Positions 1 through 57,580 of a stretch of 57,580 bases of DNA are shown piece after piece. Under the pieces are notes generated by a model, which worked only from the letters and a program-made list of their open reading frames with translations, was not told the DNA's origin and ran no database searches. A program made the position numbers and the translations under genes. The DNA comes from Chromatiales bacterium. Lineage in GTDB: Bacteria > Pseudomonadota > Gammaproteobacteria > Thiohalospirales > Thiohalospiraceae. How positions within the stretch are numbered: the stretch's first letter is position 1; every line of letters starts with the position of its first letter. The stretch is from positions 1 to 57,580 of the forward strand of contig JALSHD010000128.1 in the NCBI GenBank assembly GCA_026982395.1, read 5' to 3'.

Positions 1-1
1 G

Positions 2-991
2 CAGATGGAGCTGCTGCGCCACTTCCGCCACAGTAATGTACTGCGGGTGGCGGCAGCGGATGTAGCTGATGCCATCCCGCTGATGGTGGTCAGCGACCAT
101 CTGACCGATATCGCCGAGGTGGTGCTCGAGCAGACGCTGGAACTGGCCTGGAATCATCTGCTCGAACGGCACGGTGCGCCACCCTGCAGTGGAGATGGAA
201 AGGGGTTCGCGATTATCGCCTATGGCAAGCTGGGTGGAATCGAGCTGAGCTACGGTTCCGATCTGGATCTGGTGTTTATCCATGACAGTGATTCGGGGGA
301 TACCGATGGACCCAGACCGGTGGCCAGTACTGTGTTCTATGCACGGCTGGCGCAGCGCATCATCCATATTCTTGCCACCCGGACCGCAGCCGGAATGCTC
401 TATGAGGTGGATACCCGTCTGCGGCCCAGTGGCGCTTCCGGGCTGCTGGTGAGCAGTTTTGAGGCCTTTGCCCGGTACCAGCAGGAGAAGGCGTGGACCT
501 GGGAGCATCAGGCGCTGGTACGGGCGCGGATTGTGGCCGGTAGTGAATCGCTGGGGCAGCAGTTCTCCCGGCTGCGACGCCAGGTGCTTTCCCGTGTTCG
601 GGACAAAACAGCCCTGCGCAGGGAGGTGGCCGAAATGCGCAGCAAAATGGTGGAGACCCATTCGGGGCGGGACAGGGATCTGTTCTATCTGAAACAGGAT
701 CCCGGAGGTATCACTGACATCGAATTTATGGTGCAATATGCGGTACTCGCCTGGGCGCATCAACACCCGGATCTGCTTGATTACACCGATAACATCCGTA
801 TTCTGGAGCGTCTCGCCCAGGCAGAACTGTTGACCGAAGCGGAGGCCGGGCTGCTGGGCGATGCCTATCGGGCCTACCGGGCGCGTCTGCATCGGCTGGT
901 ACTGCGGGAGGCTGCACCAGCTGTGCCGGCGGAGGAGTTTGCGGAGTATCGGGCGGGAGTGAGCCGCTTGTGGAAAAAATTGATTGAGTAA
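2..991 (+). CDS. glnE: Glutamine synthetase adenylyltransferase/deadenylase, C-terminal part (partial)
   Basis: This is the 3' end of the bifunctional enzyme that adds AMP to, or removes it from, glutamine synthetase in response to PII and so sets nitrogen assimilation. About 330 residues are present; full GlnE is roughly 950, so the gene enters from the left edge in frame from base 2. The second nucleotidyltransferase domain is visible through GKLGGIELSYGSDLDLVF, with its paired aspartates, followed by the helical GlnE C-terminal region (LFYLKQDPGGITDIEFMVQ). In many gammaproteobacteria glnE is followed directly by ilvE; here a toxin-antitoxin pair lies between them. The identification is confident from the motif and context. 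Confidence 0.95.
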   Translation, partial: QMELLRHFRHSNVLRVAAADVADAIPLMVVSDHLTDIAEVVLEQTLELAWNHLLERHGAPPCSGDGKGFAIIAYGKLGGIELSYGSDLDLVFIHDSDSGDTDGPRPVASTVFYARLAQRIIHILATRTAAGMLYEVDTRLRPSGASGLLVSSFEAFARYQQEKAWTWEHQALVRARIVAGSESLGQQFSRLRRQVLSRVRDKTALRREVAEMRSKMVETHSGRDRDLFYLKQDPGGITDIEFMVQYAVLAWAHQHPDLLDYTDNIRILERLAQAELLTEAEAGLLGDAYRAYRARLHRLVLREAAPAVPAEEFAEYRAGVSRLWKKLIE

Positions 992-1049
992 CTGCTCGTC
1001 TCGGTTTTGATACCAAAGTGGTATCCAATGCGGTCGAGCGGATGTTGGC

Positions 1050-1093
1050 TGTACAAAAACGGGTGGATCGGCTATCATGTGTACATATGTACA
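1050..1093 (+). promoter_or_regulatory. Promoter and palindromic operator of the PIN/Phd toxin-antitoxin pair
   Basis: A candidate sigma-70 promoter is visible: -35 TGTACA at 1050-1055, a 17-bp spacer, and -10 TATCAT at 1073-1078. Two bases after the -10 lies a perfect 14-bp palindrome, TGTACATATGTACA (1080-1093), where transcription would start. The -35 hexamer repeats the palindrome half-site TGTACA. Toxin-antitoxin operons are normally repressed by the antitoxin or the complex at such palindromes, so autoregulation is the likely reading (inference). The toxin start codon follows 14 bp later. Confidence 0.65.
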
Positions 1094-1107
1094 GAAAGCG
1101 GTATTAG

Positions 1108-1506
1108 ATGTATATCACGATAGACACCTCAGCGTTGATTGCCGCTATTGGCAATGAAGCGTCAAAGCAGAAAATCATAGAAGTAACAAAAGGTTGCTCC
1201 CTTTGCGCACCCGCGTCCGTCCACTGGGAAATTGGCAACGCATTTTCTGCCATGTTTAAAAGGCAAAAGTTAAGCATTGCATTGGCAAAACAGGCGCTTG
1301 CTGTTTATCGTGAAATACCCGTCAAATATATTGATGTTCCGATTGAAAGAGCGCTGGAAATAGCCCATGCACAAAACATGTATGTCTATGATGCCTATCT
1401 CATCCAATGCGCCCAGCAAACCGGCACAGCATTGCTGACCCTGGATAAAGGGCTAAAGGCCGTAGCGGAAAAAATGGGCATTTCGGTATTGGAGGCAAGG
1501 CCATGA
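1108..1506 (+). CDS. PIN-domain ribonuclease toxin (VapC-like)
   Basis: A 132-residue single-domain PIN protein, predicted to be the Mg2+-dependent RNase toxin of a type II toxin-antitoxin system. The four acidic residues expected of a PIN active site are visible: D6 (ITIDTSAL), E41 (VHWEIGNAF), D95 (VYDAYLIQ) and D113 (LLTLDKGL). It overlaps the downstream antitoxin gene by 4 bp (ATGA), so the two are translationally coupled with the toxin first, the reverse of the usual antitoxin-first order. Base composition is AT-richer than the flanking glnE and ilvE, which fits acquisition. The RNA target cannot be told from sequence. Confidence 0.88.
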   Translation: MYITIDTSALIAAIGNEASKQKIIEVTKGCSLCAPASVHWEIGNAFSAMFKRQKLSIALAKQALAVYREIPVKYIDVPIERALEIAHAQNMYVYDAYLIQCAQQTGTALLTLDKGLKAVAEKMGISVLEARP

Positions 1507-1727
1507 GAGAGTACAGCTTTACCGAGGCAAGACAGCACTTTGCATCCATTCTGGAAGAAGCAAAAAAGGAGGGTGTTGTTTGTGTGAAAAAGAGGGATGG
1601 TGAGGCGTTTTATATCAGGCCTGTTACCCCAAAACAGTCTCTCCTGGATGTAAAAGGGGTTGATCTCGGTATCACCTCGTCGGAGATTGTAGATGCAATC
1701 AGGGAAGGCAGAGAAAGAGAGTACTAG
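1503..1727 (+). CDS. Phd/YefM-type antitoxin
   Basis: A 74-residue protein whose N-terminus (REYSFTEARQHFASILEEA) has the Phd/YefM form: a short strand and helix that build the dimeric DNA-binding domain. The C-terminal part (about residues 45-74, SSEIVDAIREGREREY) is the likely toxin-neutralising helix. It overlaps the PIN toxin by 4 bp. The protein probably binds the palindrome upstream of the toxin and blocks the PIN active site. Pairing Phd/YefM antitoxins with PIN toxins is known from other genomes. Toxin-before-antitoxin order is the unusual feature. Confidence 0.85.
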   Translation: MREYSFTEARQHFASILEEAKKEGVVCVKKRDGEAFYIRPVTPKQSLLDVKGVDLGITSSEIVDAIREGREREY

Positions 1728-1850
1728 AAGTCTGCAGTGTTGGCAGGCATCCAGCATACTATGGCAGGTTGTTGGCTGGAACGAGATTGAACGGCGAAAG
1801 CGACTTTAGATTAATGCAACTGAATTACAGGAAGGCAAGGAGTAAAACTT

Positions 1851-2771
1851 ATGTCGATGGCTGATCGCGATGGTGTTATCTGGCTTGATGGGGAGATGGT
1901 TCCCTGGCGCGAGGCCAAGGTGCATGTGCTGACCCATACGCTGCATTACGGGATGGGTGTGTTCGAGGGGGTGCGTGCCTATCAGGGTGACAAGGGAACC
2001 GCCATCTTCCGGTTGCAGGATCATACTGATCGTCTGTTCCGCTCAGCCCATATTCTCGGCATGAACATCCCCTATGACAAGGAGACCATCAACAGCGCCA
2101 TCTGTGCCGCGGTGCACGACAACAAGCTGCAGTCGGCCTATATTCGCCCCATGTGTTTCTATGGTTCCGAAGGGATTGGCATCCGGGCGGACAACCTCAG
2201 GGTTCATGTCATGGTTGCCGCCTGGGACTGGGGAAAATATCTGGGCGAGGAGAGTATGGAGCGCGGGATCCGCATCAAGACCTCCTCTTTCACCCGTCAC
2301 CATGTCAACATCACCATGTGCAAGGCCAAGGCGAATGGCAACTACATGAACTCCATCCTGGCGCTGCAGGAGGCGCTCTCCTGCGGCTACGACGAGGCAC
2401 TGCTGCTGGATCCTGAAGGCTATGTGGCGGAAGGGAGTGGTGAAAATATCTTTATCGTGCGTGACGGGGTTATCTACTCTCCCGATCTGACCTCTGCGCT
2501 GGAGGGGATCACCCGTGAGACCATCTGTACACTGGCGGCTGAGCTGGGCATGCCGGTCCATGAAAAACGCATCACCCGCGATGAGGTCTATGTGGCTGAC
2601 GAGGCCTTTTTCACCGGCACTGCTGCCGAGGTGACGCCTATTCGGGAGCTGGATAACCGCACCATCGGTAACGGTCGCCGTGGTCCCGTTACCGAACAGC
2701 TGCAGACACTCTATTTCGATGTGGTACATGGTCGCCGCAAGCAGAATGCGGACTGGCTGACCCTGGTGTAA
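1851..2771 (+). CDS. ilvE: Branched-chain amino acid aminotransferase
   Basis: A class IV PLP-dependent aminotransferase of 306 residues. It performs the last step of leucine, isoleucine and valine synthesis, transferring an amino group from glutamate to the 2-oxo acids. The PLP lysine is K160 (CKAKANGNY). The N-terminal WLDGEMVPW and HTLHYGMGVFEGVRAY segments are typical of the family, as is FFTGTAAEVTPI near the C-terminus. A strong AAGGAG ribosome-binding site lies 8 bp before the ATG. It is followed 2 bp later by gmhB, so the two are probably cotranscribed with the downstream zinc-finger gene. Confidence 0.96.
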   Translation: MSMADRDGVIWLDGEMVPWREAKVHVLTHTLHYGMGVFEGVRAYQGDKGTAIFRLQDHTDRLFRSAHILGMNIPYDKETINSAICAAVHDNKLQSAYIRPMCFYGSEGIGIRADNLRVHVMVAAWDWGKYLGEESMERGIRIKTSSFTRHHVNITMCKAKANGNYMNSILALQEALSCGYDEALLLDPEGYVAEGSGENIFIVRDGVIYSPDLTSALEGITRETICTLAAELGMPVHEKRITRDEVYVADEAFFTGTAAEVTPIRELDNRTIGNGRRGPVTEQLQTLYFDVVHGRRKQNADWLTLV

Positions 2772-2773
2772 CA

Positions 2774-3346
2774 GTGGTGACTGGCAAAGCCGTCTTTATC
2801 GATCGTGACGGGGTTATCAACAGAGAGAAAGAGTATCTGCACCGCATTGAGGATTTTGAATTTATCGATGGCGTATTCGACGCCTGCCGGATGTTCCGTG
2901 ACCAGGGCTACCGGATTATCATCGTCACCAACCAGTCCGGGATCGGTCGTGGTTACTACAGCGAGCAGGAGTACGCCCGGCTGACCGAGTGGATGGTGGC
3001 GCAGTTCTCCGGGCAGGGGATAGTCATTACCGATGTGTTTTTTTGTCCCCATCACCCCGAGCGGGCAGAAGGGGAGTACCGGCTGGCCTGTGACTGCCGA
3101 AAACCCCAACCAGGTATGCTGCTGGCGGCGGTGCAAAAGCATCAAATTGATCTGTCACGCTCTCTGATGTTCGGGGACAAGGAGGCGGATATCCAGGCGG
3201 GTCATGCGGCCGGGGTGGGAAAAACTGTATTGGTGCGCTCCGGCCACCCGATTGATGAGAGCGCCACCGCGGCGGAGTATATTATCGACAGTCTGGGCGA
3301 GCTTGATGCCGTGCAGCAAATTCTCAGGAGGATGGACAATGTCTGA
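2774..3346 (+). CDS. gmhB: D-glycero-beta-D-manno-heptose-1,7-bisphosphate 7-phosphatase
   Basis: A HAD-family phosphatase of 190 residues that removes the 7-phosphate in ADP-heptose synthesis for the LPS inner core. The catalytic DxD is in VFIDRDGVINRE (D11, D13). The Cys/His zinc loop typical of GmhB is visible (FFCPHHPE, then ACDCRKPQPGM), as is the late HAD motif MFGDKEADIQAG. The start is GTG, only 2 bp after the ilvE stop; a second in-frame GTG follows at once. Its 3' end overlaps the next gene by 8 bp. A paralogue acting on another bisphosphate cannot be excluded, but the LPS neighbourhood supports GmhB. Confidence 0.92.
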   Translation: MVTGKAVFIDRDGVINREKEYLHRIEDFEFIDGVFDACRMFRDQGYRIIIVTNQSGIGRGYYSEQEYARLTEWMVAQFSGQGIVITDVFFCPHHPERAEGEYRLACDCRKPQPGMLLAAVQKHQIDLSRSLMFGDKEADIQAGHAAGVGKTVLVRSGHPIDESATAAEYIIDSLGELDAVQQILRRMDNV

Positions 3347-3527
3347 AACAGCCAGCAAGGCGACACCGACACCCCGCCAGTACAAGGTATCACGCAGCGA
3401 ACTCCCGTTGGCCTGTCCCAACGAATTGACCGGAGAGGGGATTGCCCACCCCAGGGTTTTCCTGACGTTCGAGGGGGGGCGGGCCGTCTGCCCCTACTGC
3501 GGCACGGAGTATATTCTCGAGGAGTAA
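3339..3527 (+). CDS. Small zinc-finger domain protein (NDUFS6-like C/H/C/C)
   Basis: A 62-residue protein with one predicted zinc site: a Cys in LACPNEL, a His in GIAHPRVF and the pair in VCPYCGTEY. This arrangement matches the bacterial zinc-finger family related to the NDUFS6 subunit of mitochondrial complex I, whose bacterial role is not established. An AGGAGG ribosome-binding site lies 7 bp before the ATG, inside the 3' end of gmhB, and the frames overlap by 8 bp. The three genes ilvE, gmhB and this one look like one transcription unit. Confidence 0.82.
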   Translation: MSETASKATPTPRQYKVSRSELPLACPNELTGEGIAHPRVFLTFEGGRAVCPYCGTEYILEE

Positions 3528-3622
3528 CTACTCGGCTTGCAAGGATTGAGCGATTTTTACCTTGAACAGGTTTTGAAACGTGCGGGATGAGCAGTGTGTT
3601 GGCACAACTCACCCCGCATTTT
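3528..3622. other. Intergenic leader to the foldback element
   Basis: There is no gene in this stretch. Its first bases (AACTACTCGGCTTGC at 3526-3540) match the end of the dispersed TAACTRCYC foldback family found upstream of recA and dksA, but the match stops after about 15 bases. It looks like a fragment or chance partial copy. The rest holds nothing recognisable. Confidence 0.4.
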
Positions 3623-3866
3623 ATTAACCCGGCAACAAGATATGTCGCATTCAGGGCTTCAGGCAGGCGCTGGAACAAGGTGCAGTGCGCAGGCAAGGGT
3701 CATTCCCTTGTCAAGGTCGCTCCAGTGCATCCATGCACTCGCGACACTCGGACATCCCTGTCCAGCGTGCTGGAACGCGGGGCCGGTGCCTGCCTGAAGC
3801 CCCTAACCGTATGATATTCAACGACAGGCCACGGCTGAATCCGATATATCTTGTTGCCGGGTTAAT
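3623..3866. repeat. 244-bp nested inverted-repeat (foldback/MITE-like) element
   Basis: The ends form a perfect 21-bp inverted repeat (3623-3643 and 3846-3866, core ACCCGGCAACAAG). Inside it a second perfect 15-bp inverted repeat pairs 3654-3668 (GGGCTTCAGGCAGGC) with 3788-3802. A small hairpin, AGTGCAT-CC-ATGCACT, lies in the centre at 3724-3739. No credible reading frame is present. The right end stops 2 bp from the ugd stop codon, so the element is at the 3' end of ugd and of the zinc-finger gene, which converge on it. It could be a non-autonomous mobile element or a bidirectional structured terminator. Confidence 0.7.
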
Positions 3867-3868
3867 AT

Positions 3869-5200
3869 CTACCTGCCGATTCCGCGGTAGTCGAATCCCA
3901 TCGAGGTTACCTGTTCCGGATCATACTGGTTGCGGCCATCGAAGATGGCGCTGCCTTTCATCAGCTCCTTCAGGCGGGCAAAGTCCGGGTTGCGGAACGG
4001 TTTCCATTCGGTGATCAGGATCAGCGCATCCGTGTCCGGAAAGACGTCATACTCGTTGTCCACCAGCTGCAGATGGTTGTGTTCGAACCACTCCGCGGGC
4101 AGCTCCCTGCGGGCGACATCCATGGCGACGGGATCATAGGCCTTTATCCTTGCGCCCTGGCCGATCAGATCATGCAGCAGTACCTTGGAAGGTGCTTCGC
4201 GCATGTCGTCGGTGCCCGGTTTGAACGCCAGCCCCCATAACGCAAAGGTCAGTCTACTCAAATCCTTGCCGTAGTAATCGGTAATCTTTTCGAACAGCCG
4301 GTGTTTCTGCAGGTTGTTGCGATCCTCTACCGCACGCAGCACCTTCGGTTCGATCTCATGCTCTTCCGCCATCCGGATCAGTGCCTTGACATCCTTGGGG
4401 AAGCAGGAGCCGCCATAACCGGCACCCGGATAGATAAAGGAGAAACCGATGCGGTTGTCAGAGCCGATTCCGCGGCGCACATTCTCCACATCCACGCCCA
4501 TTGCATCACACAGCCGGGCAATCTCGTTCATGAAGGAGATCTTGGTGGCGAGCATGGAGTTGGCGGTGTATTTGGTCATTTCGGCATCGCGCACACCCAT
4601 TATGACAGTGCGTTCGTGATTGCGATTGAAGGGAGCATACAGGTCGCGCATGATCTTGCTGGCCCGCTTACTGTCGGAGCCGATGACAATCCGATCCGGG
4701 TACATGAAGTCGTCGATGGCGGCGCCCTCCTTGAGGAATTCCGGATTGCTTACCACATCAAAATCGATAGACACCCCCCGTTTTTTCAACTCCTCTTCGA
4801 TGACCGCACGTACTTTATCGGCGGTGCCAACGGGAACGGTGGATTTATCCACCACCACACAGTAATCGCTCATATGTTGACCGATTTCGCGGGCGACGCC
4901 GAGAACATACTGCAGATCGGCAGAACCATCTTCCCCGGGTGGAGTTCCGACTGCGATAAAATAGACGTTGGAGCCTTCCATCGCTTCCGCCAGTGAGGTG
5001 GTAAAGTGCAGCCGTCCTTGCTGATGGTTTTTAAGCACCAAAGGCTCCAGACCTGGCTCATAAATAGGCAACACTCCGTTTTTCAGGCCATCAATCTTCG
5101 CCTGATCGATATCCACACAGGTAACCGTGGTGCCCATCTCCGCAAAACAGGTACCGGTTACCAAGCCAACGTAACCCGTTCCGACAACAGCAATTTTCAT
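3869..5200 (-). CDS. ugd: UDP-glucose 6-dehydrogenase
   Basis: A 443-residue NAD-dependent enzyme that oxidises UDP-glucose twice to UDP-glucuronate, a precursor for LPS, capsule or amino-arabinose sugars. The Rossmann motif GTGYVGLVTG is at 7-16. The catalytic cysteine is C266 in YGGSCFPKD, and the STVPVGT and NPEFLKEGAA segments are present. It is transcribed divergently from waaA across a 196-bp AT-rich gap. The 3' end abuts a foldback element. Length and motifs are normal for the family. Confidence 0.96.
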   Translation of the reverse strand: MKIAVVGTGYVGLVTGTCFAEMGTTVTCVDIDQAKIDGLKNGVLPIYEPGLEPLVLKNHQQGRLHFTTSLAEAMEGSNVYFIAVGTPPGEDGSADLQYVLGVAREIGQHMSDYCVVVDKSTVPVGTADKVRAVIEEELKKRGVSIDFDVVSNPEFLKEGAAIDDFMYPDRIVIGSDSKRASKIMRDLYAPFNRNHERTVIMGVRDAEMTKYTANSMLATKISFMNEIARLCDAMGVDVENVRRGIGSDNRIGFSFIYPGAGYGGSCFPKDVKALIRMAEEHEIEPKVLRAVEDRNNLQKHRLFEKITDYYGKDLSRLTFALWGLAFKPGTDDMREAPSKVLLHDLIGQGARIKAYDPVAMDVARRELPAEWFEHNHLQLVDNEYDVFPDTDALILITEWKPFRNPDFARLKELMKGSAIFDGRNQYDPEQVTSMGFDYRGIGR

Positions 5201-5396
5201 CTGTATCCTACCTTTTATTTGTAATTTAACAAGTTATTATTTTCCCCCTTGGGGCGCGGATACTATATACCAGCCAAAACCGGTTTGCGAGTCCAAGCCC
5301 AGTGAGGGAAGTGGTCCGGTATCCTTTCCGATAGCCGCCGGTTTGCCTCTCTTCATGGCATAATGAGCCATTGTTACCGATTGGAGATGTGCTTGC

Positions 5397-6656
5397 ATGG
5401 GTCAATATGGCTCTCGGAGTTTGTTGGGTTACCGCTTGGCGTGGTATCTGTTGACTCCGGTGGTGCTGACGGCCAATGCCTGGCAGGCGTTCCGGGCGGG
5501 GGAGGTGCGTCTGTTCTGGCAGCGTCTGGGGCTGGCGCTGCCCTCCCGGAGAGATGCACCGCTGTGGCTGCATGTTGCCTCGGTGGGGGAGTTGATGGCG
5601 GTTCTGCCACTGATTGCCGCTCTTCGGAAACGTTATTCCCATGTTCCCCTGCTGGTGACCACCTTCACTCCTACGGCTGCCAAGGTGGCCGCTGACCGGT
5701 TGCCGTCCGGAGTGCCACACCTCTATTTTCCCCTGGACTGGCCCGGAGCCACCCGGCGTTTTCTGCGCGCTGTCCGGCCCCGTGCCGCTCTCATCGTGGA
5801 GACCGAGCTATGGCCCAACTTGTTTGCGCGTGCATTTCATGAGGCGGTTCCACTACTCATTATCAATGGACGCCTTTCTTCCCGTACCTCGGGTACGCGG
5901 GGCTGGATCCGGCGCCTCTATGTCGGCTGTCTTCAGTCTGTGACCGCTGTTCTGGCTCGAAGCGAGCAGGATGCCGATGCCTATATCCAGCTGGGGGCAG
6001 CTCCGGAACGGGTGCAGACTCTCGGCAACATCAAATTTGCCCCGCCACCTGAGCACGGGCAGACTGAGCCCGTCGAGTTGGGCCGGCCCTATCTGTTGGC
6101 TGCATCCACCCATGATGATGAAGAGCGCCAACTGGCTGCTGTCTGGCAGGGGCTGGAGCGTGGTGCCCACCTCCTGGTCATCGCCCCCCGTCATCCTGGA
6201 CGGAGGGAAGCGATCCTGCAGGAGTTGCGGTCGTTGAAGATGGAGGTGGCCGTGCGCAGCCGGGGAGAGCCGGTAACCGTTACTACGGAGATCTATCTTG
6301 TCGATACGCTGGGGGAGATGGAGGGGTTTATGGCGGGTGCCCGGCTGGTGTTTATGGGTGGTTCGCTGGTGGCGCGGGGGGGACACAATATTCTGGAACC
6401 GGCGCGCCTGGGCAGGCCGATCCTGTTTGGTCCGCATATGGACAATTTTCGCCAGGAGAGTGCACTGTTGCTGCAGGAAGAAGCGGCGCTTCAGGTGGAT
6501 ACGGTTGATGAGCTGGCGTCTGTTCTGCAATGGGCTTTGGATGGCAAAGTGTCGATCGAGCGTCTGGGTACCAATGCCCGGCGGGTTATGAGCCGTCAGG
6601 GGAATGTGTTGGAACGTTATCTGGAGGTGATTGGGCATTACTGCAATAGGGAGTAG
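5397..6656 (+). CDS. waaA: 3-deoxy-D-manno-octulosonic acid transferase
   Basis: A GT30 glycosyltransferase of 419 residues that adds Kdo from CMP-Kdo to lipid A precursor at the inner face of the inner membrane. An N-terminal hydrophobic anchor (LAWYLLTPVVLTANAW) is followed by the family segments WLHVASVGE, LIVETELWPN, NGRLSSRT and, near the C-terminus, FMGGSLVARGGHNILEPA. A GGAG ribosome-binding site lies about 11 bp before the ATG. A Kdo kinase gene lies downstream in convergent orientation, which suggests a single, phosphorylated Kdo. Confidence 0.95.
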   Translation: MGQYGSRSLLGYRLAWYLLTPVVLTANAWQAFRAGEVRLFWQRLGLALPSRRDAPLWLHVASVGELMAVLPLIAALRKRYSHVPLLVTTFTPTAAKVAADRLPSGVPHLYFPLDWPGATRRFLRAVRPRAALIVETELWPNLFARAFHEAVPLLIINGRLSSRTSGTRGWIRRLYVGCLQSVTAVLARSEQDADAYIQLGAAPERVQTLGNIKFAPPPEHGQTEPVELGRPYLLAASTHDDEERQLAAVWQGLERGAHLLVIAPRHPGRREAILQELRSLKMEVAVRSRGEPVTVTTEIYLVDTLGEMEGFMAGARLVFMGGSLVARGGHNILEPARLGRPILFGPHMDNFRQESALLLQEEAALQVDTVDELASVLQWALDGKVSIERLGTNARRVMSRQGNVLERYLEVIGHYCNRE

Positions 6657-6663
6657 TGCTTCA

Positions 6664-6905
6664 GGGTATCTCAAAAATGCACTTTTTCCGCGATAGCGGC
6701 ATCCGCCCCCGCCCCGTGCCCGAATCCTCATGTATTCCCCTGTACACTGCGGTTCCCCGCAATTGCTCCATGCGTTGCTCTCGATTCTGGCTTCCTGCTT
6801 TGTTCTACCTCGTCCATCCATGGGTTCGTACCTTCCTGTGTCCATGCAGTCGTGCGCGCGGGACTTCCTTGCTCTCGCGAAAAAATTACTGTTTTCAGAG
6901 ATGCC
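6664..6905 (-). repeat. Foldback repeat family 2, long copy
   Basis: This 242-bp block fills the gap between the convergent waaA and kdkA. Its ends are imperfect inverted repeats: GGGTATCTCAAAAATG at 6664 and, on the other strand, GGCATCTCTGAAAACAG ending at 6905. Read on the minus strand it shares CGCGAGAGCAAGGAA and AATACATGAGGATTCGGG, followed by TGCCGCTATCGCGGAAAAAG, with a shorter copy at 20091-20230. The long copy carries about 110 bp more in the middle. No gene is present. It looks like a miniature inverted-repeat transposable element. Confidence 0.65.
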
Positions 6906-6907
6906 TT

Positions 6908-7621
6908 TCATTCGCGCCAACCTGCCAGCAAGGCCTGCCAGCCATCATCATCAAAGTAGAACCGGGGGTGTTGGCGCGAGAGTTTATCCAGTGAGCGGTG
7001 CAGGCGGGTGAGGTTGCCCTGTTGCCAGTTGCTGTTGTCCGTGCGGATCCCCCCCTTGTCGAAGTCGATGAGATGGAATTTCCCTGTGGGGTCCAGCAGG
7101 ATGTTATGGGCGTTGAGGTCGGCATGGTACACCCCCCGTTTGTGGAAACGCTGGATGCATTTGCCTGCATCGTGCCACTCTCCTTCGTTCAGCGGGGCGG
7201 TCTGCAACCGTTGTGACAGCGGTTGGCCGTATTCAATACGCCGGGTGATCAGATCGGCCTGGTAGAATGGCCCGCGGGTTATCACTCGGGCTGCCGCTGG
7301 CCGGGGAACCGGCAGATTCAGCTCAACCAGTTTCGCTAGCAGGTGCCATTCGCGCCAGGCGCGGCTTTGTGACAGGGGGGATCGCAGGTAGCGGTCTCCC
7401 AGCAGGATAGCAATCCGACCGCCGCGGCGATAGTGACGCAGTACGTATTGCTCTCCTTCCAGCTCGATAAAATGGGTGGTACCGCGCCCCTCTGCCGAAC
7501 CGCGCAGCGCGCCGGCCTGTTTCAGTTGCCGGGGTTCAAACAGGTGGGGTCCGGCATTGGGTAGAAGCTCCGCATCGTAGAGAATGTGCTGCGTACCACA
7601 CTGCTTTTCGGTAGGATTCAT
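6908..7621 (-). CDS. kdkA: 3-deoxy-D-manno-octulosonic acid kinase
   Basis: A 237-residue small kinase of the KdkA/RfaP superfamily that phosphorylates the 4-position of the lipid A-linked Kdo. The kinase loop HADLNAHNILLD and the metal-binding segment LIDFDKGG are visible, with the N-terminal RHYRRGGRIAILLGDRYL typical of KdkA. It is transcribed divergently from the GT9 gene. KdkA is found where a single Kdo is made and phosphorylated (as in Haemophilus and Vibrio), which fits the adjacent waaA. Confidence 0.92.
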   Translation of the reverse strand: MNPTEKQCGTQHILYDAELLPNAGPHLFEPRQLKQAGALRGSAEGRGTTHFIELEGEQYVLRHYRRGGRIAILLGDRYLRSPLSQSRAWREWHLLAKLVELNLPVPRPAAARVITRGPFYQADLITRRIEYGQPLSQRLQTAPLNEGEWHDAGKCIQRFHKRGVYHADLNAHNILLDPTGKFHLIDFDKGGIRTDNSNWQQGNLTRLHRSLDKLSRQHPRFYFDDDGWQALLAGWRE

Positions 7622-7649
7622 TCAAGAGGTCCAAAAAGGGAAGAGATTA

Positions 7650-8753
7650 TTGTTCATCAGTCGATCCAGTCTGCTGCCGTTTGCATCGGCCCCCGATAGT
7701 TTGTGTATTCTGCGCTTGTCTGCCGTTGGGGATATCTGCCACACCCTGCCGGTGGTACGCAGTATCCAGCGTCAGTGGCCGGAAACCCGTATTACCTGGG
7801 TCATCGGCAAGCTCGAGGCTGGTCTGGTGGGTGATATCCCTGGTATAGAGTTTATCATCTTCGACAAGAGCCGCGGGTATCGGGCCTATGCCGATCTGCG
7901 CCGTGTCATGCGCGGGCGCCGTTACGAAGCCCTGTTGCAGATGCAGGTGTCACTGCGCGCCAGTATCGCCAGCCTGTTGATTCCAGCTCCTGTCCGGCTC
8001 GGCTTCGACCGGGCGCGCGCCCGGGATTTTCAGTGGTTGTTTACCAACGCACGTATCCCCACCCGATCCCGCCAGCACGTCATGGATGGTCTGTTCGGTT
8101 TTGCCGAGACGCTGGGGGTGTCGGATCTGACCCCGGTCTGGGATATTCCTGTTCCCGCCGAGGCTGCCGGTTTTGCCCGCAAATGGATCTCTGATAAAGA
8201 GCAGACCCTGGTTATCAGTCCCTGCTCCAGCAACCGAGTTCGCAACTGGCGCAACTGGAGCGCCGAGGGTTATGCCCGTGTGGTGGATCATGTTGCGGAA
8301 AGATACGGGATGAAGAGTCTGCTTACCGGCGGCCCCACTCAGCTGGAGCAGGAGTACGGTGAGCAGATTTGCGCGCTGGCGCAGCATACCCCGGTCAATC
8401 TTGTTGGCAAGACCAGCCTGAAACAGCTGCTGGCCATTATTCAGCGCGCTACGGTGCTTATCTCTCCGGATTCCGGTCCGGCCCATATGGCCACCACCGC
8501 AGGTACGCCGGTGATCGGACTCTATGCCACCTCCAATCCGGATCGTACCGGTCCCTGGCTGAGCCGGCAGTGGGTGGTGAACAGGTATCCCGAGGCATTG
8601 CGGGAGGAGCTGGGCATGGATGTCGAGCAGGCTCCCTGGGGTAAACGGGTGCGCAATCCCGAGGCTATGCAGAGGATCACTGTCGAGGATATTCAGGAAA
8701 AACTGGAGCAGATAATGGCGGAGGTGGGGCTTGGTTGTCCCGGCAACGGTTGA
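7650..8753 (+). CDS. GT9 family glycosyltransferase (ADP-heptose:LPS heptosyltransferase-like)
   Basis: A GT9-family transferase likely to add heptose from ADP-heptose to the LPS inner core. The N-terminus has LCILRLSAVGDICHTLPVV, the family signature. The C-terminal donor-binding region has LISPDSGPAHMATTAGTPVIG. The chosen start is TTG at 7650, preceded by GGGAAGAG at 7637-7644; this gives 367 residues. An ATG at 7584 is in frame but would overlap the start of divergent kdkA. Whether it is the first, second or another heptosyltransferase cannot be decided by eye, so no symbol is given. Confidence 0.88.
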   Translation: MFISRSSLLPFASAPDSLCILRLSAVGDICHTLPVVRSIQRQWPETRITWVIGKLEAGLVGDIPGIEFIIFDKSRGYRAYADLRRVMRGRRYEALLQMQVSLRASIASLLIPAPVRLGFDRARARDFQWLFTNARIPTRSRQHVMDGLFGFAETLGVSDLTPVWDIPVPAEAAGFARKWISDKEQTLVISPCSSNRVRNWRNWSAEGYARVVDHVAERYGMKSLLTGGPTQLEQEYGEQICALAQHTPVNLVGKTSLKQLLAIIQRATVLISPDSGPAHMATTAGTPVIGLYATSNPDRTGPWLSRQWVVNRYPEALREELGMDVEQAPWGKRVRNPEAMQRITVEDIQEKLEQIMAEVGLGCPGNG

Positions 8754-8884
8754 GATTGGTGCCAGGTTTCCAGAGCACTGTTTCCCGTTGGAAGGGGAGT
8801 GAGTGGCGACTCTGAGATACGTTGTATGGTATAGTTAGAAGTATCAAGCAACAGCACTGTTTTACAAATCTCTGACGTCTCCCG

Positions 8885-10765
8885 ATGTTATCGTCGCACG
8901 CCAAAATTTCTCCCGACTCTCATCCAGGTTCCTCCTCTTCTGGCCGTGCTGCGCTACTGCGCTGGGCCGGATGGTTTTTTCTGGGCAACGCGGGTATCGC
9001 GCTGCTGATTTCGCTGCGTTACCTGGGGGCAGTTCGCCTTCCCGATGGGGAGTATGCGCTGCTGTTTAGTGTGCTGGCGTTTATCGGCCATTTCGCCTCG
9101 CTGGGGTTCATCGGGGCGTTGCTGCTTTTTCTGCCCATTTTGATTCTGCCTTACCGGAGGCTGGCCTTTTTCCTTGGTATCGTCCTGGCCACGCTGTTCA
9201 TTCTCGGGATCACCATTGATACCTTTATCTTCAGCCAGTACCGCTTTCACCTGAACGGCATGGTACTGAATCTGCTACTGGGTGGAGCTGCCGAGGAGAT
9301 CTTTACCTTCTCCGGGATTATGTGGGGAATCGCACTGCTGTTCCTTGTGGCTCTGGTTGCTGCCGAATGGTGGCTGGCGCGGAGTGTGTGGCGTTTCGTA
9401 CAGGCTACTCCGGGGCGTCCGCATGGCTATCTGGTGGGTTCCATTTTGTTTACAGTGTTTCTGGCCCAGAACATCATGTATGCTTGGGCCGATGCCACCT
9501 CCTATACCCCTATCACCAAGCAGATCCGGCTTTTGCCAGCTTACCAGCCGCTCACCGCCAAGCGCTGGTTTGTGAAGCATGGCTGGGTGGATCTCGATGC
9601 CAGACCGGTGCTCTCCCGTATCGATAAATCCAGCAGCCTGGATTACCCTAAGCACCCCTTGCGCTGTGAGGCTTCCGCCAAGCCGTTGAACATCCTTTAT
9701 CTCGTTATCGATTCGTGGCGTTTTGACGCGATGACCGAGCGCATTACGCCCAATGTCCACCGGCTGGCGCAGGAGAGTCTGGTGTTCGAAGATCACTACA
9801 GTGGCGCCAACTCCACCCGCACCGGCATATTTACTCTGTTCTATGGTCTGCCTGGAACCTACTGGCACGCCATGCTGGCCGAGCAGCGGGGATCGGTATT
9901 CGTAGAGCAGTTGATGGCACTGGGCTACCGTCTGGGGATTTTCGCCAGCGCCAAGCTTTTCAGCCCGGAGTTCGACCGAACGGTATTCGCTGCAGTGGAG
10001 GATCTGCGGGTGCGCTCCAGTGGAGATACGCCGCGGGAGCGGGATCAGAACATCACCGACGAATTCATTGATTTCCTGGATGGTACTGAACAGCCCTTTT
10101 TCGGTTTCCTGTTTTATGATTCACCGCATGGCTACGACTTTCCGCCCGACTATCCGCTGGTATTCCAGCCCAGTTGGGGAGCGGTGAACTACCTGTTGCT
10201 CGACAATGACTTCGACCGTACGCCGTTTTTCAACCGCTACAAGAATTCGGTCCACTATGTGGACAGTCTGGTGGGGCGGGTGTTCAAGCGGCTGGAGCAT
10301 AGGGGAATGCTGGAGAAAACTGTCATTGTCATCACCGGTGACCATGGGCAGGAGTTCAATGATAACAAGCTCAACTACTGGGGACACAACAGTAACTTCT
10401 CTCCCTGGCAGACCCGCGTGCCGCTGGTGATACACTGGCCCGGAAAAGAGCCGCGCCATATCCGGCACCAGACCAGCCACTTCGACATCACTCCCACCAT
10501 GATGCATGATATATTGGGGTGCAGTAATGAGATGCAGGAGTACAGCAGCGGCAAGCATCTTTTCGAGGACGAACCGGAGCCCTATCTGCTGCTTAGCAGT
10601 TACGGCCAGTTTGCGGTAATGGAGCCGGATCGCATCACCGTGGTGGATGAGTTCGGTAACGTGGACATTCTGGGGCAGGATTACCGTGAAATTCCTGGCG
10701 CTGCTTTGCCCACGGAACGGATGCGTTCAGTTATGGAGGAGATGAGCCGGTTTTATGCTCGTTGA
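8885..10765 (+). CDS. lapC: Inner-membrane LPS homeostasis protein LapC (YejM/PbgA), DUF3413 plus sulfatase-like domain
   Basis: A 626-residue protein with an N-terminal membrane part (about five transmembrane segments within residues 22-200) and a periplasmic alkaline-phosphatase-like domain (about 260-610). The segments LVIDSWRFDAM, GIFTLFYGLPG, ITGDHGQEFND and NYWGHNSNFSPWQ match the YejM/PbgA family, which senses periplasmic LPS and controls LpxC degradation through LapB. It heads a run with two Glyphos_transf-family genes. A phosphoglycerol transferase role was considered, but the YejM-specific segments argue for LapC. Confidence 0.88.
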   Translation: MLSSHAKISPDSHPGSSSSGRAALLRWAGWFFLGNAGIALLISLRYLGAVRLPDGEYALLFSVLAFIGHFASLGFIGALLLFLPILILPYRRLAFFLGIVLATLFILGITIDTFIFSQYRFHLNGMVLNLLLGGAAEEIFTFSGIMWGIALLFLVALVAAEWWLARSVWRFVQATPGRPHGYLVGSILFTVFLAQNIMYAWADATSYTPITKQIRLLPAYQPLTAKRWFVKHGWVDLDARPVLSRIDKSSSLDYPKHPLRCEASAKPLNILYLVIDSWRFDAMTERITPNVHRLAQESLVFEDHYSGANSTRTGIFTLFYGLPGTYWHAMLAEQRGSVFVEQLMALGYRLGIFASAKLFSPEFDRTVFAAVEDLRVRSSGDTPRERDQNITDEFIDFLDGTEQPFFGFLFYDSPHGYDFPPDYPLVFQPSWGAVNYLLLDNDFDRTPFFNRYKNSVHYVDSLVGRVFKRLEHRGMLEKTVIVITGDHGQEFNDNKLNYWGHNSNFSPWQTRVPLVIHWPGKEPRHIRHQTSHFDITPTMMHDILGCSNEMQEYSSGKHLFEDEPEPYLLLSSYGQFAVMEPDRITVVDEFGNVDILGQDYREIPGAALPTERMRSVMEEMSRFYAR

Positions 10766-10786
10766 CGTGATGCTGCCGGTACGCCC

Positions 10787-11845
10787 ATGGTTCTTTCATA
10801 CTATCTGATCAAGCATCCCTACAGCGTGATTTGGCATTTGAAGCGCTGGTTGGGGAAGGGCGAAGGCGTCGTGCTCTACTGCGCCAATACGCTGGACTAT
10901 CATATATTTGCCCCAATACAGAAACATCTCAAACCGTTGCCGGTTGTTGCCAGGAACAGGAAGGCTCAGCAGGAGTTGCGTGCTATCGGAGTGGAGGCTT
11001 CGCGTCTTCCCTGTTTCCCGGAAGGGGTTATCATGTGCCGGCAGGCGGCGTATCGGTTTCCTGCGAAGGCCATCGTGAAGATCGGCGTGAGTCATGGTGC
11101 CTACAATTTCAAGCCATTTGCCAGCGCCGAAAGCCACAATTTGCTGGACTGCTACTTCATGACCAGCAGTACCGATGTGGAAAATGCCCGTAAGGCGGGT
11201 ATTCGCAGCGCCGTTGCCGTGGGTTATCCGAAACTCGATCCTGCATTCGATGGTACCTATGACGAGACATACCTGAACCGGCTGCGTAGTAAACTGAAAC
11301 TCGATCCGGCGAAGAAAACCCTCCTGTTCACCGCAACCTGGGACAGGTCTGGACAATCCGCCATCGAACGATGGGCAGACAGGCTGGAACAGTTTACGTA
11401 CCGGTACAATGTTATGGTAACGCTCCATCCCTGGACCTCTGTCCGTTTTGTTGCTGCAATCGAGAAAACTCCCGGCGTGTTCTTTATCCGTGGTTACGAT
11501 ATCGTGGCGCATATCATGTTGGCCGATGTCTGCATCGGTGACACCAGCTCCATTCTCGGTGAGTGTTGTGCTCTGGACAAACCGATTATCAGTTTCAAAG
11601 TTCCTCCCGGAAAACGGACCGTCTCCCATGTTCACGAGATGATTCGGGACTTCACCCTGCAGATCGAAACCTTTTCACAACTGGAAGAGGCCATTCAACA
11701 ATGCCTTGATTCCCCTTGGGAAAAACAGGCTCAGCGGGCTGCCGCCAACCAGATCATGTTCGACAAACTGGATGGACAGGCTGGAAAACGGGCAGCGGAG
11801 GAGATTCTGAAACGGCTTCCCCGGCTGCGCAAGGCGGCGAATTGA
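10787..11845 (+). CDS. CDP-glycerol glycerophosphotransferase-family protein (first of a tandem pair)
   Basis: A 352-residue protein of the Glyphos_transf fold (GT-B-like), the family of teichoic acid glycerophosphotransferases. Visible family features are GVSHGAYNFKP, VGYPKLDPAF, LLFTATWDRSG, TLHPW and ADVCIGDTSSILGE. In Gram-negatives such proteins can transfer glycerophosphate or related groups to surface glycans; acceptor and donor here are unknown. It follows lapC by 21 bp and overlaps the next, related gene by one base (TGATG), so the pair is translationally coupled. Its position in an LPS locus suggests LPS core or O-chain decoration (inference). Confidence 0.78.
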   Translation: MVLSYYLIKHPYSVIWHLKRWLGKGEGVVLYCANTLDYHIFAPIQKHLKPLPVVARNRKAQQELRAIGVEASRLPCFPEGVIMCRQAAYRFPAKAIVKIGVSHGAYNFKPFASAESHNLLDCYFMTSSTDVENARKAGIRSAVAVGYPKLDPAFDGTYDETYLNRLRSKLKLDPAKKTLLFTATWDRSGQSAIERWADRLEQFTYRYNVMVTLHPWTSVRFVAAIEKTPGVFFIRGYDIVAHIMLADVCIGDTSSILGECCALDKPIISFKVPPGKRTVSHVHEMIRDFTLQIETFSQLEEAIQQCLDSPWEKQAQRAAANQIMFDKLDGQAGKRAAEEILKRLPRLRKAAN

Positions 11846-12885
11846 TGCGGTACCTTCTTTTTGTGACCAAACTCTACGGTTATGCCATTGCCCGGCCTGT
11901 GCAAGAGGCGGCACTTCGTCGCGGAGACGAGGTTGCCTGGTTCGTTTTTGGTGTAGATGCCGGTCATCTTCGTGATTCGGAAAAACGATTGCAGAGTGTT
12001 GTGGAGGTGATGGGCTATCATCCGGATGCCGTGTTTGCATGCAGTAACTGGGTGCCCGATTTTTTTCCTGGTGCCAAGATCCAGCTGTTTCACGGCTTCA
12101 ATGCCCAAAAGCGGAATGGAGATGTGGGGCATTTTCGCATTCGTGGTTGGTTCGATCTGTATTGTACTCAGGGTCCCAGTACAACGCCTGTATTTCAAAA
12201 GCTGGCGCTACGGCACGCTCATTTCCATGCCATCGAGACCGGCTGGCCAAAAATGGATCCGCTTTTTCAGCAAGAAAATCTGTTGGAGTTTCGTGGAAAC
12301 GGTGGAATTGACCGTCCTGTTGTTCTCTATACATCCACTTTCAGCCGACAGCTCACGGCAGCACCGTATTTACGGGATACCATTGCGCAGTTGTCAAAAA
12401 AGGGGCGTTGGCACTGGCTGGTCAACCTGCATCCTAAGATGGATCCTGCCATCGTGGCTTCATACAGGGAGATGGCGGGGGAGAATCTGACCTTCGTTGA
12501 AACGGACAATGTCATCCCCTTGCTTAAGGCGGCTGACGTTATGGTGTCCGACACTTCATCCATCATATTTGAGTTCATGCTTCAGGAGAAGCCGGTGGTT
12601 ACCTTTCGACATCGGCGTCCTGGGCCTCATCTTCTGGATATTCAGAGAGCCAGTGAGCTGGAAGAGGCAATTGAAATCGCGCTTGCCCGTCCCGCAAAGC
12701 TGATGACCGAAGTGCGCCGGTATTCCGACTGGCTTCACCCATACCGGGATGGCAGATCTGCGGAGCGGGTACTGGACGCCACGGAAGGATTTCTCCACGG
12801 GGAATATGGGAAGCTTGAAAGGAAACCTTTGAACCTTTGGCGCAAACTGGCTATACGTCGTGAGCTGGGTTACTATCGGTGGTGA
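11845..12885 (+). CDS. CDP-glycerol glycerophosphotransferase-family protein (second of a tandem pair)
   Basis: A 346-residue relative of the preceding gene, with the same landmarks in the same order: LFHGFNAQKR, TGWPKMDPLF, VLYTSTFSR, NLHPKMD and ADVMVSDTSSIIFEFMLQEKPVV. The start ATG overlaps the previous stop by one base. The C-terminus (LNLWRKLAIRRELGYYRW) is basic and aromatic, as if membrane-associated. The two paralogues are diverged enough to suggest different acceptors or sequential steps. The gene ends 8 bp from the convergent waaL fusion. The true substrate is not readable from sequence. Confidence 0.78.
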   Translation: MRYLLFVTKLYGYAIARPVQEAALRRGDEVAWFVFGVDAGHLRDSEKRLQSVVEVMGYHPDAVFACSNWVPDFFPGAKIQLFHGFNAQKRNGDVGHFRIRGWFDLYCTQGPSTTPVFQKLALRHAHFHAIETGWPKMDPLFQQENLLEFRGNGGIDRPVVLYTSTFSRQLTAAPYLRDTIAQLSKKGRWHWLVNLHPKMDPAIVASYREMAGENLTFVETDNVIPLLKAADVMVSDTSSIIFEFMLQEKPVVTFRHRRPGPHLLDIQRASELEEAIEIALARPAKLMTEVRRYSDWLHPYRDGRSAERVLDATEGFLHGEYGKLERKPLNLWRKLAIRRELGYYRW

Positions 12886-12892
12886 CTTCTGC

Positions 12893-14947
12893 TCAGTGAG
12901 GCCGTGAACGCGTATTGAGACGGGCTTCACGGCGCAGTGCCCAAAGGGCGGCATATTTATTGAAGGCTCCCTGGGCGTAGGTCACCGCTACGACGAACCC
13001 CGGTGCTCCGTCCAGGAATCCGAGGCGAAAGAGATAGATCTGGATAAAGGTCAACACCGAGCGTAACGCCGCTCCTGGCAGGCCGCCGCCCCATCTCCCG
13101 GTTGCAAACCGCTTCTGTCCACCCAGCCATGCGTATTTTGCGCTTTTTTGCAGGGCGTGGCCGTAGTTGCGATGAGTATAGTGCAGCAAACGTCCTCTCA
13201 GGATTCCCGTCTTCCCCGGCGGGAGCACCACGTGCTCATGTACCTGGGCATCGGTAAAGTGTGCGCCCTCGCGTCTGAAGAGACGCAGTGGCGCGCGGGC
13301 GCTGCGTCCAAAGTCCAGTCGTTTGCCGTAGACCACTACCGCCCACGGCAGGCGATAGGCGATATACTCGGGACGTTCCCCGAGGGCTGCGTCGATGTCG
13401 TGGCGCAATTCGGGCGTCACCCGCTCGTCGGCATCGATGGAGAGCACCCAGTCGCAGCCGGCCTTCTCCAGTGCGCGCTGTTTCTGCGGGCCATATCCGG
13501 GCCAGTCGGTCTGGAATACCTTGTCGGTATAGCGACGGGCAATTTCCACGGTATTGTCGGTAGAGCCGCTGTCCAGCACAATGACCTCGTCGGCCCAGCC
13601 AGCGACCGATTGCAGACAGGGCTCGATGCGATCAGTTTCATCCTGAGCAATGATGATAGCCGAGAGGGTCTGTCGGCGTTCGGCGGGCGTATTGCGGTTC
13701 GTCTGGCGTTGTATCTGTACTGCTGCGAACAGTACCGCCATATAGAAGGTGAAGAAGCTCACCGGCAGGTTGCGTTCGAAGATGGCTTCCGACAATCCGA
13801 AACAGACAAAGGCCACCAGGAGCAGGATACCGGCCAGAGCCAGCTGACTGACAACGGGGTCTTTCCCCTGTCGGCGGACATCGGCAAACAGTTTGATGGG
13901 GATGGCAAACAGCAGCACAATGGCCACGAAGGCGATGAGCCCCCCGTTGGCGAGTGCCGAAAGAAACTGATTGTGTGGATGTCCCCAGTCGGCTGCTGAG
14001 GGATTGCGCACGCCGGTATCCACCAGTAGCTGCGCGTGCTCCTTGTAGTTTCCCCAGCCTACCCCGGACAGCGGATTCTCCCGGAAGATCTGCCATGCCG
14101 CTTGCCACATCTCGAAGCGTGTGCCGATGGATGTCTCGCGAATGGGGGCATCTATATCGCTGTGAAAATAACCTGAAATATTGTTTACAGTGCGTTCAAC
14201 GGTGTCTTTGACCCCCGTTGCAGGAATCAGGTAGGCGGCAAGCAGCACGGCAGCCAGCAGCAGAACGGCCGTCCATCGCTGGCGGAGGGGAATATGATTC
14301 CGGGCAAACCAGAGGAACACCAGCATCAGGAAGGGGATTGCCACCCAACTGCCACGGGCATGAGCCAGCAAACTGGCCAGCAGCCCACAGAGTGCGGCCA
14401 GAATCGGTAGTGCAATCTGCCATCGGGAGCGGGAGGCAAACCACCCCAGCCCAGCCAGGGACATTACTCCCATTGCCAGTGACAGATCTCCGAAGATGAT
14501 CGGATGAGTTACGCCACTGGCACGAAACCCCGGTGGCTGGCCCCACACCTCAATCAGCGCTGTAACAGCTGCAACCACGGCACCCCCGACCAGCCCGTAC
14601 CAGAGCGCCGCCAGGCTGATGCCCGCACGACGCAAGAACAGGTAGGCAGGAACTGCCAGCAACAGATGGAGAAATTTGTTGAGTTTCTTGACCCCATCGT
14701 TGTCGATGCCGCCAAGCAACGTTGTGCCCAGGGCTGCCAGAAAAAAAACGCTGAATGCGAAATAGAACAGCTTCTCGTCCCGGCCCGCGGGCTCGGTTCC
14801 GTGCCTATAGAGAACCCAAAACCCTCCCAGGGCGAACAGAACCAGCCCGATACTGTCGACGGTGGCCAGTAGCAGAATAAGTGCCGGATAGAGAAATATC
14901 GCCACAGCTGCGAAGTGGCGGGCATTACCGTGGGTGGTCGATGGCAT
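12893..14947 (-). CDS. O-antigen ligase (WaaL/Wzy_C) fused to a GT2 glycosyltransferase
   Basis: A single uninterrupted 684-residue frame holds two proteins. Residues about 10-415 are a polytopic membrane domain with the O-antigen ligase/polymerase signature: LLAHARGSW at 194-201, NPLSGVGWGNY and WGHPHNQFLSALANGG at 321-336, with the conserved H325. Residues about 425-684 are a WaaE/KdtX-like GT2 domain: SAIIIAQDE, VIVLDSGSTDNT and SIDADERV (metal-binding DxD). The ligase attaches O-chains to lipid A-core in the periplasm, while GT2 enzymes of this type add a core hexose in the cytoplasm. The start ATG is at 14947. Confidence 0.85.
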   Translation of the reverse strand: MPSTTHGNARHFAAVAIFLYPALILLLATVDSIGLVLFALGGFWVLYRHGTEPAGRDEKLFYFAFSVFFLAALGTTLLGGIDNDGVKKLNKFLHLLLAVPAYLFLRRAGISLAALWYGLVGGAVVAAVTALIEVWGQPPGFRASGVTHPIIFGDLSLAMGVMSLAGLGWFASRSRWQIALPILAALCGLLASLLAHARGSWVAIPFLMLVFLWFARNHIPLRQRWTAVLLLAAVLLAAYLIPATGVKDTVERTVNNISGYFHSDIDAPIRETSIGTRFEMWQAAWQIFRENPLSGVGWGNYKEHAQLLVDTGVRNPSAADWGHPHNQFLSALANGGLIAFVAIVLLFAIPIKLFADVRRQGKDPVVSQLALAGILLLVAFVCFGLSEAIFERNLPVSFFTFYMAVLFAAVQIQRQTNRNTPAERRQTLSAIIIAQDETDRIEPCLQSVAGWADEVIVLDSGSTDNTVEIARRYTDKVFQTDWPGYGPQKQRALEKAGCDWVLSIDADERVTPELRHDIDAALGERPEYIAYRLPWAVVVYGKRLDFGRSARAPLRLFRREGAHFTDAQVHEHVVLPPGKTGILRGRLLHYTHRNYGHALQKSAKYAWLGGQKRFATGRWGGGLPGAALRSVLTFIQIYLFRLGFLDGAPGFVVAVTYAQGAFNKYAALWALRREARLNTRSRPH

Positions 14948-15180
14948 GGATGTGTCAGTTATGTATGGTGGCGGTTTATGTTTTGACAGGGTAGAACAGA
15001 AAAGTCTGCCGTTTTTGGAAATGGTGGTACCCGGTGAGCAGGTTTTTCATGGTGCCGCTATGATAACGCTCCTTGGCGGTGGCGGCAAAGCTGGCTAGTA
15101 GCCATTTACGGGCTGAAACATTCGGCCGGGGTGCAGCAGGGAGTTTTGCCGGAGATGCGTCAGGTTGGCAATGGAGGGGA

Positions 15181-16581
15181 TCAGGTGTTATTTGGCGGCT
15201 GGATGACCAGCTTTTGTCCGGGCATCAATGGTGAGCTTGCAGTGATCGCATTCCATTCTGCCAATTGGGTAATGGTTACGCGGTAGCGCCTTGCCAGTTC
15301 CCACAAAGTGTCGCCATTTGCAACGGTGTGGGTGCTTATCTGATTGGCGCCTGGCGTGACGGGTGAGGTTCGTCTGGTATGCAGTGATGGGGCTCCCGCA
15401 ATATCGACCTTGAGTTTGTCTCCCGGATGAATGATGGAGCTGCGCAGTTCGTTGGCTTTCACCAGTGCTACTACAGTTGTACCGTACCTTCGGGCAATGC
15501 TGCCCAGGTTTTCACCCGAGGCAACAGTGTGATAGAACCAGCCCGTTCTTTCGTCGGAAGGCAGTTGGGAGAGAGCCCATTTAAAGCGGGCAGCCTTGTT
15601 GATCGGTAACAGCAGGTCATGTGGTCCGTCCGGTGGTGTAACCAGGCGGTTAAACCCCGGATTAAGTTGCCGGAACTCGTCAATGGATAGTTGTGCAAGT
15701 CTTGCTGCCACGGTCAAGCTGATCTGACTATCAATCCGGAGCCGGGTCAGGTGCGGCTCGTTGGGGATTTTTTTCAGCGAAACGTCATAAAACTCCGGAT
15801 CCCTGACTATTGCGGAGATAGCCAGCAGTTTGGGGATATAGTGGCGTGTTTCTTCCGGCAGCAGGGGGCGGATGGACCAGAAATCACCAGACTTCCCGCT
15901 CTTTCTAGCTGTTCGTATGGCTCGCTCGACTGTGAAGCCGCCGGAGTTGTACGCGGCAAGCGCAAGTAACCAGTCGTTATCAAGGCGCTCGTAAAGATCC
16001 TGCAGAAAATCCAGTGCAGCGTGAGTAGATGCATGGATATCACGGCGGCCATCATACCACTCATTCTGTTTCAGGCCGTAATGTTTGCCAGTACTGGGGA
16101 TGAACTGCCATATTCCGGCAGCGCCACTTCGCGAATAGGCAAACGGCCGGTAATCACTTTCCACCACCGGTAGCAGGGCAATTTCGGTGGGCATGCCCCG
16201 TTTCTCAACCTCTTCCAGCACGAAATGCAGATAGGGTGCGGACTGTTCAACAACACGATCCATGTGATATTGGCGCTGCCTGTACCAGCTCAATGTTTTT
16301 GGGAGGGTGTCATGCGTATAGTCGGAGAGCTGAAATCCTGCGCGAATACGATCCCAAAGATCGTCGGGAAACCACTCCTCGGTAACAGAAGGAGTGCTTG
16401 CTTTCGCTCGTTGGGTTATCTCTTCCGGTTGTAATGCGCTATCTACTCCAGCTGTTGATGATAGGTTTGCCAGTGTTTGAGGCACAGGGAGATTGAGTTC
16501 TACATGGCGCGGGGGATTCTGGCTGCAACTGACTGTGACGAAAGCCATCAGGGTGGCAACAATTGCTTTTGTGGAGTACAT
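15181..16581 (-). CDS. mltD: Membrane-bound lytic murein transglycosylase D with two LysM domains
   Basis: A 466-residue periplasmic enzyme that cleaves peptidoglycan between MurNAc and GlcNAc. The chosen start (MYSTKAIVATLMAFVTVSC) gives a signal peptide with a lipobox-like cysteine at 19, though residue -3 is Thr rather than the usual Leu; an ATG 30 bp upstream would place the signal internally. The SLT domain is shown by LLPVVESDYRPFAYS (catalytic Glu) and GAAGIWQFIPSTGK. Two LysM repeats follow: YHTVASGENLGSIARRYGT and THTVANGDTLWELARRYRV. mltD next to gloB is a common gammaproteobacterial arrangement. Confidence 0.93.
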   Translation of the reverse strand: MYSTKAIVATLMAFVTVSCSQNPPRHVELNLPVPQTLANLSSTAGVDSALQPEEITQRAKASTPSVTEEWFPDDLWDRIRAGFQLSDYTHDTLPKTLSWYRQRQYHMDRVVEQSAPYLHFVLEEVEKRGMPTEIALLPVVESDYRPFAYSRSGAAGIWQFIPSTGKHYGLKQNEWYDGRRDIHASTHAALDFLQDLYERLDNDWLLALAAYNSGGFTVERAIRTARKSGKSGDFWSIRPLLPEETRHYIPKLLAISAIVRDPEFYDVSLKKIPNEPHLTRLRIDSQISLTVAARLAQLSIDEFRQLNPGFNRLVTPPDGPHDLLLPINKAARFKWALSQLPSDERTGWFYHTVASGENLGSIARRYGTTVVALVKANELRSSIIHPGDKLKVDIAGAPSLHTRRTSPVTPGANQISTHTVANGDTLWELARRYRVTITQLAEWNAITASSPLMPGQKLVIQPPNNT

Positions 16582-16654
16582 GGAGGCTAATGGTATTTGA
16601 GCCTGCGCCATGGGTCAAACTGATTCACCTGTTAAGAAATTAATGATATATCGG

Positions 16655-17428
16655 TTAATCTGCGCAGTCTCTCCAGTACCGCAGTGCTGAAAACACCTCT
16701 TCGGTACTGTTTAGGGCATGACCGGCAAAGCGTTCGGTTGAATTGACGACCTCCTTCGTATTGCAGCGCAAAAATGGATTGGTTCGTTTTTCCTCCGCCA
16801 ATGTTGAAGGTACGGTAGCGGCTCCCGTGCTTCGGAGCTGACGGGTTTTTTTCAGCCGTTGAACGACTGCGCTGTTTCCCGGTTCTACCATTCTGGCGAA
16901 AAGCAGGTTCTCTTCTGTGTATTCGTGGGCACAGTAGATAAGCGTTTCGTCCGGCAGGGCGGCGATTTTTTCCAGGGAGTGAAACAACTGTTTTGCCGTT
17001 CCATTAAAAATCTTTCCACAACCCGCGGTAAACAGAGTATCACCGCAAAACAGCAGGCCGTGACCGTAAAAGCCGATATGTCCTGCCGTATGTCCCGGAA
17101 TATCCAGTACCCGGAAGTCGGCTGCAATGGCGTCCAGGTGAAGATGTATTCCTTCTGCCACGGGATGGCTCAATGTCGGAACGAATTCGTTGGCGGGGCC
17201 ATAGACGGGAATATCATATTCTGCAACGAGTCCGGCTATTCCGTCTACGTGGTCATAGTGGCAGTGGGTGATCAGGATGGCGGCAGGTTCCAGGTTGTTG
17301 GTAGCCACAGCCTCCTGTACCGGCCGGGCATCTCCCGGGTCGACGATAACCACATGCCTGCCGCCTTTATTCCGGAGCAGCCAGATGTAGTTATCCTTTA
17401 GTGCGGGTAGTGCGGTTATTTTCGGCAT
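16655..17428 (-). CDS. gloB: Hydroxyacylglutathione hydrolase (glyoxalase II)
   Basis: A metallo-beta-lactamase-fold enzyme of 257 residues that hydrolyses S-lactoylglutathione to lactate and glutathione in methylglyoxal detoxification. The binuclear metal motif THCHYDHVDG is present, with VDPGD before it, IPGHTAGHIGFY and a C-terminal NPFLRCN. It is divergent from the methyltransferase gene, with about 54 bp between them. The order gloB, methyltransferase, rnhA, dnaQ matches that of E. coli (gloB, yafS, rnhA, dnaQ). Confidence 0.95.
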   Translation of the reverse strand: MPKITALPALKDNYIWLLRNKGGRHVVIVDPGDARPVQEAVATNNLEPAAILITHCHYDHVDGIAGLVAEYDIPVYGPANEFVPTLSHPVAEGIHLHLDAIAADFRVLDIPGHTAGHIGFYGHGLLFCGDTLFTAGCGKIFNGTAKQLFHSLEKIAALPDETLIYCAHEYTEENLLFARMVEPGNSAVVQRLKKTRQLRSTGAATVPSTLAEEKRTNPFLRCNTKEVVNSTERFAGHALNSTEEVFSALRYWRDCAD

Positions 17429-17482
17429 GAGCAGTTATAGTATACCTTTTTCGTAACGGTTTTCCCGGTATTACCAAAAACA

Positions 17483-18286
17483 ATGAATAATCAACAAGGT
17501 TATGAGGCTGCGGTGCGGATATGGCGTCGTCTGCGTGCTTGGTTCCAGCTTCCTGCCGGGCGATTGCTGCTGGAGCAGGAGCGTGCGCAGATGGAGTCCA
17601 TACTCCCGGATCTCTTCGGGTATTACCTTCTGCAAGTGGGCCATCCCGGCCGGGTTGATATGTTGTCGGCGAGCCGTATTCGTCACAGTATAATAATGTC
17701 ACTGGAGCCGCGGGCCAGGACAGGGGGGGCGAATCATGTGGATCTCTTTGGTCAGGCAGATGCATTGCCATTTGCTACGGAGAATCTGGATGTGATTGTT
17801 TTACCACATGTTCTTGAGTTTTCACCGAACCCGCATCAGGTGTTGCGGGAGGTTGACCGCACCTTGGTGCCCGAGGGGCATGTGGTTGTTACCGGATTCA
17901 ACCCCTGGAGCTTGTGGACATTGTGGCGCTGGATAGGGTGGCGGCGCAGAAATCCGCCCTGGTCGGGGCATTTTTACAGTTCTGCCAAGGTACAGGACTG
18001 GTTAGGCCTGCTGGGTTTCGATATTCTGATGACGCGCTCTTTTGTTTACTATCCACCTGTTCAGCATGGTGCGCTGATACGGCGCTTGCGGTTGTTTGAG
18101 CATCTGGGCAGGCGTTTCCAGCCTTTTTGGGGAGCGGTATATGTTCTGGTGGCCAAGAAGCGGGTGGCGACTTTGACCCCCATTACCCCCCGCTGGCGTC
18201 TTCGTGGCAAACTGCTGCCAGGAGGAGTTCCTGAACCAACGGTGCGCAGTAATTGCTCCGTACAAACAATGAAACAGTATGACTGA
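17483..18286 (+). CDS. Class I SAM-dependent methyltransferase (YafS-like)
   Basis: A 267-residue protein with a methyltransferase type 11 core: [22 protein letters not shown] and [25 protein letters not shown] are typical of the post-I, II and III motifs. The N-terminal glycine-rich loop is poorly conserved. It lies between gloB and rnhA, as yafS does in E. coli, and overlaps rnhA by 8 bp. The substrate is unknown. Confidence 0.85.
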
Positions 18287-18722
18287 AACAGTGAATATTT
18301 TTACCGATGGCGCCTGCAAGGGCAATCCCGGGCCCGGTGGATGGGGTGCCGTGTTGCGTTACCGCGGAAAAGAGAGGGAGCTGTGGGGAGGGGAGCCTGA
18401 AACCACCAACAACCGCATGGAGTTGATGGCGGCAATTGTGGCCCTTGAGACGCTGAAGCGCTCCTGTAATGTCTCCCTTACTACTGACTCCCGCTATGTC
18501 CAGAAAGGGGTGACTGAGTGGATGGAAAACTGGAAGCGGCGCGGCTGGAAAACGGCAAACAGGCAGCCCGTTAAAAATATTGATTTGTGGCAACGTCTGG
18601 ACAAGGCAGTTGCCCGTCACAAGGTGGATTGGCACTGGGTCAGGGGGCATACCGGGCATCCTGAAAATGAGCGGGCCGATGCACTGGCCAATCGGGCCAT
18701 TGAAGAGATGAGGAACGGCTAA
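18279..18722 (+). CDS. rnhA: Ribonuclease HI
   Basis: A 147-residue enzyme that cuts the RNA strand of RNA-DNA hybrids. The catalytic D-E-D-D set is visible in [37 protein letters not shown] and NERADALAN, with the catalytic histidine loop in [10 protein letters not shown]. It overlaps the methyltransferase by 8 bp and shares one base with dnaQ (TAATG), so the two replication genes are tightly coupled. Confidence 0.97.
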
Positions 18723-19444
18723 TGCGGCAAATTGTACTGGACACCGAAACCACCGGACTGGAACCAAAGGATGGGCATCGAATCATCGAGATTGGTTGCG
18801 TGGAGCTGGAGCGGCGCCGCCTGACCCGAAATAACTACCATCAGTATCTGCAGCCGGATCGGGAGATTGATGCCGGTGCGGTGGAGGTGCACGGGATCAC
18901 CAACGAGTTTCTCGCTGACAAGCCTCGTTTTGCTGATATTGCAGAGGATTTCCTCAGTTATATAAAAGGTGCGGAGCTGATTATCCATAATGCGCCTTTT
19001 GACGTCGGTTTCATCAACCATGAACTGCGTCTGTTGGGTTCCGGGTATGGCCAGCTGGAGGAGTACTGCAGTGTGCTGGATACGCTGGTGGTGGCGCGCA
19101 AGCTGCATCCAGGCCAGCGGAACAGTCTGGATGCCCTGTGCAAACGCTATCAGGTAGACAACTCCCAGCGAGATCTGCATGGTGCCCTGCTCGATGCCGA
19201 GATCCTGGCCGATGTCTATCTGCTGATGACCGGAGGGCAGACCAAACTGGCCCTCAGTAGTGAAGAGCAACAGGCCGGGAGCGGCAAAAAGAGTGACGAG
19301 GGTTTGCGGCGTCTTGCAGAAAACCGCCCGGCGCTCAAGGTGCTTCGCGCCAGCGAAGAAGAGCGGCACCGGCATGATGAGCGGTTGCTCGCTATTGATA
19401 AATCCTGTGGTGGAGAGTGTGTATGGCGCCGAGTGGATGCCTGA
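18722..19444 (+). CDS. dnaQ: DNA polymerase III epsilon subunit (3'-5' proofreading exonuclease)
   Basis: A 240-residue DEDDh exonuclease that proofreads in the replicative holoenzyme. Exo I is VLDTETTGLEP, Exo II is IHNAPFDVGFINHE, and Exo III is HGALLDAEILADVYL with the expected histidine. The C-terminal tail after about residue 180 is the alpha-subunit contact region. The gene starts one base inside rnhA and is followed by a strong hairpin. Confidence 0.96.
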   Translation: MRQIVLDTETTGLEPKDGHRIIEIGCVELERRRLTRNNYHQYLQPDREIDAGAVEVHGITNEFLADKPRFADIAEDFLSYIKGAELIIHNAPFDVGFINHELRLLGSGYGQLEEYCSVLDTLVVARKLHPGQRNSLDALCKRYQVDNSQRDLHGALLDAEILADVYLLMTGGQTKLALSSEEQQAGSGKKSDEGLRRLAENRPALKVLRASEEERHRHDERLLAIDKSCGGECVWRRVDA

Positions 19445-19459
19445 ACAGGTGCACTGAAT

Positions 19460-19495
19460 AACGCAGGCTGAATGGATCTGCATTCAGCCTGCGTT
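19460..19495. terminator. Hairpin terminator between convergent dnaQ and the OB-fold gene
   Basis: A perfect 15-bp stem (19460-19474 with 19481-19495, core GCAGGCTGAATG) closes a 6-base loop. It sits 15 bp after the dnaQ stop and 11 bp before the end of the convergent gene. There is no clear T-run on either side, so it is likely a bidirectional structured terminator or a 3'-end stabiliser. Confidence 0.7.
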
Positions 19496-19506
19496 GTCGC
19501 GGCATG

Positions 19507-19881
19507 CTATTTTTTGGTCTTGGTAATGGTTGCTTTCTCCACAATCAGCGGATAGAGATAGCCAGAGCCAAAATCGAGATCCACGGTGACAGTACCGACT
19601 ACTGTAACCTCATCACCAACCTCTGCTGTCTGGTCGCTGGTGATAGTGAGGTCATTACTTCCCTCCTTGCCACTGCCATCCTGCAGGTGAATGAAATTCC
19701 GGTTCATAATGCCGTTGTTGACCTTTACTACTTTCCCTTGTAACTGCACCTGCTGGCCTTTGAGCTTGTCTTTCTCCTGATACAGCTCCGCTATGCTCTT
19801 TTGCACCGGGTCGGCAGCTGATGCCGCCAGAGGGGCGAGGCAGAGCAGACCGCCCAGCAAACTGATAACTATTCGATTCAT
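19507..19881 (-). CDS. Periplasmic OB-fold nucleic-acid-binding-like protein
   Basis: A 124-residue exported protein: MNRIVISLLGGLLCLAPLAASAA is a classic Sec signal peptide with an ASAA cleavage region. The mature part has an OB-fold pattern of strands (QQVQLQGKVVKVNNGI, NFIHLQDGSG, NDLTITSDQTAEVGDEVTVVGTVTV). Proteins of this type are often annotated as DNA-binding or OB-fold tRNA-like, but a periplasmic location makes nucleic acid binding doubtful. A GGAG ribosome-binding site precedes the ATG. Function is unknown. Confidence 0.7.
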   Translation of the reverse strand: MNRIVISLLGGLLCLAPLAASAADPVQKSIAELYQEKDKLKGQQVQLQGKVVKVNNGIMNRNFIHLQDGSGKEGSNDLTITSDQTAEVGDEVTVVGTVTVDLDFGSGYLYPLIVEKATITKTKK

Positions 19882-20090
19882 AAATAACTCCGGGGGTTGA
19901 TGTGGTTACGAATTCTGATTTTAACAGGAGTGGCTGCCGTTGGCACTTGTTCCGGAAGAAGCAGGTGTAGCGAAAATTGTCATTATGGCTGATTTTGCAC
20001 AGACTGTTTCCGGCTTCTGGTTCATTACTTTTTAACTGATAGGCGCTTGCGAATATTATTGTGGTCTGGTATTGATTGTAAGACAGTGGG
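19882..20090. other. Intergenic region upstream of foldback copy 2b
   Basis: This 209-bp stretch carries the upstream region of the minus-strand OB-fold gene. No reading frame, tRNA or clear promoter pair was recognised. It is AT-rich towards the right end, where the foldback repeat begins. Confidence 0.4.
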
Positions 20091-20230
20091 TAGTACCCTT
20101 AAAAAAACAGCGATTTTCGCGAGAGCAAGGAAACCCCGTAAAGAATCGCAGTGTTATGAGGTAATACATGAGGATTCGGGTACGGGACTAATGCCGCTAT
20201 CGCGGAAAAAGGACATTTTTTAGGTGCCCG
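20091..20230 (+). repeat. Foldback repeat family 2, short copy
   Basis: A roughly 140-bp relative of the block at 6664-6905, in opposite orientation. Shared segments include CGCGAGAGCAAGGAA, AATACATGAGGATTCGGG and TGCCGCTATCGCGGAAAAAG. The ends pair imperfectly: GTACCCTTAAAAAAAC on the left and GGGCACCTAAAAAAATG (reverse strand) on the right. It lacks about 110 bp of the middle of the long copy. It lies 21 bp upstream of the PilZ gene and may contribute to or interrupt its promoter. Confidence 0.65.
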
Positions 20231-20251
20231 AATGATAAACGAGCGAGGCTG

Positions 20252-20563
20252 ATGTTGATGACAATGCGACTGGATTATAAGGAAAAGCGCAATTTTACCC
20301 GTATGGAAGTGGAGTGTGTAGTGGATTACAAGCTGCCAGATGCGACCGAAATGCAGCAGGCCGCAGGACATAACCTGAGTGCAGGTGGTGTGCGTTTCGA
20401 AACGGAGGAGGAGATAGTCATGGGGACTGTGCTGGAGATCGTGATTTCTCCGCAGCAGAAATTGACACCACCACTGGAGGCTACTGCTGAAGTGGTTCGG
20501 GTAGAGTCTTCCGCTGATGGCAGGTGTATAGTCAGCTGCCAGTTTCACCAGTTAAAAAGCTGA
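20252..20563 (+). CDS. PilZ-domain cyclic-di-GMP receptor protein
   Basis: A 103-residue single-domain protein. The two PilZ c-di-GMP contacts are visible: the arginine-rich switch (KEKRNFTRMEVEC) and the NLSAGGVRF form of D/NxSxxG about 30 residues on. It probably binds c-di-GMP and regulates a partner by contact. It overlaps pncC by one base (TGATG), heading a run with pncC and thpR. In-frame ATGs at 20258 and 20264 are alternative starts. Confidence 0.85.
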   Translation: MLMTMRLDYKEKRNFTRMEVECVVDYKLPDATEMQQAAGHNLSAGGVRFETEEEIVMGTVLEIVISPQQKLTPPLEATAEVVRVESSADGRCIVSCQFHQLKS

Positions 20564-21045
20564 TGGACAAGGTTCAGCACCTGGCTTGCCGGCTGGGTGA
20601 GCAGTTGTTACAGAAACAGATGATGATGGCTGCGGCCGAGTCCTGCACGGGTGGCTGGATTGCCAAGATTATTACCGATATTCCGGGAAGTTCCCGCTGG
20701 TTTGAGCGCGGCTTTGTCACCTACACTAACATCGCCAAGCAGGAGATGCTGGGCGTCAGCGCCGAGATGCTGGAAGCGTATGGTGCGGTAAGCGAACCGA
20801 CGGTGCAGGCAATGGCTCAAGGTGCGTTGGCGCATAGTCATGCGCAGCTCTCCGTAGCAGTCAGCGGTATTGCGGGGCCGGGTGGAGCGACACCCGGCAA
20901 GCCGGTTGGCACGGTCTGGTTTGCCTGGGCTCTAGCTGGTGGGGCAGTAGAGACCTACATGGAGTGCTTCAGCGGGGATCGTGAAGCGGTACGCCAGAAA
21001 GCCGTATGGGTCGCCCTGGAAGGGCTGCGGGATGTCGCAGGATAA
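20563..21045 (+). CDS. pncC: Nicotinamide-nucleotide amidase (CinA C-terminal domain)
   Basis: A 160-residue stand-alone CinA-C domain that deamidates NMN to nicotinate mononucleotide, recycling the product of NAD-dependent DNA ligase. Hallmarks are AAAESCTGGWIAKIITD, GFVTYTNIAKQEMLGV and SGIAGPGG. It starts at the ATG sharing one base with the PilZ stop. The pncC-recA neighbourhood is common in gammaproteobacteria, usually followed by recX, which is absent here. Confidence 0.93.
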   Translation: MDKVQHLACRLGEQLLQKQMMMAAAESCTGGWIAKIITDIPGSSRWFERGFVTYTNIAKQEMLGVSAEMLEAYGAVSEPTVQAMAQGALAHSHAQLSVAVSGIAGPGGATPGKPVGTVWFAWALAGGAVETYMECFSGDREAVRQKAVWVALEGLRDVAG

Positions 21046-21568
21046 GCGGCAGCGTCTGTTTTTCGCACTGTGGCCTGACGAGACGTTGCGGCGGCAGCTG
21101 AAACAGCTGCTGGTAAAGAAGCCGTTTCAGGCTATTGGTGCCCGGCCGGTTCCGCCGGAAAATTTTCATATTACCTTGCGCTATCTGGGTTCCCTTCCCG
21201 AGTCGCAGCGGCAGTGTGCTGAACGTGTTGCCGACAACATTCATGCCGATAGTTTTCAGCTTGTACTGGATCAGGTTGGTTACTGGCGCGATTCCGGAGT
21301 TGTCTGGCTGGGTGCAAGCAATGCTCCTCTAACACTGTTCAATCTCGTCAAAGCGCTTGAAACCGGACTGGAGTCGTGTGCTCTGGAGCCGGAGTCCCGC
21401 TTTTATCAGCCGCATCTTACCTTTCTGCGCAAGGCCTGTCCGGATGCTTTGCCATCAACAATTACCCCTATTGTCTGGCAGGCGGATCGCTTTGTTCTGG
21501 TGCATTCTGTTACTCTGCCAGAGGGCGTACAGTACAAAGTAGTACGCAGCTGGAGTTTGTCCGGATAA
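21032..21568 (+). CDS. thpR: RNA 2',3'-cyclic phosphodiesterase (2H family)
   Basis: A 178-residue protein with two HxT/S motifs of the 2H phosphoesterase fold: NFHITLRYLG at 45-54 and QPHLTFLRKA about 85 residues later. ThpR opens 2',3'-cyclic phosphates on RNA and was first known as a 2'-5' RNA ligase. The start is taken at the ATG 14 bp inside pncC. It is the last gene before the recA-upstream foldback element. Confidence 0.92.
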   Translation: MSQDKRQRLFFALWPDETLRRQLKQLLVKKPFQAIGARPVPPENFHITLRYLGSLPESQRQCAERVADNIHADSFQLVLDQVGYWRDSGVVWLGASNAPLTLFNLVKALETGLESCALEPESRFYQPHLTFLRKACPDALPSTITPIVWQADRFVLVHSVTLPEGVQYKVVRSWSLSG

Positions 21569-21612
21569 TATGGTTGGTCGATTGGTGGAACTGTGAAATA
21601 ATTGACAGATCA

Positions 21613-21761
21613 TAACTACCCGGCTTGCTCTTGAAACGCGCCATCTCAGCGTTGGAAAATGGTTGTTTACCCTTGTAAACGTCCGTTTTCCGCCTTGATC
21701 TGGTCCGTTCTGGAAGCAATTCGGGCAGTTACACGACTTTACCACTCGCTGAGTAGGGTTA
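21613..21761 (+). repeat. Foldback repeat family 1, copy 1 (upstream of recA)
   Basis: A 149-bp palindromic element. The left end TAACTACCCGGCTTGCT pairs with AGCAATTCGGGCAGTTA; inside, GAAAATGG and CCGTTTTC pair around TTTACCCTTGTAAA. A right tail reaches GGGTTA at 21756-21761. Copies are at 33454-33605 (inverted) and 57100-57249. It begins 44 bp after thpR and ends 17 bp before the recA ATG. A TATAAT at 21760-21765 straddles its right edge, preceded 16 bp upstream by TTTACC, but transcription from it would leave almost no leader. Confidence 0.8.
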
Positions 21762-21778
21762 TAATCGAGGTTACAGCA

Positions 21779-22813
<1,035 letters not shown>

Positions 22814-22815
22814 TA

Positions 22816-23433
22816 TTGGGTAAACGAAGAAAAGAAAGCGAGCCGCTGATCCCTCCCGGTGGGGAGAAGCGGCTGTTGCTGCATACCTGTTGTGCCCCCT
22901 GCTCCGGGGCAATGATCGAGGCTATGCGTCGTGCCGGTCTCGAGCTTACCATCTTTTTTTACAATCCCAACATTCATCCCAGACGTGAATACGAGATCCG
23001 CAAGGAAGAGAATATTCGTTACGCCGGGGAGCACGGTATTCCGTTCTTTGACGGGGATTATGACGTAAAGGAGTGGTTTTCGCGAGCCAAGGGGCTAGAG
23101 CACGAGCCGGAGCGTGGAGAGCGCTGCAGTCGCTGTTTCGATCTCCGTTTTGAACGCAGTGCGTTGTTTGCCCACGAAAACGGTTTCCGTTTTTTCACCA
23201 GCAGCCTGGGATTTTCGCGCTGGAAGGATCTGCAGCAGGTAAACGCGAGTGGTGAGCGGGCGGCTGCCCGTTATCCCGGTCTCGCCTATTGGACCTACAA
23301 CTGGCGGAAGGGCGGCAGGCAGCAGCGTGGAATCGAGATCTCCAGAGAAAAGAACTTCTATCGCCAGGAATATTGCGGCTGCATCTATTCGCTGCGTGAT
23401 ATGCGGCAACGGATGCCGGGAAGCCCGGATTAG
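22816..23433 (+). CDS. queH: Epoxyqueuosine reductase QueH
   Basis: A 205-residue DUF208 enzyme that reduces epoxyqueuosine to queuosine in tRNA anticodons, replacing the cobalamin-dependent QueG. Metal and iron-sulfur ligands are visible: [10 protein letters not shown] near the N-terminus, RCSRCFDLR in the middle and EYCGCIYS at the end. The start is TTG, 2 bp after the recA stop, with no ATG in a suitable place; translation is probably coupled to recA. Confidence 0.9.
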
Positions 23434-23513
23434 CCGATGGGGTATTCACAGGTGTCCTGTTGTTTAGTGAGATAGTGGTGAGAAACGGATTGACCGGACG
23501 ATAGTAATGTTGG

Positions 23514-24158
23514 CTATATCTTTCGGCAGGTGCATTGCTGTTTCAGACAACACTCTTGGCAGAGTGGTTGTTTGCGGCAGTAGTGCTTCGCGTGATGCAC
23601 AATCAAGGCATGGTATTCATTGAATAATTGAGTACAGTTCGGCTGTTCCTCAAGCATCTTTTCGAATTTGGTTTGCAGGGATTCATACGTGTCTTTTTGC
23701 TGAATTATTCCCAATCGTGAAAACAGGCGCCGGGTATAGGCATCGATAACAAATACCGGTCGCTCGAAAGCGTAGAGCAGAATATCATCGGCGGTTTCGG
23801 GGCCAATGCCGTTGACTGACAGCAGTGCGCTGCGTAGTTCGGGAGTCGGTTTTTTTGACAGGCTGCTCCAGCCTCCCTGATCGAGATACCAGCGGCAGTA
23901 GTTTTGCAGGCGCCGGGCCTTGATGTTGAAGTAGCCGGAGGGTTTGAGCCACCGGGCCAGCTGTTCGGGTGGTGTTGCGGTGATCTGTTCGGCAGAAAGG
24001 CAGTTGTTTTCCTGCAGGTTGGCGATTGCCTTTTCGACATTGCTCCAGGCGGTGTTCTGGGTGAGGATGGTGCCGATCATGACCTCAAAAGGGGTGTCGG
24101 CGGGCCACCACTGCTGGGGGCCGTAGTTACGATACAGGGTATCGTAGATATGTTTCAT
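23514..24158 (-). CDS. Endonuclease III-like HhH-GPD DNA glycosylase (MagIII/COG2231-like)
   Basis: A 214-residue base-excision glycosylase. The helix-hairpin-helix and following Asp are VNGIGPETADDILL and FVIDAYTRRL (D139). At the place of the catalytic lysine of endonuclease III there is Glu (E121), so a monofunctional glycosylase without lyase activity is predicted. Four C-terminal cysteines (194, 200, 203 or 204, 209) give C-x5-C-x2-C-x5-C, one residue shorter than the usual iron-sulfur loop. It overlaps rluB by 4 bp and is the last gene of the scpA/scpB/rluB run. Confidence 0.82.
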   Translation of the reverse strand: MKHIYDTLYRNYGPQQWWPADTPFEVMIGTILTQNTAWSNVEKAIANLQENNCLSAEQITATPPEQLARWLKPSGYFNIKARRLQNYCRWYLDQGGWSSLSKKPTPELRSALLSVNGIGPETADDILLYAFERPVFVIDAYTRRLFSRLGIIQQKDTYESLQTKFEKMLEEQPNCTQLFNEYHALIVHHAKHYCRKQPLCQECCLKQQCTCRKI

Positions 24159-24961
24159 TTGCGGCGGGCAGTGCGCGGTGTCCTTGTTGCCCGGCGTTTG
24201 CCCGGGCGTGGTTTGCTGGCGTGCTGTTGTAGTCCGACCAGGTTCAACAGCTCGGCGGTCTGGTTGTCGTCCAGCTCGTCCCAGCGCCCTTGTGGCAGAC
24301 CGCGGCGCAGGGTGACTGGCCCGTAACGGACTCGTGTCAGGCGGCTGACGGTCAATCCCTGGGACTCCCACAGGCGGCGTACTTCGCGGTTTCGGCCTTC
24401 GCGGATAATGACGTGATACCAGCGGTTGGCGCCGGTGCCGCCAGCGTCTCTCAGATGCTCAAACCTGGCAGGCCCATCCTCCAGTTCCACCCCCTCGCGC
24501 AGCCGTTTCAGAACCTCATCGTCAACTTCGCCCAGGATGCGGACCGCATACTCCCGTTCGATTTTACTGGAGGGGTGCATCAAGCGGTTGGCCAGTTCGC
24601 CGTTGTTGGTCAACAGCAGCAGGCCGGTGGTGTTGAGATCCAGTCGCCCGATGGTGATCCATCGGCCATTGCGCAGGCGGGGCAGGTGTTCAAACAGGCT
24701 GGGGCGACCCTCCGGATCATTGCGGGAGCAGATCTCTCCGGCGGGTTTATGGTAGGCCAGTATTCTGGTGCGATCCTGGGTGGTTTGTTCCGAAGTCAGA
24801 GCCCGACCGTCAACACGCAGGATATCCTCTTCTGTAACCCGCTCTCCCAAATGCGCTTTTTTTCCATTGACGGTAACACGCCCGGCCTGGATCCACTGTT
24901 CCATCATGCGGCGCGAACCCAGACCGGCCCGGGCCAGGACTTTTTGCAGTTTTTCACTCAT
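24155..24961 (-). CDS. rluB: 23S rRNA pseudouridine synthase (RluB family)
   Basis: A 268-residue RsuA-type pseudouridine synthase with an N-terminal S4 domain (QKVLARAGLGSRR). The catalytic Asp is in TIGRLDLNTTGLLLLTN. RluB modifies U2605 of 23S rRNA. The C-terminus is a basic tail rich in Arg and Lys. The start is the ATG at 24961; an upstream ATG at 25021 would add 20 residues overlapping scpB. It overlaps the glycosylase gene downstream. Confidence 0.92.
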   Translation of the reverse strand: MSEKLQKVLARAGLGSRRMMEQWIQAGRVTVNGKKAHLGERVTEEDILRVDGRALTSEQTTQDRTRILAYHKPAGEICSRNDPEGRPSLFEHLPRLRNGRWITIGRLDLNTTGLLLLTNNGELANRLMHPSSKIEREYAVRILGEVDDEVLKRLREGVELEDGPARFEHLRDAGGTGANRWYHVIIREGRNREVRRLWESQGLTVSRLTRVRYGPVTLRRGLPQGRWDELDDNQTAELLNLVGLQQHASKPRPGKRRATRTPRTARRK

Positions 24962-24978
24962 TCGGGGGGGCTTTCTGG

Positions 24979-25665
24979 CTATCCGGGGTTGTCTGCTCTG
25001 CCGGGGGGCGGGCATCCCCATTTGGGGATGCTTGCTCCTTTTTTGTCGGCAGCGGGAGGGGGCTGCTCCAGCTCGGCGCTGATCTCGTCGAGATCACGCA
25101 GTTCGGCCAGGGTGGGAAGATCGTTCAGGCTTTTCAGGTTGAAGTGGTCGAGAAAGCGGCGTGTGGTGGCGTAGAGTCCGGGTTTGCCGGGTACGTCGCG
25201 GTGTCCTACTATGCGGATCCATTCGCGCTCCTGCAGGGTTTTGATGATGTTGCTGCTGACGGCCACGCCGCGGATATCCTCGATTTCGCCGCGGGTTATG
25301 GGTTGGCGGTAGGCGATGATGGCGAGTGTTTCCAGCAATGCCCGTGAGTAGCGCTGCGGACGCTCTTCCCACAACCGTCCTATCCAGGGGGCAAACTCCT
25401 GTCTGACCTGGAGACGAAACCCGCTGCCGGTCTCCCGCAGCTCGATGCCGCGCCCGCTGTACTCCCGATCCAGTTGCGCCAGCGCTTCGCGGATCTGTTC
25501 GCGCCCCGGGGGGGCGGACTCTTCGGCAAACAGTGCCAGCAGGCGGTCGATGGTCAGGTTTTGGCCCGCCGCCAGCAAAGCGGCTTCGATGATATGTTTG
25601 ATCTGCTGCTGAGGCAGGGAGTTCTCCATGTTACGGGCGGCTGATTCACTCATCCTGGATTCCAT
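24979..25665 (-). CDS. scpB: Segregation and condensation protein B
   Basis: A 228-residue winged-helix protein that dimerises and binds ScpA to complete the SMC-ScpAB complex. Typical segments are IIEAALLAAGQNLTIDRLLAL, RYSRALLETLAIIAYRQPITR and REWIRIVGHRDVPGKPGLY. An ATG 12 bp in (MSESAARN) is an alternative start. It lies 78 bp after scpA. The partner smc lies far away in this window. Confidence 0.94.
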   Translation of the reverse strand: MESRMSESAARNMENSLPQQQIKHIIEAALLAAGQNLTIDRLLALFAEESAPPGREQIREALAQLDREYSGRGIELRETGSGFRLQVRQEFAPWIGRLWEERPQRYSRALLETLAIIAYRQPITRGEIEDIRGVAVSSNIIKTLQEREWIRIVGHRDVPGKPGLYATTRRFLDHFNLKSLNDLPTLAELRDLDEISAELEQPPPAADKKGASIPKWGCPPPGRADNPG

Positions 25666-25743
25666 TCGGTTTCTTCAAACAGGAAAAATTCTATATCGGG
25701 TTGCCGGATCGATAAATAGGTGGTCATGGCCTGGCCGTGGAGT

Positions 25744-26568
25744 TCAGGATTCATGCAGGCTATCCATGCTCTTGACATAGAGGGGGCCGTAAGGCTCGGT
25801 CTGGATTAGTTCCAGCAGGCTGTTTTTCAGTAGCTCCAGGATAGCCAGCAGGGTGACGACGACGCCGGCACGACCCTCTTCGCATGGGAATAGGCTGGGA
25901 AATTCGGTAAAACTGTCGGCGTTGACGGCGGCCAGTACCTGCGACATGCGTTCCCGTACCGAAAGCTGCTCACGTTCGATGTGGTGATGGGTGTACATAT
26001 CCGCGCGCTTGAGTACTTCACTGAAGGCACGCAGGATCTCCTCCAGGCTAACCTCCGGCTCTGGCCGCGTGGTGTCCCGATCGGGGAACTGGATGACAGC
26101 TTCAAACAGATCGCGGCCCAGGCGGGGCAGGGCGTCGATATCCTCGGCGGCCTGTTTGTAGCGTTCGTACTCCTGCAGCCGGCGTACCAGTTCAGCGCGG
26201 GGATCTTCCTCGTCCTCGTTGGTTTCGGCGGGACGGGGCAGCAGCAGCCGTGATTTGATCTCGGCCAGCATGGCGGCCATGAGCAGGTACTCTCCGGCCA
26301 GTTCGAGGCGCACTTCCCGCATCAATTCCACATACTCCATATATTGGCCGGTGATTTTGGCAATGGGAATGTCCAGGATATCGAGATTCTGACGCTTTAT
26401 GAGGTACAACAGCAGATCCAGCGGCCCTTCAAAGGTATCCAGGAATACTTCCAGAGCATCTGGCGGAATATAGAGATCCTTGGGCAGGTTGGTGATCGCC
26501 TCGCCCTTGACCAGAGCCAGATGGGGGCGTCTTTCCTGTCCCGCTTCCTGCTGTTTCGGGATTATCAT
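25744..26568 (-). CDS. scpA: Segregation and condensation protein A
   Basis: A 274-residue kleisin that bridges the SMC heads. The N-terminal FEGPLDLLLYLIKRQNLDILDIPI is the family signature, and the C-terminal winged helix contains VVVTLLAILELLKNSLLEL. It starts at the ATG sharing one base with the trpS stop (TGATG); a longer reading would run into trpS. Order trpS-scpA-scpB-rluB is conserved in gammaproteobacteria. Confidence 0.95.
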   Translation of the reverse strand: MIIPKQQEAGQERRPHLALVKGEAITNLPKDLYIPPDALEVFLDTFEGPLDLLLYLIKRQNLDILDIPIAKITGQYMEYVELMREVRLELAGEYLLMAAMLAEIKSRLLLPRPAETNEDEEDPRAELVRRLQEYERYKQAAEDIDALPRLGRDLFEAVIQFPDRDTTRPEPEVSLEEILRAFSEVLKRADMYTHHHIEREQLSVRERMSQVLAAVNADSFTEFPSLFPCEEGRAGVVVTLLAILELLKNSLLELIQTEPYGPLYVKSMDSLHES

Positions 26569-27785
26569 CAGCGGTAGGTGAGTCCCATTGCCTGGCGCAC
26601 CTCTTCCAGGGTCTTGCGTGCCTCTTCCCGTGCTTTTTCGCACCCTTCACGGATGATGGCGTGCACGGCGCCGGGATCGGACTCATACTCGCTGGCGCGC
26701 TGCTGGATGGGCCGGAGTTCATCGAGTACAGCGTCGATGATAGGTTTCTTGCAGTCCAGACAACCAATACCGGCGTTGCGGCAGCCTTCCTGCACCCACT
26801 GTCTGGTCTCGTCGTTGGAATAGACCTGATGCAGCTGCCAGACCGGGCATTTTTCAGGTTCGCCGGGATCGGTGCGCCGTACCCGTGCCGGATCGGTGGG
26901 CATGGTGCGCAGTTTTTTCTCGACCACATCCGGCGGATCGTTGAGGGCGATGGTGTTGCCGTAGGACTTGGACATCTTCTGCCCATCCAGCCCCGGCATC
27001 CTGGCGGATTCGGTCAACAGCGCCTGGGGTTCGGGCAGGATCACCTTTCCCTCACCATCCAGATAGCCAAATAGCCGTTCGCGATCGGCGATGGAGATGT
27101 TCTGCTGGGTTTCCAGCAGTGCACGGGCAGTGTTCAGTGCCTCGTGATCGCCCTGCTCTTGGTAGCGTTTGCGTAGATCAAAATAGAGTTTGGCGTTTTT
27201 CTTGCCCATTTTTCTGGCCGCCGCCTCTGCTTTTTCCTCGAAGTTGGGTTCCCGTCCGTAGAGGTGGTTGAAGCGGCGGGCCACTTCGCGGGTCATCTCT
27301 ACGTGGGAGACCTGGTCTTCGCCCACCGGTACCACACCGGCCTGATAGATAAGGATATCGGCGCTCTGCAGCAAGGGATAACCGAGGAAACCGTAGGTGG
27401 CCAGATCCCGTTCGCGCAGCTTCTCCTGCTGATCCTTGTAGGTGGGAACCCGCTCCAGCCAGCCCAGCGGGGTGATCATGGATAGCAGCAGGTGGAGTTC
27501 GGCGTGTTCCGGTACCTGGGACTGGATGAACAGGGTGGCAGAGCCGGGATTGACCCCGGCGGCCAGCCAGTCGATGACCATATCCCAAACATTGGCGGTG
27601 ATATCCCCGGGCTGTTCATAATGGGTGGTCAGGGCGTGCCAGTCAGCGGCGAAGAAAAAGCACTCATACTCGTGCTGCAGGCGTACCCAGTTTTTCAGGA
27701 CGCCATGATAGTGGCCGAGATGCAGCCGTCCGGTCGATCGCATACCTGACAGTACCCGTCGTTGTTGTGCCGCAAAACCAGTCAA
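26568..27785 (-). CDS. trpS: Tryptophanyl-tRNA synthetase
   Basis: A class I synthetase of 405 residues, longer than the compact 330-residue form, as in other gammaproteobacteria that carry a middle insertion. The HIGH-like motif is HLGHYHG near residue 22 and the KMSKS loop is intact (GQKMSKSYGN). It charges tRNA-Trp. It overlaps scpA by one base and follows the M50 protease gene by 9 bp. Confidence 0.96.
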   Translation of the reverse strand: MTGFAAQQRRVLSGMRSTGRLHLGHYHGVLKNWVRLQHEYECFFFAADWHALTTHYEQPGDITANVWDMVIDWLAAGVNPGSATLFIQSQVPEHAELHLLLSMITPLGWLERVPTYKDQQEKLRERDLATYGFLGYPLLQSADILIYQAGVVPVGEDQVSHVEMTREVARRFNHLYGREPNFEEKAEAAARKMGKKNAKLYFDLRKRYQEQGDHEALNTARALLETQQNISIADRERLFGYLDGEGKVILPEPQALLTESARMPGLDGQKMSKSYGNTIALNDPPDVVEKKLRTMPTDPARVRRTDPGEPEKCPVWQLHQVYSNDETRQWVQEGCRNAGIGCLDCKKPIIDAVLDELRPIQQRASEYESDPGAVHAIIREGCEKAREEARKTLEEVRQAMGLTYR

Positions 27786-27794
27786 GAGTGACTC

Positions 27795-28460
27795 CTATAT
27801 TCCAAACAGTACATGTAACAGCGTGTAGAACCAGTCTATGATGGGCCCCAGAACACTCCATAATACGCCGGTGGCCAACAGCAGCAGGATGATCATGAAG
27901 CCGTAGGGTTCCAGGCGTCCTACCTGCCATGCCATTGGTCCCGGCAGGATTGAGGTAAGAATGCGGCCACCATCCAGTGGCGGGATGGGGACCAGATTCA
28001 GCACCATCAGCACAAGGTTGAACAGGATTCCAAATGTGCCCATCAAAATGAGCGGCAGGCCGAGTGGCCCTGCACCGAGCAGGAAACCGATTTTTGCAAT
28101 CATCGCCCACAAGATTGCCATCAGCAGATTGGACAACGGGCCGGCCAGGGCGACAAGCGCCACGTCCCGCTTGGGGTTACGCAGATTCTCCCAGGTTATT
28201 GGTACCGGCTTGGCCCAGCCAAATACGAACGGTGGTGTACCTGCCACCTTGCTGAGTATGATAAGCATGATTGGCAGCAACACAGTGCCAAACGGATCGA
28301 TGTGACGTATCGGGTTGAGGGTCAGCCGGCCCATCATCTTGGCGGTGGGATCACCGAGCTGGAGTGCTACCCAGCCGTGGGCAACCTCGTGTACCGTGAT
28401 GGCGAACAGCAGCGGCAAGACCGCGACGGCGATAAGTTGAATCAGCGTTAAATCCTGCAT
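27795..28460 (-). CDS. Site-2 protease family membrane metalloprotease (M50)
   Basis: A 221-residue polytopic protein with the zinc motif HEVAHGW (H24, E25, H28) in its first membrane helix and a second-ligand segment NLVPIPPLDGGRI. This matches the short M50B family next to trpS in many proteobacteria. The start at 28460 is chosen since it begins the conserved segment; upstream in-frame codons are not conserved in character. Substrate unknown. Confidence 0.9.
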   Translation of the reverse strand: MQDLTLIQLIAVAVLPLLFAITVHEVAHGWVALQLGDPTAKMMGRLTLNPIRHIDPFGTVLLPIMLIILSKVAGTPPFVFGWAKPVPITWENLRNPKRDVALVALAGPLSNLLMAILWAMIAKIGFLLGAGPLGLPLILMGTFGILFNLVLMVLNLVPIPPLDGGRILTSILPGPMAWQVGRLEPYGFMIILLLLATGVLWSVLGPIIDWFYTLLHVLFGI

Positions 28461-28521
28461 CGCGGAATTATAACCGTTTTTGGGTCCGGGATGCCTTGTT
28501 GCCAGATATATTGGGGGAAAA

Positions 28522-29145
28522 TTATATTTTGAAGGGAGATATGTCTCCGGCTCCCTCACGGATTACCTGAGGTATGTCGCCGGTCAGATCCACCACTGTG
28601 GTGGGTTCGAAACCACAGAAACCACCATCGATCACCAGATCCACGTCATGTTCCAGAAGCTCCCTGATCTCGTAGGGATCGGTGTGCGGCAGCTCTTCGC
28701 CCGGGAGAATCAGGGTGGTGCTCATCAGGGGTTCGCCCAGCTCTCTCAGCAGCGCCTGCGCGATGGAGTTGTCAGGTACACGCAGTCCAATGGTTTTGCG
28801 TTTTGGATGCAGCAGACGGCGGGGGACTTCGCGGGTGGCTTCGAGAATAAAGGTATAGGCACCGGGAGTATGAGCCTTGAGCAGGCGGTAATTGCTGTTG
28901 TCCAGCCGCGCATAGGTGGCAATTTGGGACAGATCGCTGCATACCAGCGTGAGGTGGTGACGATCGTCGAGGCGGCGGATTTGGCGGATGCGGGTTACGG
29001 CCTGTTTGTCTCCCAGATGGCATCCCAGTGCGTAACCGGAGTCGGTTGGGTAGACAATCACCCCGCCTTTACGAATGATCTCGACGCTGTGGACAATGAG
29101 TCGCTGCTGGGGGTTGTCCGGATGGATATGAAAAAACTGGCTCAT
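28522..29145 (-). CDS. yciO: Sua5/YciO/YrdC-family protein (YciO-like)
   Basis: A 207-residue YrdC-fold protein of the L-threonylcarbamoyladenylate synthase superfamily. The dsRNA/ATP-binding features are GGVIVYPTDSGYALGCHLGDKQAV and HHLTLVCSDLSQI, and STTLILPG is near the end. It has the YciO context (next to the M50 protease, trpS, scpAB). It is probably a paralogue of TsaC rather than the essential enzyme; the exact role of YciO is less well defined. Confidence 0.88.
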   Translation of the reverse strand: MSQFFHIHPDNPQQRLIVHSVEIIRKGGVIVYPTDSGYALGCHLGDKQAVTRIRQIRRLDDRHHLTLVCSDLSQIATYARLDNSNYRLLKAHTPGAYTFILEATREVPRRLLHPKRKTIGLRVPDNSIAQALLRELGEPLMSTTLILPGEELPHTDPYEIRELLEHDVDLVIDGGFCGFEPTTVVDLTGDIPQVIREGAGDISPFKI

Positions 29146-29173
29146 GGGTTTACTTCGCTATGGTGGAGTGCAG

Positions 29174-29206
29174 GGTACACTGTATCTGTATCTTGGACAG
29201 TGTACC
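29174..29206. promoter_or_regulatory. Dyad-symmetric hairpin between acs and yciO
   Basis: A perfect 10-bp inverted repeat, GGTACACTGT at 29174-29183 and ACAGTGTACC at 29197-29206, with a 13-base loop. An outer GAGT/ACTC pair extends it after a 4/4 internal loop. It lies downstream of acs and upstream of yciO on the same strand, without a T-run, so it could be a factor-dependent terminator, RNA stability element or operator. Confidence 0.5.
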
Positions 29207-29248
29207 TTGTACTCCGGTTCTGGTTGCCCGGGTTAATAGTATCTGTGA

Positions 29249-31198
29249 TCAGGTTTGTTTGCCGGTGCGGATACGATTCCGGATCAGATCATCCACCACT
29301 TCCGGATCTGCCAGGGTTGAGGTATCACCCAGGTTGTCCAGTTCGTCTGCGGCGATCTTGCGAAGGATGCGGCGCATGATTTTGCCGGAGCGGGTCTTGG
29401 GCAGGGCAGGTGCCCACTGGATAATATCCGGTGAGGCAATGGGGCCGATCTCTTTGCGCACCATCTGGATCAACTCCTGGCGCAGCGCTTCGTTGGGTTC
29501 AATGCCTTTCACCAGGGTGACATAGGCGTAGATCCCCTGTCCCTTGATCTCATGCGGATAGCCCACAACGGCGGCTTCAGCGACCGCTTCGTGCAGTACC
29601 AGGGCGCTTTCGATTTCAGCAGTGCCCAGGCGGTGGCCGGAGACGTTGAGCACATCATCCACCCGGCCGGTGATCCAGTAGTCGCCATCGGAGTCGCGGC
29701 GGGCGCCATCGCCACTGAAGTACATGCCGGGATAGGTTTTGAAGTAGGTGTCGATGAAGCGCTGGTGATCGCCGTACACCCCACGCATCTGACCGGGCCA
29801 GGGATGGGTCATCACCAGATCCCCTTCACACTCCCCCTCCAGAACCGTGCCACTTTCATCCACAATGGCGGGTGATACGCCAAAGAAGGGGCGTGTGGCG
29901 GAGCCGGGCTTGAGCCGGGTGGCACCGGGCAGGGGACTGATCATGATGCCGCCGGTCTCGGTTTGCCACCAGGTATCCACGATGGGGCAGCGCTGTTCAC
30001 CGACCACGCGGTAGTACCACTCCCAGGCTTCGGGGTTGATGGGTTCGCCAACGCTGCCCAGCAGGCGCAGATCCTTGCGGGAGGTTTTTTTAACCGGTCC
30101 GTCCCCTTCTCGCATCAGGGCGCGAATGGCGGTGGGTGCAGTATAGAAAATGTTGACGTTATGTTTGTCGCACACCTGCCAGAAGCGTGAGGCGTCCGGC
30201 CAGGTGGGTACTCCCTCGAACATCAGGGTGATGGCGCCATTGGCCAGCGGGCCATAGACGATATAGCTGTGACCGGTAATCCAGCCTACATCGGCGGTAC
30301 ACCAGTAGATGTCGCCATCGTGGTAGTCGAAGATGTATTTGTGGGTGATGGCAGAGTAGAGCAGGTAGCCGGCGGTGGTGTGCAGTACCCCTTTGGGCTT
30401 GCCGGTGGAGCCGGAGGTGTAGAGGATAAACAGCGGATCTTCGGCATCCATCCATTCCGGTTCACATTCAGCCGGAGATTCAGCCATCGCCTGGTGATAC
30501 CAGACATCACGTCCCTCATGCCACTGGATGTCGCCACCGGTGTTCTGCACGGTCAATACGGTGCGTACGTTGGGGCAGCCTGACAGCGCCTTGTCCACGT
30601 TGTTTTTCAGCGGGGTGGTGCGCCCGCCACGGCGGCCTTCGTCGGCGGTAATGACCAGTTGGCAGTCTGAGTCGAGGATTCGATCCTTCAGTGCTTCAGG
30701 AGAGAAGCCGGCGAATACCACCGAATGGACGGCACCAATACGTGTGCAGGCCAGCATTGCATAGGCGGCTTCGGGGATCATCGGCATGTAGAGGCAGACC
30801 CGGTCGCCTTTTTTTATTCCATGGCTTTTTAGCACATGGGCCAGCTTGCAGACCTGTTCATGCAGTTCGCGGTAGCTGATTTTCTTGTCGCTGCCGGGGT
30901 CATCGCCTTCCCAGATAATGGCGGTCTGGTTGGCGCGATTTTCCAGGTGGCGATCGATGCAGTTGTAGCTGACATTGAGTTTGCCCCCTTCGAACCAGCG
31001 GATATTGGCCTGGTGGTAATCCCATTCCAGAACCTTGTCCCAGGGCTTGTACCAGGTAAGGAAATTTTCTGCCTGCTCAGCCCAGAATGCTTCCGGGTTG
31101 TCGATGGAGCGCCGGTACATGGCCTGGTACTGCTGTTCGTTGATGTGAGCGTGCGCCGCAAAGGATGCCGGAACGTCATAAACTTTGGTTTCAGACAT
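29249..31198 (-). CDS. acs: Acetyl-CoA synthetase (AMP-forming)
   Basis: A 649-residue adenylating enzyme that makes acetyl-CoA from acetate, ATP and CoA through acetyl-AMP. The P-loop is [12 protein letters not shown], followed by WWQTETGG and the hinge [16 protein letters not shown]. The acetylation-target lysine lies in [11 protein letters not shown] near the C-terminus, so it may be controlled by Pat-type acetylation (family knowledge). Its start overlaps the 3' end of gluQ by 8 bp. Confidence 0.97.
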
Positions 31199-32156
31199 TG
31201 GTTTCCCCAGTTTGTTGATGTTTATTAAAGTGGTTAACGGATTCTCCTATTATGGCACAGCTTTCCGGTCGGGCGATGAGACGTGGTATGGCAGTAACAT
31301 CCCAGTGAGTAATCGCCCAGCACCAGAAGCTGGACAGTTCGCCCTCCAGCAACTCAACTGGAGGTTGCTGCCCCAGAAAACAGAGAGCCCGCCACAAGGC
31401 CGGCAGCGGCCGGCTGCACTCCAGGGGGCTGGCGCGGGTCTGTTTGCTGAGTTTGCGTCCCTCTGCATTGGTGACAATGGGCAGATGGATGTAGTTTGGT
31501 GAACGGTATCCCAGCAACTGTTGCAGGAGCAGCTGACGCGGTGTGGAGTCCAGCAGGTCACTGCCGCGCACCACTTCGGTGATGCCCTGTTCCGCATCGT
31601 CTACGACAACCGCCAGTTGATAGGCGAACAGCCCATCGGCACGTCGGATGACAAAATCCCCTACCTCCAGCTCCAGATCCTGCCGGTAGAGTCCTTGTAC
31701 GGGATCCTGAAAAGAGAGTGTTTGCCCCTGTGTTGATACCCTCAGTGCGCGCGGAGATTTCCCGGCGGGCAGGCCGTTGCGGCAGGTTCCGGGGTAGATG
31801 CCTGTCGGTGTGCCGCTGGCTGCCGTTTGTTGGTGGATTTCCGTACGGCTGCAGCCGCAGGGATAGATGCTCTCTTTCAGCTCATTCAGTGCGGCTGTGT
31901 AGGCCGCGAAACGGGTGCTTTGGTAGAGCACTTCTCCATCCCAGTGCAGGCTAAAAGCCTCAAGGGTGGAGAGTATGCTGTCGGCGGCTCCGGGGACAAC
32001 CCGGGGCAGGTCGAGATCTTCCATGCGCACCAGCCATTTTCCTCCCGCTTTCCTTGCCTGGAGATAGCTGCCCACGGCGCTGACCAGTGAGCCGAAATGG
32101 AGCGGCCCGGTCGGGGAAGGGGCAAAGCGGCCAACGTAGTCTGTTGTGGGGGTCAC
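31191..32156 (-). CDS. gluQ: Glutamyl-queuosine tRNA(Asp) synthetase
   Basis: A 321-residue shortened GluRS catalytic domain without an anticodon-binding domain. It attaches glutamate to the queuosine base of tRNA-Asp. The N-terminus [18 protein letters not shown] carries the HIGH-like motif; the zinc ligands are in CGCSRTEI and YPGTCRNG, and KLSKQT replaces KMSKS. In many gammaproteobacteria it directly follows dksA; here two DUF3579 genes in the opposite orientation lie between them. Confidence 0.93.
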
Positions 32157-32239
32157 AATAAAAAATAGTGGAAATAGCTAAACTTGCAGCAGCAGCTGCC
32201 GACAATGAAGTGAGCATATTACTCCAAGGGCTAATTATA

Positions 32240-32566
32240 ATGAATAAAGAGAAGCTGGTTATTGACGGGGTAAGAGTGGATGGCAGCCGGTTACGTCCCG
32301 GTGACTGGATTGAACGTATCTCATCAATTGTAGCCGAGTTTGGGCCGGATCACCGGTTGCACTACTCTGCCAGTGTTCATCCCTGTGTAGTTGATGGGCA
32401 GAAATGTTTGCTGGTGGAACCGGAACTGGAGGAAAAAAACCGGGAGTTATATGAATATATCCTGCATTTTGCCCGGCACAATGATCTGGTTATCCATCTG
32501 AATGAAGAGGCACCGGACAGCACCAATAAAGAGAAAAATCTGTCTGAGTGCGCAGTTGGTCTATAG
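32240..32566 (+). CDS. DUF3579 domain protein, first tandem copy
   Basis: A 108-residue protein with the DUF3579 body: DGVRVDGSRLRPGDWIERIS, FGPDHRLHYS and HPCVVDGQKCLLVEPEL. The family occurs in proteobacteria and has no known function. The chosen ATG begins the conserved region; an in-frame ATG at 32168 would add 24 low-complexity residues. A second, similar gene follows 45 bp later. It is transcribed away from gluQ and towards dksA. Confidence 0.85.
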   Translation: MNKEKLVIDGVRVDGSRLRPGDWIERISSIVAEFGPDHRLHYSASVHPCVVDGQKCLLVEPELEEKNRELYEYILHFARHNDLVIHLNEEAPDSTNKEKNLSECAVGL

Positions 32567-32611
32567 TGAGTGTTAATATCTAATAATATGGTAATAAAAG
32601 GTGAATCGAGC

Positions 32612-32923
32612 ATGAGTGCTGAAGCAATGGTGATTGAAGGTGTACGGGAAGATGGTAGTAAACTGCGGCCCAGTGACTGGATTGAGCGTATCTCCTCTAC
32701 GCTGGCCAGGTTTGGTTCAGATCACCGGCTGCACTACTCTCCGTGGGTCCATCCCTGTGTGATTGATGGACAGAAATGCCTGGTAATTGCACCGGATCTG
32801 CAGGAGAAAGATCCGGAAGGGTATCGATATGTGATGGATTTTGCTGAGCAAAATGGCCTGCGTATCCAGCCGGATCGGCGCAGAAAAGAGCTGCCAGTGG
32901 AGCATGATCGCAGAAAGAGTTAA
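32612..32923 (+). CDS. DUF3579 domain protein, second tandem copy
   Basis: A 103-residue paralogue of the preceding gene, sharing DWIERISS, FGSDHRLHYS and HPCVIDGQKCL almost unchanged. It differs mainly in a more basic C-terminus (DRRRKELPVEHDRRKS). The pair clearly arose by tandem duplication. It ends just before the bidirectional terminator shared with dksA. Confidence 0.85.
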   Translation: MSAEAMVIEGVREDGSKLRPSDWIERISSTLARFGSDHRLHYSPWVHPCVIDGQKCLVIAPDLQEKDPEGYRYVMDFAEQNGLRIQPDRRRKELPVEHDRRKS

Positions 32924-32941
32924 TTTTTTCCGGGGAGTGGT

Positions 32942-32975
32942 AAACAGATGAGGCAGCATTACCTCATCTGTTTTT
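32942..32975. terminator. Bidirectional Rho-independent terminator built into the dksA 3' end
   Basis: A perfect 12-bp stem, AAACAGATGAGG (32942-32953) with CCTCATCTGTTT (32962-32973), and an 8-base loop, followed on the plus strand by TTTTTC. The right arm is the last codons of dksA and the loop contains its stop codon, so one hairpin serves both the DUF3579 genes and dksA. Confidence 0.8.
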
Positions 32976-33399
32976 CACGTATCTCGTCAAGGGTTTTGCA
33001 GTCGATGCACTGGGTGGCGGTTGGACGGGCCTCCAGGCGGCGAATTCCGATCTCCACGCCACAGGACTCACAGTAACCGTAATCCCCCGTATTCAACTGT
33101 TCCAGAGCCTCATCAATTTTTTTGATTAACTTGCGTTCCCGATCACGGGTACGCAGTTCCAGGGCAAATTCCGACTCTTGTGAAGCGCGATCATTGGGAT
33201 CGGGGAAGTTCGCGGCATCATCCTGCATGTGATGCACGGTGCGATCCACCTCCTCCATCAACTCTTTTTTCCAGGCGCTGAGGATGTTGCGAAAGTGCTC
33301 TTTCTGTTTGGTGCCCATATACTCTTCACCCTTTTTCTCCTTGTAGGGATCGAATGAGCTGAATCCTTCGGTCACTGCTTTTTTCTTTCTACCTGCCAT
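32959..33399 (-). CDS. dksA: RNA polymerase-binding transcription factor DksA
   Basis: A 146-residue secondary-channel factor that works with ppGpp to control rRNA and amino acid promoters. The coiled-coil tip region is [20 protein letters not shown], and the C4 zinc finger is CESCGVEIG and CIDC. The start is the ATG of MAGRKKKAV, preceded by GGAG; an upstream ATG would add 11 residues. A copy of foldback family 1 ends 54 bp upstream. Confidence 0.96.
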
Positions 33400-33453
33400 C
33401 TGAATGGTTCTCCTGACATCTGTCGCCTGCATTCAAGTATGTTTACTTTTCCA

Positions 33454-33605
33454 TAACTACCCAGCGAGTAGTGAATATGTCGTGTAACTGCCCGGATTGC
33501 TTCTGAAACGGGCCGGAATCAAGGCGGAAAACGGGAGTTTACAAGGGTAAATGACCATTTTCCAACGCAGAGATGGCGCATTTCAGAAGCAAGCTGAGCA
33601 GTTAC
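33454..33605 (-). repeat. Foldback repeat family 1, copy 2 (upstream of dksA)
   Basis: A 152-bp copy, inverted relative to copy 1. Ends are TAACTACCCAGCGAG on the left and GAGCAGTTA on the right. The central 122 bp (33484-33605) is an imperfect palindrome around GTTTACAAGGGTAAAT. The remaining 30-bp tail, which holds a small hairpin, faces dksA just as the equivalent tail of copy 1 faces recA. Confidence 0.8.
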
Positions 33606-33810
33606 ACTTTTTTCTACCAGAAAATGATAAGGCAACGCAACCATCTACTTCGTAAAGGCAATTATTCAGGTTCGGAGTTTCTTTGTGGTATTTGCATGGC
33701 AAAAACCATAGGCCACTGACAGGCAGACCGAATCCCGAATTATCGCCTTGACGGAGCACTAGAACCGGGTACTCTATTAGGCTTTGACAAAACAAGCAAG
33801 GGTAGATTTT
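33606..33810. other. Intergenic region upstream of the HAD phosphatase gene
   Basis: This stretch has no gene. A TTGACG at 33748-33753 could be a -35 box, but no good -10 follows at the right distance. No RNA gene or repeat was recognised. Confidence 0.35.
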
Positions 33811-34578
33811 ATGGGTGAGCTGGCCGCAGTGTTGTTTGATGTTGATGGGACACTGGCAGATACAGAGCGAAACGGTCATAGGGTCGCCTTTAATCGAGCC
33901 TTTGCGGATGTGGGGCTTGACTGGAGCTGGTCGGAACAGCTGTATGGTGAATTGCTGGCGGTTTCCGGTGGCAAGGAGCGTATTCTCTACTATCTGGAAC
34001 GGTTCCGGCCGGATGCAGAACGTCCGGCTGATGATTTGCCCGGTTTTGCAGCCAAATTGCATGTGGAGAAAAACCGCCACTACAAACAGTTGCTGGCGGA
34101 AGGGGCTATTCCGCTGCGAACCGGGGTAAAGCGTTTGTTGCAAGAGGCGCGTGCCGAGGGGTTGAAGTTGGCGATTGCCACCACCACCAGTCCGGAAAAC
34201 GTATCAGCCTTGTTGCATTATGCGTTGGAACCTGCGGCTGAATCGTGGTTTGAAGTCATTGGTGCAGGCGATATTGTTTCAGCAAAAAAACCGGCTCCGG
34301 ACATTTATGATTATGTTCTGGAGCAGATGAAACTGAAGCCGGAGCAGTGTCTGGTGCTGGAGGACTCGGCAAACGGCGTCAAGTCTTCCCTGGCTGCCGC
34401 GATCGAGACAGTAGTTACAGTCAATATGTATACGCGGGATGATGATTTCTCCGGGGCGGCTCTGGTGGTTGATCAGATTGGGGATCCCGGCCAGCCGTTT
34501 TCTGTATTGTCGGGCAGTGCGGGTGATGCCGAATACCTGGATGTGCCTTTGATGAGGTGCTTGTTATCCCGGGTCTGA
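33811..34578 (+). CDS. HAD-IA family phosphatase (CbbY/beta-phosphoglucomutase-like)
   Basis: A 255-residue HAD hydrolase: VLFDVDGTLADTE carries the nucleophile DxD, ATTTSPENVSALL the second motif, and LVLEDSANGVKSSLAA the metal-binding acidic pair. This is the CbbY group, which in autotrophs removes inhibitory sugar phosphates made by RuBisCO side reactions (family knowledge); no RuBisCO gene is in the window, so the substrate is open. An upstream in-frame TTG is less likely than this ATG. Confidence 0.85.
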   Translation: MGELAAVLFDVDGTLADTERNGHRVAFNRAFADVGLDWSWSEQLYGELLAVSGGKERILYYLERFRPDAERPADDLPGFAAKLHVEKNRHYKQLLAEGAIPLRTGVKRLLQEARAEGLKLAIATTTSPENVSALLHYALEPAAESWFEVIGAGDIVSAKKPAPDIYDYVLEQMKLKPEQCLVLEDSANGVKSSLAAAIETVVTVNMYTRDDDFSGAALVVDQIGDPGQPFSVLSGSAGDAEYLDVPLMRCLLSRV

Positions 34579-34583
34579 CTGAT

Positions 34584-35750
34584 ATGGATGATTCTGGTGG
34601 GCAAACTGGCCATCAGGATGACCGGGTACGTGTCCGGCGGGGCGATATTGCCATCGGCCGGCCTTTGTTATGGGATGTTTATGATGACAGCGGACAACTT
34701 CTGCTTGGCAAGGGCTATATTATCCTTAATGAACGTCAGCGGCGGAGGCTTCTGGAGGAGGGTCTGCATTCTACCGTTCAGCTGACTTCGGAGACAGATC
34801 GTACCGCAGCTGATGGCTCGCCACAGATCGGTGGTAACCCGTTCGTAACAATTGATCAATTGACCATGCGTCTGGAAGGCGTTCTTGGCATGGTTCACCA
34901 GCAGAGTACTGCTGTTGCTCCAGAACGCCGTATTCGCAAGCTGGGACGGGCAATCCAGGCTCTCTGTGACTATGACGCTGATGCCTCGCTGGGGGCGACG
35001 CACCTGAAGCATGATGCTTCCTATCCTTTCCGCCACAGCATTCATACGGCCCTGTTATGCGAACTGGTTGCGCGGCGGCTGAACTGGTCCCTGTTGAAGC
35101 GCCTCAGTGTGGTTTCCGCTGCGTTAAGCTGCAATGTTGCCATGACAGAGTTGCAGGCGGAACTGGTGGAGCAGGCCGAACCGCTGAATGATATGCAGTG
35201 GGATGCAATCCAGCAGCATCCACAACGGGGTTATGAGATGCTGTATGCCACCGGAGTATCTGATCAGTTATGGCTTCGGGTTGTAATGCAGCATCATGAA
35301 TGCATCAATGGCCGGGGCTATCCTGCCGGAGCAAGAGGCGATGAGGTGCTTCCCGAGGCTCGCCTGCTGGGGTTGGCCGACAGATATCATGCCATGGTGA
35401 CCGGTCGCTCCTACCGCAACGGGATACTGGTCAAGAACGCTCTGCGCAGAATATTTCTGGATGTGGGTCAGGAGGTGGGCAGCAGTCTTGCACAGATGTT
35501 TATCAAGGAGATGGGCATTTATCCCCCCGGGTCAGTTGTACGGCTGCAAAATGGTGAAACGGCGGTTGTTGTCCGGCGCAAGGCCGAAATGGCCGGGCCG
35601 ATGCTGGCCTGTATTGCCAACGGCAAGGGAGAGCACTACGCCCAGCCATTGTATCGGGATTCCAGTGAGCAGGAGCAATATGCCATCAGGGATATCCACC
35701 CATCTCCCGGAACGCTGCCTTTCAGTCTGAGCCAGTTGTGGGGCTATTGA
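34584..35750 (+). CDS. HD-GYP domain protein with a degenerate HD motif
   Basis: A 388-residue protein starting 5 bp after the HAD gene (a GTG at 34557 is an alternative). Residues about 145-300 are HD-GYP-like: FRHSIHTALLCELVA, QQHPQRGYEML, HHECINGRGYPAG (237-249) and LLGLADRYHAMVTGRSYR. At the place of the HD pair (usually LLHDIGK) the sequence is AALSCNVAM (179-187), so the metal-binding His and Asp are missing. Hydrolysis of c-di-GMP is therefore doubtful; a binding or regulatory role is likelier. Its 3' end overlaps convergent cysZ by 29 bp. Confidence 0.82.
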   Translation: MDDSGGQTGHQDDRVRVRRGDIAIGRPLLWDVYDDSGQLLLGKGYIILNERQRRRLLEEGLHSTVQLTSETDRTAADGSPQIGGNPFVTIDQLTMRLEGVLGMVHQQSTAVAPERRIRKLGRAIQALCDYDADASLGATHLKHDASYPFRHSIHTALLCELVARRLNWSLLKRLSVVSAALSCNVAMTELQAELVEQAEPLNDMQWDAIQQHPQRGYEMLYATGVSDQLWLRVVMQHHECINGRGYPAGARGDEVLPEARLLGLADRYHAMVTGRSYRNGILVKNALRRIFLDVGQEVGSSLAQMFIKEMGIYPPGSVVRLQNGETAVVVRRKAEMAGPMLACIANGKGEHYAQPLYRDSSEQEQYAIRDIHPSPGTLPFSLSQLWGY

Positions 35751-36471
35751 AACGTTCTACCCAGAGAGCAGTGGCTCCGGCAACGGCTACCGGCATAACC
35801 AGAAAATTTATTACGGGGATCATCGTCATCCAGGTTGTCGCTGCGCCGAAGCCAAGCACCAGAAGGCGCTGTTCTCTTGCAAGACGGCGCTGTTGCGGGA
35901 ACATAAGGCCATGGTTTCCCATGGGGTAGTCCAGATACTCCAGCGCCAGCATCCAGGCGCCGAAAGCGAGCCACAGAAAAGGGGCAATGACATTAATGCC
36001 GGGGATCAGGAACAGGATTAACAGCGGGATGGCCCATAGTACAGTATAGCCCATCTTTAACAGCTGGGAATACAGGATTGCAGGTGTCTCGCGCAGCAGT
36101 TGCCACAGGCTGGTTTCGGGTAGTGGGTCTTCTCTGCGCAGTTGTCGCTCTACCGCCTCTGCCAGCAGGCCATTGAAAGGGGCGGCGACAAGATTGGCCA
36201 GTAGCGAGAAGCCAAAAAACAGCACCAGCAATATGGCGAGAATGAAAATTATCCACAGTGGCCATACCAACCAGTCAAGCCAGCCGGGCAATGCAGGTTG
36301 CAGGGTGTCGACAAAACTGTTGAACCAGGCCGCACCTGCACCGATGAGCAGGGCAAAGACCGCTACGTTGATTGCCAGGGGCATTATGACATAGCGCCGG
36401 ATTCCCGGACGGAAAACCAGCTTCAGACCGCGAACCAGATAGAGAATTCCGTCAAGAGGGGGGAGCTGCAT
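35722..36471 (-). CDS. cysZ: Sulfate transporter CysZ (EI24 family)
   Basis: A 249-residue membrane protein with four or more hydrophobic segments, including VIMPLAINVAVFALLIGAG and a long helix around LVWPLWIIFILAILLVLFF. LANLVAAPFNGLLAEAVE is typical of CysZ, which brings sulfate into the cell for cysteine synthesis. In gammaproteobacteria cysZ is often near zipA and ligA, as here. Confidence 0.9.
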   Translation of the reverse strand: MQLPPLDGILYLVRGLKLVFRPGIRRYVIMPLAINVAVFALLIGAGAAWFNSFVDTLQPALPGWLDWLVWPLWIIFILAILLVLFFGFSLLANLVAAPFNGLLAEAVERQLRREDPLPETSLWQLLRETPAILYSQLLKMGYTVLWAIPLLILFLIPGINVIAPFLWLAFGAWMLALEYLDYPMGNHGLMFPQQRRLAREQRLLVLGFGAATTWMTMIPVINFLVMPVAVAGATALWVERFNSPTTGSD

Positions 36472-36472
36472 A

Positions 36473-39250
36473 TTATCCCTGGAACTGTCCGCTTGCCCGG
36501 TCGATCATCGGAACGTTTCCCCAAGGTTGTGGATCACTGATGGCATAACCCTGCGCATAGTCAATACCAAGCTCGCGCACCTTTGTCAGGATAGTCTCAT
36601 TCTCGACACCTTCCGCAATGGTTTGAAGTCCCATGACGTGACCGATATGGTGTATGGACTCCACCATTGCCTGACTGATGAGATCGTTGGTAATGTCCCG
36701 GACAAAGCCGCCATCAATCTTCAGGAAATCCACAGGCAGGGTTTTCAGGTAGCCAAAGGAGCTGAGGCCGCTGCCAAAATCATCCAGCGCAAACCGGCAT
36801 CCCAGTTTTTTGAGGCGTCGAATCAGGCTGGTGGCGTAACCGAGATTATCGATCGCTGCGGTTTCTGTTATTTCAAAACAGATTCCGCCGGGATCGATTC
36901 CGGTCTCTTCCAGTTGGGCAATAATAAAACGGTAGGCTTCGTCATTCAGGGAGTGCCCGGACAGGTTGATGTTGTACAGGGGAGGGGTTCTGTTATTGCT
37001 ACAGGCCATGCGGGTCTGCCCCTGGATGAGTTCAAAAGAGCTTTTGATAACCCAGCGGTCGATATCCCGCATCATGTCGTAGCGCTCTGCGGCGGGAATA
37101 AAATCACTGGGCAGGATGTGCCTGCCATCCTCACTCAGCATGCGCAGCAGAATCTCGTAATGGGGCCGGTTGTTTACTCCCGGATTCAGCGGCAGAACGG
37201 ATTGGCGTGCCAGATAGAAGCGCCGTTCGTCAAATGCCTTGCTGATACGGTGAACCCACTGCATCTCTCCCTGTCTGAGGGCAAGGGCACTGTCATCGGG
37301 TTGATAGATGTGCAGTCGGTTACGGCCCTGATCCTTGGCGATGTAGCAGGCGGAGTCGGCAGTACGCATAATCTCCTGCAGTCCACCGCTCTGGGCATCG
37401 AATGGCACCAGGCCAATGCTGACGCCCACCTCGAAGATCTTGTCTTCCCAGACAAAACGGTAGCCACGTACTACCTGACGGATCTGCTGGGCTATTTCAA
37501 CGCCGTGCTCCAGCGGACAGTTGAACAGCAGTACGCCGAATTCATCTCCCCCGAGCCGTGCCAGGATCCCGTCATTGCTGACTTTTGGCTCCATCAGTAT
37601 GGCGAGCTGTTTTAACAGCTTGTCGCCGGCAATATGCCCGCAGGTGTCGTTGACCACCTTGAACTGGTCGAGGTCAAGAAAGCAGAGGGCGTGATGCCGA
37701 TCATGGTGCTTGGCGCTGTGCAGGGCATGCTCCAGTTGCCGCTCGAATTCCCTTCGGTTGACCAGTCCGGTGAGCGGATCATGGGTCGCCTGATATGCAA
37801 GCTGCCGCGCCATGCTGCGTACATGACTGACATCATGGAACACGATGACAGCGCCGATAACCTGGCCTCCGTGCTGACGGATAGGCGCCATGGTATTCTC
37901 AATAACATACTCCTCACCCCGGCGTTGCATCAGAATTGGAGAGGAGGTGACTTTGACCACCTCCCCGTCTGCCAGCACCCTGTCCAGGTTGCCGAGTTCG
38001 GATTCGCGGGTGTTTTCATTGACTACGTTAAAGACCTCTTTCAATGGCCGGCCATGAGCCTCCTTGTCGCTCCAGCCTGTCATCTGTTCGGCCACCTGGT
38101 TCAGATAATCCACGTTGCCATCGAGATCGGTGGTTATTACGCCATCACCAATGGAGTGCAGGGTAACTTCTGCGCGCTCCTTTTCGCGGAACAGAACTTC
38201 GTGCTGATACTGTTCCGAGCCATACCAGTCGAGAGGTCGTTTTATGAGACGCAGGAACAACCAGAAGAAAAGTGTTATCAGGGCAACAATCATTGTGATC
38301 ATCCCCAACCGGAAATCCTGCCATCCGGCCTGCCGGGACAATGACAGCTTCAGCTCTTCCCCGGAAAGAGGAATAGTGGAGCTGAAGGAGAAACGTGGAA
38401 ACCAGCTGACAGTTGAATCATCGGCTGGAGTTGAGTGGTGGTACACCTCTTTTCCCGGGCCAGTTTTATTACTCACGGGCGTGCTTTCATAGGTCAACCG
38501 GACAGTCAGCCCCGGCAGGGAGTTATCGGGGAAGAACTGTTTGTCAAAACGGATTTGTGCCGCTGCGATACCCACTGTTTTGGCGAGCCGCTCCTGTTCG
38601 GTATTGGTTTCCACCCTGCTGGAGTACACGGGTTTGAAAATGGTGCTTCCGTATCCGCCTCCGATCAGTTTGTCAGGGGCGCTGGCAGCACTTCTGCCGG
38701 TATTGATAACACGCAAGATGGCCTTTCGGGCCAGCGGATTGGAGTAGATGTCGTAACCGAGATATTTGGTAAAAAAAGGTCCATCGGGTTGAACCAGCAC
38801 CAGGGGAAAGTAAAACGACCGTTTGCCGACTGGCTGTGATTTCAGTTCGGCATTCAGTTCATGAACGGAAAAACCCGACAGGCCTGAGGCCCTTTTTTTT
38901 CGTTCGTAGGGTTTCAGTTCCCTGCGTCCTACTCGTTCATAGAACTGTATCATGTGGATATAGGGGTGCAGCCTGCTCATTTCGCGGGCATAGCGGGACA
39001 GGTAGCGGTGTTTTTTGACTCCGGTGATTTGGCTCAGTGCGACCAGCCCCTCGACCACTACTTCGCTGCGTTCCACCTTCTGTAGTAGCTGTCGGGCATA
39101 GTCATGACCAAATTGCTGGAAGCGCCGGTCACTTTGCTGCATATCCTGCCATGCGACCGCTCCGGCCACCAGCAGCACAATGGCGACGCACAACAGTACC
39201 AGCAGGGCGTAGAGGATATCGTTAATGCGAATACGGTTATGTTTTCCCAT
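36473..39250 (-). CDS. CHASE-PAS-GGDEF-EAL dual cyclic-di-GMP signalling protein
   Basis: A 925-residue inner-membrane sensor. TM1 is at about 12-34, a periplasmic CHASE domain at about 80-270 (FYFPLVLVQP, LGYDIYSNPLARKAI), TM2 at 315-337, PAS at about 358-470, GGDEF at 485-645 with intact GGDEF (567-571), and EAL at 660-915. EAL catalytic positions look preserved: YEILLRM (E699), NINLS (N762), FEITETA, LDDFGSG, FLKIDGGFV, TIAEGVE. It could both make and degrade c-di-GMP in response to an extracellular cue. It lies between ligA and cysZ. Confidence 0.92.
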   Translation of the reverse strand: MGKHNRIRINDILYALLVLLCVAIVLLVAGAVAWQDMQQSDRRFQQFGHDYARQLLQKVERSEVVVEGLVALSQITGVKKHRYLSRYAREMSRLHPYIHMIQFYERVGRRELKPYERKKRASGLSGFSVHELNAELKSQPVGKRSFYFPLVLVQPDGPFFTKYLGYDIYSNPLARKAILRVINTGRSAASAPDKLIGGGYGSTIFKPVYSSRVETNTEQERLAKTVGIAAAQIRFDKQFFPDNSLPGLTVRLTYESTPVSNKTGPGKEVYHHSTPADDSTVSWFPRFSFSSTIPLSGEELKLSLSRQAGWQDFRLGMITMIVALITLFFWLFLRLIKRPLDWYGSEQYQHEVLFREKERAEVTLHSIGDGVITTDLDGNVDYLNQVAEQMTGWSDKEAHGRPLKEVFNVVNENTRESELGNLDRVLADGEVVKVTSSPILMQRRGEEYVIENTMAPIRQHGGQVIGAVIVFHDVSHVRSMARQLAYQATHDPLTGLVNRREFERQLEHALHSAKHHDRHHALCFLDLDQFKVVNDTCGHIAGDKLLKQLAILMEPKVSNDGILARLGGDEFGVLLFNCPLEHGVEIAQQIRQVVRGYRFVWEDKIFEVGVSIGLVPFDAQSGGLQEIMRTADSACYIAKDQGRNRLHIYQPDDSALALRQGEMQWVHRISKAFDERRFYLARQSVLPLNPGVNNRPHYEILLRMLSEDGRHILPSDFIPAAERYDMMRDIDRWVIKSSFELIQGQTRMACSNNRTPPLYNINLSGHSLNDEAYRFIIAQLEETGIDPGGICFEITETAAIDNLGYATSLIRRLKKLGCRFALDDFGSGLSSFGYLKTLPVDFLKIDGGFVRDITNDLISQAMVESIHHIGHVMGLQTIAEGVENETILTKVRELGIDYAQGYAISDPQPWGNVPMIDRASGQFQG

Positions 39251-39328
39251 ACGTTGGTTCTCTGCCTGCCTGGTGCCTGGTCTGCTCCGGCAGACCGGTT
39301 CCCGGTCGAATACCGAAGACAGGGTACA

Positions 39329-42279
<2,951 letters not shown>

Positions 42280-42288
42280 TGTTATTCC

Positions 42289-45200
42289 TCAGGCGCTGAT
42301 GGCCATGGCGGCAGCTTCGTCAAGATCCACGGCGACCAGCCGGGAAACCCCCGGCTCTTTCATAGTGATGCCGTTTAGCTGTTGGGACAACTCCATGGTG
42401 ATTTTGTTGTGAGTGATGAATATGAACTGGGTTTTGGCAGACATCTCGCGAACCAGATCGCAGAAGCGTCCTACGTTGGCATCGTCCAGTGGCGCGTCCA
42501 CCTCGTCCAGCATGCAGAAGGGTGCCGGGTTGAGATGGAAAATGGAGAATACCAGCGCCACGGCAGTAAGGGCTTTTTCCCCTCCCGACAGCAGATGAAT
42601 AGTGCTGTTGCGTTTGCCGGGCGGATGCGCCATAACGGTTACTCCGGCATTCAGCAGGTCGTCTCCGGTAAGCTCAAGAGATGCCTTGCCACCGCCAAAC
42701 AGGCGTGGAAACATCTCCTGGAAGCCGCTGTTGACCTTGTCAAAGGTGTTCTGGAAACGGCTGCGGGTCTCCCGGTCGATCTTGCGGATGGCGTTTTCCA
42801 GCGTTTCAAGCGCCTTCATCAAATCATCGTTTTGCGCATCCAGGTAGTTTTTGCGCTCTTCTGACTGCTGATACTCTTCGATCGCGGCCAGGTTGATAGG
42901 GCCGAGCCGTGATATTTTCTGTTCCAGGGTGGCCAGCCGGGTCTGCCACTCCTGTTCGTCCGCCTCTTCCGGCATGGTCTCGAACAGGGCTGTCAGGTTG
43001 TGTCCGGCCTCTTCCAGCTGCTCCTGCTGGGTCTGGCGGCGTGTTTTCAGCTCCTGCCAGGTCATTCGTGCCTGCTCTACCTCATTGCGCTTCTGCTCGA
43101 TTTCCTGTTCGATCCGGCTGTGGGCGCTGTCCAGTTCACGAATCCTGTGTTCGATGGTTTCAACCTGGCGCCGGGCCTCTCCCATCTCCTGCTCGATGCC
43201 GCTGCGTTTGGCAAGAATCTGCTCCAGTTCGGCTGTCATTTTTTCCAGCGGTGCGTCGCCCTCTTCCAGCGCCTGTTGCAGTTCATTCCGCCGGGTGGAG
43301 AACTGTACTCTCTGTTGCTCGATGCGTTCGATCGCCTGGCGGGTGGAAGCCAGTTCGGTGTGAAGGGTCTGCAGCTTCAATTTGATGTTGTGGGTGGTTT
43401 CGCGGTTCTGGCGGGCCTGATCGCGGCACTGTTGCAGGGTCTGCTGCAGCTGTTCCCGCCTGGCGGTCAGTTGTTCCCGCTGGCTGGCAAGGGTTTCCAT
43501 CAGTGCAAGTGATTCGTTGAGCCGGATTCGGGTGCTCTCCTGTTCTTCGTTGTTGCTGGTTGCCTGCCGGGCCAGCTCTTCCAGCTCTGAAATGATTCGC
43601 CGGGTGCGCTGGTGGAATTGTTCCTGGCGTACTTTGGCGCCACTCACCTTTGCCTGCAGTCCTGCTACCTTGCGGTTGACCTCGTTGAGTTCGCGCTGCT
43701 GTGATTCTCGCTGCTGCTCCAGGGTTTTCAGCAGTTCGCGGCCGGTGGTGACTTCCGTGTGCAGTGTTTCGATCCGGGAGGCAAGTTGTTCCGCTTCGTC
43801 TGCAAGTTTCTTGAACTCCTGTTCCCGCTCCAGCACTCCGGATTTCTCATCCACATTGTGGGCCACTCGCAGCCAGTTGACTCCCAGCCAGATGCCGTCT
43901 GGTGTGATGACTGATTCGTGGGCGGCCAGTTTGCTGCGCAGGGCGAGTGCTTGCGGCAGATCATCGGCAATACGGACGGAGCCCAGCAACGGCTCCAGTG
44001 ACCAGGGAGCCTTTACCTTTGCCAGCAGGGTATTATTGGCAACGTCCAGGCCGGGCAGCGTAGCGGTGTCGAATAGCGCCAGGGAACCATCCAGCTCCTT
44101 CAGCGCATCGGACAGTTTGTTCAGTCCCTCGATGCAGACTGCCTCCAGGGTATGGCCCAGTACGGTTTCCACGGCATTTTCCCACCCTTTTTCCGCCTCA
44201 ATCTCTTCTGCCAGTCGCCCGGCATCCTGGAGCTGGTTTTTTGTCAGCCACTGAGCGGTTTTACCCTGGTTTTTGTTCAGCGCCGCCTGCTGAAGGGCTT
44301 CAAGGGAGGCTTGCCGGCCGCGCAGGGTTTGCAAACGGCTGCGCAAGCTGTCTAGCTGGCTGGCGAGTTCATGGTTCTTCTCGCGTTGCTGGTTGATCTG
44401 TTCAACAAGGCTGGTCTGGCTTTGCTGCAGTATGCCGGCCTGTTTCTCACTTTGCCCCAGCTCCTGCTGCAACCGGGTGATGTCGGTCTGCCCGGAGTCG
44501 GGTGGCAGACTGCTGCGCTCCTGGGTCAGGCGGGTAATGCGGTTTTTCAACTGGCTGGATTGCTGTTCAAGATTGTGCAGCCGGGTGCGTTCCACTTGGG
44601 CGGCTTGCGCCGGTTCTGCGTAACGCTGGTTGAACTCATCCCACTGCTGCTGCCACTCCTGCATGGCCTGTTCCGCAGCAGCCAGTGCGGCAGTGGACTG
44701 TTTCTCCGCCTCCTGCGCGCGGACAAGCTCCGGCTCCTGTTGTTGCAGTTCGGTTTGCAGACGCTCGATGGTCTGTTGATCAGATTCCCGGTGCGTGTTG
44801 GCCTCCTGCCAGGCCTGTTCCAGTTTTGCCAAATCCTGTTGCTGCTGCTGGCGTCGCTCCCGGGTGTGTTGAATGGCCTGCTCCAGCCGGGCGATATCGG
44901 CACCTACACTGTAGAACCGGCTCTGAATCTGGTTGAATATCTCCAGCCCTTCAGTGTGCAGCTGACGCTGTTTTTCAACTTCAGCCTCGTTGCTGCGCTG
45001 TTTGGAGACAAGGGCTTCCAGTGCTGTCTCCTGTTCACGATTACGGCTCTCCTGCTCACCGCATTGACGGTCCAGCCTCTGCCAGCGCAGGGCGTACAGC
45101 TGTCCCTTTATCAGCCGCTCCTCCTGCTTCAGGGTTTTGTAGCGCGCCGCGGTCTGGGACTGTCGCTTCAGGCGCGCCAGCTGTTTGCCCAGTTCCTCGC

Positions 45201-45792
45201 GCAGATCGTTGAGCCGATCCAGGTTTTCACGGGTGTGGCGGATTCGGTTTTCTGTTTCACGGCGGCGCTCCTTGTATTTGGAGATCCCCGCGGCCTCTTC
45301 GAGAAAAACCCGCATCTCTTCGGGCTTGGCTTCGATAAAGCGCGAGATAGTGCCTTGCTCTATGACGGCATAGCTGCGCGGCCCCAGCCCGGTGCCGAGG
45401 AAAATGCCGGTAATATCGCGGCGCCGGCAGCGCGCCCCGTTGAGAAAGTAACTGGAGGTCCCTTCGCGGGTGACGGTGCGTTTAATGGCAACTTCGTTAT
45501 AACTTGCGTATTCGCCTCCCAGCCTTCCGTCACTGTTGTCAAAAACCAGTTCGATGGAGGCCTGTCCTACCGGTTTGCGGGTGCTGGAACCATTGAAAAT
45601 GACATCACTCATCGAATCACCGCGCAGATGTTTGGCGGAGGACTCTCCCATCACCCAGCGCACGGCATCGATCACATTCGACTTTCCACAACCATTGGGC
45701 CCGACAATGCAGACCAGATTGCTGGGAAACGGGATGGTGGTGGGATCAACGAAGGTTTTGAATCCGGCCAGCTTGATTTTGCTAAGACGCAT
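42289..45792 (-). CDS. smc: Chromosome segregation protein SMC
   Basis: A full-length 1167-residue condensin ATPase. Walker A is GPNGCGKSNVID (31-42). Long coiled coils flank a hinge region around residues 520-640, and the C-terminal head has LLSGGEKALTAVALVF and MLDEVDAPLDDANV. It partners ScpA and ScpB, encoded 16 kb away in this window. A complete SMC-ScpAB set is therefore present and MukBEF need not be invoked. Confidence 0.97.
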   Translation of the reverse strand: MRLSKIKLAGFKTFVDPTTIPFPSNLVCIVGPNGCGKSNVIDAVRWVMGESSAKHLRGDSMSDVIFNGSSTRKPVGQASIELVFDNSDGRLGGEYASYNEVAIKRTVTREGTSSYFLNGARCRRRDITGIFLGTGLGPRSYAVIEQGTISRFIEAKPEEMRVFLEEAAGISKYKERRRETENRIRHTRENLDRLNDLREELGKQLARLKRQSQTAARYKTLKQEERLIKGQLYALRWQRLDRQCGEQESRNREQETALEALVSKQRSNEAEVEKQRQLHTEGLEIFNQIQSRFYSVGADIARLEQAIQHTRERRQQQQQDLAKLEQAWQEANTHRESDQQTIERLQTELQQQEPELVRAQEAEKQSTAALAAAEQAMQEWQQQWDEFNQRYAEPAQAAQVERTRLHNLEQQSSQLKNRITRLTQERSSLPPDSGQTDITRLQQELGQSEKQAGILQQSQTSLVEQINQQREKNHELASQLDSLRSRLQTLRGRQASLEALQQAALNKNQGKTAQWLTKNQLQDAGRLAEEIEAEKGWENAVETVLGHTLEAVCIEGLNKLSDALKELDGSLALFDTATLPGLDVANNTLLAKVKAPWSLEPLLGSVRIADDLPQALALRSKLAAHESVITPDGIWLGVNWLRVAHNVDEKSGVLEREQEFKKLADEAEQLASRIETLHTEVTTGRELLKTLEQQRESQQRELNEVNRKVAGLQAKVSGAKVRQEQFHQRTRRIISELEELARQATSNNEEQESTRIRLNESLALMETLASQREQLTARREQLQQTLQQCRDQARQNRETTHNIKLKLQTLHTELASTRQAIERIEQQRVQFSTRRNELQQALEEGDAPLEKMTAELEQILAKRSGIEQEMGEARRQVETIEHRIRELDSAHSRIEQEIEQKRNEVEQARMTWQELKTRRQTQQEQLEEAGHNLTALFETMPEEADEQEWQTRLATLEQKISRLGPINLAAIEEYQQSEERKNYLDAQNDDLMKALETLENAIRKIDRETRSRFQNTFDKVNSGFQEMFPRLFGGGKASLELTGDDLLNAGVTVMAHPPGKRNSTIHLLSGGEKALTAVALVFSIFHLNPAPFCMLDEVDAPLDDANVGRFCDLVREMSAKTQFIFITHNKITMELSQQLNGITMKEPGVSRLVAVDLDEAAAMAISA

Positions 45793-45832
45793 GACTCCCT
45801 GTTGGCAACTGTGGCGATGAATGCGGATTGAG

Positions 45833-45838
45833 TATAAT
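45833..45838 (+). promoter_or_regulatory. Possible -10 box of queF
   Basis: A consensus TATAAT lies 31 bp before the queF ATG in the short gap divergent from smc. No matching -35 hexamer is seen at 16-18 bp, so the assignment is tentative. Confidence 0.35.
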
Positions 45839-45869
45839 AACCGCTAATATTACCTTAATGGAGTGTTGC

Positions 45870-46259
45870 ATGCCTACCCGTCCCAGCAAACAATTGGATA
45901 CATTTGAAAATCCGCTTCCGGAGCGGGATTACACCATCCATATCGAAATACCAGAATTTACCTGTTTGTGCCCCAAGACCGGGCAGCCGGATTTTGCCAC
46001 GCTTTCTATCGACTATGTTCCGGACCAACGCTGTGTAGAACTCAAATCCCTGAAGCTGTATGTCTGGTCTTTTCGGGATGAGGGGGCTTTTCATGAGGCA
46101 GTCACCAACCGGATTCTGGATGATCTGGTGCATGCCACTTCGCCGCGGTTCATGCGTCTGACCGGCAAGTTCAACGTACGCGGCGGGATCTATACGACGG
46201 TGGTTGTGGCGCATCGTCAGCCGGGCTGGGCACCGCCGGTACCCGTTCAGTTGCCTTGA
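45870..46259 (+). CDS. queF: PreQ1 synthase (NADPH-dependent 7-cyano-7-deazaguanine reductase)
   Basis: A 129-residue single-domain (YkvM-type) QueF that reduces preQ0 to preQ1 in queuosine synthesis. The nucleophilic cysteine is C34 in [12 protein letters not shown], and the QueF motif is [21 protein letters not shown] lies 7 bp before the ATG. It overlaps the FGGY kinase start by 4 bp. Confidence 0.95.
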
Positions 46260-47536
46260 ACCTGTTTGTCGGCATTGATGTTGGCACATCGGGGTGCCGG
46301 GCTGTTATCATCGATGACAGTGGTAAGTTGCTGAGCCGGGCGGTACGAGCGTTGCCGGTGCCCCGGCGAACGGAGCAAGCGGGGGTTCAGCAGGATCCTG
46401 AAATCTGGTGGCGGGCGGTCATTGCCGTGTTGCAACAGCTGTTTGCCGATGTTGGTACTCGCTCTGTACGGGCTGTTGCGGTAGACGGAACCTCGGCCTC
46501 GCTGCTGTTGGCAGATGCTGCCGGGCAACCCCTTGCTCCTGCCTTGATGTATAACGATGCGCGGGCCGTGGATGAGGCGGCACGGATCGCGGCAGTAGCT
46601 CCGTCTGATACAGCGGCGCAGGGTGCCGGTTCCGCGCTTGCCAAACTGCTTTGGTTGCAGAGTCGACCGGGGATGAGCAAGGCGCGGTATGCCCTGCATC
46701 AGGCCGACTGGATTGCAGGACGGTTGTGTGACCGGTTTGGTTTCAGTGACTGCAATAACAGTCTCAAGCTGGGCTATGACCCGGTAAACAGGAGCTGGCC
46801 GGAGTGGCTGGATAGTGTGGGGGTGAAGCGCCGGTTGCTGCCGGAAGTTGTTGCACCGGGCACGCCGGTTGGCTGTATCAGCCCGGTGCTGGCTGAACGG
46901 CTGGGACTTCCTCCGACTGTCACTGTTGTAACGGGAACCACCGACAGTACCGCAGCGGTTTTTGCCACCGGTGTCTCTCTCCCCGGAGATGCAGTTACCT
47001 CACTGGGTTCTACTATAGTGGTGAAGGTTGTTGCTGAAAAGCCGTTTTTTTGCTCGCGTTACGGGATCTATAGCCAGCCTTTCAGAAGGTTGTGGCTGGT
47101 GGGTGGCGCATCCAACAGTGGTGGAGCGGTGCTGCGGCAATTTTTTACGGATGAACAGATGGCAGAGATGAGTGTCAGACTGAACCCATCCCGCCGGATC
47201 TGCCTTGATTACTATCCGTTACCCGCCGTTGGAGAACGTTTTCCTGTGTCCGATTTGTCTCTCGAACCGCGCCTGACCCCGCGTCCTGAAGATGATCTGC
47301 GGTTTTTTCAAGGTATACTGGAAGGTATTGCGCGTATAGAACGGCGTGGTTATCGGTTGCTTTCCGCGCTGGGAGCCCCGTACCCCGGAGTGATTCGCAC
47401 GGTGGGCGGGGGAGCGGCGAACCACGCCTGGGGGGAGATTCGGAGGCAGATCCTTGGAGTGCCGATGATCAAGCCTGCTTTCAGTGAAGCGGCTTATGGT
47501 ACCGCGCTGCTTGCTCAGGGAGGTTGCAAGAAATGA
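46256..47536 (+). CDS. FGGY-family carbohydrate kinase (possible D-ribulokinase)
   Basis: A 426-residue sugar kinase with the actin-like ATPase fold: [17 protein letters not shown] (phosphate 1), [27 protein letters not shown] and [15 protein letters not shown] near the end. The start is TTG overlapping the queF stop; no ATG is better placed. The size and motifs resemble the D-ribulokinase/xylulokinase-like branch, but the sugar cannot be fixed by reading. It overlaps the next small gene by 4 bp. Confidence 0.8.
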
Positions 47537-47832
47537 TTCTGGTATGCATCGAGTATTTTCTGAATGAAGAAGGGCGCAGCTATTTTTCTGACTGGCTGAA
47601 ATACCTGGCCGGGAAGCTGGAGAAGCAGCAGGGGTTTCAGGGGTTGCGGCGGCTGAAAGAGGTCACCGGTGGTGTGGAGGGGTGCAGTTTGCTGCTGGAA
47701 TTTGACAGTCATATGCTGCTGGAGCAGTGGTTGGCAAGCGAGGAATATGCCGAGGCCGCTGCCCTGCTCGAGGTCTATACTCTCAAGCCGTTCAGCTCCA
47801 GCCTGTATCATGTGGAGAGAGTGGAGGTTTGA
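47533..47832 (+). CDS. Small ABM-like (dimeric alpha/beta-barrel) protein
   Basis: A 99-residue protein with the beta-alpha-beta pattern of antibiotic biosynthesis monooxygenase-like domains: [37 protein letters not shown] and [11 protein letters not shown]. Residues that would show activity are not evident. It overlaps the kinase by ATGA and modA by 4 bp, so it is part of a queF-kinase-modABC transcription unit. Function unknown. Confidence 0.6.
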   Translation: MILVCIEYFLNEEGRSYFSDWLKYLAGKLEKQQGFQGLRRLKEVTGGVEGCSLLLEFDSHMLLEQWLASEEYAEAAALLEVYTLKPFSSSLYHVERVEV

Positions 47833-48596
47833 ACTACCTTGTCGTCGTTGCCCTTGTCTGCATATCCCAGGTTGCCTGGGCCGGTAGCGTTACTGTTGCT
47901 GTTGCGGCCAATTTTGTCACCCCGGCCAGGCAGATAGCGGAGGCGTTTCAGCAAAACAGTGAACACACTGTCGTCATTAGTTCCGGCTCTACGGGCAAGC
48001 TGTTTGCACAGATAGAGCACGGTGCTCCCTTTGATCTGTTTCTTGCGGCTGACAGCCAGCGGCCACGGCTGCTGGAGCAGAATGGCAAGGCGGTATCCGG
48101 TAGCCGTTTTACCTATGCGCTGGGGAAAATTGTCTTGTGGAGTCCCCGCCCGGGTTATGTGGATGAGCATGGCGATATTTTGAAAAAAGGCAGCTTTAAA
48201 CGGTTGGCTCTTGCCAGTCCGCGGCTCGCTCCCTATGGGCTGGCGGCACAGCAGGTGATGAAAAAACTGGGGGTATGGGTGGGTTTGCAAGGGCGCTTGG
48301 TTCAAGGCGAAAACATCGCCCAGGCGTTCCAGTTCGTTATCAGCGGAAATGCTTCGCTGGGTTTTGTCGCGCTTGCCCAGATTCGGGCGGCTGGAAGCCC
48401 AGGCTCTGTCTGGCAGATCCCGGGCGAACTGTATCAGCCCATCCGGCAGCAGGCTGTGCTGTTGCAGCGAGGCAAAAACAGCGCTGCGGCCAATACTTTT
48501 TTTCATTATCTGCAAAGTGGCGAGGCCCGGGAGATTATCCGGAATATGGGGTATGAGGTGGTAGCGAGCGGCGACCAGAGCCATGTCGCTGAGTGA
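47829..48596 (+). CDS. modA: Molybdate ABC transporter substrate-binding protein
   Basis: A 255-residue periplasmic protein. From the TTG at 47829 it begins [19 protein letters not shown], a signal peptide; no ATG or GTG in frame gives a credible start, and the GGAGG at 47823 is too close, so coupling to the upstream stop is probable. The ModA core is [46 protein letters not shown] and [10 protein letters not shown]. Confidence 0.88.
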
Positions 48597-49269
48597 GACT
48601 GATATCCAGGCCATCTGGTTAACGTTGCGATTGGCCAGCGTGACTACGCTGCTGCTGCTGCTGGTAGGGACGCCGCTGGCATGGTGGCTGGCGCGTACCC
48701 GCTCCTGGCTTAAACAACCGGTGGCCGCCATAACTGCCCTGCCGCTGGTATTGCCGCCGACGGTGCTCGGTTTCTACTTGTTGATTTTGTTGGGACCCAA
48801 CGGGCCGGTGGGTTCGCTGATGCTGGATCTTGGTCTGGATACATTGCCGTTTACCTTTCCTGGTCTGGTGGTGGCGTCAATGATCTATTCACTGCCGTTT
48901 ATGGTGCAGCCGTTGCAAAACGCCTTTTCTGCAATTGGCGATCGCCCTCTGGAGGTGGCGGCGACGCTGCGGGCCTCTGCCCTGGATCGGTTTTTGACTG
49001 TTGTTATACCGCTGGCGCGCCCCGGTTTTTTGACGGGTATCGTGCTGGCCTTTGCCCATACCGTAGGTGAGTTTGGTGTAATATTGATGATTGGTGGCAA
49101 TATTCCCGGTGAGACCCATGTGTTGTCAGTTGCCATTTATGATCATGTGGAGGCGCTGGACTACAGAAATGCTCACATGTTGTCAGCGGGTCTGCTGGCG
49201 TTTTCGTTTCTGGTTATCTTGTTGTTGAATCTGGTCAACAAGCGTACCCATCAGGGGTTGGGTCAGTGA
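48583..49269 (+). CDS. modB: Molybdate ABC transporter permease
   Basis: A 228-residue inner-membrane permease with the transporter EAA-type loop [26 protein letters not shown] and the ModB-specific [22 protein letters not shown]. It overlaps modA by 14 bp and modC by 4 bp. Confidence 0.95.
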
Positions 49270-50354
49270 CGGAGGTCAGGGTTCGCTTTAGTGTAGAACT
49301 GGAAGATTTTTCCCTGGATGTTGAATTTCAGGCTCCCGGCAAGGGCGTCACAGCCCTGTTTGGTCACTCCGGCTCCGGCAAGACGACGTTGTTGCGCTGT
49401 CTGGCGGGTTTGGAGCGAAGGGCCTCGGGGTTTTTGCAGGTCAATAGTGAGATTTGGCAGGACAACGCCAATGGTATCTGTCGGCCCACCCATCGTCGCG
49501 CAGTGGGCTACGTGTTCCAGGAGGCCAGCTTGTTTCCCCACCTGTCGGTTCGCCGTAACCTGAAGTACGGCTTGAAACGCGTTCCCGCCTCGCAGCGTCA
49601 GGTGAGTTTTGATGATGCCGTGGCTCTGGCAGGACTTTCCGACTTGTTGGAGCGCGCTCCAGTGCGATTGTCCGGCGGTGAACGTCAACGGGTTGCTATC
49701 GCCCGGGCGCTATTGACCAGTCCGCGGCTGCTGTTGATGGATGAACCACTGTCGGCGCTGGATGAGCGCAGCAAGCAGGATATTTTTCCTTGCCTGGAGC
49801 GTCTGCACAGCGAGCTTTCCATTCCGGTAATCTATGTCAGCCATTCACTGAAAGAGGTGGCGCGGCTAGCGGATCATATGGTCTGGATGGAGGAGGGTCG
49901 GGTGCGTGCTTCCGATTCGCTGCAGAGGGTGCTTACCCGGCTGGATTTGTCGGTGGAGCGCGGTGATGAGGCTGGTGCGATACTGGAGACAGTGGTTGCC
50001 CTGCACGATGATAATTACCACTTAACTGCGCTGGATGGCTGCTGTGGGCGAGTATGGATCAACCGGCTGGACAGGAAGCCGGGGCAAACGGTACGGGTTC
50101 ATGTTCCGGCACGGGATGTCAGTATAAGCCTGGAGAAAAGCGGTGACAGCAGCATTCTCAATATCTGGCAGACAGTGGTAGAGGATATCCGCGAAGTGTC
50201 CCGCAGTCAGGTGTTGATACGGCTGATCTGTAACAGCGGCCGGGACAGCCCCCGCTTGCTGGCGCGGATTACCCGTAAATCCTGTGTCAAGCTGCGTTTG
50301 AAGCCGGGAATGAAAGTGTTTGCCCAGCTAAAAAGTGCGGCGCTTATTGATTGA
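49266..50354 (+). CDS. modC: Molybdate ABC transporter ATP-binding protein
   Basis: A 362-residue ATPase: Walker [10 protein letters not shown], signature LSGGERQR, Walker [14 protein letters not shown], and a C-terminal mop/TOBE region (about 290-355) that binds molybdate. The start is GTG overlapping modB (GTGA). Its 3' end overlaps the convergent M48 protease gene by 27 bp. Confidence 0.95.
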
Positions 50355-51899
50355 CTTTTGACTGGTTTGAACCGGGGTGGCGCGAATCACCCCGATGCGT
50401 ACTTCATCGCGTGGTCTTGGCAAGCGCAAGGTGACTGTTTTCCCTGGTGGAATGGTGCCATTGACGGGGATTTTGTCCATCTTTCCGGCGCGATGCTGGA
50501 TCCCCAGCATGATTCGGGTAACAGCGAGCGGGGCACGATTGCTGATCTTAACAAGGAAGCGGCCCTTGCTGTCCAGACCACCACGCGCAGAGATATACTT
50601 TCCCGGTTCCTGCGGCAGCTCCAGCCTGGCCAGAAAAATGGCGGCCTGCTGACCCAGTGGAGAGCGTGAGCCGGCCGCTGCCCGATAGTGTGCGATGGCG
50701 CTCTTTTCATCACGTGCCTTGAGTGCCATGTTACCCAGGGCATAATGTGCGGTCGCCGTTGGAAGCAGTTTCAGGCTGCGTTCGAGGTCCTGACGGGCAC
50801 TGGATTCATCTGCCAGCTCCTGCTCGATCAGGCCGCGTTGCAGATAAAAGGCGAAAAAGGTGTCATTTTGTCCGACTGCCTTGTCAAACATGCGTTTCGC
50901 CTGCCGCAGTTTTCCCAGCTTCAGCAAGGCATCACCACGCAGGCCATAGAACAGCGCCTCTCTTTTTTCCTGCTGGATGGCCTTGTCAGCCAGCGTCAGC
51001 GCCCTGTTTGCATCCCCTTCGGACAAGGCCTTGCGGCCAGCATCGTAATCTGCATAGGCCTGTTTTGTGGCTTTCAGTGTGGAGATACGTTGCAGGTACT
51101 CCTGTTGCCCTTTTTTCAGTCCCCGGGGAAAGGTGGCGGCATATTTCCGGTTTGCCTCAACGCGCTCCTGTGAAGGAGGATGAGAAGCGAACAGCCCTTC
51201 CAACCAGCCGGTTTTGCGCCCCTTTGAAAGCCGTACAAAGGTCTCCTGCAGGGTCACGGCCGCCTGTGGATCATAGCCCGCCCGGACCATATACTTCATG
51301 CCGTATTTATCAGACTCCAGTTCTGCGTTGCGGCCATATTTGGTATTGATCAGTTGTGCTCCGATACCTGCGGCTCCCACCATCAGATCAGCGTACTGCT
51401 CTCCGGCGGAAGCCATGCGGGCGGCGATCACCCCCAGTTGCAACAGCATCCCACGTTCCATCGAACGGGCACCATGGCGTGCCGCCGCATGGACGATTTC
51501 ATGTCCCAGTACTGCGGCAAGTTCCGCCTCGGAATTGAGCTCCAGCAACAGCCCCCGGTTAATGGCGATCTTGCCGCCGGGCAACGCCCAGGCGTTGGGT
51601 ACCGAGTTGTTGAGTACAATAAACTCATAGGGCAGCTCCGGCCGGTCGCTCACCCTGGCCAGCTTCTGGCCTACCTCATTGATGTAACGGGTGAGCTCGG
51701 GATCCAGTTGATAAGCACCACCCTGTGACTGCCGGGAAGGGAGGTAGCTCTGCTGGCCAATCTGGATCTCCTGCGTCTGGGATACCAGACGCAGCTCGCG
51801 CTTGCCGGTTACCGGGTTGGTGGCGCAGCTGCTCAATAGTAGCAGACCAGAGAGCAGGGGAGCGATCCAGTATCTCGATATATATTTGTTTGGTATCAT
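50328..51899 (-). CDS. M48-family TPR metalloprotease lipoprotein (BepA-like)
   Basis: A 523-residue predicted lipoprotein. The start MIPNKYISRYW gives a signal with lipobox LLLLSSC (Cys 25). The zinc motif is LGHEIVHAAARHG (H133, E134, H137), with NAELESDKYG (191-200) supplying the third ligand. A TPR-rich region follows (about 290-430), then about 80 C-terminal residues (RAPLAVTRIMLGIQHR, NGTIPPGKTVTLRLPRP) that look like an extra beta domain. It may act in outer-membrane protein quality control as BepA does. Confidence 0.85.
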   Translation of the reverse strand: MIPNKYISRYWIAPLLSGLLLLSSCATNPVTGKRELRLVSQTQEIQIGQQSYLPSRQSQGGAYQLDPELTRYINEVGQKLARVSDRPELPYEFIVLNNSVPNAWALPGGKIAINRGLLLELNSEAELAAVLGHEIVHAAARHGARSMERGMLLQLGVIAARMASAGEQYADLMVGAAGIGAQLINTKYGRNAELESDKYGMKYMVRAGYDPQAAVTLQETFVRLSKGRKTGWLEGLFASHPPSQERVEANRKYAATFPRGLKKGQQEYLQRISTLKATKQAYADYDAGRKALSEGDANRALTLADKAIQQEKREALFYGLRGDALLKLGKLRQAKRMFDKAVGQNDTFFAFYLQRGLIEQELADESSARQDLERSLKLLPTATAHYALGNMALKARDEKSAIAHYRAAAGSRSPLGQQAAIFLARLELPQEPGKYISARGGLDSKGRFLVKISNRAPLAVTRIMLGIQHRAGKMDKIPVNGTIPPGKTVTLRLPRPRDEVRIGVIRATPVQTSQKSINKRRTF

Positions 51900-51952
51900 T
51901 TTTTTGGTCCGGGTTTCCGTAACGATACCCGGTTTTTCAGCCTCCGCCAAGA

Positions 51953-52666
51953 TCAGCTTCGGAGAGAAGCTCGGGCACAGGCCCAGATATCGATGCGTTC
52001 TGCCCCAGCTTGGCGCAGCACCCTGGTCATCGCGTTAACGGTATGGCCGGTGGTGACCACATCATCGATAATGACAATATGTTTTGCGCGGAGATCACCC
52101 GTTACACGGAAGGCATTTCGTACATTTATGCGTCGCTGTTCTGTATGCAGTCCCGATTGTGCGGCGGTTGCGCTTACCCTTCGGCAGATCTGTGTGTCGA
52201 CAGGGAGTTTCAGCTGTTTTGCGATGGGGCGGGCCAGTTCCAGAGCTTGGTTAAAGCCCCGTTCACGCAGTCGTGCGGGATGCAGTGGCACCGGGACAAG
52301 CAGCTCAGGCTGCACAGATTGTGCAAGCCAGCGGGCCATGAGCGTGCCAAGCAGGCGGGCGTGAGTCAGTTTTCGGTGAAACTTGAGCTGGGTCAACAGA
52401 TGATCAACCGGATATTGGTAGTGTAACGGTGCAAAGCAGCTGTCGTAAGCAGGGGTTTTTTTCTGGCATGCGCCGCACTGCCGGTTGCCGGATTCCACGG
52501 GCAGGGGTAAACCGCAAGTGCGGCAGGAGTGGTTGTTACAGGGCAGGTCGGCAAGGCAAGCGTGGCACAGATCGAGATCTTCGGCACCCGGATCGCAGCA
52601 CAAAATGCAGCGTGACGGGAATACGGCAGTCCGAATGTTATTTGCCCATTTGTTAATCATTGTCAT
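51953..52666 (-). CDS. comF: ComF/GntX family phosphoribosyltransferase-like protein
   Basis: A 237-residue ComF-type protein. An N-terminal four-cysteine zinc module ([28 protein letters not shown]) precedes a phosphoribosyltransferase domain ([41 protein letters not shown]). It is involved in DNA uptake where studied. In gammaproteobacteria it is normally divergent from bioB, as here. Confidence 0.92.
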
Positions 52667-52711
52667 GTTGTCATGTTGTCAGGTTGACAGGTGTGGTGCA
52701 GGCTTTACTAT
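52663..52711 (+). promoter_or_regulatory. bioB promoter with an 8-bp tandem repeat
   Basis: A perfect TTGACA (52684-52689), a 16-bp spacer and TACTAT (52706-52711) form a likely sigma-70 promoter for bioB. Directly upstream, TCATGTTG repeats at 52663 and 52671, with a variant TCAGGTTG at 52679 that runs into the -35. The comF start codon lies inside the first repeat. No BirA-type operator was recognised. Confidence 0.55.
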
Positions 52712-52748
52712 GCCGGACAACCAGGTTATTCATTTAGTGAACCGGATT

Positions 52749-53777
52749 ATGAATTATTCCACAATCGAAAAACTGCGTCACGACTGGCAAAGGCAGGAGG
52801 TGGAGGAGCTGTTCCGGCTGCCGTTCAGCGAGTTGCTGTTCCGTGCCCAGAGTGTACACCGCCGCCACTTCGATCCTGCCGAGATTCAGGTGAGCAGCCT
52901 GCTCAGCATCAAGACCGGCTCCTGCCCGGAGGATTGCGCCTACTGCCCGCAGAGCGCCTACCACGATACCGGGCTGGGTGAGGAGGCGCTGCTGGAGGTG
53001 CAGCAGGTGGTGGAGTCGGCGCGTGCCGCCCGTGCCGCCGGGGTCAGCCGCTTCTGCATGGGTGCGGCGTGGCGCAATCCGGGGGATGACGATCTGAACC
53101 GGGTCGAGGCGATGATCCGCGGGGTCAAGGCGCTGGGGATGGAGACCTGCATGACGCTCGGGATGCTCGACAGGGAGCAGGCGGCGCGGTTGCAAGCGGC
53201 GGGGCTGGACTACTACAACCACAACCTGGATACCTCGCCGGAGTTCTACGGCACGGTGATCACCACCCGCACCTATCAGGATCGGCTGGATACCCTAAAA
53301 CACGTGCGCGATGCGGGGATCAAGGTGTGCTGTGGCGGGATTCTCGGCATGGGTGAGGAGCGCCGGGATCGGATCGGGCTGCTGCTGCAGCTGGCGAACA
53401 TGGAGCCACATCCGGACAGCGTCCCGGTCAATTTGCTGGTGCAGGTGGAGGGCACTCCGCTGGAAGGGGTGGAACAGCTGGATCCGCTGGAGTTTGTGCG
53501 CTGTATCGCGGTGGCGCGCATCATGATGCCCGCCTCGCTGGTGCGGCTCTCTGCCGGGCGGGAGAGCATGAGTGACGAGCTGCAGGCGCTCTGTTTTCTG
53601 GCGGGCGCCAACTCGGTGTTCTACGGCGACAAGCTGCTGACCGCCCCCAACGCGGAGAGCTGCGGGGACGATGCGCTGTTCGAGCGTCTCGGTCTGCGGC
53701 GCATGGCGCCGGCCGATGACGGGCGGGCAACGACCCCTTCCGGCGAGATCAGCTACCGGATCTGCAGGAGCTCCTGA
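52749..53777 (+). CDS. bioB: Biotin synthase
   Basis: A 342-residue radical SAM enzyme that inserts sulfur into dethiobiotin. The [4Fe-4S] motif is C59-x3-C63-x2-C66 in [36 protein letters not shown] and [10 protein letters not shown] are conserved BioB segments. The start is the ATG of [13 protein letters not shown]. The gene and those after it are visibly richer in G+C than comF upstream. Confidence 0.97.
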
Positions 53778-53779
53778 CC

Positions 53780-54964
53780 ATGCTGCAGATCGAGGAGAGC
53801 TCTTTCCACGGCGGGATCGGGCTGTGGCGTCTCGGGTTTCGCCCCTTCTTTCTGGGTGCCGGAGTGTTCGCCGTGCTGCTGATGGCCATGTGGATGGAGA
53901 TCTACCTGTTCGGCTGGAACATGGTCCCGGCCGGCTATGCCGCCCCGATATGGCATGCCCACGAGATGATCTATGGTTACGGTGTGGCGGTCATCGCCGG
54001 ATTTCTGCTCACCGCGGTGAGGAACTGGACCAACGTGCAGACCCTGCACGGCCCCGGCCTGATGGCGCTGTTTGTGCTCTGGGTTGCCGCCAGGGTGGCC
54101 CCCTTTTCCGGTTCGCCGGAGGTTGCGTTCCTGTTCGACACGCTGTTCATGCTCGCCTTCACCGGTGCTGTGCTGCATCCGGTGGTCAAGGCCCGGAGCT
54201 GGAACCAGCTGGTGGTGGTCGCCATCGTCTTTCTGCTGGCCTGCAGCAACATCCTGTTCTATCTCGGCCTGACCGGCTTGTTCCCGGACGGCACCCGGAT
54301 GGGGCTGTATGGCGGTCTCTATCTGGTGGTGGCAATGATCCTGCTGGTGGGGCGGCGGGTGATCCCCTTCTTCATCGAACGGGGGTGCGACACCCCGGTT
54401 CAGCTCACCGAGCGGCCTTGGCTGGATATCGCCATCGTGGCCTGCTATGCGCTGTTTGTCATCGTGGATCTGTTCACCTCCCTGCCGACGCTCGCCGCGC
54501 TGCTGGCAGCGGTTCTGCTTATCCTGAACACTCTCCGCCTGGCCGACTGGTACACCCCGGGGATCTGGAAAAAGCCGCTGCTGTGGGTGCTCTATGTCGC
54601 CTATCTCTGGATCACCGGCGGATTCCTGCTGAAGGCTGCCGGCCTGTTCGGGCACTCTCCGACCCTCGCCGTGCACGCCTTTACCGTGGGGGGGATCGGC
54701 ATGATGACGCTGGGAATGATGGCACGGGTCGCGCTGGGGCATACCGGCAGAAATGTGTTCGATCCCCCCGCCTCCGTGTGGTGGATGTTCCTGCTGCTGG
54801 CAGCGGGTGCGGTGGTCCGGGTTCTGTTTCCTCTGCTGTCCGTGGAGCAGTATCAGCTCTGGATTGCGGCTTCCCAGCTGCTGTGGATGGCCGCGTTTGC
54901 CCTGTTCCTGTTTGTCTACGCCCCGATCCTGATCAAGCCGAGGGTCGATGGCAGATATGGGTGA
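53780..54964 (+). CDS. nnrS: NnrS family membrane protein inserted in the biotin operon
   Basis: A 394-residue protein with about twelve hydrophobic segments. [27 protein letters not shown] is the NnrS signature with conserved histidines; [26 protein letters not shown] follows late. NnrS is a haem- and copper-associated protein linked to nitric oxide response and relief of nitrosative stress. It begins 2 bp after bioB and overlaps bioF by 17 bp. Confidence 0.92.
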
Positions 54965-56132
54965 GGCCGCAGGGCAGGGCTGGAGTGATTCCCTCGCCGG
55001 CACTCTGCAGCAGCTGAAACGGGAAGGGCTGTATCGTGCCCGCCGCGTCGTGGAGACGCCGCCGGGCCGGCAGGTGGTTGTGGATGGCCGGGAGTGTCTC
55101 TCCTTCTGCAGCAACGACTACCTCGGTCTGGCCAATGATCCGGCAGTGGTGGCGGCTTTCCGAAAGGGTGCGCAGCGGTACGGCGCGGGCAGCGGTGCCT
55201 CCCACCTGATCTCCGGCCACTCTGTTGCCCATCACGCCCTGGAGGAGGAGCTGGCCGATTTCACCGGGCGCGAGCGCGCCCTGCTGTTCTCGACCGGATA
55301 CATGGCCAACCTGGGTGTCATCAGCGCCCTGTGCGGGCGCGCCGACACGGTGCTGGAGGATCGTCTCAACCACGCCTCGCTGCTGGATGCCGCCCTGCTC
55401 TCCCGGGCGCGGCTGCGGCGCTATGTCCACGGGGATCCGGCCGGTCTGGAGCGCTGTCTCGACGGGACGGGTGAGGGCAGGGTGCTGGTGGCCAGCGACG
55501 GCGTATTCAGCATGGACGGCGATCTGGCGCCGCTGCCGGAGCTGGCCGCGGCGGCAGAGCGCCACGGTGCCTGGCTGATGGTGGACGACGCCCACGGCCT
55601 CGGCGTGCTGGGCGCGACCGGAGCCGGGACGGTGGAACATTTCAACCTGGACCAGCAGCAGGTGCCGGTGCTGATGGGGACGCTGGGCAAGGCGTTTGGC
55701 GTGTTTGGGGCCTTTGTCGCGGGCAGCGAGCTGTTGATCGAGACGCTGATTCAGCGGGCGCGCAGCTATATCTACACCACCGCCCTGCCGCCGGCGGTAG
55801 CGGAAGCGGCGCGCGCCAGCCTGGGCCTGATCCGTGAGCAGCCGTGGCGGCGCCGGCATCTGCACGCCCTTGTCCGGCGGTTTCGCAGCGGCGCTGATCA
55901 GCTGGATCTGCCACTGCTGGCATCGGAGACACCGGTGCAGCCGCTGCTGGTGGGGGAGCCGGAGCGGGCAGAGCGGTTGAGCCGGAAGCTGCTGGAGCGG
56001 GGGATCCTGATCGGCGCGATCCGGCCCCCTACGGTGCCGGCCGGCAGCTCCCGGTTGCGCATCACCCTGTCGGCGGCCCATACCGAGTCCGACGTGGATC
56101 GGCTGCTCACCGCACTGGAGGAGGTGGTGTGA
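54948..56132 (+). CDS. bioF: 8-amino-7-oxononanoate synthase
   Basis: A 394-residue PLP enzyme that condenses pimeloyl-ACP with alanine. [20 protein letters not shown] and [11 protein letters not shown] are present, and K248 in GTLGKAFG is the PLP lysine. It overlaps nnrS by 17 bp and bioH by 4 bp (GTGTGA). Confidence 0.96.
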
Positions 56133-56974
56133 GACTGCACGCGGAGAGCCGGGGAACAGGGGTGGATCTGGTCATGCTGCACGGCTGGGGCATGCACTCC
56201 GCCATGTGGGGAGAGCTGGCCGACGGGCTGGCCGGGTTCTGCCGGGTCACCACGGTCGACCTGCCGGGGCACGGCTTGAGTCCCGCCCTGGAGCCGGAGC
56301 ACGCCGCCTCGCTTTCCGGCTGGGCCGCGGCAGTTGCCGAAGTGGCGCCTGCGCGGGCGGTCTGGCTGGGCTGGTCACTGGGCGGCCTGGTGGCGATGCG
56401 GGCGGCGCTGGATTTTCCACAACGGGTGTCACGACTGATTCTGGTGGCTGCAAACGCCAGTTTCGTGCAGCGCCCCGACTGGCCCCGCGCCCAGCCCTCC
56501 GCAACGCTGGATGGATTCGCGGCGGGACTGCGGCAGGATTACCGCACCGTTCTGCAGCGCTTCCTCGCCCTGCAGGCGTGGGGCAGCGAGGATGCGCGGC
56601 GCCAGGTGCGGATGTTGCGGGAGAGCCTGTTCGTTCACGGAGAGCCGCACCCCGCGGCGCTGGCGGCCGGACTGCGGATGTTGAAACAGGCCGATCTGCG
56701 CCGTGAGCTGCCCGGTCTGACGCAACCCGCGCTGCTGATTGCGGGGCAGCGCGACACCCTGGTTCCTCCGGCCGCGCTGAAGAGCATGGTGCAACTTATG
56801 CCAGATGCGCGGATGGAGACGGTTCCGGGGGCGGGGCACGCCCCCTTTCTGTTTCACTCCGGACGTTTCCGGCAGCTGGTTGGAGAGTTTCTCAGCAGCG
56901 CCCGTTCAACCCATCCGAATCAACGAAACAATCACTTGGCACCAAGAAAGGGTATGAAGGGGAACAGATTTTGA
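56129..56974 (+). CDS. bioH: Pimeloyl-ACP methyl ester carboxylesterase with extended C-terminus
   Basis: A 281-residue alpha/beta hydrolase that frees pimeloyl-ACP from its methyl ester. The nucleophile is S83 in [11 protein letters not shown]; the acid is in [10 protein letters not shown] and the histidine in [10 protein letters not shown]. The start is GTG. BioH is usually near 256 residues; the last 25 (after about [12 protein letters not shown]) are hydrophilic and unlike the family. This is where the G+C-rich DNA ends, so the tail probably comes from a junction with inserted DNA. No bioC or bioD follows. Confidence 0.9.
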
Positions 56975-57099
56975 ATGTTGAGCCATGCCCACGAAAATCA
57001 CTCCAAATCATCGATGTAAAAATTGAAATCGGCAATAGGGTATCCCTATAAATTGCTCATTCCGCCGTTCTGGGGAACGTAACGAAAAGTTGTCATTGT
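56975..57099. other. AT-rich intergenic DNA after bioH
   Basis: A non-coding stretch with a clear drop in G+C after the biotin genes. It holds no reading frame, terminator or tRNA that I can support. Confidence 0.4.
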
Positions 57100-57249
57100 A
57101 ACTACTCAGCTTGCTCCTGAAACGCGCCACCTCTGCGTTGGAAAATGGTTATTTGCCGGTGCAAACTCGCATTTTCCCCATGGATCTCACGCATTTTGGA
57201 AGGAATCTGAGTAGTTTCGTAACCTGTTTACTACTCGATGGGCAGTTAC
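57100..57249 (+). repeat. Foldback repeat family 1, copy 3
   Basis: A 150-bp copy in the same orientation as copy 1. The first 57 bases are nearly identical to copy 1 (TAACTACTCAGCTTGCTCC, then GCGTTGGAAAATGG); the centre and the right half are more diverged. It ends in GATGGGCAGTTA. It lies between bioH and a broken transposase. Confidence 0.75.
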
Positions 57250-57296
57250 CTTTTCATTTGGTTTCGAGCATCGAAAATTCATTTTTTTGGAGGCTT

Positions 57297-57580
57297 TCAG
57301 TGGTTGTTAACTGCTTGACTTGGCAAGTATTTTCCAATCCAGAAATGAGCCTGAAGGAAGGGTCTATTAAGCCCTTGTTTTGAGTCGCTCATGGAGCATT
57401 CATGGACAGGACCGCTGGGCTGGCCGTGCCGCTCATCCTTACTCGCCAGCAAACGAATATCGGCTTTCGTGTAACGCCGTTTGAAACCATTACGGCGAGC
57501 AGGCTTTACGGATAGTACGCCTGTTTTGGCGTATTGCCGTATCAGGCGCTTTGTTTGGGCGAGGGAATAGCCTGTCACCT
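57297..57580 (-). pseudogene. N-terminal fragment of an integrase/transposase (truncated, runs off the right edge)
   Basis: The minus-strand frame YSLAQTKRLIRQYAKTGVL, then RRYTKADIRLLASKDERHGQPSGP resembles the helix-turn-helix N-terminus of integrase-catalytic-domain transposases. The resemblance stops near 57405, after which the frame continues with unrelated residues to a stop at 57297. The DDE catalytic domain is absent. The gene enters from beyond the window, so the 5' end is not seen. The exact family is uncertain. Confidence 0.55.

Follow-up and report, generated by a model that had tools for sequence, protein, structure and literature searches.

Paired TagF-superfamily transferases in a gammaproteobacterial lipopolysaccharide core locus may use a donor other than a CDP-alditol

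Teichoic acids belong to Gram-positive bacteria, and the enzymes that build them are distantly resembled by the two proteins described here. In TagF, the catalytic histidines are numbered H444 and H584, and R607 is an active-site residue common to CgoT and TagF, as stated in the excerpts of PMC11666461. The same excerpts describe Cps7A, a single 380-residue GT-B protein whose CpsA group is assigned to PF04464; it transfers glycerol 3-phosphate onto 3-deoxy-D-manno-octulosonic acid (Kdo), and a tyrosine replaces its HG histidine (PMC11666461). Transfer of hexose-1-phosphate is described as established for TagF-like domains in the relevant section of PMC5974469. In the excerpted account of Xanthomonas hortorum, XHV734_4495 is annotated as a "putative CDP-glycerol glycerophosphotransferase" and, judged by locus number, adjoins the genes of a core glycosyltransferase and a ligase-like protein; insertions in all three were enriched under phage selection, like those in O-antigen genes (PMC12573098). 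XHV734_4495 and -4497 are elsewhere named as a small lipopolysaccharide (LPS) cluster (PMC9040725). The Xcc core is reported to carry galacturonyl phosphate on Kdo and mannose, and the excerpts of PMC8042644 describe the evidence on its biosynthesis as scant and name a lipid-linked galacturonide as a speculative donor.

We analyzed a 57,580-nucleotide stretch of a Chromatiales genome (contig JALSHD010000128.1; hereafter, the window) that contains an adjacent pair of genes, A and B, in an LPS locus (Table 1). Both start with ATG and encode proteins of 352 and 346 amino acids, respectively. At their junction, AATTGATG, the TGA of gene A (11843-11845) and the ATG of gene B (11845-11847) overlap by one base. 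The proteins both pass the PF04464 model of CDP-glycerol transferases (A, 52.2 bits; B, 56.1 bits; cutoff, 22.1) and share about 31% identity over only part of their length, so they are strongly diverged. The original prediction of two diverged, overlapping Glyphos_transf paralogs in an LPS locus is borne out, with the core genes in Table 1 as their neighborhood. It had also placed the pair between lapC and a ligase fusion. The latter is a true ligase-glycosyltransferase fusion, with both Wzy_C and Glycos_transf_2 domains; the former is more safely called lapC-like, since its product scores 292.5 bits against the NCBIfam LapC/YejM model NF038282, under the cutoff of 825. A relative of this gene also immediately precedes the A-B pair in genomes G005 and G006, and relatives of the dehydrogenase (98 and 88% identical) also adjoin waaA in G005 and G003, respectively.

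Table 1. Genes of the LPS-core locus in the window
Feature	Position	Strand	Evidence
UDP-glucose 6-dehydrogenase type nucleotide-sugar dehydrogenase	3869..5200	-	TIGR03026 458.1 bits, above cutoff; TuaD model 490.2 bits, under cutoff 700
Kdo transferase WaaA/KdtA	5397..6656	+	PF04413 189.5 bits; NF004388 329.7 bits, under cutoff 438
Kdo kinase	6908..7621	-	NF002475 276 bits (cutoff 142, passed); PF06293 149.1 bits
Family 9 (heptosyltransferase-type) glycosyltransferase, same LPS locus	7584..8753	+	PF01075 144.6 bits; TIGR02193 105.4 bits, under cutoff
YejM/PbgA(LapC)-like inner-membrane protein	8885..10765	+	21 bases upstream of gene A; DUF3413 189.8 bits, Sulfatase 142.6 bits
Gene A, TagF-superfamily transferase, rare C10 group	10787..11845	+	PF04464; motifs; orthologs
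Gene B, TagF-superfamily transferase, LPS-core C0 group	11845..12885	+	PF04464; motifs; orthologs
O-antigen ligase (Wzy_C) fused to GT2 glycosyltransferase	12893..14947	-	Wzy_C 82.6 bits, Glycos_transf_2 55.4 bits

The PF04464 match covers only the C-terminal part of the profile, the donor half (positions 151 to 366 for A and 143 to 292 for B, of 367). The TagF-type HG, H-P, and D-x-S-S motifs are kept in both proteins, with HG at 103-104, GYPKLD at 146-151, TATW at 182-185, T212, H214, and SS at 254-255 in A and HG at 83-84, GWPKMD at 133-138, TSTF at 163-166, N194, H196, and SS at 238-239 in B. Two catalytic-type histidines, the counterparts of H444 and H584 in TagF, and the Ser-Ser donor motif occupy the same alignment columns in both proteins (H103, H214, and S254-S255 in A; H83, H196, and S238-S239 in B). 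Each protein is a single unit of about 350 residues in which the Pfam search matched no second GT domain, an architecture that gives no support to a polymerase-like role; because A and B are single-domain proteins of this size, polymerization of the teichoic type, as originally proposed, is unlikely. The best matches of both family profiles are TarL and Cps3D, with TarL reached at 7.6e-11 by the profile of the B family and at 8.3e-13 by that of A together with the C7 family. The second-best Pfam family is UDP-GlcNAc 2-epimerase (PF02350), which B passes narrowly (31.4 bits; cutoff, 30.6), and these epimerases outrank TagF itself among the matches of the B profile. AlphaFold2 models built from three alignment rows per protein were of low confidence (mean pLDDT, 51.8 and 48.9); the top Foldseek match was TagF for A and UDP-GlcNAc 2-epimerase for B, which suggests a GT-B type fold and nothing beyond it.

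The donor regions of A and B place them in one of two subclasses. In an aligned set of 36 proteins, all 13 members of C7/B-K (K-type) have a lysine two residues before the second histidine and the proline of [YF]APT[FY], while all 23 members of A10/B-T (T-type), including A and B, have neither; the residue two before the second histidine is T212 in A and N194 in B, with no basic residue there. By our own mapping, this K/R site would correspond to R607 of CgoT and TagF. In the tree, a single branch (99/98) sets all B-T proteins off from the rest, which makes the B switch one event. The split is mirrored in gene content: seven of nine loci with a K-type transferase have a nucleotidyltransferase distinct from HldE (TagD-like, phosphonate, inositol-phosphate, or other), against none of the 16 loci with T-type transferases only, or one of 16 if one includes a sugar-1-phosphate-type nucleotidyltransferase located 3 kb from B in G147 (Fisher test, 7.5e-5 or 5.4e-4, respectively, with relatedness ignored). 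Beyond the 36 proteins, the residue rule is weakened by some controls. Ten control proteins, a set from which L150, whose match covers no annotated gene, and the edge-truncated L146 and L149 were left out, comprised seven with K/R, two with T, and one that was unreadable. With T in two controls, one of which (Pontibacillus) stands divergently beside tagD, the basic residue before the second histidine is not family-defining.

Orthologs of B were found in 17 of 369 sampled Gammaproteobacteria, its own genome included; the other 16 align with it over most of their length at 46 to 70% identity. Fewer genomes have A (4 of 369), whose five orthologs besides itself are 58 to 79% identical to it. Three other genomes (G005, G006, and G207) have both genes in this order, and G155 has them divergently, which argues that the pairing is more than chance. 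B has a conserved place among LPS-core genes: of 20 gammaproteobacterial loci, 12 have a GT2 or ligase(-GT2) gene as its direct neighbor and 16 have one with three or fewer genes in between (hand count). The ligase-fusion family (C5) stands beside B in G003, G005, and G006 and two genes off in G007, and separate GT2 genes (C6) occur in several other genomes. Within one genus, the slot beside the ligase fusion holds an A ortholog alone in G203 versus a C19 nucleotidyltransferase plus C7 in G067. Donor cassettes also appear in these settings. A TagD-like gene overlaps B, here of the K-type, by 4 bases in G356; an inositol-1-phosphate cytidylyltransferase-like gene directly precedes A in G207, and a phosphonate cassette lies one gene away from a T-type B in G003, both of these loci also containing a K-type C7. 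In Bacteroides finegoldii, a B homolog (34 to 35%) is followed one gene later by a CTP_transf_like gene. Viral contigs yielded no relatives of B and, with the A/C7 alignment, one weak (24%) relative; A had no match on plasmids.

The original prediction saw no tagD-like gene in the window and left the donor open, and both points hold. The absence extends to the whole assembly, which is 96.87% complete (about 3% missing) and in which profile searches recognized neither TagD nor TarI. Four proteins matched PF01467, read as the housekeeping enzymes CoaD, NadD, HldE, and RibF; HldE was the sole match to TIGR01518 (48.2 bits); and PF01128 matched only two IspD copies, beside IspF. We found no C19 nucleotidyltransferase in the genome. 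On these three profiles, we rejected a supply of CDP-glycerol by a recognizable enzyme of the assembly, and CDP-ribitol fares no better, with no TarI and only the IspD copies. The glycerol-3-phosphate cytidylyltransferase that the original prediction proposed to look for is thus not found in the assembly, the very outcome it had named as speaking against glycerophosphate as the transferred group. Because no CDP-glycerol synthesis is recognizable in the genome, A and B, which have neither donor-region feature of the K-type, more likely add something else.

Other T-type B genomes give a mixed picture. In 3 of 17 (G023, G175, and G354), a TagD-like gene lies elsewhere in the genome (152 to 160 bits; cutoff, 165.4). 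A cytidylyltransferase-like protein of about 150 amino acids with no assigned function (59 to 68 bits) occurs in four further ones (G006, G154, G266, and G361) and in G203; it is thereby present in two of six A-bearing genomes (G006, 66 bits; G203, 63 bits). Complete or near-complete T-type B genomes, such as G030 (one contig) and G283, gave no TagD-like match except HldE. Inositol-phosphate synthase (PF07994) was matched in 0 of 22, yet this is not a valid negative, as G207 has a TIGR03450-type gene (446 bits; cutoff, 638). ADP-heptose was also considered as the donor of B. The HldE search found no match in the three genomes of family f13, but the same blank in G284 and G147, despite their family 9 glycosyltransferase, makes this pattern uninformative, and we draw nothing from it.

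Taken together, we lean toward the interpretation that A and B are TagF-superfamily LPS-core transferases with a non-CDP-alditol donor, probably a UDP-sugar. In its favor are the lack of recognizable CDP-polyol synthesis, the subclass split with its gene content, the slot swap between G203 and G067, and the hexose-1-phosphate transfer by TagF-like domains (PMC5974469). It is weakened by the single switch event in B, the T-bearing controls, the cassettes of G356, G207, and G003, the TagD-like and small cytidylyltransferase-like proteins of other T-type B genomes, the rank of epimerases above TagF for the B profile, the poor AlphaFold2 models, and the 3% gap in the assembly. We consider it unlikely that A and B instead use a CDP donor to decorate the LPS core with glycerol phosphate, as originally proposed, or a different alditol phosphate, the cytidylyltransferase being encoded in the missing 3% or of an unrecognized type. 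Such a transfer would fit the PF04464 match and motifs, the overlapping TagD-like gene of G356, the CTP_transf_like gene near the B. finegoldii homolog, the small cytidylyltransferase-like protein of A-bearing G006 and G203, and the placement of glycerol 3-phosphate on Kdo by Cps7A reported in the excerpts of PMC11666461. However, it has to contend with a genome without a TagD, TarI, or C19 match, with G030 and G283, whose T-type B has no TagD-like partner other than HldE, and with the donor-region residue differences in A and B.

Two narrower readings lie inside the preferred one, and the likelihood of the first overlaps with that of the whole. It is possible, albeit a tentative proposal, that B (perhaps also A) is an ordinary GT-B glycosyltransferase that forms a glycosidic core bond, with PF04464 reflecting a remote fold resemblance. 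The position of UDP-GlcNAc 2-epimerase as second Pfam family and, for the B model of low confidence, as top Foldseek match is consistent with this, as are the X. hortorum phage-selection scores, which fit a core backbone cut short (excerpts of PMC12573098); the best matches of both family profiles, TarL and Cps3D, argue against it, as does the fact that neither of the catalytic-type histidines nor the Ser-Ser motif has been lost. The other reading, which we regard as very unlikely, makes T-type B a hexuronate-1-phosphate transferase using UDP-galacturonate or UDP-glucuronate, the enzyme responsible for galacturonyl phosphates like those in the Xanthomonas LPS core. The UDP-glucose dehydrogenase type gene of the locus is a possible UDP-hexuronate source, and nucleotide-sugar dehydrogenases are found in 16 of 17 T-type B genomes (substrate type checked in some only). 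The galacturonyl phosphate reported on Kdo and mannose in Xcc, whose biosynthesis has scant evidence in the excerpts of PMC8042644, and the X. hortorum gene annotated as a CDP-glycerol glycerophosphotransferase, with its core-glycosyltransferase and ligase-like neighbors (PMC12573098, in part), point the same way. Yet G164 has a B ortholog and no dehydrogenase match, and since K-type B genomes (G007, G191, and G356) have matches too, the trait does not discriminate. Moreover, the X. hortorum gene is likened by annotation and position, not by sequence, and the donor speculated on in the excerpts of PMC8042644 is a lipid-linked galacturonide. For A, we rejected UDP-hexuronate as the donor, as G203 has an A ortholog and only a TviB-type dehydrogenase.

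Under the preferred reading of a non-CDP-alditol donor, A and B would be GT-B type transferases of the TagF superfamily acting on the growing LPS core, presumably on the cytoplasmic precursor, prior to its export and the ligation of O-antigen. In place of CDP-glycerol they would use a nucleotide from the existing cellular supply, and a UDP-sugar is the most likely one. B may modify the inner core made by the neighboring GT2-type enzyme, and A may add a second, optional group. The group added is perhaps a sugar or a sugar phosphate; we slightly favor a glycoside over a sugar-1-phosphate diester, which would result from TagF-type attack on the beta-phosphate. In a bolder version, which seems to us improbable, T-type A and B represent a branch of the superfamily that exchanged CDP-alditols for UDP-sugars as donors and forms sugar-1-phosphate diesters on the LPS inner core, with B as the missing enzyme family for hexose- and hexuronate-phosphate substituents such as the Xanthomonas galacturonyl phosphates.

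In Gram-negative bacteria, e.g., X. hortorum and B. finegoldii, members of this superfamily carry the annotation CDP-glycerol glycerophosphotransferase; should the subclass split hold, some of these annotations point to the wrong reaction. Transferases that come with differing donor cassettes (inositol phosphate, phosphonate, or TagD-like) also seem to take each other's place in a slot of the LPS-core locus, a view whose predictions are open to direct test by mass spectrometry of the core.

Compared with known systems, A and B share with TarL, TagF, TarF, and TagB of wall teichoic acid synthesis (PF04464) the GT-B donor half and the HG, H-P, and D-x-S-S motifs. Unlike these enzymes, each is one unit of about 350 residues without a polymerase module, lies in an LPS-core locus, and has neither the K/R nor the "APT" proline, in a genome in which CDP-polyol synthesis was not found. 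X. hortorum XHV734_4495, as presented in the excerpted sources, is likened to B by annotation and neighbors alone rather than by sequence. The Gram-negative TagF-like capsule polymerases and CpsA transition transferases, so far as the excerpted sources describe them, also have TagF-like domains, and Cps7A is likewise a single GT-B protein; in contrast to A and B, they belong to capsule loci, the polymerases are multidomain, and Cps7A moves glycerol 3-phosphate.

Our data confirmed that genes A and B of the lipopolysaccharide (LPS) core locus form a real pair, present as originally predicted and overlapping by one base (TGATG). Their assignment as Glyphos_transf paralogues holds in that both pass the PF04464 cut-off, but the match covers only the C-terminal donor-binding part of the profile, with PF02350 as second-best family. 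As for the predicted position between lapC and a ligase fusion, the fusion does lie downstream, and the upstream gene, 21 bases 5' of A, is YejM/LapC-like. The same locus encodes a glycosyltransferase of family 9, both a kinase and a transferase for Kdo, and an enzyme of the UDP-glucose dehydrogenase type. Relatives of the ligase-GT2 fusion of similar length occur in G003, G005, G006, G007, G067, G191, and G207; G164 has the ligase part alone, and in other genomes GT2 is encoded by separate genes.

Features of the A-B locus and of compared loci (G000, own genome; C7, a third group of related transferases)
Genome	Region	Coordinates	Strand	Feature
G000	window	10787-11845	+	gene A, 352 aa
G000	window	11845-12885	+	gene B, 346 aa
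G000	window	12893-14947	opposite to B	Wzy_C ligase fused to GT2, downstream of B
G003	L026	2259-8044		PEP mutase-nucleotidyltransferase fusion, phosphonopyruvate decarboxylase, second nucleotidyltransferase, between lapC-like gene and C7
G207	L064	4400-9767	one strand throughout	in this order: C7, inositol-phosphate synthase, gene resembling inositol-1-phosphate cytidylyltransferase, A, B
G356	L076	1-1961		HIT-like plus CTP_transf_like protein, adjoining C7 gene, about 7 kb from B/TagD-like pair
G356	L076	9061-10517		TagD-like gene (132.5 bits; cut-off 165.4), 4-base overlap with B orthologue

The pair had been proposed to place glycerophosphate on LPS, with no tagD-like gene in the window. 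This absence extends to the assembly (2.72 Mb, 193 contigs, 96.87% complete, 1.52% contaminated), in which a profile search found two PF04464 matches, A and B. The four PF01467 matches read from sequence as CoaD, NadD, HldE, and RibF; in the same 96.87% complete assembly, TIGR01518 returned HldE only (48.2 bits) and no TagD match, and PF01128 returned two IspD copies, each adjoined by IspF, and no TarI match. The search for a glycerol-3-phosphate cytidylyltransferase thus found only housekeeping matches, as read from sequence, which counts against the glycerophosphate reading. PF12804 and PF00483 gave overlapping sets of 10 and 5 matches, read as MobA-, MocA-, and MurU-like proteins, two IspD, KdsB, GlgC, GalU, a CBS-type sugar nucleotidyltransferase adjoining NeuC- and NeuA-like genes, and a glucose-1-phosphate cytidylyltransferase (TIGR02623, 450.6 bits; cut-off 300.25). 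Given the last of these, CDP-glucose is the sole CDP-sugar identifiable in this genome, and nothing in its data connects CDP-glucose to A or B. We conclude that A and B form a TagF-superfamily variant belonging to the LPS core of a Gram-negative bacterium, and that naming them after CDP-glycerol is probably wrong for this genome.

Contigs 166 (L112) and 150 (L107) carry the NeuC-like, CBS-type, and NeuA-like genes and the glucose-1-phosphate cytidylyltransferase; the first three read as a nonulosonate pathway, perhaps for legionaminate. The two ispD-ispF neighborhoods (contigs 35 and 44; L022, L023) are closely alike, a sign that DNA of two related strains or species may have been binned together.

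Of 369 class members sampled, 17 have B (its own genome counted), the other 16 copies being 46 to 70% identical over most of their length; after these come matches of about 30% identity or short pieces, including a 46% contig-end piece in G369. Within its own genus, B occurs in three further genomes (G005, G006, G007) and was not found in G001. A was found in 4 of the 369 (own counted) at 58% identity or more, and in six genomes with G005 and G006 added. The two nearest relatives are the MAGs Dive96_bin10.234 (Gammaproteobacteria bacterium) and 356-308_metabat1_scaf2bin.075 (Chromatiales bacterium). A GT2 or ligase(-GT2) gene adjoins B in 12 of 20 loci and lies within three intervening genes in 16, the exceptions being G154, G283, G155, and G356. 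Given these neighbors, and the lack of A in 15 of the 20 loci, B is an LPS-core gene that mostly occurs without A. The record of a Bacteroides finegoldii homologue of B (34% identity) also encodes glycosyltransferases, a kinase of the Kdo/WaaP type, an aminotransferase of class V, and a CTP_transf_like protein. This record (L116; NZ_OY725904.1, 'plasmid 2', 114 kb) holds mnmA, rnc, and fabF beside polysaccharide genes and could be part of a chromosome.

When 36 proteins (21 B, 6 A, 9 C7) were aligned together, the catalytic-type positions of all three groups fell in shared columns. All nine C7 and four B proteins (G007, G191, G356, B. finegoldii) have lysine two positions before the second histidine and the proline of [YF]APT[FY] (K-type); in the remaining 17 B and all six A, the lysine position holds T, N, or Q and the proline position S or A (T-type). 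The lysine column would correspond to CgoT R607, listed in the Cps3D paper among the active-site residues common to TagF, with H609 essential (PMC11666461). T-type B proteins form one side of a single tree branch (99/98), and A is a separate clade in the same state. A nucleotidyltransferase other than HldE accompanies K-type proteins in seven of nine loci, the other two (G067 contig 2, G203 contig 97) being the same locus in two sister species. Relatives of these enzymes were found in none of 16 T-type-only loci, in a scan with eight seed proteins and flanks of unequal length (G005, G006, and G203 are short contigs); one such locus (G147) has a sugar-1-phosphate type nucleotidyltransferase 3 kb away, and two (G030, G164) include HldE itself. 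The association gives a Fisher value of 7.5e-5, or 5.4e-4 with G147 counted, ignoring relatedness.

Among ten control PF04464-type proteins from plasmid records, however, seven have K or R and two have T, with one unreadable by motif; the T controls are from Parabacteroides and from Pontibacillus, the latter adjoining tagD, so that loss of the basic residue does not by itself exclude CDP-glycerol. The proline is kept in all eight controls where the motif was found, and joint loss of proline and basic residue was not seen among the controls. T-type proteins also lie near nucleotidyltransferases in G003 and G207, loci that contain a C7 gene too, and three genomes with T-type B (G023, G175, G354) have TagD-like genes (152 to 160 bits) at other loci. 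A cytidylyltransferase-like protein of about 150 aa with a GTFDLLHVGH-type motif (57 to 68 bits on TIGR01518) occurs in G006, G154, G266, G361, G067, and G203 (L081-L086), of which G006 and G203 carry A. One narrower and unlikely reading is that T-type B uses UDP-hexuronate; galacturonyl phosphates are reported on Kdo and mannose of the Xcc core, and their biosynthesis is described as little known (PMC8042644). A UDP-glucose dehydrogenase type gene in the window, kept beside waaA in G005 and G003, would fit this idea. Nucleotide-sugar dehydrogenases are present in 16 of the 17 genomes with T-type B, but the three K-type genomes have them too and none was found in T-type G164; their occurrence therefore does not separate the two types. 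As a donor for A, hexuronate fails in A-bearing G203.

A more interesting lead than the pair itself is the wider pattern at the core locus, where donor cassettes appear to take each other's place. In other genomes, C7 proteins (21 to 25% identical to A) are encoded in LPS loci together with genes for making donors. The G003 cassette, with fusion (TIGR02320, 383 bits) and decarboxylase (TIGR03297, 422.7 bits) above cut-off, predicts phosphonate on the LPS core; the G207 arrangement predicts inositol phosphate, its synthase (TIGR03450, 446 bits) and cytidylyltransferase-like gene (NF041135, 132 bits) scoring below the cut-offs of 638 and 580. C19, a nucleotidyltransferase family scoring high in only 3 of 22 genomes, accompanies C7 in those three (G007, G191, G067). 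In G203, an A orthologue alone fills the space between ligase fusion and HTH gene, whereas its congener G067 has C19 and C7 at that position; both have an additional C7 elsewhere. In G007, a LicD-type gene immediately precedes B, C7, and C19 (L027:456-3959), possibly a phosphocholine-type module.

B is predicted to modify the inner core, adjacent to the product of the GT2. In Xanthomonas hortorum, one study reports phage-selection log2FC values of 9.1 to 9.2, resembling those of O-antigen export genes, for a core glycosyltransferase, a ligase-like gene, and a gene likened to B by annotation only (PMC12573098), which suggests by analogy a role of that gene in core completion. Of the two TagF histidines, one probably acts as the base while the other binds the pyrophosphate, and TagF-like domains also transfer hexose phosphate (PMC11666461, PMC5974469). 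As A and B keep both TagF histidines and the Ser-Ser, their sequences are compatible with ordinary glycosyl transfer as well as with TagF-type chemistry on a UDP-sugar. The base histidine is not universal, being Tyr in Cps7A (PMC11666461).
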